Positions 1 to 32,187 of a stretch of 32,187 bases of DNA are shown here, one piece after another; position 1 is the first letter of the stretch; every line of letters starts with the position of its first letter. The notes under the pieces were generated by a model, which ran no database searches, had not been told where the DNA came from, and was given only the letters and a program-made list of their open reading frames with translations. The position numbers and the translations under genes were made by a program. The DNA is taken from positions 34,081 to 66,267 of the forward strand of contig PAOW01000027.1 of NCBI GenBank assembly GCA_002710015.1, given 5' to 3'. The DNA is from Methanobacteriota archaeon. Its GTDB lineage: Archaea; Thermoplasmatota; Poseidoniia; Poseidoniales; Poseidoniaceae.

Positions 1-1520
1 GTGGTATTTGGTCCCTCATACGAGAATCGTAAACCGTGTGGTCCGCCACCTTGAAAGAATTCTATCTTAAAATCATGAAGACCTTGTTCTAGATTTAATG
101 TTCCTGAAATCTCTCTCATACCATGTGAACCATAATTTTGGATTAGACTAACGCCATTAATCCAAAGCTCAGAACCATCATCTGAATCTAAGTAAAATGT
201 CCAATTTCCAGCATCCTGTATTTCGATTAATCCACTGAATCTAGCACCCCAGTTGTTCTTGAATCGATCATCTAAACCAGGGTATGCATTTCCAGATGAT
301 GAGTAAGCAAGGGTTGATTCAACCCTTGTGTGATCTGGAATTCTATCAATCAAATCAGGCATTGAAGCGGTGCTAAAACTGATTCCTTCATTATCAAAAT
401 ATTCGGCTAACATTCCTTGTTTGAGATATCCAGTTTCTTGCTCACAATGCGTTACTATTTCAGCTTCGAAAGCACCATTTCCTCCTTGTTTTACATCCGT
501 TTGGTATGACCAATTGAATACATCCTCTTGAGATACTGATGGTGAAGACCAATTCCAATATTTTGAACCACTTTCCCAAGAACTATCTCGAGTATCGAAA
601 CCTCCATTCAAGAGATAATTGTTATTCCAGTTACCATCATTGCTACCCCACGATGCATAACCCATAACATTTGACAGGTTTGTTACAAAGTATGTCTCTT
701 CATCGAAGTATACTGGTATATTCATTGTTTCGTTCAAAGTAGTATTGGCTGTATACATATCATCATTCCAGAATTTCGTTCCTGAACCATTCTGATTGGT
801 TGCAAGGTCGAGAACATGCATTCCTCTTGCACCATAGGAATTATTTGCTTTTTCAATCAATTCTAGTGCAGTATCGATTGTATAACCTGTTAACCTGGTA
901 ACTAAGAAAAATCCGTATTCATCCCTCGTAAATTCTCTCATCTCTTTACCTGCAAGTGGCCCGTAACCGTGAGTACCCCAGTAATCAGCACCTATATCGG
1001 AGTCATAAGTCCCACCTGCTAAAGATATTTCTTGGTCGAATGATGCTTTGTTATTTCCACCATTTATTCTCAACGGTATCCCTTTGGTTGTAACTAGATA
1101 ATTGATGTCACTACCGTTGTAATCTGAGAGGAATTCCTTGAATGGATCTAGGAAGTATGTATCGAACTGCTCTCTATTGATAGTTTCACCTGTGGGTGTT
1201 GATGTATTCTCAAATACGAATACTCTTTCTGAACTAATGTTTCTAGCACTCACAAAAGCATATCCGATTGTTTTGCTAGCATCGGATTGATTGTTAATCA
1301 ACACTGCAACATCACTGTAATCTATGTGATTGGTTCGATTAAACCCATCTGGAACTGCTATTGAATTAAATGGGGTTTCATTCCATACGTTGTTGCTTTC
1401 GTCTGATTGATTAAATTCATGAATTTTAGATAGTTCGAGATCAGTCTCATATGGCATTTTGCAAATACTACCCAATAGGAAAAGCAATACTAAAAATAAC
1501 GCCTTTCCTTTGTAGGACAT
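1..1520 (-). CDS. TIGR03790-like secreted/surface protein with C-terminal PA14 domain (3' end truncated by window edge)
   Basis: Translating the reverse complement from ATG at 1520 gives an open frame to the window edge: MSYKGKALFLVLLFLLGSICKMPYETD... (signal/lipoprotein-like N-terminus), ...VAVLINNQSDASKTIGYAFVSARNISSERVFVF...INYLVTTKGIPLRINGG... (TIGR03790-like), ...GMLAEYFDNEGISF...GNWTFYLDSDDGSELWINGVSLIQNYGSHG...LHDFKIEFFQGGGPHGLRFSYEGPNT (PA14-like). Absent from the ORF track because there is no stop in the window. Confidence 0.8.
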   Translation of the reverse strand, partial: MSYKGKALFLVLLFLLGSICKMPYETDLELSKIHEFNQSDESNNVWNETPFNSIAVPDGFNRTNHIDYSDVAVLINNQSDASKTIGYAFVSARNISSERVFVFENTSTPTGETINREQFDTYFLDPFKEFLSDYNGSDINYLVTTKGIPLRINGGNNKASFDQEISLAGGTYDSDIGADYWGTHGYGPLAGKEMREFTRDEYGFFLVTRLTGYTIDTALELIEKANNSYGARGMHVLDLATNQNGSGTKFWNDDMYTANTTLNETMNIPVYFDEETYFVTNLSNVMGYASWGSNDGNWNNNYLLNGGFDTRDSSWESGSKYWNWSSPSVSQEDVFNWSYQTDVKQGGNGAFEAEIVTHCEQETGYLKQGMLAEYFDNEGISFSTASMPDLIDRIPDHTRVESTLAYSSSGNAYPGLDDRFKNNWGARFSGLIEIQDAGNWTFYLDSDDGSELWINGVSLIQNYGSHGMREISGTLNLEQGLHDFKIEFFQGGGPHGLRFSYEGPNT

Positions 1521-1638
1521 GGAAAGTCTAGGGGACTATTATTCAAAGTCACTTCGATGGTCTGACTGCGCCAAAAAGGACCTTTTTTTTGAAAAATCGT
1601 CAATGTGTATATGAAGGACGACCCCCCCTGCTCACACC

Positions 1639-2265
1639 ATGGTCGAGTTGTATATGGCGCGAACCTGTAAATGGGGTGTGGTTCGCGTTATCGGCGGAGA
1701 TTTGCATCTACAGGAGGCTGATGCTGTTGTAACTCCCGCCAATAACAGGTTATCAGGCAGAGAAGGTTTAGATGCCCAAATTCACAAGGCCGCCGGTGAA
1801 GAGCTACGCGAGTTTTGCAGAGACGTCAGCATAAAACAGAGAAAATTGAATCTCCCTCCCTGCCCTGTGACTACAAACGTTGTTTCCAAGCCATACAATC
1901 TGGAGAAACGATTCAAACACATTATTCATGTTGTTAGCCCTGACTGCCGTAGACCTAACCAGGATGAGGCTAGAAGACAGTTACTTCCCGAAGCATACCA
2001 CAACCTATTTTCCACGCTGAAAGATATGAAAGATGTCAGCGTTGTTATGGCCCCGCCTCTCTCAATGGGAGTCTTCGCTTATCCGCACAGAGAAGGTGCC
2101 CGTCTGACTCTCGAAACCCTGCTTGGTATAATGGACGGAGAAACCGATCCAAAAATTAAGGAATACAATATTGTTGTAAAAGAAAGAAACTTTATCGGTA
2201 ATATGAGGACAGTCTACAGGGAATCTGAAGACCAACTGCCCGGAATAGATACGACTATGGATTGA
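1639..2265 (+). CDS. Macro domain protein (ADP-ribose-binding / ADP-ribosyl hydrolase-like)
   Basis: VIGGDLHLQEADAVVTPANNRLSGREGLDAQIHKAAGEEL and VVMAPPLSMGVFAYPHREGARLTLETLL match the macro-domain pattern GDIT..DAIVNAAN..L.GGGGVDGAIH.AAG...ISTGI(Y/F)GYP...A.... Confidence 0.8.
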   Translation: MVELYMARTCKWGVVRVIGGDLHLQEADAVVTPANNRLSGREGLDAQIHKAAGEELREFCRDVSIKQRKLNLPPCPVTTNVVSKPYNLEKRFKHIIHVVSPDCRRPNQDEARRQLLPEAYHNLFSTLKDMKDVSVVMAPPLSMGVFAYPHREGARLTLETLLGIMDGETDPKIKEYNIVVKERNFIGNMRTVYRESEDQLPGIDTTMD

Positions 2266-2274
2266 GGTGATAGG

Positions 2275-3123
2275 TTGGTTGACCTGTCAAGATTAGTGGC
2301 TAACACTATTGCCACCGACCGTTCTGGATTTAGCTGTGCTGTGATAATATCAAATAATTCTCGAATAGTTCATCAGATTATAGAGGAATTACCTAATGGT
2401 ATTCGGTCAGTTGCATTAACATCATCTTCCAACGTTTTCAATAAACTAAAAGAATCCGATATCGAGTCTAAGTTACTTGAAGATTCGTTATCATCTCAGG
2501 GTCTGTCGGTTTTAGTAAATTTACATGATCTTGTATTACAGGGACTTGGTGAAGGTAACTTCAATTCTAGTGACAGGATATTAGCAATATTGGGAGAACC
2601 GCTTAGTGGTTTAATAATCATAGAGGCCAAATCTCTTACCTCCAACAGGTTAGCGATTTTATCAAATGAACACGAAATCGATATTGAAGTATTAGCAAGA
2701 GTAATGGAACTAGCACGTAATATCGGTGGAAGAGGTCGAGAAGGACATGCAGTGGGTGCACTTTTCGCAATCGGCTCGGTGCCTAAATTACGCAGGTATA
2801 CAACAGCGCTTGTGCTAAATCCATTCAAAGGCCATTCTGAAGCCAGAAGAAATGTAATTGAGTCAAATAATCATGAAACTCTTTCAGAATTTGCATGGCT
2901 AGATGGCGCTATTTTGTTCAATAACAAAGGAGTAGCTAGTGATGCAGGACGATACGTACAAGTTCCTGCTGGTATAAATCCTAAACCAGGAGAGGGAGGT
3001 CGTCATTTGGCTGCAAGAGCGATTAGTCAGTTAGCAGAATCTATTGCTATTTGTGTATCCTCAAGTGGCACCATCACCATTTACTCAAAAGGGAAAGAAA
3101 AATACAGAGTCAGGCTTTCTTGA
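2275..3123 (+). CDS. dacZ: Diadenylate cyclase, DacZ-like (c-di-AMP synthase, DAC domain)
   Basis: C-terminal half reads as a DAC domain: EIDIEVLARVMELARNIGGRGREGHAVGALFAIGS..., WLDGAILFNNKGVASDAG (DGA motif), GEGGRHLAARAISQLAESIAICVSSSGTITIY (RHxAA motif). About 120-aa N-terminal alpha/beta region as in archaeal DacZ. TTG start. Confidence 0.82.
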   Translation: MVDLSRLVANTIATDRSGFSCAVIISNNSRIVHQIIEELPNGIRSVALTSSSNVFNKLKESDIESKLLEDSLSSQGLSVLVNLHDLVLQGLGEGNFNSSDRILAILGEPLSGLIIIEAKSLTSNRLAILSNEHEIDIEVLARVMELARNIGGRGREGHAVGALFAIGSVPKLRRYTTALVLNPFKGHSEARRNVIESNNHETLSEFAWLDGAILFNNKGVASDAGRYVQVPAGINPKPGEGGRHLAARAISQLAESIAICVSSSGTITIYSKGKEKYRVRLS

Positions 3124-3826
3124 TAGCCTCATCCATGGTAATTTCTCCACAAGCTACCATTCTTGCTAATTCTGTCGAAATAGTTATTCCTCCAGAACTC
3201 TGTATACGTGATTGTCTTTGAATTTCTTTCAAATCACCAGTTGTAGGTTTTAATTTCCTAATTTCGTTAACCCTTTCTCCACCCATAAGTGCGATTCTCG
3301 TAGCAGCATGAATGTGAGCCTTGGACCTAGATCCTGTACTAGTTTTGTACTCATTTACTTGATAGGTTTCAATGCCTCTCAAGATTAGTTGATTGATTAT
3401 CCGGTCTCTTATGATAGGTGCGCCATCACCTACATTTACAAACATCCTAGAATGTTGCACAGCGGTAGAAATACCTGCAATATGGTCGGCGACTCCCTCA
3501 AAATTTTCCAATTGTGCGCTACCAATCACAACCCCATCTGCTAACCATGCTATTCCCGGTCTTGGTCCCGGGTCTATACCGAAATTCAACCTCACAGCGG
3601 AATTCAGCCCTTTGGCAGCATGAATTGCCCTTTCTACTGCAATTTCTACCTCATCCTCTATTGCTGGAATGTCACCATCAGCAGCCTCCTCTGGTGATGT
3701 GATAAGGATTTCATCCCAGGAATCGGTATTAGAGAGCATCACAAAGCCACATTTCCTCTTCTTTAGTTCCTTTAAAATCTGGAAGGAGAGCCTGAAATTT
3801 TCAGTCCTAACACCAATCCTTCGCAC
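3110..3826 (-). CDS. Uncharacterised RNase H-fold / RuvC-like protein
   Basis: LNFGIDPGPRPGIAWLADGVVIGSAQLE resembles the first catalytic-Asp strand of RuvC/RNase H-fold proteins; later ...MFVNVGDGAPIIRDRIINQL...VNEYKTSTGSRSKAHIHAATRIALMGG. GTG start; 14-bp convergent overlap with the upstream gene. Confidence 0.6.
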   Translation of the reverse strand: MRRIGVRTENFRLSFQILKELKKRKCGFVMLSNTDSWDEILITSPEEAADGDIPAIEDEVEIAVERAIHAAKGLNSAVRLNFGIDPGPRPGIAWLADGVVIGSAQLENFEGVADHIAGISTAVQHSRMFVNVGDGAPIIRDRIINQLILRGIETYQVNEYKTSTGSRSKAHIHAATRIALMGGERVNEIRKLKPTTGDLKEIQRQSRIQSSGGITISTELARMVACGEITMDEAIKKA

Positions 3827-3908
3827 ATACTGGCTAGGAGTCTATTACGCTTCAATGTGACGCGTAAATAGCGATATTATCAAAAGCGTTTGACAAGGAT
3901 ATATTTCC

Positions 3909-4532
3909 GTGGCAAGTCAATACGAAAGAGAACTCAGATCGGTTTTAGCGGGAGTTCCTAAGGGTGTTGAAGCCGTTACGAGATCTTGTGATGCTATCGC
4001 TAAAGCTAGTGCAATGAAAGTCATAGATCGGCCATTTTTGGTAGTAAGAGCTGCTGGATCAGGAATGGAAGGTAGCGGAGATTTGCTCGCTTTGAGAGGT
4101 GACTTGTGTTTTCCCATAGAGGTAAAATCATCTAAGAAGTCCAAGTTGTATCTTTCTGGTAGAACATGGGATCAATATCTGGCCATGGTCTATGAGGGGG
4201 AGCGATGTGATCTGATGCCCCTTTACGCATATCGTTTGAAAGGGGTTAGAGGTGATTCGTGGAGGATATTCCGGGTCGAGGTAGGAAAATTAAGTGGAAG
4301 GCTGGGACTGTTGACAAGAAGAATACCAGCGTTACCCAAAAGCAGGAACGGCAAACCTTTCTTAGATTGGGATAAGGGTATGCCGTTACACAAGTTCATT
4401 GCACTAACTTGTAGAAATGAATCTGATAGTTCGATAAGAAGTTTGGAAAATAGAAGCAAAAGCCTTGCCTCAAAAACACAAAATGATAATCAAAATTCTG
4501 TTACCAAAATCATAGATATGGAGCTCCGATAA
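3909..4532 (+). CDS. hjc: Archaeal Holliday junction resolvase Hjc-like
   Basis: YERELRSVLAG...FLVVRAAGSGMEGSGDLLALRGDLCFPIEVKSSKKSKLYLSGRTWDQY matches the Hjc nuclease motif (E...SG...G..DL.A......IEVKS.K). GTG start. Confidence 0.85.
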   Translation: MASQYERELRSVLAGVPKGVEAVTRSCDAIAKASAMKVIDRPFLVVRAAGSGMEGSGDLLALRGDLCFPIEVKSSKKSKLYLSGRTWDQYLAMVYEGERCDLMPLYAYRLKGVRGDSWRIFRVEVGKLSGRLGLLTRRIPALPKSRNGKPFLDWDKGMPLHKFIALTCRNESDSSIRSLENRSKSLASKTQNDNQNSVTKIIDMELR

Positions 4533-5997
4533 GGAATATCATGAATATTAGTAAAAGCAAAGATGAGACACTTGATGCTTTTCTTGTGACGTGTTCAACC
4601 CATAATGGATGCAGGTTGTATAGTCCGGTTTTTTTACCCACATTTCTGATACCACTCATAGTTCCGTGAACAATATCCTTGAACAAATGTCCTCCGTCGA
4701 ACGGAATCATTGGGAACAGATTTGTGAATCCAAGCAATATGTTAACCCAAATTAGCCAAAACAGTAGATTTACTAGGAAAAGAAGCCCACTTAGGCCGAT
4801 AGTTGACGCTAGCCATCCGTCCCCTGAGGCAAGCATTTCCTCTTGTGCAGGATGTATTGCAATACCTTTGTATTCGAACGGAGTTACTAAGATCTGCAGT
4901 GTATTTATTGGAACAGTGATGACGTAACCAAGAGCACTAGTTTCAAAATCAGGGTGCGCCCAACCAGCTAGTCTATCAACGCCAGCAGTTCCTCCTGCTA
5001 GGTTTTCAACACCAAGGAAGGCATCACCTTTCTCGATATCCATACTATCTACAAGTTCTTCACTATATCCTAAATCAAGATAATGTTCATACTTGTCTGT
5101 TAGGTTGACATTCAGAGTTTCTCTTTGTCCGCTAGAATATCGCACAACTTCCATGGTGACAGTTTGGTTAGATGACAATCCTTCCATGACATTTGTGAAA
5201 TCTTCGGTGTCTTCAATACTGGATCCATTGATTGATGTGATAACATCCCATGCTTCTAAACCTGCTTCGTCAGCACCAGATTCTGCAATTATCTGACTTG
5301 AGTGGACCCCGGGATTTGCGGGGTCAAACTGCCCTGCAACTTGTCCAAGAATTATCATTAGGATGAATGCTGCGAAAATATTTGTTGCAGGCCCTGCAGC
5401 AAACATTCTCTGTCTTTCTCTTCTAGGTGAATTTGCAATCTCTGTATATTCAGGCTCTGCAAAAGCGCCTAAGGGGAGTGGTCCTGCCATTAGTAGGCCA
5501 AAATTTCTCACCCGCATCCCATGTGCTCTAGCTTGTATGCCGTGACCGTATTCGTGTATTACAAGACAAAATACAAACGCGATAATTCCCCAACCCAATG
5601 GAATGATGGGACTGAGACCGGGGATTGCAACAAGCTCTGATACAGGACGTGCTTCTGCTTGATTTCCCATCAATATAGCTGAAACTATTGCTAAAATTAT
5701 TCCAACAGCGACAATTAGCATAGCGCCCCAGCAAACCCATAGAGACACTTCACCGTAAATCCTCCAAAATTTCCTTGGTTTGGATACTTTCTCAAGGGCA
5801 GATTTACCTTTTTTCGTTCTGACCATTAGAACCATTCCGAAGAAAATCCTAGATGCATTCCATTCATCCAACTTTCCGCTTTTTTCCCAATATCTTAGTA
5901 ACAGGTACCATGTAATTATGAAAAGCAGTACTTCGGTCCAGCCTATCTCAACTGAAAGGAAACCGCTTCCCATGTATCGTCTAACAGCCAACCCCAT
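4510..5997 (-). CDS. Site-2 protease family (M50) intramembrane metalloprotease with PDZ domain
   Basis: VIHEYGHGIQARAHG (HExxH), internal PDZ-like segment (AGLEAWDVITSINGSSIEDTEDF), NLFPMIPFDGGHLFKDIV (third ligand Asp), many TM segments. The 597-aa ORF starts at 6303; ATG at 5997 (MGLAVRRYMGSG) is the more plausible start because the N-terminal extension overlaps the plus-strand ORF at 6047 and is Ser/Thr-rich and non-hydrophobic. Confidence 0.88.
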   Translation of the reverse strand: MGLAVRRYMGSGFLSVEIGWTEVLLFIITWYLLLRYWEKSGKLDEWNASRIFFGMVLMVRTKKGKSALEKVSKPRKFWRIYGEVSLWVCWGAMLIVAVGIILAIVSAILMGNQAEARPVSELVAIPGLSPIIPLGWGIIAFVFCLVIHEYGHGIQARAHGMRVRNFGLLMAGPLPLGAFAEPEYTEIANSPRRERQRMFAAGPATNIFAAFILMIILGQVAGQFDPANPGVHSSQIIAESGADEAGLEAWDVITSINGSSIEDTEDFTNVMEGLSSNQTVTMEVVRYSSGQRETLNVNLTDKYEHYLDLGYSEELVDSMDIEKGDAFLGVENLAGGTAGVDRLAGWAHPDFETSALGYVITVPINTLQILVTPFEYKGIAIHPAQEEMLASGDGWLASTIGLSGLLFLVNLLFWLIWVNILLGFTNLFPMIPFDGGHLFKDIVHGTMSGIRNVGKKTGLYNLHPLWVEHVTRKASSVSSLLLLIFMIFLIGAPYL

Positions 5998-6046
5998 TTC
6001 AACCTCATGTCGTTTAGTTCTTGTATGACTACCTGCTGGAAAGGGC

Positions 6047-6592
6047 ATGGACGATGTAAGTCCCGAGGTGCTTGAATGGATTCTAGAAGCCTTTGGAGAA
6101 GATCCTGAGGCATTATCAGTGTGGTCTGTTGACGAAGATATGGTACAGATATTGTTCCGTTTGTCTGACAAGGTCGTAATATCAGATCTCTCGTGGCAAG
6201 ATGAGAAAATTTTGGAAGAGGCTTCCCTTGTTGTAAGGCTCTCAAATTGGAAGCCAAACTCAATCCTCACCAGACGTATGCCTGATGGCTTTGTTCGATT
6301 CACTCATCGCTCTAAGAAAATAATCCTAGCGCCCGAGGTAAGGTCAGATCAGTGGGCAGCAGGCCTACTGGAGGGGTGGTTGAGTGACATGCATGGTGCC
6401 AACTCGGTCCCAAAAAGTAGAGCACAGAGGATTTCTGGTATCAAAAGGCAGCGTGATACTGTTACAAAATTAATCGAACAAGCAAATCTTACAACAATTC
6501 GTAATGAAATAGATTTTATCGACCACAGGTTAGCCACCGCAAATCGAAGGCTCACTGGTGAAAGACCGAATTATTCTTCCTCAGAGGAATAA
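6047..6592 (+). CDS. Hypothetical protein (181 aa)
   Basis: Protein-like composition; fits between the divergent S2P start and the convergent signal peptidase end. No family recognised. Confidence 0.6.
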   Translation: MDDVSPEVLEWILEAFGEDPEALSVWSVDEDMVQILFRLSDKVVISDLSWQDEKILEEASLVVRLSNWKPNSILTRRMPDGFVRFTHRSKKIILAPEVRSDQWAAGLLEGWLSDMHGANSVPKSRAQRISGIKRQRDTVTKLIEQANLTTIRNEIDFIDHRLATANRRLTGERPNYSSSEE

Positions 6593-7539
6593 ATCTTCCC
6601 GGCAATTTCCTCTTTCTTGGCTTCTATAATTTCTGGAGAGTTTTTCAGGATTCGAGTGAATATCGGATCTAAAAGCATTGGTGTAGAAATTATTCCTACG
6701 ATTACCATAATCAGGTAACCAAAAGAGGAGGCAGGCACCTGAGATACTCCCGGAGAGTTACCTCCGCTTACAAAGAGTTTGACAGTTCCTAGCCATGGTA
6801 ATTCAGCACCAGATATTCCAATAACCCATTTTTCTTCCACAGGACGAATTATACCGCTATGTATGGATGAGAGGCCCTGTGCAAATTCAAAAACGCTCTG
6901 ATCGTCATTACAATCATTGTTGTCTCCCAAGGTAATGTATCCCGGATTTGATGGTGTATAGTTCTCAACAGTGAACCATATCTTACCATGCTGTGCAGCT
7001 ATTCCACCACATCTATACTTTCCAGCCCTTTCTCCATCAAATGTTATGTTTATTTTTTCAACACCAACTTGGTCAGTTCCCGGAACTGTCCAGGTCAAGA
7101 TACAAATATCCATCCAGAATGTTCCTTCTATACACCTGCTGTCGACTGCGTCTACACTAGATCCTATGTTAACTTTGAACAAGGCTCTATGAATTATGGG
7201 AGTACTTTCTTTTTCCCCATTTTTCTCAAATATGATTACATCTCCTTCCATTCCAAGAGATTCATATCCATAACTTGCAGAATTTTTGTCTGTTGCTTCT
7301 GCGAAAGTAACTATCGTTTTGTCGGGTGAGTGAACTAAAACGAGATCTCCTGCGTCAATAGTACCAACCTCGCCGTTGGGGTCATGCTGCATAGAATTTG
7401 ATTCAACAACTACAAGAGGTGGCATCGACCCTGTGTGAACCCAAAGCGCAACCACCAAGATGCTAATCATACCTATTGCGAGAACAATTTCGCGAATGAG
7501 CGTGCGAAAGCCGTCTTGTCCTCCCATTTTGATTGCCAA
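6571..7539 (-). CDS. Signal peptidase I, archaeal/ER-type (S26B-like)
   Basis: PPLVVVESNSMQHDPNGEVGTIDAGDLVLV (catalytic Ser box), PIIHRALF (His box), NPGYITLGDNNDCNDD (Asp box), N- and C-terminal TM helices. Confidence 0.88.
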   Translation of the reverse strand: MAIKMGGQDGFRTLIREIVLAIGMISILVVALWVHTGSMPPLVVVESNSMQHDPNGEVGTIDAGDLVLVHSPDKTIVTFAEATDKNSASYGYESLGMEGDVIIFEKNGEKESTPIIHRALFKVNIGSSVDAVDSRCIEGTFWMDICILTWTVPGTDQVGVEKINITFDGERAGKYRCGGIAAQHGKIWFTVENYTPSNPGYITLGDNNDCNDDQSVFEFAQGLSSIHSGIIRPVEEKWVIGISGAELPWLGTVKLFVSGGNSPGVSQVPASSFGYLIMVIVGIISTPMLLDPIFTRILKNSPEIIEAKKEEIAGKIYSSEEE

Positions 7540-7542
7540 GCA

Positions 7543-7926
7543 TTAGCGCTTCTTCAATCCCTTCTCTTGAAGGAAGGTATTCCATGCCTCTTGATGCCCC
7601 CCTCCAAGTATCCGCGCTGCTTCATCTCCATCGGGTTTCTGCTTGCGGACTTCTGACATTGATTTTGTCTCCATTATCGCTGAGAGAATCTTTGCTCTGT
7701 TGCTTAGATTAAGGAATGCGGGAGCGGAAAATGCAAGGCCGATAAAACCGATTACAATCAGTACTATCGACACACCAGTATATTCTTGGAAATTCGTGTT
7801 GTCTTGTAAAAACAGTAACTGAATGCCTGACATTGTAGTTAGTAACGCAAATGCGAACGTAGCAGTCCCTGATATCCTTAACTGATTCCCATGTTGATTT
7901 TCCCACCAGCCCATAGTCTCGCCCAC
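7543..7926 (-). CDS. Small membrane protein, hypothetical (127 aa)
   Basis: Two hydrophobic segments (ATFAFALLTTMSGIQLLFL; VSIVLIVIGFIGLAFSAPAFLNL); 3 nt from the signal peptidase gene on the same strand. Confidence 0.6.
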   Translation of the reverse strand: MGETMGWWENQHGNQLRISGTATFAFALLTTMSGIQLLFLQDNTNFQEYTGVSIVLIVIGFIGLAFSAPAFLNLSNRAKILSAIMETKSMSEVRKQKPDGDEAARILGGGHQEAWNTFLQEKGLKKR

Positions 7927-8012
7927 ATATTCCTTATGATACCTATTATTCGATTTTTGCCCTTTTATTAAAAATGACCAATATGGGGATTATTGAAATG
8001 GGATGAACCTGC

Positions 8013-8029
8013 GTGGGCCGAAGGCCCAC
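8013..8029. promoter_or_regulatory. Perfect 7-bp stem / 3-nt loop inverted repeat in the leader of the large surface protein gene
   Basis: GTGGGCC GAA GGCCCAC; flanked by CTGC (8009-8012) and GCAG (8035-8038), which could pair to extend the stem. Lies 22 nt upstream of the likely ATG at 8052. Confidence 0.55.
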
Positions 8030-8051
8030 AAGGCGCAGAGGCGATGAAAAA

Positions 8052-11000
8052 ATGAAAAAAGCAGTCTTTTTAGTCGCAGTATTTCTCATCTCATTGGCTG
8101 CTCCAATGACCTCCGCAGACGTTACAGAGACGCAATTTCAAGATGGTTCAAGGTCGTACACTCACACCTTTACAGGTACTGGAAACGGATTTGCGGGAAA
8201 CCTTTCCTTCCCTTCAGGTGCCGAGGTAACCGATGCGTCTTTTGACATATCTGGTGAGCCGTCATCAACCTCTTGGGGTAACTTATCAACGAATTCAGAC
8301 TTCGGAGGTGCAGGTTCTGGACAGTGGTCAGGTACACCCCCAGGTTTCGCCTACGGTAGCAGATCAAACATGGACGTTGGAAACGACCAAGTCAAGCTTG
8401 TAGGAAATCCAACAGACAACATAATTGGAATGGACACATCCTCTGACGCAACATCCACTGGAACGATTAACAATACGGGTGGATTCGCTGCAAATGGCGA
8501 TTTAGGTTTTATTGGTTCTACCAGCAAGCAGACACCGTTCTCCCTAACGGGATCAAATTCCAATTACCGCGGATTCATAGTTGCGCATGGAGATGAATAC
8601 CATTCAGCAACTTACTCTGGGACATCTATGTATTCTTCTCCGGTTGTAAAAAGATACAATTCTACATCTGGAGCATTCATTGGGTCCGCAACAATATCTT
8701 CGGGCACATGCTCTTATTCCACGCCCTTGTATTCCGCATATGATGCTACCAGTGATGGAAACGGAAATGTCTGGTCGGTATCCTACAGTTACAGAATTCT
8801 AATCAAGTGGACTGTATCTTCCTCAGGCGACTGGACTTGCCAAGGAACATACACATACTCTAATTCGTATTATCCAGTTGGAGTAGACGTAGATGAGGAT
8901 TCAGGCCGCTTATTCTTGCTAATGTATCATGCATCGTATCCCAACTACAATAGATACCTATACGAAGTGGACCCGACTTCTCCTACTTCGATAAACGGTA
9001 GTTGGTTACTTGGCTCAAGAGAACAGATGGGTTCGTCGAGTACAACTGCTACCGGACTCGTAGTTGACCTTCCAAGAATAACCACAAATGAATATTATTC
9101 TAGTTATGGATACCACAATTACTTCCAGATGAATGGTATATTTGTCGAAGGAATGGGCAAGAAATATTTCACGGGAGGAGGACATTATGGTATGGACCAA
9201 CTTGGTGATAATACGATTGGATTCCAATGTCACTACTACAATTACTGTACCAGCACTAATCGAAACAAAATCATCAGAGAAGGAAGCGGTGCTGTATTTG
9301 ATGATAGAACCCCCACATCTACAACATCAGTGGTAACCAGCAAAACAACATCGCTAACCAGATCAATTTCAGAGATTACAATTTCAGGTATTGTTGGGTA
9401 CATTCCTGCAAACACAAGTATCGAGATTGAAGTCTCAAACGATGGCGGTCAGACGTGGATGAGCGGTATATACAATCAAAAATTGATATTTCCAACATCA
9501 GGTAATAGCATCCAGTGGAAGGCATACCTCAATGGGACCAGCACAGAAAGCCCAGTTTTGGATTTTATCAGCCTAACATATTACATAAGTTACACAAGTA
9601 GTGGATATTTCCAAATTCGTTCAAATTATTACTCAGGAAACGCACCTGTGGCCATAACAGCTTGGTGGAATGCTACCACACCAGCAGGGACAACTCTCAG
9701 GATTGAATTCCAAGATACGTCTACTAAGACTTTTGCTTACAGTGGTGAATCAAAGACAATTTCTATGACCAGTGGTTACATTTACTTCTATGTTAGGATG
9801 TATGGAGGAACAGAAACTCCAGTTTTGGATGACATCAACATTGCTTTACATTCAGACGCACCTGAACAGGTTGGTATCGACATAGGTGGTGACGGTAGTA
9901 ACGAATGGACCAGTCAAGGAGTCTTACTTTCAACAACAACACAAGATGGTCCGGCTTTTATTACTGCATTCAATAGATTGATTCCAGACGAAGGGAATGG
10001 AACAGTGACGATACCCGTTCATGTTACCTCGCAAACAGCAGGCATAGTTGTTCTAGAGAGTTTTAGTATCACTTACAAGATCAATACAGTAAATCTCGAC
10101 ATTACCATACCAGATGGCGAAATATTGCATGAAAGAAATGAGCCTTACGAGGTTGTTACTAGACACATAGTAGGAGATGGCGATAGTAATTACATCCAAT
10201 CTGCATCCTTGTCATTTGCAGCCACACCTGCGTCAAGTGCGCCGATTCTTGAATGGCAGGAGGGGGACATTTTCCCATCACCTAACGACCCTGATGATTG
10301 GATTGAAATTGACCCATCATCTTACTCCATTCTTTCTGGAGGAATTTTGGAAATTCACTGGAAGTTTTTCGTAACATCTAATTTCCCAGACCAAGAAAAT
10401 GTGAAATTTAGAACGACATGTGTGGATACATCAGGAACAAATGGATTTTCTCCATCCTCAATCCAAAGCGACACTAGTTTGCGTGCCAACAATTCATTTG
10501 GATTAGGCTGGTTGAAGGTTAGGGACAACGAGGGAGAGATGACTTCTGAAGATGTTGTCGATGGTAGTTGGGTAGCTGCTGGAGAGACATTACATTTCCA
10601 AGGAGCTATGTGGTTTGCCGATTCAACCGATTCTCCTAAGGATAGTGCTTTTGATATAAGAATCTCACAAAATGGATACGTCGACTCTTCTTGGAGAGAT
10701 ACAAACAACATGAATGGAACATTTTTCATCTCAATTGATATGCCGGAGATAGACGTTGAAAGTGGCTTGACATATGAAATTCAGACCTATAACGAACGAG
10801 ACGCAACAATGGTCCTAGAGTCGAATTCTGACTGGTTTAGAACATACAAAGTTGATGCAACGCCTCCAGAGGCAATCTCTACAACTCCAGAAGAAGATGC
10901 CTATGAAGCAGCGGATTCAACTCAAAAAGTAAGCATAGGAGTCGCAGACGCTGTGGGCGATCCAACCGAACTGACACTCAATTACTGGGTAGAAGCAGAC

Positions 11001-13046
11001 CATGATCTGAATAGGAATGGCGAAGCAGACTCTGACGAATACGCACAAAAGGTTGTAATGAATCGAACCGAGGCAGATTTCAAGACATTTACAACAACAA
11101 TAGACCATTCACGCAATCCAAACTTGGGTAGAGTATCTTATTATTGGGACGGGACAGATAATGCTGGAAATCCGTTACATTACACTACCATGATAGATGA
11201 TCAGATATTTGATTATGAGAGCGGACCTGGTTTCAATCATGACGATGCAACATTCAGGACTAGGAAGGATAGTAAGGCGATATTCACAGGTCTAGATTGG
11301 GCCGGGCATAATGACGGAGCACCGATATATGCGGGAACCGAGCAATCCATTTCTTTGGGCCTAATCGATGCAAACACTGCTATTGATTTCGAATATATAG
11401 ACCTCATATTCGACTTTGAAGGTCCGGATAGGGAGGTAGATCAGCAGAAATTGAGTTATTACGGTGTTAGCGATACTTTCGCAAGTAACTCCCAGTATAT
11501 AGAACTCGCAACTTCTTCGGATATGGTCCAAACAACAAATGACTCAGGAATGCCTCTAATCTTGTTAGACTTTGACTTCATTATTGGATGGGATTGGCCA
11601 GATGAAGATATATCAGATATCGCATTGGAATACAAAGAACGCGGCAGTGAATTCCCAACAAGACATATAATTGCGGAACATACCTTTACTGTCGAAAACG
11701 ATCTTGTTATCGAGGCATCATCTTTCCAAGTAAGCGATATCAGTGAACCTAGAACAGGTCCAGTAGCAGACGGAAGTCGGGTAAGAAATGATGACAGGTT
11801 AGAATTCACTGGAAGAGTTGTTTACGAGGGAAGCAAAATACCTGCTCCAAATGATGCATCTATTGTGATTGAGGTATTTGATGGCGAAACGACATGGTCA
11901 GATGGGTCTTTGACAGACCATGGTGAATACTCAGTTGAAGTGCCTTTATCGCATGCAAAATCACTTCAATCATCCCCAACAAGGACCTGCTTAATTTCTA
12001 TTGATGGAATTCCCGGCTCAGGAGAAGATATGACCGGTCAAACTGTATCAACGACCCTGAGGGTGCAAGTAGATGACACGGCTCCCAGAGTAGTTAGTCG
12101 AACATTACCACTGAATGTAATCGATATCTCGAAAAACAGTGATTTAACCAGAGTCGAAGTTGAGTTTTATGGAACTGAGGATGCTGATTTGACAGGCTCT
12201 TCGCAAGTAGTTCACTGGGTTATGAGGGATGCTAGTAGAACTCTAACCTTAGGAGCTGGTAAGTCTACATTAGGAATGCAACAAGATGGTCAAAATGTAG
12301 TCTGGAGTGGAACTGTTGACCTTACAGATGGTGGAAAAATAACGTTGAGAGAAGGAGACTGGGTTGGATTTTATTTGACAGGTTATGATGCCGCTGGAAA
12401 TGAATTCCCAGTAGTTTCAAATTCCGAGGCAAGCCCTGTTGCAGAGATTGCTACCGATGATACAGATTTCGAAAGGCAATGGGTCAAATTAGGATCTGTT
12501 GGACCGCAATTAAAAATTCAATCAATTACCTTATCAGACGACCACGTTGCACCAGGCCAAGAGGTTGAGATTACGGCTGACATTCTAAATTCTGGTGGGG
12601 AAACAAATAGACAATTCAAAGTCGCATTTTATGCGGGGAACGATATAGTTCCATTCGACTCCCTTACCTTGAATAAAATAGGAGAGGGCCAAGTTCTACC
12701 GGTTTCTGTAACTTGGGTTGCAGAGGAAGGTGTAGACAGGATTCGAGTCAAAGTCGATCCTGATGACGTAGTAGTTGAGGTAAATGACGAGGACAACTCA
12801 GCAGAACATAGAATTGAGATTGTTTATGTTTCATACATGGGTTGGTTTGATTCAGTAAGAGAGCAACCTTTAGTTTGGATATTTTCTATTCTTTCGATTA
12901 TTGTTTTGATAGGGGTAGGAGTCACTGCTAATCGAACAGCAATCAGTCACAATGAAGGTTCTCTGTTTGAAGAAGAATGGGAAGAAGACGGGGAATACGA
13001 AGACGACGACTACGATGACGACGATGATTACGACGATGACTACTGA
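8052..13046 (+). CDS. Large secreted, membrane-anchored surface protein with CARDB-like domain and acidic cytoplasmic tail
   Basis: MKKAVFLVAVFLISLAAPMTSADV signal peptide; repeated beta-rich segments; CARDB-like LKIQSITLSDDHVAPGQEVEITADILNSGGETN...VDPDDVVVEVNDEDNSAEHRIEI; C-terminal TM (PLVWIFSILSIIVLIGVGVTA) and tail EEEWEEDGEYEDDDYDDDDDYDDDY. Track start 8013 (GTG) lies inside the hairpin; ATG 8052 is preferred. Confidence 0.82.
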   Translation: MKKAVFLVAVFLISLAAPMTSADVTETQFQDGSRSYTHTFTGTGNGFAGNLSFPSGAEVTDASFDISGEPSSTSWGNLSTNSDFGGAGSGQWSGTPPGFAYGSRSNMDVGNDQVKLVGNPTDNIIGMDTSSDATSTGTINNTGGFAANGDLGFIGSTSKQTPFSLTGSNSNYRGFIVAHGDEYHSATYSGTSMYSSPVVKRYNSTSGAFIGSATISSGTCSYSTPLYSAYDATSDGNGNVWSVSYSYRILIKWTVSSSGDWTCQGTYTYSNSYYPVGVDVDEDSGRLFLLMYHASYPNYNRYLYEVDPTSPTSINGSWLLGSREQMGSSSTTATGLVVDLPRITTNEYYSSYGYHNYFQMNGIFVEGMGKKYFTGGGHYGMDQLGDNTIGFQCHYYNYCTSTNRNKIIREGSGAVFDDRTPTSTTSVVTSKTTSLTRSISEITISGIVGYIPANTSIEIEVSNDGGQTWMSGIYNQKLIFPTSGNSIQWKAYLNGTSTESPVLDFISLTYYISYTSSGYFQIRSNYYSGNAPVAITAWWNATTPAGTTLRIEFQDTSTKTFAYSGESKTISMTSGYIYFYVRMYGGTETPVLDDINIALHSDAPEQVGIDIGGDGSNEWTSQGVLLSTTTQDGPAFITAFNRLIPDEGNGTVTIPVHVTSQTAGIVVLESFSITYKINTVNLDITIPDGEILHERNEPYEVVTRHIVGDGDSNYIQSASLSFAATPASSAPILEWQEGDIFPSPNDPDDWIEIDPSSYSILSGGILEIHWKFFVTSNFPDQENVKFRTTCVDTSGTNGFSPSSIQSDTSLRANNSFGLGWLKVRDNEGEMTSEDVVDGSWVAAGETLHFQGAMWFADSTDSPKDSAFDIRISQNGYVDSSWRDTNNMNGTFFISIDMPEIDVESGLTYEIQTYNERDATMVLESNSDWFRTYKVDATPPEAISTTPEEDAYEAADSTQKVSIGVADAVGDPTELTLNYWVEADHDLNRNGEADSDEYAQKVVMNRTEADFKTFTTTIDHSRNPNLGRVSYYWDGTDNAGNPLHYTTMIDDQIFDYESGPGFNHDDATFRTRKDSKAIFTGLDWAGHNDGAPIYAGTEQSISLGLIDANTAIDFEYIDLIFDFEGPDREVDQQKLSYYGVSDTFASNSQYIELATSSDMVQTTNDSGMPLILLDFDFIIGWDWPDEDISDIALEYKERGSEFPTRHIIAEHTFTVENDLVIEASSFQVSDISEPRTGPVADGSRVRNDDRLEFTGRVVYEGSKIPAPNDASIVIEVFDGETTWSDGSLTDHGEYSVEVPLSHAKSLQSSPTRTCLISIDGIPGSGEDMTGQTVSTTLRVQVDDTAPRVVSRTLPLNVIDISKNSDLTRVEVEFYGTEDADLTGSSQVVHWVMRDASRTLTLGAGKSTLGMQQDGQNVVWSGTVDLTDGGKITLREGDWVGFYLTGYDAAGNEFPVVSNSEASPVAEIATDDTDFERQWVKLGSVGPQLKIQSITLSDDHVAPGQEVEITADILNSGGETNRQFKVAFYAGNDIVPFDSLTLNKIGEGQVLPVSVTWVAEEGVDRIRVKVDPDDVVVEVNDEDNSAEHRIEIVYVSYMGWFDSVREQPLVWIFSILSIIVLIGVGVTANRTAISHNEGSLFEEEWEEDGEYEDDDYDDDDDYDDDY

Positions 13047-13093
13047 TTCGTCAAATCGTTGCCCTATTGAACCAGTTACTTAGCGGTGAGGTC

Positions 13094-16000
13094 ATGGCCG
13101 AAGGCGTATTCTCCATGCTCTGTCCGAGTTTGCAGTCTGCGCTAGAAGATAGGGGATGGACACCAACTCCTGTCCAAGAGGCGACTCAAGAACAAATCAA
13201 AACCGGTTTTGACAGACTAGTTGTTGCACCAACTGGTTCAGGTAAAACGATGGCCGCTGTTTTACCCCTTCTAGATAGGTGTATCAAAGAAAAGTGGGAT
13301 GGCTTATCAATACTATACATAACACCATTGAGAGCACTAAACAGAGACGTTGATAGGCGACTTGAGGAGATTGCAGCTGCAGTTGGATTGAAGATAGGAC
13401 TTCGACATGGAGATACTCCGCAATCTGAGAGAAACAAGCACGTAAGGTCTCCACCAAATCTTATGATAACAACCCCAGAAACTTTCCAGTTAATGTTCAC
13501 GGGTTCTAAGCTAAGAGAACTTCTCAAAACGGTAAAAGCGGTTGTAATAGATGAAGTGCATGAAATGGCCGCAGGTGAGCGTGGCTGGCAATTATCGATA
13601 GGATTGTCAAGACTGGAAATTTTCAAAGGCTCGAGTATTCAAAAAATTGGACTGTCAGCAACAGTTGGTAATCCAGATCAAGTTGCTAGATGGTTATCGA
13701 AGGATGCGAAACCCATTATTGCGGTCGCCCCGAGGTCTACTGAACTATCAGTAGATGCGATTATCCAAACACCTGAAGACGAGATTGGGTCGCTGGAATT
13801 AGCAATATCCCCTCGTGCACATGCTACATTGAGGGGGCTAGCTGAAATCGTCTCTGAAAAATCACCATGTTTAATCTTCGTAAATTCCAGAAATAGTGCC
13901 GAGACAGTTTCTCAAAGGTTACAAGCCATAGCACCTGATTTGAAATTAGGTGTTCATCATGGCTCCCTAGCAAAGGAAACCAGAACAAAAATGGAGGATG
14001 ATTTACGACAAGGTAATTTGCAGGGGTTGGTTTGCACATCAAGCCTAGAACTAGGTATTGATGTAGGCAGCATAAGGCACGTCGTGCAAATTCGCTCTCC
14101 GCGTTCAGTTGATAGAATGCTGCAAAGAGTGGGTAGAGCAGACCACAGGTTAGGTGGTATCGGTCGTGGTCACCTACTAAGTTGGGAATGCGATGATTTG
14201 TTTGAATCAGCTGTTATTGCTAGGAGAGCCATGAGTGGTGAGATTGAACCAATCGAGTGGAGGGATTCACCCTATTCTGTCGCTGCAAACCAGATTGTGA
14301 TGATGGTTCACAGTCATGGTGCCTTACCGATAGATTTAGTCACAGAATCGATAAACGGTGCTTGCCAATTTGAAAATTGGACAAGAGAGGACACCATCTC
14401 AATTGGTAATGTTCTTGCGGATAGATGGGTTATTCGGTGTGTTTCAGACCCTAGGTCAGTTCCTTGGTATAGATGGCCTCATGATGTTTGGAAGGAGTTG
14501 GTTAGAATCTCCAAAAAACCTCTGCCTGAGCAACCCAGTATCAGAATGGATGAGGAGCCAAGCGAGGACATCGCTAGAATGACATTCGATGTTCCTCCAA
14601 GATTTTGTAAAGGCTGGGTTAGTAAATCCGGTAGAACAAGGCAATGGGTTACTAACCACCTCTCAATGATACCTGATAAGCAATCATACAGGGTAAGGGA
14701 TGCTGTGACACGGCAGAGTCTTGGTAATGTAGACGAGGCATTTGTATTATCTTTGAATGATGGAGGAGAGGATCAAGATGGAAGTCGTAGAAGATTCGTG
14801 ATGGCGGGTAGAACATGGTTAGTTGTAGATGCAGATCCCGAGCAAAATGAGTTGCTTGTCGCTCCAGTTTCAGACCAGGGACATGCCCCACAATGGGTTG
14901 GTGAATTGCCCCCAACTCCTGCTGATGTTGCTAGAGAAGCAGGGCGGTTGCGCAGATTATTTGCCATAGATTTGGGCCTGATGCAAGATGAAACTGTGGA
15001 TACATTAGACCCAGCTGGACTACTTAGTAACAAATCAAAACTCCAAGATTATGAGATAAATGGTGAAGCAAAGGGCATGATTGCTGAAATCATAACAAAC
15101 CACTTTAATTCTACAAATGCAATTCCCAATGACAGGCTAATAACGATTGAAAACAGGTCAGATGCATTAGTGATTAATTCCTGTCACGGTAATAGAATAA
15201 ACGAAGCCTTAGGTCATTATTTGTTAGCTATGTCTAGCACAAAGTCAGGTAAGTGGGGTAGGCTAATTGTTGAATCATCGAGGATTTCTCTACAAGTTGG
15301 TGGAGTTAGGCCTGAAGAAATAATCGAGTGGTTGTGTGAGACCCCTCCAGACGCATTAGAGGGAGTTCTCAGCGTTACCTTGCCAAACTCAAGAGAGGTG
15401 CGGTGGCGTTTTGCGCAAATAGCCAAGATATTCGGAATTCTAAAACACGGTGTTGATCCAAGAAGAATAAACATCCAAGCACTGTTGAAGAAATACCGTG
15501 GTACTCCAGTAATGAAAGAGGTATTGTCGAAATTGTTTCATGAAAGAATGGATACTGCTGGAGCAGCTGACGTAATGCGAGCATTACAATCGGGCCTTAT
15601 TGGATTAGAAGTGACAGCCACAGGCCCTCTTGGAATATCAAGCAGATCTGAGAAGGACCTGCTTTTGCCCAACTTTGACAACCAACAGGTTCGGGCTAGA
15701 TTAGAAGGCCGCCTGATGAACGAAAGAGCTGTTCTTTGTTGTCTGAATTGTAAATCAACCAGGCGATTTAGAGTGGCAAGATATCCAGAAATAAATGATA
15801 TCAATAGGTGTCTGAAGTGTGGTGGAAAAATGTTGGCATGCTCAAGAGAAGGTCTAGAAAAGCAACTTATTCAGTGGGTCAGCGCAGACGATGAGAAGAC
15901 CAGAGATCGGATGATGAAGAATGCACAAGCAGTATCCAACAGAGGAATGGATGCAATTCTAGCTTTGATGGGTAGGGGAATTGGTGAGGTAACTTGTCAA

Positions 16001-16102
16001 AGGCTGATGAGGAAGGTACAGAGAGGAGATAGAGAAGGATTGCTAGAAGCAATTCATGTAGCAGAAATAGAATATGCCAGAACTAGAAGGTTCTGGGGCT
16101 AA
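13094..16102 (+). CDS. lhr: Lhr-like superfamily 2 DEAD/DEAH helicase with C-terminal zinc-binding motif
   Basis: LVVAPTGSGKTMAAVLPLLDR (Walker A), VIDEVHEMAAGERG (DEVH), GLSATVGNPDQVARWL, LQRVGRADHRLGGIGRG (motif VI); C-terminal CLNC...CLKC. ATG 13094 preferred over 13067. Confidence 0.88.
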   Translation: MAEGVFSMLCPSLQSALEDRGWTPTPVQEATQEQIKTGFDRLVVAPTGSGKTMAAVLPLLDRCIKEKWDGLSILYITPLRALNRDVDRRLEEIAAAVGLKIGLRHGDTPQSERNKHVRSPPNLMITTPETFQLMFTGSKLRELLKTVKAVVIDEVHEMAAGERGWQLSIGLSRLEIFKGSSIQKIGLSATVGNPDQVARWLSKDAKPIIAVAPRSTELSVDAIIQTPEDEIGSLELAISPRAHATLRGLAEIVSEKSPCLIFVNSRNSAETVSQRLQAIAPDLKLGVHHGSLAKETRTKMEDDLRQGNLQGLVCTSSLELGIDVGSIRHVVQIRSPRSVDRMLQRVGRADHRLGGIGRGHLLSWECDDLFESAVIARRAMSGEIEPIEWRDSPYSVAANQIVMMVHSHGALPIDLVTESINGACQFENWTREDTISIGNVLADRWVIRCVSDPRSVPWYRWPHDVWKELVRISKKPLPEQPSIRMDEEPSEDIARMTFDVPPRFCKGWVSKSGRTRQWVTNHLSMIPDKQSYRVRDAVTRQSLGNVDEAFVLSLNDGGEDQDGSRRRFVMAGRTWLVVDADPEQNELLVAPVSDQGHAPQWVGELPPTPADVAREAGRLRRLFAIDLGLMQDETVDTLDPAGLLSNKSKLQDYEINGEAKGMIAEIITNHFNSTNAIPNDRLITIENRSDALVINSCHGNRINEALGHYLLAMSSTKSGKWGRLIVESSRISLQVGGVRPEEIIEWLCETPPDALEGVLSVTLPNSREVRWRFAQIAKIFGILKHGVDPRRINIQALLKKYRGTPVMKEVLSKLFHERMDTAGAADVMRALQSGLIGLEVTATGPLGISSRSEKDLLLPNFDNQQVRARLEGRLMNERAVLCCLNCKSTRRFRVARYPEINDINRCLKCGGKMLACSREGLEKQLIQWVSADDEKTRDRMMKNAQAVSNRGMDAILALMGRGIGEVTCQRLMRKVQRGDREGLLEAIHVAEIEYARTRRFWG

Positions 16103-17238
16103 TCAGAATCCAACTCAAGTAGATTAACTCTCTCGGCAGCCTCGACAACATCTCCTTCTTCCCACCAATCGACAGCAATGAAAGTGGGTCTTTTGCCATG
16201 GTCATCAATACATTCCAGTGCCCTTTCAACCATGAAATCGACATCGTTTGCTTCTCCAGCTCGAGTAGGGTCAGACAATCCAGCTTGATTTTTGAGCCAG
16301 TTATTCATATGGAATACAGCTTGGTTAGCATCTCCTCTCAGAACACTACAATCCATTGATGATGTGTCATCATCAGCATAATTTGTAGTCCAACTATGGG
16401 TCAAGAAATCATGGAAATATGGATGATTAGAATCGCTAGACTGCTCCCAAAATACTACCAATCTTTTGTCCATGTTTATCAATTCAATCAGAGTTGGCCA
16501 CTCCTCGTTCATGCCGTGGATATACATCATTTCGCTGAGCCCGACATCATCGAATATCTCTTTCAAGTGGTCTGCCTCAACATGATTTTCAATCAATAGT
16601 GTAACAACATCTCGTTCTTCACTTTGCATCTCAGATTCTAATTTACTAAGCCAGTTTATCGGGTCCACTTGTCCATATGTACAGGGGCTAAAACCTCTGC
16701 TTGAATCACCATGACAAAACCTAACCTGGTTGACATTTTGATCAGCTGTTGTAAGGTAGTGTGTGTCTAACATAAACGCTCTGATACCTGCATTCCATTG
16801 TGCTTGGAACCCTGTTCTGTGATTACTTGCAGGATAGTATATGTTGTCTTCGTGGGTTGAGAAGGCATTGTGAGTTTCAGGGAAGGTCACATCATCATAA
16901 GTCCTGTGACATAAAATCACCAATCCATTGCAAGGGATTGTTTCTAGATACTCACAAGTATCATCATCCTCTGTTGCATTCGAATCGTAATTTTCAGCAT
17001 CACTGTCAGTACATCCTAAAATGGGCTCAGGTTCTTCTTCTTCATACTCACATGATCCATCGTCTTTGGTTGCGTTAGGGTCGTGATTAGTTGCATTTGA
17101 ATCCGTGCAACCCTCTATTACTTTTGGTTCGGAAACCTGTTCCTCAGCCATTCCATCATCGACATCATTTCCATCAAGATTTATGCAGCCCGGTGCGAGC
17201 ATGACTAAAATCACCATGAATAGTGACTGCGCTCGCAT
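16099..17238 (-). CDS. Lipoprotein with eukaryote-like PI-PLC X domain
   Basis: Lipobox MRAQSLFMVILVMLAPGC; two GCTDxxAxNxDxNATxDDxxCEY repeats; TFPETHNAFSTHEDNIY...NHRTGFQAQWNAGIRAFMLDTHYL...FCHGDSS...DVVTLLIENHVEADHLKEIFDDVGLSEMMYIHGMNEEWPTLIELINMDKRLVVFWEQ resembles plant/fungal PI-PLC X domain proteins. Confidence 0.78.
   Translation of the reverse strand: MRAQSLFMVILVMLAPGCINLDGNDVDDGMAEEQVSEPKVIEGCTDSNATNHDPNATKDDGSCEYEEEEPEPILGCTDSDAENYDSNATEDDDTCEYLETIPCNGLVILCHRTYDDVTFPETHNAFSTHEDNIYYPASNHRTGFQAQWNAGIRAFMLDTHYLTTADQNVNQVRFCHGDSSRGFSPCTYGQVDPINWLSKLESEMQSEERDVVTLLIENHVEADHLKEIFDDVGLSEMMYIHGMNEEWPTLIELINMDKRLVVFWEQSSDSNHPYFHDFLTHSWTTNYADDDTSSMDCSVLRGDANQAVFHMNNWLKNQAGLSDPTRAGEANDVDFMVERALECIDDHGKRPTFIAVDWWEEGDVVEAAERVNLLELDSD
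16929..17114 (-). repeat. Two tandem protein-level GCTD..A.N(Y/H)D.NAT.DD..CEY repeats (approximate bounds)
   Basis: IEGCTDSNATNHDPNATKDDGSCEYEEEE followed by ILGCTDSDAENYDSNATEDDDTCEYLET within the lipoprotein N-terminus. Confidence 0.75.
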
Positions 17239-17286
17239 GGTAGCCACTACTAAACCGTAGATTTGAACGCACCGGTTTGTCTAATC

Positions 17287-17736
17287 TCATTCGGGGATAT
17301 CTATTGGTCGGATGTTGATTCCAGCCTCACGAAGCATATCGGTTGAGATTTTGAAATCCTCCTCCCATCTTTGTGGAGGTTTGTTCTTAGTTGAGTATAC
17401 CACTTCTCGAATACCAGCTTGAATTAGGCTTCTAGCGCACCTTGAACAAGGTGGCCAAGTAACAAATGCTGTGCTACCTTTCAAGGAAACTCCAATCCTT
17501 GCAGCATGCATAATTGCGTTTTCCTCGGCATGACAAATCAGCGGGTATTTCTTATCCCTATCATTCAGCCGTCCGTCATTATCTTCAATTCCACGAGGGA
17601 ATCCATTGAATCCAGTCGATCGAATTTCACGGTCTTCACCAACTACTACGCAGCCAACTTTTGTGGAGGGATCCTTGCTCCATCTTGCGATGTGCTCGGC
17701 TAATTCCAGAAATCTGATGTCCCATTTATCGCTCAT
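17287..17736 (-). CDS. dCMP deaminase family protein
   Basis: CHAEENAIMHAARIG...AFVTWPPCSRCARSLIQAGIREVVY zinc deaminase motif (HAE / PCxxC). Confidence 0.88.
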   Translation of the reverse strand: MSDKWDIRFLELAEHIARWSKDPSTKVGCVVVGEDREIRSTGFNGFPRGIEDNDGRLNDRDKKYPLICHAEENAIMHAARIGVSLKGSTAFVTWPPCSRCARSLIQAGIREVVYSTKNKPPQRWEEDFKISTDMLREAGINIRPIDIPE

Positions 17737-17772
17737 CAGACTCCCTCATCTTATCCAAATACTCCTTTGTCA

Positions 17773-18897
17773 TTAAAGTATGTCAGCACCAATTTCAAGG
17801 TGGGATAATATGTTTCCACACAAATATAGCGACCCTGTTACGAGTATAAAATCACAATTTTCTTTAAGAGATTCTAAACCTTTGACGGGGTCTTTGATGT
17901 GTCTGAGTCCAGCGATTGGGTTCTCTACTCCAGGATATCTACCCCCTTGTGGTTCTGTCGTTATTATATCCACAGGAGGTTTTCTCAATACCATGCCAAC
18001 AAGAGGCTCTATGAATTCATCCATGTCATTTTGAGGAGACGTGCCAAAAAGTAGAGACCATTTCTCAGGCAGTAACCTTTCTATTTCAGGAATTGCTCTT
18101 AGCATTCCACTTGGATTATGAGCGGATTCAAGTAAAATCGATGGATTTCCTTGAATCAATTGCATTCTGCCTGGCCATTGAATAGGTCTTCGAACGAATG
18201 AATAACCAATCATAGCACACAAACGTTCAGCTAGGTCAGCGGCCTCATCCATGAAAGTCGATTTTTCTGGGATGTAGAATCTAGCACTGATCGCTTCATC
18301 TCGCATTGCATTTCTAACCCTCGCTGAGCCAGGGTCTCTGATTAGCATGGGCACACCAGGTCTCCAAATCGCCGCCTTCTCCCTAGCGACTTTTTCGATA
18401 GTATCTCCTAAAATTTCACTATGTTCGAGACTCACAGATGTAACTAAACATCCCACAACGTCAGCACTTCTTGTTGCGTCTAGTCTCCCTCCTAAACCAG
18501 TTTCTAGGATCATTATTGAAACTCCTGCATGTCTGCAAGCGACAAGAGAAACGAGGTATGTAATCTCAAAAAAAGTCAAGTCTATATTTAGATCCTTTAT
18601 CTCATGTAGTGCTCTATCGAAATCGTCACTAGAAATTGACTTACCATTTACTCTCACCCTTTCTTCAATGTTGACAAGATGTGGGGATGAGAAGAAACCA
18701 ACTCTATATCCTGCCCGCACTAGACCCATCACTAACTGAGCACACGCGCTTCCTTTGCCATTTGAACCAGCAACATGGATGCAGTCCATGTCTCTATCAG
18801 GACGATTAAGGGCTTCTAGTGCAACGGTTACTCTTTCCAATCCAAGGTCCATACCTTGTGATTTTTTAGAAAACAACCATTCTCTCAGTGACGGCAT
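17773..18897 (-). CDS. folC: Folylpolyglutamate synthase / dihydrofolate synthase (Mur ligase family)
   Basis: CIHVAGSNGKGSACAQLVMGLVRAGYRVGFFSSPHLVNIEERVRVNGKSIS and LETGLGGRLDATR are FolC signatures. Confidence 0.88.
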   Translation of the reverse strand: MPSLREWLFSKKSQGMDLGLERVTVALEALNRPDRDMDCIHVAGSNGKGSACAQLVMGLVRAGYRVGFFSSPHLVNIEERVRVNGKSISSDDFDRALHEIKDLNIDLTFFEITYLVSLVACRHAGVSIMILETGLGGRLDATRSADVVGCLVTSVSLEHSEILGDTIEKVAREKAAIWRPGVPMLIRDPGSARVRNAMRDEAISARFYIPEKSTFMDEAADLAERLCAMIGYSFVRRPIQWPGRMQLIQGNPSILLESAHNPSGMLRAIPEIERLLPEKWSLLFGTSPQNDMDEFIEPLVGMVLRKPPVDIITTEPQGGRYPGVENPIAGLRHIKDPVKGLESLKENCDFILVTGSLYLCGNILSHLEIGADIL

Positions 18898-18903
18898 TTA
18901 CTT

Positions 18904-18920
18904 TGGCCCCGTAGGGGCCA
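18904..18920. promoter_or_regulatory. Perfect 7-bp stem / 3-nt loop inverted repeat between divergent folC and the presenilin-like gene
   Basis: TGGCCCC GTA GGGGCCA; lies in the 32-bp gap between folC (start 18897) and the ORF at 18930. Confidence 0.55.
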
Positions 18921-18929
18921 GTATATCCA

Positions 18930-21185
18930 ATGATTAGAAAACCACCCTCACTCTCGGTTGAAACTATGGGGGAGTCTACGTCTCAAGACCATATCCAGCG
19001 CGTAGAGCGTGAATTGGCGAAAGAGGACTCACTATTTCGCAATATGATAGAGCAAGCACCAGGCATGATCGGCATGGCTGGTATGTTCGTTGTAACCATT
19101 TTTTTGGGAATTTGGCTCCAGCCCTGGTTTGACTCAGCTGGACTACAAGCATTTGGAGAGTCAGGTTCAACACAAGCCCGCTGGATAGTTCTAGAATTGC
19201 TGGCAATTTTTGCGTTCACATTCCTGATATTGTGGCTAGCTAAAAAGCACCTCCAGCATTTCATAAAATACGGATTGCTATTTGTTTTATTCTTAGCACT
19301 ATGCTACACAACAATTCCTGGCGCTCACATTTTACTAGTACCAGACGTTGAGACTGAGCCGTTCGAATTTACAGATGAGATTGCTTACAATGAGGAAATC
19401 GTATCAATCAATACAGATGGGTCAATGATTACCCAAGTAACGAAATATACAGAGACCATGTATCATACCTTTGAGGTAAACAAGAGATCAGCCAACATGT
19501 CCTTAGAATGGAGTAAGGAGTTAGACTCATATCCCGGAGCACCGTTCTTTACTGTAACTGAGGGAATTTATGGAATTACAGTAACAAATGGGGCATGGAT
19601 ATGGTCTTTTGACAAGGAAAGTGGAGAGATTCTTAGTAAATATGCCTGCTTCGAACTAGAGGGATGGGATAACACATTGGAGAATTTGTCAGTCATTCCG
19701 GAGATAATTGAATGCGTCACTGCTCTGGAGATAGTTGAGAATGAGAATGGTGATTTTGGAGAGGCTAAGGGCGCCTTGTATATCACAACGCCAGAAAATA
19801 AAATTGTTAGAAGGAATACATTCCATGGAACGAATGAAACAGTTCACCAATCGAGGTGGGATATGCCTCAGTTGCAGTTGAATTCCGATAAAATTTTTCA
19901 CAACAAACAATATGACGAAGACAGTCTTCTTATTGCAACAGAAACTAGAGCTATAATGATTGAAATTGAAGAACTCGCAGATGCATACAATGAGCCCGGT
20001 CCCCGACCTGATAAATGGGAAGATCAGGTTAGTGTTGAATGGCAATATGAGGTGGATGACAACTTTACAGCATTCAACGTAATTACAAACCCGTGGGATG
20101 ACGATGAAGAGGTAATCTTAACCGGCACGGAGAGTGGAGAAATCAAAGTCTGGATTATTGATGACGAAATAGATCAGATATTCGAGGAAGAAGAACGCTT
20201 TGGCGGCGAAGATTCGTTCGAAGGCCCAATTCTGTCTATCAATAGTTTCGATTTAGACGAGGAAGACGGGGATGAGTTATGGATAACAGATGCGGATGGC
20301 GTCCATGGATTATTTTACGAATCTCTTACGGAATACGTTACAATTGAAATCGATTTTGAGAATGTTAGAGCAGTCTCATCTGAGGGAGCAACAATTCAGA
20401 TGGTAAAAGACGGCAAATGGAATGATACATTTGGAAATCCAATGATAGGTGCAGATTTCCATACTGGAGAATTTGATTCCGATACCATGTACAATAGCTA
20501 CGGAATACAGTTAGATGATACTGCGATTTTGGTAGGGTTGGGATTGGCAATTGTATTGATGGTGGCTCTAATCATTAGACCAGAGTGGTATGTCGTTAAC
20601 ACAGTAGGTGTTCTTGTTGGTGCTGGAGTAATAGTGATGCTAGGAGTCACCTTTGTTCCAACCCTGATTGTAATTTTCATGGTTTTAGCAGCTATCTATG
20701 ATGCTTGGGCTGTTTACAAATCAAAGCATATGCTTGATTTAGCAGATACAATGATTGGACTAAACCTGCCAATATTGCTTGTTGCACCTCAAGAAAGTGG
20801 TTATTCAATGCTGGAGGAAAGCGACAGTTTGCGACCTGCAGAGAAAAAACCAGAGAGCTCTTTGCCAGCAGATGCCAGCAAACATGTAAAGATGGTAAAA
20901 AGGAAAAAGCCGAAAGAAGCCATGTTTATGGGTCTAGGGGACGTTATATTCCCAGGAATGCTAGTATTATCATGTGTCAACTTCGTTCCATCTAACGGGC
21001 TTGCAGTAGGCCTAAGTGCGCTAATTGGAGGATTGATTGGCTATCTGGTTTTAATGACATACGTTGCCTCTGGCAGGCCTCAGGCAGGATTGCCTTTACT
21101 GAACGGTGGGGCAATAATTGGTTACATTATTGGTGGATTACTATTCGTTGGTAGTGCTGCCTTTTCGTTTGGTATTTCTTTGTAG
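18930..21185 (+). CDS. Presenilin-like GxGD intramembrane aspartyl protease (A22-like) with large inserted extracytoplasmic domain
   Basis: LAAIYDAWAVYKSKHM (YD, Asp591), MFMGLGDVIFPGML (GLGD, Asp671), QAGLPLLNGG (PAL-like). Three TM helices before and six after a ~390-aa soluble segment. An alternative start is ATG 18966 (MGESTSQDH). Confidence 0.82.
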   Translation: MIRKPPSLSVETMGESTSQDHIQRVERELAKEDSLFRNMIEQAPGMIGMAGMFVVTIFLGIWLQPWFDSAGLQAFGESGSTQARWIVLELLAIFAFTFLILWLAKKHLQHFIKYGLLFVLFLALCYTTIPGAHILLVPDVETEPFEFTDEIAYNEEIVSINTDGSMITQVTKYTETMYHTFEVNKRSANMSLEWSKELDSYPGAPFFTVTEGIYGITVTNGAWIWSFDKESGEILSKYACFELEGWDNTLENLSVIPEIIECVTALEIVENENGDFGEAKGALYITTPENKIVRRNTFHGTNETVHQSRWDMPQLQLNSDKIFHNKQYDEDSLLIATETRAIMIEIEELADAYNEPGPRPDKWEDQVSVEWQYEVDDNFTAFNVITNPWDDDEEVILTGTESGEIKVWIIDDEIDQIFEEEERFGGEDSFEGPILSINSFDLDEEDGDELWITDADGVHGLFYESLTEYVTIEIDFENVRAVSSEGATIQMVKDGKWNDTFGNPMIGADFHTGEFDSDTMYNSYGIQLDDTAILVGLGLAIVLMVALIIRPEWYVVNTVGVLVGAGVIVMLGVTFVPTLIVIFMVLAAIYDAWAVYKSKHMLDLADTMIGLNLPILLVAPQESGYSMLEESDSLRPAEKKPESSLPADASKHVKMVKRKKPKEAMFMGLGDVIFPGMLVLSCVNFVPSNGLAVGLSALIGGLIGYLVLMTYVASGRPQAGLPLLNGGAIIGYIIGGLLFVGSAAFSFGISL

Positions 21186-21194
21186 GTGAGTTGA

Positions 21195-22478
21195 ATGTTG
21201 AGTATGGACTTATTCCGGAATCAGGTGGATAAGATTCGTGATGATCATGACAAAAGAGGAATACCTCACGAAAGTATAGACCGGGTCTTACAACTTGACG
21301 AGGAGTGGAGAGGCGCCCTAAAAGAGATGGAAAATTCCCGCAGAGAACGCAATCAGGCTGCAAAAGGAATTGCAGAAGCGAAGAAGAAAGGTGATACTGA
21401 AACTTCACAAAGAATTATGTCGGAAGTGAAAAACTTAGGAGAAAGGATTGCAGCTTTGGACGAGAAGGCAAAATCCCTACTGGATGAGAGAGATAGAATT
21501 AGGATGAGAATTCCGAATCTTTTGCATGATGCTGTTCCGGTCGGAGATGACGAGGAAGGTAATACTCAGCACTCATTACATGGCGTAAAACCTGATTTCT
21601 CCTTTGAGCCTAGAACTCATAATGAATTGATTGAAATGAATAAATGGGTCGATTTGGAAAGGGCTGCAAAAATTGCTGGTAGCCGCTTTTTCTTCCTGAA
21701 GGGAGATCTTGCTAGACTCGAGATGGCTTTGCAGACCTATGCGGTAGATTTCCTTGTAAACAGAGGCTTCACCTTCGTTCAACCGCCAGTCATGATGAAC
21801 CGGCCAGCGTATGAGGGGGTTACAGATTTATCAGATTTTGAGACTGTAATGTATGGAATCACCCCTGACCCGCTTTACATGATTGCAACCAGCGAACATC
21901 CGCTAACAGCGATGTACATGGATGAAGTGATCGAGCCAAGTCTTTTGCCAATCAAGATGGTTGGTGTCAGTGCTTGTTTCAGGAGAGAAGTGGGGGCGCA
22001 CGGTCTTTCAGACCGTGGAATTTGGCGAGTACACCAGTTCACAAAAATCGAACAGATTGTGATTTCTCATCCTGATGAATCTTGGGACCATCACGAAGAT
22101 TTATTGCAGAATTGTGTCGACCTTTGGGATGAACTCGGACTACATTACGAGGTAGTAAACATCTGTACAGGTGATATGGGAACCGTTGCGGCTAGGAAGT
22201 ACGACTTGGAAGCATGGCTTCCTGGTGCTAATGCATTCAAGGAAATCGTCTCTTGCTCTAACTGCACAGATTATCAGGCAAATAGGCTCAAGATGCGTTA
22301 CAGGACTAGTGATGGTAATGCAGCAGTCCATACCCTGAACTCAACCGCAGTTGCAACAAGTAGAGCATTAGTAGCCATAATGGAGCAAAATCAAGAAGAG
22401 GATGGTCGTGTATTAATTCCAAATTGCCTAATTTCTCTTATGGGTGGTAAAACGCACTTAGAGCCATGTAAATGGTAG
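21195..22478 (+). CDS. serS: Seryl-tRNA synthetase
   Basis: N-terminal coiled-coil arm (RRERNQAAKGIAEAKKKGD...), class II motifs (FVQPPVMMNRPAYEG, ACFRREVGAHG..RGIWRVHQFTKIEQ, LNSTAVATSRALVAIMEQNQ). Confidence 0.93.
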   Translation: MLSMDLFRNQVDKIRDDHDKRGIPHESIDRVLQLDEEWRGALKEMENSRRERNQAAKGIAEAKKKGDTETSQRIMSEVKNLGERIAALDEKAKSLLDERDRIRMRIPNLLHDAVPVGDDEEGNTQHSLHGVKPDFSFEPRTHNELIEMNKWVDLERAAKIAGSRFFFLKGDLARLEMALQTYAVDFLVNRGFTFVQPPVMMNRPAYEGVTDLSDFETVMYGITPDPLYMIATSEHPLTAMYMDEVIEPSLLPIKMVGVSACFRREVGAHGLSDRGIWRVHQFTKIEQIVISHPDESWDHHEDLLQNCVDLWDELGLHYEVVNICTGDMGTVAARKYDLEAWLPGANAFKEIVSCSNCTDYQANRLKMRYRTSDGNAAVHTLNSTAVATSRALVAIMEQNQEEDGRVLIPNCLISLMGGKTHLEPCKW

Positions 22479-22505
22479 AGGCCTGAAGTCTCATTGTCGA
22501 ATATG

Positions 22506-23939
22506 TCACAGTGTTTGGGGGCCACCAGCAGGCATCTCAGGCAGCATGAATACCGTATCACCACGCAGGCTAGGGCCTACATCGAAAGTAGCGAATATTC
22601 CTATGTCAGCTATATTATGAGATAGAGAGAACCAAGTTCTTCCGTATGCATCTACTCTAATGTCTAGGAAGTCGCCAAGTCCACCACATCGGTTGTAACC
22701 ACAATCTGTGACCGTATCGATAGGGTCATCGTCGCCGTTAAGTTGGACAGTTGTTAGCAACGGAGTTTCATTGAAAGCATCGGTTGCGTAAGTGAGGTAT
22801 GCGTTCCAAACCTCATCATCCCCCTCAGTTTCACCGACATAACCGAAGGCAACAGTCCCTGCGTCCCCTGCGACTACAACTGGGAAGCCTGTGCCGGACA
22901 GATTGATTGGTGGCGCAATCATTGTAGCGTTAGACCATGTGTCCCCCTGATCTCTTGAATATGACCAGTAAGGCATGTTGTCAAGACCCATCCACATGGC
23001 GTGAACGTTACCTTCTGTATCTACCTCAACCTGTGCTTCTTCTGCATTCCATGTATCAGCAATACCGGTATCTGTTGTTGGAAGCACATGCTCAGTCCAG
23101 CTTATTCCTGCATTAGTGGTTCTAAATACAGAGTAACCGTCTCCTGTGCATCCTTTGTTACCTCGGTAGAAATTACCATCGACGCTACCTACCAAGTGGG
23201 CAGACAGACCTCCTGAGTTGCAAGTTACAGGTGCTCCTGAGGTTTCAGGACCCCATGTAGCGCCTCCATCTTGACTTGATGAGCATAGTGGGTGAGGAGC
23301 ATTTCCGTTGATACAGAACATCCAGGTTGTTGGATGAGCAAATGCTGGCATATTGCTACTTGCGATCGTCTGGTGGTCTTGGACAGAATAGAGTTGCGTT
23401 GCAACACTTGGGCCATCCCATGAAACTCCGTCATCGTCAGACCACTCAACGGTCATTCCAAGCAAAGCATGCATGTCGAATTTCATAATTCGGCCTGTCC
23501 ATGGATCAACATAGATGTAGGGATCGTTGGAATTCACTATTGGTAGTAGTGGGTCATAGACATTCTCACAAGAATAGGATAGTGTGTCATACATCCCTAT
23601 CAAATCGCAAGATACAACCGCTGTTGAGCCTCCTGGCCCATTACCGTATGAACTCATCACCATAGTATCGGTCTGCGTAATTCCCATAGTCGGCTCAAAT
23701 GTTGACATGCCTATACCGTAATATGTGCCAGTTGCCAAAAAGGGGGTGTTTCTTTCACTAAAATCAAATTCATCATTGCCCCAAGCATCAACTGCATCTG
23801 GCATGTGATACCAAGTCAAGTCAGGTTTTTCAAAGTCCCAAACGGTTTCTGTTCTAGTGATAGGTTCAGCTTCTTCCTCTCCAAAACACCCAACAAATGA
23901 GGCACTTATCATGAGTATTGTGATGAAAATAGGTCGCAT
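22506..23939 (-). CDS. Lipoprotein with Asp-box/BNR sialidase-like beta-propeller
   Basis: Lipobox MRPIFITILMISASFVGC; Asp-box-like repeats SDDDGVSWDGP, SSQDGGATWGPE, RTTNAGISWTEH, SRDQGDTWSNAT. Confidence 0.75.
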   Translation of the reverse strand: MRPIFITILMISASFVGCFGEEEAEPITRTETVWDFEKPDLTWYHMPDAVDAWGNDEFDFSERNTPFLATGTYYGIGMSTFEPTMGITQTDTMVMSSYGNGPGGSTAVVSCDLIGMYDTLSYSCENVYDPLLPIVNSNDPYIYVDPWTGRIMKFDMHALLGMTVEWSDDDGVSWDGPSVATQLYSVQDHQTIASSNMPAFAHPTTWMFCINGNAPHPLCSSSQDGGATWGPETSGAPVTCNSGGLSAHLVGSVDGNFYRGNKGCTGDGYSVFRTTNAGISWTEHVLPTTDTGIADTWNAEEAQVEVDTEGNVHAMWMGLDNMPYWSYSRDQGDTWSNATMIAPPINLSGTGFPVVVAGDAGTVAFGYVGETEGDDEVWNAYLTYATDAFNETPLLTTVQLNGDDDPIDTVTDCGYNRCGGLGDFLDIRVDAYGRTWFSLSHNIADIGIFATFDVGPSLRGDTVFMLPEMPAGGPQTL

Positions 23940-24947
23940 TCACGCACCTCCAAACAAGTCTGCTCCAAGTAATGGGAGTAGCACAGATGCATCTCCTTCT
24001 ACGCAAACATTCGGTGCCTCAGGTCTCATTTTACCCCAACTAATGGCTTCCTTTAAACGAGCACCTGACAGGCTACCGTCGTGTTCTGGCGCTGTTGTAA
24101 TGTAGATTGCAGAATCTAAGCCGCCTCGGTATTGATTCCACCAAATTACGTGATGTTTTGAAATCCCTCCCCCTATCATTAACGCATTTGATTTTTCAAC
24201 ATCCCAAGTTAAGTCACTCATTACTTGCTCATCAGCGAGTGTATCTATGTGAAAATCTCGGTATTTTTGTCTAAACATGAATAACTGCGCACCTATGCTA
24301 CCGTCAGTAATTCCCGGAATACAAACAGGGATTTTATTTTTGTAAGCCCAATAAATTAGTGAATCAGGTGTCCCTATTCGCTTTCCTAATTCCCAGACTA
24401 GATGTATCGAGCCGAACCCAATCCATGCCTCTGCACCCTCTTTTCCGGTTTCTCTTAATCTGTCATCCCGGATTTCTTCGAGTACTGGCATAACCACTGC
24501 CTCGATAATTTCGCCATAACTTGCATTGGGAACAATTACATTTCCTAATCGCATCAATTGATGTTCGCCTAATTCAATGTCATCTAATTCAAATGCACCG
24601 TGATAATAGTGCTTGTAGGCTCTAGCGATATCGTGGTCTAGCATTCCGCAGGTTGTTGATAAAACATTGAACATTTTTGTTTTCACGGCTTCAACAAAAA
24701 ATCCTCTGGTACCGGTTGCACACAGGCACGCAGGGAATGATAACCAATTTGTAACCAGATTTGCATCTCCTCCGACTTCATCTATTTGTTTCCGCATGTC
24801 TTTGAGAATATCTCTTGCATAAGCTAGTTTTGTTGCAGTAAATCCTCCAGCATTTGCCATCTGGTCGATAAGCGACTCTGCGTTTGAAAGTTTTGCAAAA
24901 TCGTAGTCTTCGACAGGCTTGTCAAACGACTCAGGATCTATTGCCAT
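23940..24947 (-). CDS. Deoxyhypusine synthase family protein
   Basis: NALMIGGGISKHHVIWWNQYRGGLDSAIYITTAPEHDGSLSGARLKEAISWGKMRPEAPNVCVEGDASVLLPLL matches the DHS C-terminus, including the SKHH lysine. ATG 24947 (MAIDPES) preferred over 24989. Confidence 0.83.
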   Translation of the reverse strand: MAIDPESFDKPVEDYDFAKLSNAESLIDQMANAGGFTATKLAYARDILKDMRKQIDEVGGDANLVTNWLSFPACLCATGTRGFFVEAVKTKMFNVLSTTCGMLDHDIARAYKHYYHGAFELDDIELGEHQLMRLGNVIVPNASYGEIIEAVVMPVLEEIRDDRLRETGKEGAEAWIGFGSIHLVWELGKRIGTPDSLIYWAYKNKIPVCIPGITDGSIGAQLFMFRQKYRDFHIDTLADEQVMSDLTWDVEKSNALMIGGGISKHHVIWWNQYRGGLDSAIYITTAPEHDGSLSGARLKEAISWGKMRPEAPNVCVEGDASVLLPLLGADLFGGA

Positions 24948-24990
24948 GTGTGACCGTATCGGGCCTTTGCATATGAAGTCGATTATCAAA

Positions 24991-27276
24991 TTACTTTGAT
25001 TCCATTTCTATGATTTTATCTCGAATAATTGCGGCCCTCTCGAAGTCCAATTCTAGCGCAGCCTGATTCATCATCTTCTTTAATTCTTCAATTGTAAAAT
25101 CGAATTCTTCAATTGGTTGAGAAATATTGCTTTTTACAGAATTTGAGGTGCTCCACATGCCTGCTCCGACTTTCAAATTGCTCGCCCAATTCCCATCTTT
25201 TCTTCCCCCCTTTGAAGCGACTAATCTTTTACCACCAGCAGTACCAGCAATCAGATCTTCAATGTCGCCTCCCATAACTGGGAGTGCCTTTTGTATTGTA
25301 ACAGGAACAATTCCATTATCATCATTATGCCTCGACTGTCTTTCTCTTCTTTCAAGTGTTTGACGTATTGCTGCACCCATTGGAGGACTTACAGAATCAG
25401 CATACAAAATTACCCGCCCATTGGAATTTCTTGCAGCTCTGCCAATGGTCTGTAAAAGGCTTCTCTCATTTCTTAAGAAGCCTTGACGGTCAGCATCAAA
25501 GATAGCTACAAGACTGACCTCTGGAATATCCAATCCTTCCCTCAGTAGGTTGATTCCGACGATGGCGTCTATGTGACCGATTCTAAGCGCATTAATAATT
25601 TCAGTTCTCTCAATAGTGTCGATCTCAGAATGCAGATAATGCGCCTTGATTCCCATCTTGTTGAGATACTGAGAGACTTCTTCTGCAAATTTGATTGTGA
25701 GAACAGTAACGAGGGCTCTCTCTCCCTTCTCGATTCGAGCATTTATTTCTGAAAGTAAGTCAGCAACCTGGCCTTCCGTGCCTCTGACTTCTATTGCGGG
25801 GTCTAATAGGCCGGTAGGTCTAATCTCCATTCTTGGGATATCTTCAATCATCTGTAACATATCATACATACTTTCAGAGTCGGGATGCTTTTTCGAGTAT
25901 TCTGGTTCATTGACGCCGCCTCCGCCTGAAGCATGCCTCAAACCTAGCGGGATCTCTTGCTCAGTCGTCTCACAAAAGTGCAATAACTCTCTTTCACCTG
26001 GTGTAGCGCTGACATAGACCATTTGGGGGACTAAACTCTGAAATTCATGTATCTTCAATGGTCGATTGTCAGCAGCAGACGGCAGTCGAAAACCATGCTC
26101 AATCAAGTTCAATTTCCTACTTCGGTCTCCTCCATACATTCCGCCTACTTGCGGTAGAGTGACATGGGATTCATCCATAATCACTAGGAATTTTTCAGGA
26201 TCTCCATGAAATTGTTTAGCTGCTGCTGAAAAGAAATCTAAGAGGCAGTATGGCCTTTCTCCTGGACTTCTTCCATCAAAGTGCATAGAATAATTTTCAA
26301 CTGCGGTGCAGTGTCCTACTTCGCGGAGCATTTCTAGGTCATAATTGGTCCTCTGATCCAGCCTGTGTGCTTCTAACTCCTTGCCTTCAGATTTCAACTC
26401 AGCAATTCTTCCATCCAACTCGGTCTCTATATTCTCAAGTGCATTTTCGAATCTTTCTGGCGATACCATGAAGAATTCCTTTGGGTGTATCCAGGCTTCT
26501 TCTAATTCGTCAAGGATTTCCCAAGTGACAGGGTCGCAAATCTGTATGTGTTCTACTCCATCAAATCCAAACCTAATTCTCAAAGGATCATCTCTACTCG
26601 GCATCCAAACATCCAGGTTTTCTCCTCTTAATCGAACCTGCCCTCTCTCAAGGTCTGTTGAAGTTCTTGCATACTGTAGAGCAACCAACTCTCTAATCAG
26701 ATCGATTGGTTCAATTTCTTGACCGACATGAATTCTGCAGTGGTAAGACAGGAATGTTTCAGGGGCATTAAGTCCGTATATGCAAGATACAGATGAAACG
26801 ACGATACAATCAGGACGACTGACTAGGCTGGCAACCGTGGCAAATCTTTCTTGTTCAATTCTTTCATTTATCGAGAGTTCTTTATCGATGTACAAATCTC
26901 TTTTTGGGAGGTATGCTTCTGGTTGGTAGTAATCATAGTGTGATACAAAATACTCGACGCCATTATTAGGAAATAAACTGGCCATCTCTTGGTACAGTTG
27001 TCTCGCTAATGTTTTGTTGTGACTCATTATCAGTGTGGGGATGTTCAACCTCTCAATGAGGTGTGCCATTGCGAATGTTTTGCCCGATCCCGTTACACCT
27101 AAAAGGACACATCTTTCTTGTTTATTTTTCAATTGAAAAACTAATTTTTCAATTGCTTTTTCTTGATCTCCCGCTGGGCTATGTTTTGACTGTAATTCGA
27201 ACTTTGAGATTGAAGGAGAAAGCGTGTCTTTTACAGCCCCTTCCAGGGCCTTCGAGATGTCGAAGGGGTCGCTCAT
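24991..27276 (-). CDS. uvrB: Excinuclease ABC subunit B
   Basis: LLGVTGSGKTFAMAHLIERLNIPTLIMSHNKTLARQLYQE, EYFVSHYDYYQPEAYLP, VSATPGE, RPTGLLDPAIEVR, NLLREGLDIPEVSLVAIFDADRQGFLRNERSLLQTIGRAARN, C-terminal UVR motif. Confidence 0.96.
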   Translation of the reverse strand: MSDPFDISKALEGAVKDTLSPSISKFELQSKHSPAGDQEKAIEKLVFQLKNKQERCVLLGVTGSGKTFAMAHLIERLNIPTLIMSHNKTLARQLYQEMASLFPNNGVEYFVSHYDYYQPEAYLPKRDLYIDKELSINERIEQERFATVASLVSRPDCIVVSSVSCIYGLNAPETFLSYHCRIHVGQEIEPIDLIRELVALQYARTSTDLERGQVRLRGENLDVWMPSRDDPLRIRFGFDGVEHIQICDPVTWEILDELEEAWIHPKEFFMVSPERFENALENIETELDGRIAELKSEGKELEAHRLDQRTNYDLEMLREVGHCTAVENYSMHFDGRSPGERPYCLLDFFSAAAKQFHGDPEKFLVIMDESHVTLPQVGGMYGGDRSRKLNLIEHGFRLPSAADNRPLKIHEFQSLVPQMVYVSATPGERELLHFCETTEQEIPLGLRHASGGGGVNEPEYSKKHPDSESMYDMLQMIEDIPRMEIRPTGLLDPAIEVRGTEGQVADLLSEINARIEKGERALVTVLTIKFAEEVSQYLNKMGIKAHYLHSEIDTIERTEIINALRIGHIDAIVGINLLREGLDIPEVSLVAIFDADRQGFLRNERSLLQTIGRAARNSNGRVILYADSVSPPMGAAIRQTLERRERQSRHNDDNGIVPVTIQKALPVMGGDIEDLIAGTAGGKRLVASKGGRKDGNWASNLKVGAGMWSTSNSVKSNISQPIEEFDFTIEELKKMMNQAALELDFERAAIIRDKIIEMESK

Positions 27277-27288
27277 ACTTCCATCATC

Positions 27289-28014
27289 CTAAGGCAAATA
27301 CAGTCCGCCATTAACATGAATAACAGCCCCTGTAATGTAGTTCGCTTCGTCGCTCACAAGGTATGAAACTGCTTCTGCTATATCATCTGGTGTTCCAATC
27401 CTTTTCAAAGGTACTTCCTCGATTCTGCTTGCACGCTTTTCGGGCGTGTCGCCAGCGAGAATATCTGTATCAACAAATCCAGGTGCAATGATGTTGACTC
27501 TCTTTCCGTCAGCCCCAACAGCCTGGGCTAACGAGCGAGCCCACAGAGCAAGTGCAGCTTTTGATGCTGAGTAGTCAGCACCATGTGGAGAACCTCTGGT
27601 TCCTAATTGGCTTCCAATAACACAAATTCTAGCTTCACTATTCAAGCTGGATTTTACTGAATCCCAAACTAGGAATGAACCTTCAAAATTAGTTGACATG
27701 GTCCTTCTCAGGTGTGCATAGTCCAGTGATTTTGCATCAATTCGATCATATCTGCCGTGATTTAAGACCAAAACCTCGATTCCTTCACTAACCCAAGGGT
27801 GTGTAGCTAGGAGAGCAACTTCTCTCGCATCGGTAACATCGCAGTTTACTGCGACCGCATCTATTCCCGAGTTTCTAATATCGTCAACCAATAATTCTGC
27901 GGGTTTTGATGAAGTAGAGTATGTCAGTAGTATTCTGTAACCATCTTCTGCTAATTTTCTTGATATTGCGGCCCCAATTCCGCGACCTCCCCCAGTCACT
28001 ATTGCTGTCCGCAT
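27289..28014 (-). CDS. SDR-family oxidoreductase (FabG-like)
   Basis: AIVTGGGRGIGAAISRKLAEDG (TGxxxGIG), LVLNHG, YSASKAALALWARSLAQ (YxxxK), GAVIHVNGG. Confidence 0.9.
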   Translation of the reverse strand: MRTAIVTGGGRGIGAAISRKLAEDGYRILLTYSTSSKPAELLVDDIRNSGIDAVAVNCDVTDAREVALLATHPWVSEGIEVLVLNHGRYDRIDAKSLDYAHLRRTMSTNFEGSFLVWDSVKSSLNSEARICVIGSQLGTRGSPHGADYSASKAALALWARSLAQAVGADGKRVNIIAPGFVDTDILAGDTPEKRASRIEEVPLKRIGTPDDIAEAVSYLVSDEANYITGAVIHVNGGLYLP

Positions 28015-28044
28015 AATTATCGCACTTGGTGGTGTTTGAATAAA

Positions 28045-28422
28045 TCACTGGAGAAATTTAGCAAGTTGGGGTGGCTGCCACCCTTCAGGTTTCATTACCT
28101 TCCCATCTTCTCTCCGAATAACTTTCCCGTCTACTAATTTCGCCATATTAGATCTATGTACTTCATTAAAAGCATCATCGTAAATCTCTTGCATGCCATG
28201 ATTGATTATAGTTCCAGCGAGGATATATGCAATATCTGCGAGTGCGTCTAGGACTTCTACAAGGTCACCTGTTCTGGCTGCTTCTGCATATTCTTCAACT
28301 TCTTCGCTAAGTAATTTTATTCTCAACTCAATAAGTTCGTCAGAACTTAGGCCTGGCTCTGTGAGATATGGTATTTCGAAAGCTTCGTTAAACTCAAGCA
28401 GGGATTTCACAATCGGATTCAT
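28045..28422 (-). CDS. MazG-like / phosphoribosyl-ATP pyrophosphohydrolase-like NTP-PPase
   Basis: LLSEEVEEYAEAARTGDLVEVLDALADIAYILAGTIINHG (EExxE...ExxD helices of all-alpha NTP-PPases). Confidence 0.75.
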   Translation of the reverse strand: MNPIVKSLLEFNEAFEIPYLTEPGLSSDELIELRIKLLSEEVEEYAEAARTGDLVEVLDALADIAYILAGTIINHGMQEIYDDAFNEVHRSNMAKLVDGKVIRREDGKVMKPEGWQPPQLAKFLQ

Positions 28423-28448
28423 GCATTGATGTAGGAGGACTCACTCTA

Positions 28449-29252
28449 TCAAATTTGCATACTCAAAAGAAGAATCCAGCCAGTGGCAGCATGACCTCTG
28501 AACCACCAGGTTTGGAAGTTGTTACCTCCAACAATTATGATTGATATTATCACAGCCAGCGATGCGATAGTTCCGTAAACGGAAACGGTAGAAAAAGCGA
28601 ATGCCCACAATGGTATAGAGAGCAGCATAACTGTCATCGTGGTAGGTGGTTGAAATCTAGCGGGAAAGGATTTCACTCCGTTTTTTCTATCGCTTTCAAT
28701 ATCCATTTGTGCATATCCAAGGTCGAACGCAGCAATCCAGAGTAACACTCCAACCGAGACTAATAGTAATTCAGGATACCAGTCACCAGACATAACCTCT
28801 CCTCTGATCCCAACCCATGCGCCAGCAGGTGCTAATGCAAGACAACCACCAAGCCACCAATGACACATCCACGTAAACCGCTTGAGGTATGGATAAACAA
28901 CGAATGCAATAACTGGTATTGGAGATAGGTATAGGCACAGAGGATTCAACATCCAAGCACCAGTAACCAACATTAGAAGGAAAATACTGCAAAGGACCCA
29001 GGCTGTTTGCATAGACATCGTTCCAGCTGCAAGATGTCTTTTTGCTGTTCTAGGATTTGCTGCATCGATGTCCTTGTCAATTATTCTGTTTAGACCCATT
29101 GCCAAACCTCTTGCTCCAATCGCTGCCACAAGAATCCATACTAGTTGCGAGATTGTGGGTTCTCCTGCCATGTAGGCCCCAATGAAAACGAATGGAAGGC
29201 TGAATAGTGTGTGTTCGATTTTAACAAATGATGAAATTTGCTTCAAATCCAT
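28449..29252 (-). CDS. UbiA-family prenyltransferase
   Basis: GLAMGLNRIIDKDIDAANPRTAKRHLAAGTMS (NxxxDxxxD) and second Asp-rich DLGYAQMDIESDRKNGVKSFPAR; polytopic. Confidence 0.9.
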   Translation of the reverse strand: MDLKQISSFVKIEHTLFSLPFVFIGAYMAGEPTISQLVWILVAAIGARGLAMGLNRIIDKDIDAANPRTAKRHLAAGTMSMQTAWVLCSIFLLMLVTGAWMLNPLCLYLSPIPVIAFVVYPYLKRFTWMCHWWLGGCLALAPAGAWVGIRGEVMSGDWYPELLLVSVGVLLWIAAFDLGYAQMDIESDRKNGVKSFPARFQPPTTMTVMLLSIPLWAFAFSTVSVYGTIASLAVIISIIIVGGNNFQTWWFRGHAATGWILLLSMQI

Positions 29253-31178
29253 CTACATCACCAAATTGTTTGGCCAAGGGGGTAAATCAAATCTCTCAAT
29301 TGCTTCCAATGTTTCAGGATCGTGCATCGTAATTGCTGGCCATCTTCTTACAACACTCGGCCCTTCTTTTGAGGGTATTGGAGTTGTTGCATCCCAAAAG
29401 ATTCTACCATCTTCCACGATGAAATCACGCTCAGCTGCGAAGCGAGATGTTAGTTGCCAGAGCAGTCTTCTTTTGGCACCACTTCCATGTAAATCTAAGT
29501 CATTATCTGTGAAGAATAACCACCTCAATTCATTTTTGGAGTCTAATTGCCAAATTGAATTTCGCAATTGAGAAATTTTTTCCCTCTGTTTAGAAGCATT
29601 TTCTTCATCAGGCCATTGAGAACCCGTTCTTGGCTCAGGCTTTCCATCGATATCTAGGGTTACTACCAGCATAGAATTCCTCAACAATAAACAGCCTTCG
29701 ACACCATCTATTTGCATTACTCTTTCAACAAATGTATTATCTACGCCAGGTGGATTTTCTTGCCCTCTTCTCCAAGCCGGACATTCATCAACTGGCGATC
29801 CCTCAACAGGATTTCCACTTCGTGGGTCAGCATCTACAATTCTAGTGGCATCTATGATAACTTTGGAATGAACATTCTCAAACGTGGAAGCAGGTTCTAA
29901 CGAATCACTTACCATTCCGTCCAGAATTGTAATGTCGCTATTTGGGTCGACTCTATCATTCAATGCGTCAAGTAGAGCTTCCAAGTCATCAGGCGACTCG
30001 TCGGTAGCAATCATAATTTTAAGAAACATCATTTGTCCAGCACCCAATAACCCTAAACAGGTCTTTCTTGCTTGTCTTGGGTATCTTTGCTTACTTTTTA
30101 CGATAGCTAAATTGTGAAAGCCAGTTTCAAGTGGGAGGTGAACATCTAGTACATCTCGATGTTGAAATGAGAGTATTGGCCTGAATTGCTTACCGATTGC
30201 TTCTCCAAGATATCCATCTTCCATGGGAGGCTGACCAACGATAGTAGCAGGCAAGATTGCATTTTTTCTTCGAGTTATTGCGGTGACATTCAAGACAGGA
30301 TATTGGCCAGTTAAAGAATAAAATCCGAAGTGGTCTCCAAATGGCCCTTCAGTTCTGGTTTTCGTTGCATCGACCCATCCTTCGATGACGACGTCTGCAT
30401 CAGCAGGGACTAGCAGATCTTGCGTCAAGGCTTTGGTAATTCTAAGTCTCTTTTTCCCTAAGAAGCCTGCAAACATGTATTCTTCCAAGTTATCCGGTAG
30501 TGGTGCGATTGCTGAGAATATCAGTTCTGGTGGCCCGCCTATACAAATTGCAACTGGCATTTTACCTTCAGGCCATGCAGCGGCATGGTCAGCTCCGTGC
30601 TTGTGTATTTGCCAATGGAGACCAACTTCTTTTGGACCGAAAACTTGACCTCTATACATGCCTAGATTATGTTCACCAGACTTTGGGTCTTTTGTAACAA
30701 CTAGTGGCAGTGTAATGTATCTGCCTCCATCCATTGGCCATGTCTTTGGTATCGGTAATTTTGTCACATCTGTTTCCATTACAACTCTTTGACATGAGCC
30801 CTTTCTAACTTTTTTAGGAGGCATAGATATTGCATCTCTAAGCAAGGGCAAACCAGTCCAGGGTTTTTTCACAATACCTCCGATATCGGGCTTCATCAAT
30901 GCTACCAATCTTTCACCAACTTCCTTTGAATGAGCCGCACCCAACGCCCTCAACGTCCTGTCATGCGATCCAAAAAGATTCATTGCAAGCGGAATTTCAC
31001 TAATTTCTCCGTTTGGTAAGCGGGGTTTTTCAAACAATACAGCCGGGCCATTTGTTTTCACTAACTTATCAGCAATTGCACCAGCTTCCAGTTCGACGTC
31101 TACTGGTTCACTAATTGTCATCAGTTCGCCATTCTTTTCTAAATGGCTGACCCAACGACTAAGGTTAACCCAGGCCAT
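29253..31178 (-). CDS. UbiD-family decarboxylase
   Basis: NLGMYRGQVFGPKEVGLHWQIHKHGADH, MPVAICIGGPPELIFSA, TRTEGPFGDHFGFYSLTGQYPVLNVTAITRRKNAILPATIVGQPPMED; immediately upstream of the UbiA gene. Confidence 0.92.
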   Translation of the reverse strand: MAWVNLSRWVSHLEKNGELMTISEPVDVELEAGAIADKLVKTNGPAVLFEKPRLPNGEISEIPLAMNLFGSHDRTLRALGAAHSKEVGERLVALMKPDIGGIVKKPWTGLPLLRDAISMPPKKVRKGSCQRVVMETDVTKLPIPKTWPMDGGRYITLPLVVTKDPKSGEHNLGMYRGQVFGPKEVGLHWQIHKHGADHAAAWPEGKMPVAICIGGPPELIFSAIAPLPDNLEEYMFAGFLGKKRLRITKALTQDLLVPADADVVIEGWVDATKTRTEGPFGDHFGFYSLTGQYPVLNVTAITRRKNAILPATIVGQPPMEDGYLGEAIGKQFRPILSFQHRDVLDVHLPLETGFHNLAIVKSKQRYPRQARKTCLGLLGAGQMMFLKIMIATDESPDDLEALLDALNDRVDPNSDITILDGMVSDSLEPASTFENVHSKVIIDATRIVDADPRSGNPVEGSPVDECPAWRRGQENPPGVDNTFVERVMQIDGVEGCLLLRNSMLVVTLDIDGKPEPRTGSQWPDEENASKQREKISQLRNSIWQLDSKNELRWLFFTDNDLDLHGSGAKRRLLWQLTSRFAAERDFIVEDGRIFWDATTPIPSKEGPSVVRRWPAITMHDPETLEAIERFDLPPWPNNLVM

Positions 31179-31257
31179 ACCACACCGTAGAATTGATTCT
31201 TCATGAATACTTGTCTTGTTCCGACTGATTGAAATCTCGCATCACATACGCTGTAAC

Positions 31258-32187
31258 ATGGCGGACTGTGACCTGCTAGTAATCGGCGCCGGTCCCGGAG
31301 GTGGGTCGGCAGCCCTACATGCTGCTAGAGCCGGGCTTTCAACAGTAATTGTCGAGGCAGATTCAGACGTAGGTGTTCCCGTGCACTGCGGAGAATGTCT
31401 GTCTCAAATTGCTGTTGACAATCTAGATTTGGAATTACCAGACGAAGTAATAGCTCTAGATTGTAAAGGAATAAGAGTGATATTCCCTGACGGCACATCT
31501 AGGCTACTTACAGAGAAAGGTTACGTCCTCGAGAAACACAAGTTCGAACAGTGGTTGTGCAGTGAAGCAGTAAAATTGGGAGCTCAGCTTAAACTATCAC
31601 ATAAGGTAAAATCAATGGAAAGAATTTACAATAGCAAAAATGAATTTCTATATTGGAAAATTGATGGTAAAGGAGACGCATTTCCAATCGAATGCAAAGC
31701 AGTAATTGACGCATCAGGTGTCACGGGGGCTGCAACAAAAATACTCGAAATGGGAACGCAGATTGAGATGATTGCAGGAATCCAGTATGAGATGACTGAC
31801 GTTGAAAATGACGGCTATCTCGATTTCTATCTTTGGCCAGAATATTCACCACATGGATATGTGTGGATGATTCCCAAAGATGGTGGCAGAGCGAATGTAG
31901 GACTAGTGACTACTGACAAAAAAGGTGCAATAAAATATCTTGATAAGTTTGTAAATGAAACCTACTTGAAAGAAAAAGAAATACAAAATCCAGAATGGAG
32001 AAAGCCAGGGATAAAACCCCGGCCTTTTGGAGGCACAATCCCTATCTCTGGACCACGAGAGATAACTACTGCGGACGGTTTGATACTTGTTGGCGATGCT
32101 GCAGGATTTACGTCTCCTCTATTTGAGGGAGGCTCGCATCTTGCGTTGTGGTCAGGTAGACAAGCAGCATTAACAATGGCTGAGGCA
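31258..32187 (+). CDS. Geranylgeranyl reductase family FAD-dependent oxidoreductase (3' end truncated)
   Basis: ATG 31258: MADCDLLVIGAGPGGGSAALHAARAGLSTVIVEADSDVGVPVHCGECLS... and GLILVGDAAGFTSPLFEGGSHLALWSGRQAA. Open to the window edge. Confidence 0.88.
   Translation, partial: MADCDLLVIGAGPGGGSAALHAARAGLSTVIVEADSDVGVPVHCGECLSQIAVDNLDLELPDEVIALDCKGIRVIFPDGTSRLLTEKGYVLEKHKFEQWLCSEAVKLGAQLKLSHKVKSMERIYNSKNEFLYWKIDGKGDAFPIECKAVIDASGVTGAATKILEMGTQIEMIAGIQYEMTDVENDGYLDFYLWPEYSPHGYVWMIPKDGGRANVGLVTTDKKGAIKYLDKFVNETYLKEKEIQNPEWRKPGIKPRPFGGTIPISGPREITTADGLILVGDAAGFTSPLFEGGSHLALWSGRQAALTMAEA

Follow-up and report, generated by a model that had tools for sequence, protein, structure and literature searches.

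Presenilin is the catalytic component of the enzyme that gives rise to the amyloid peptides of Alzheimer's disease. The way in which presenilin-type proteases choose their substrates is still debated, and gamma-secretase complicates the question through its four-subunit complex. In presenilin 1, the transmembrane (TM) helices TM2 and TM6 make up the lateral entry, TM3 and TM4 contact PEN-2, and the outside domain of nicastrin selects sterically against substrates with long ectodomains (reviewed in PMC7248309). SPPL2 proteases work without nicastrin and have PA domains that influence substrate recognition (PMC12043953). In archaea, this type of enzyme is represented by PSH from Methanoculleus marisnigri (MCMJR1; PDB 4hyc, 4hyg and 4y6k; MEROPS A22 type).

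We analysed a 32,187-nucleotide stretch of DNA from a Methanobacteriota archaeon of the family Poseidoniaceae (Ca. Poseidoniaceae, Marine Group IIa), referred to here as the window, which encodes a PSH with a large domain built into the TM3-TM4 loop. The window protein and MCMJR1 have in common the nine-TM GxGD core, in which the aspartates of the YD and GxGD motifs align with D162 and D220; over the 209 columns of the fold match the two are 30% identical. The TM3-TM4 connection, however, is about 15 residues in 4hyc and a 393-residue ectodomain in the window protein, which also has PLL at the PAL position whereas MCMJR1 has no obvious PAL motif (PMC2947513). Gamma-secretase shares the presenilin-type topology, the catalytic motifs and a protease accompanied by a bulky outside domain, but the window protein is one chain rather than four subunits, and its domain, which is inserted at TM3-TM4, does not resemble nicastrin. 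Across 21 genomes of the genus no nicastrin match passed the cut-off, with the control genomes also silent, and searches for Aph-1 and PEN-2 gave no match but were run without a positive control. In SPPL2a/b/c, too, the GxGD protease is covalently joined to a lumenal domain, which has an influence on substrate recognition (PMC12043953); the SPPL2 PA domain, however, is N-terminal and of another fold whereas the window insert is internal, and the topology of the SPPL catalytic domain is inverse. No PA domain was among the Pfam matches of the window protein and its relatives. The protein clearly belongs to a known family of proteases. We found no prior report of a built-in TM3-TM4 ectodomain in PSH in the open literature searched, although an earlier mention (e.g. 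Raut et al. 2021, archaeal GxGD proteases, Proteins 89:232) cannot be excluded.

Gene, membrane core and topology

The gene lies in an open reading frame of 751 codons at 18930-21185 on the + strand of the window, as originally described. Pfam SPP (PF06550) matches residues 533-738 (E=2.9e-51; 175 bits against a cut-off of 23.9), and the NCBIfam equivalog for archaeal PSH, NF041679, matches with E=2.5e-62 (211 bits against a cut-off of 125). The sole PDB sequence match is 4hyc, which reaches E=8.3e-43 when a 60-sequence profile is used as the query and which aligns to residues 46-127 (weakly, over TM1-3), 533-638 and 661-741. In the weak part, residues 46-127 correspond to 4hyc 9-88; the alignment breaks after residue 127 and resumes at residue 533 with 4hyc 103, which places the extra sequence in the TM3-TM4 loop. 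These comparisons show computationally that the product is an archaeal PSH, a GxGD intramembrane aspartyl protease (A22); its proteolytic activity is inferred, as there are no assay data. The true start is probably Met13 (window 18966) rather than the opening of the frame at 18930, since in many relatives 'MGES' is not preceded by any in-frame start. Some relatives retain the MIRKPP stretch, so this start is likely but not certain, and we take 18966..21185 (+) as the most likely coding range.

An AlphaFold2 model of the full-length protein, built with 60 relatives (pLDDT 81, pTM 0.64), has nine TM helices, and its residues 149-514 fold into a beta domain; at this pTM, neither the position of the ectodomain over the membrane core nor the distance between the two aspartates was derived from the model. 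A predicted N-terminal helix (residues 19-45) runs into TM1 (residues 46-70 of helix 19-70; 19065..19139), which is conserved with the short PSHs, and is followed by TM2 (residues 83-105; 19176..19244) and TM3 (109-136; 19254..19337). Beyond the insert the model places TM4 (530-549; 20517..20576), TM5 (553-574; 20586..20651) and TM6 (577-597; 20658..20720), with the catalytic Asp591 of the YD motif at 20700-20702 aligned to D162 of 4hyc. The basic, putatively cytoplasmic TM6-TM7 loop (20721..20933) has short strands at 616-620 and 664-668 flanking a disordered stretch. It leads to the GLGD motif (668-671; 20931..20942) at the start of TM7 (669-685), whose catalytic Asp671 aligns to D220. TM8 (690-713; 20997..21068) and TM9 (721-739) complete the set, the latter beginning with GLPLL (720-724; 21087..21101), the PAL-type motif present as PLL instead of PAL. 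All of these features are on the + strand. Among the 60 relatives Y590, G668, G670, D671 and P722 are invariant, and D591 is kept in 59, the lone exception being an ambiguous base. In a fold comparison the full-length model matched the PSH crystal structures 4y6k and 4hyg with a TMt of 0.55, and together with the predicted helices this supports, at the level of a model, a nine-TM core in the 6+3 arrangement.

The distribution of charge across the loops follows the positive-inside pattern in all 60 sequences. The loops 2-3, 4-5, 6-7 and 8-9, putatively inside, contain a mean of 13.05 K+R, as against 0.1 for the putatively outside loops 1-2, 5-6 and 7-8 and the C-terminus, and the ends of the insert carry 0.18 K+R versus 8.35 D+E per 30 residues. 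From these loop charges, and not from experiment, we predict a presenilin-type orientation in which the N-terminus and the TM6-TM7 loop are cytoplasmic and the TM3-TM4 insert is outside. Most of the N-glycosylation sequons are found in the insert, with 1-11 per Poseidoniales insert versus 0-3 elsewhere, and the same genome encodes an STT3-type oligosaccharyltransferase homologue. This STT3/AglB match lies outside the window (G000:C11:6419-7609) within an open reading frame of 3235 aa, which is very large for an oligosaccharyltransferase.

The inserted domain

The insert comprises 393 residues (137-529; 19338..20516, +) in a loop of 7-25 residues in ordinary PSHs, has a net charge of -68 and carries 5 sequons. 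In some relatives PF06550 itself gives two separate significant matches within a single reading frame: profile positions 1-86 match ahead of the insert, and about 92-280 match beyond it. Modelled alone, the domain is all-beta with 27 strands (pLDDT 91.4, pTM 0.88), and its top 50 Foldseek matches in the PDB are all propeller proteins (E about 1e-6), of WD40 type and mostly 7-bladed, including WDR26, G-beta, Bub3, BBS7, BBS9 and the clathrin terminal domain. The likeness to propellers of the WD40, BBS7 and FG-GAP types rests on a common all-beta fold of about 27 strands; identity is only 7-14%, and no Pfam cut-off is reached. Because the TM-scores are mostly 0.40-0.47, the propeller type of the insert is not fixed. 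We regard the predicted fold class, propeller-like, as well supported, while the number of blades and their closure are not established. No sequence relation was found between the insert and any solved structure or propeller. None of the WD40, FG-GAP or PQQ Pfam profiles exceeded its cut-off in the insert, and all such matches were sub-threshold: BBS7 scores 17.4 bits in the window protein against a cut-off of 27, and weak matches occur in 8 of 60 members for BBS7 and in one of 60 each for FG-GAP and PQQ_2.

The strongly conserved residues of the insert are mostly structural (Gly, Trp, Cys, Asp), and no obvious binding site or pocket-like cluster was seen among them. They include two cysteines invariant in Poseidoniaceae inserts, Cys240 (19647..19649, +) and Cys262 (19713..19715, +), which may form a disulfide. 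The juxtamembrane linkers are better conserved than most of the insert. Mean pairwise identity is 30% for the insert versus 73% for the core, and dN/dS of the insert, although above that of the core in most pairs, is well under 1 (dN 0.043 and dS 0.53 between the window protein and relative L032). We interpret the insert as a constrained functional domain with a fast-changing surface under purifying selection, attached to a nearly fixed core. Such variation on a conserved scaffold would be expected of a domain facing changing substrates or surroundings.

The original prediction, made from sequence alone, had proposed most of this architecture. Its nine-TM GxGD fold with both aspartates held (by profiles, the 4hyc alignment, AlphaFold2 and conservation), as did the PAL-like PLL (GLPLL with invariant P722), the propeller-like insert of ~390 residues between TM3 and TM4 (393 residues; AlphaFold2 and Foldseek) and the extracytoplasmic placement of that insert (loop charges, 60 of 60 sequences). 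The predicted structure contains the fold and does not refute the proposal, but the facing of the two aspartates was not measured.

Distribution, locus and origin

A profile of the insert was found in 105 of 116 Poseidoniaceae genomes, representing 11 of 11 genera, and in all 21 genomes of the family with at least 90% completeness. Within Poseidoniaceae these matches always fell in the PSH open reading frame or its contig-end fragment. No free-standing copy of the insert that could serve as a Rosetta-stone partner was detected at E<=0.01 outside the PSH frame in Poseidoniaceae, contig-end fragments excepted; this search did not cover the genera that lack the insert. No viral relatives of the insert were found in the phage collection searched. 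A second PSH paralogue in some Poseidoniaceae, suggested by two PF06550 matches, was rejected, as the extra match is the TM1-3 half of the same frame; a PF06550 match on a second contig occurs only in the Thalassarchaeaceae genomes G023 and G285.

The second family of the order (our code f2) is inferred to be Thalassarchaeaceae, since two families make up the order (PMC6461757). Here the long form occurs in four genera (g15, g17, g19, g22) and the short form in seven (g12, g13, g14, g16, g18, g20, g21). The original prediction had raised the question of whether orthologues across Poseidoniales keep the insert, and this held in part, with these seven genera as the exception. Both forms occupy the same locus, with folC divergent upstream, then PSH, and serS directly downstream. 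In the window the folC-like gene, a neighbour conserved in Poseidoniales, is at 17773..18897 (-) and the seryl-tRNA synthetase-like serS at 21195..22478 (+); serS is directly downstream in 98 of the 100 loci where it was found and is probably not part of the mechanism. One record carrying the Poseidoniaceae locus with full synteny (L039, PAYR01000044.1) is titled Flavobacteriales bacterium, which we attribute to faulty binning or labelling of the public record. Flagella operons are present in all Poseidoniaceae and half of the Thalassarchaeaceae genera (ISME J, PMC6461757). A link between insert and archaellum is unsupported, since archaellins also occur in the insert-less genera g14 and g21.

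Several other genes of the window are of separate interest. A second intramembrane protease, of the M50 site-2 protease family with PDZ domains (4513-6303, -; E=1.1e-27), is encoded about 13 kb from the PSH gene. A 1677-aa protein (8013-13046, +) whose sole match is CARDB near the C-terminus is probably a large surface protein. The gene at 22506-23939 (-), which adjoins deoxyhypusine synthase, has a sub-threshold BNR repeat match and may encode another propeller, and that at 2275-3120 (+), adjoining a macro-domain gene, encodes a DisA_N/DAC-type domain (E=2e-11) and possibly a cyclic di-AMP synthase.

The TM3-TM4 spacer measures either 7-25 aa or 229-423 aa, with a single exception of 104 aa. 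Inserts of the two Poseidoniales families are homologous (between-family profile E 1e-9 to 1e-30), and those of Thalassarchaeaceae match one another with E down to 1e-57. In a tree of the TM core, Poseidoniales form one clade (support 99, starred) containing one short clade (98, starred), while the long Poseidoniales rows have a support of 92 that is not starred. Because monophyly of Thalassarchaeaceae is not rejected (p=0.48), one loss of the insert inside that family is the simplest reading, and its presence or absence there amounts to one clean switch. Assemblies of short-PSH Thalassarchaeaceae tend to be smaller (about 0.9-1.7 Mb) than those with the long form (about 1.2-2.2 Mb). This hints at streamlining, but it is no more than suggestive given a single phylogenetic split.

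Beyond Poseidoniales, the sister family f3 (same class) and most other Thermoplasmatota families have a short loop, while families f8, f11, f18, f26 and f33 (and f28 in a fragment) carry TM3-TM4 inserts of about 230-375 aa that look beta-rich by sequence, with weak BBS7 and FG-GAP matches in an f33 member. In genus g102 of f5, another Thermoplasmatota family, a 104 aa insert at the same site (L188 from G425, open reading frame 4177-5328, -) matches DUF11 over the cut-off (E=3.4e-7). Homology of the inserts beyond the order is borderline (best 6.8e-8 one way, 0.012 in reverse) and is not claimed. When all long rows were constrained to group together, an AU test gave p=2e-5, but that constraint also removes the short Poseidoniales from their order, and in a thinner tree the long rows and the short Poseidoniales form one clade with a support of 89. 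The backbone of the tree is therefore compatible with either one old gain followed by losses or several gains. Under either scenario the TM3-TM4 loop has repeatedly tolerated large outside domains.

Proposed role of the ectodomain and alternative readings

We propose that the beta-propeller-type ectodomain, grafted in cis into the extracytoplasmic TM3-TM4 loop, would sit above the helices beside the lateral substrate entry. There it would either bind the outside part of a membrane substrate, or screen substrates by how large that part is or how it is shaped, before the TM segment arrives at Asp591/Asp671. Being anchored at both ends between TM3 and TM4, the domain is well placed for screening in cis. 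Such screening would be a single-chain answer to the job done by nicastrin for presenilin and by the PA domain in SPPL2, without homology to either. The original prediction had likewise suggested a gate or recruiter in cis loosely like nicastrin; precedent exists, but this remains an inference by analogy without direct evidence, and in the absence of substrate, ligand or activity data we consider it as likely to fail as to hold. The insert appears unnecessary for catalysis, because seven related genera keep the same protease without it. A bolder reading, against which we lean slightly, is that in Thermoplasmatota the TM3-TM4 loop became a site for grafting outside domains, which are propeller-like in several families and a DUF11 domain in another. 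Substrates would then be gated by a covalently attached, rapidly evolving domain that has converged in function on nicastrin and on the PA domain of SPPL2, and that related genera without the insert can do without.

Two alternatives concern the architecture itself. The joining of two genes by an assembly or gene-calling artefact was raised with the original prediction, but nothing was found in its favour and it is practically ruled out. The same architecture recurs in a syntenic locus in >100 independent genomes that were assembled separately, among them single-cell genomes and one genome in a single contig (G002), and the gene shows conserved synteny and purifying selection. The opposite topologies of SPP and presenilin (PMC2947513) leave room for an inverted, SPP-like protein with the insert on the cytoplasmic side. 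This is highly improbable, as the positive-inside counts favour the presenilin-type topology in all 60 sequences, the TM6-TM7 loop is strongly basic while the insert ends are acidic, the insert carries sequons and two invariant cysteines, and DUF11 occupies the same TM3-TM4 site in another lineage. A PSH protease with a TM3-TM4 ectodomain is a very probable description of the gene product.

The remaining alternatives concern function. The ectodomain might be a sensor of ligands or stress, an allosteric lid in which an outside ligand shifts TM3/TM4 and thereby activates or inactivates the protease. We rate this as possible but less likely than substrate screening. In its favour, the insert joins the two helices that move with PEN-2 in gamma-secretase (PMC7248309) and its juxtamembrane linkers are conserved beyond most of the domain. 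Propellers, moreover, often bind ligands. Against it stand the lack of a conserved pocket-like cluster and the fast divergence relative to the core, which speaks against one fixed ligand. Alternatively, the role of the domain might be structural or adhesive: through S-layer or neighbour contacts or oligomerisation it would position the protease in the envelope, with no effect on substrate choice. We rate this as conceivable but marginally behind the sensor. It would suit an acidic, sequon-bearing, fast-evolving surface domain, the unrelated surface-type DUF11 at the same site elsewhere and the seven genera without an insert, but two linkers graft the domain into the catalytic domain rather than onto a terminus, and it is retained in all Poseidoniaceae genera.

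Because sister genera encode this protease at one shared chromosomal locus, some with the outside domain and some without, the role of that domain can be tested directly. A TM3-TM4 loop that accepts large domains would be useful for engineering and for fiducials in structural work. These results also put a name to a protease of very abundant, uncultured archaea of the ocean.
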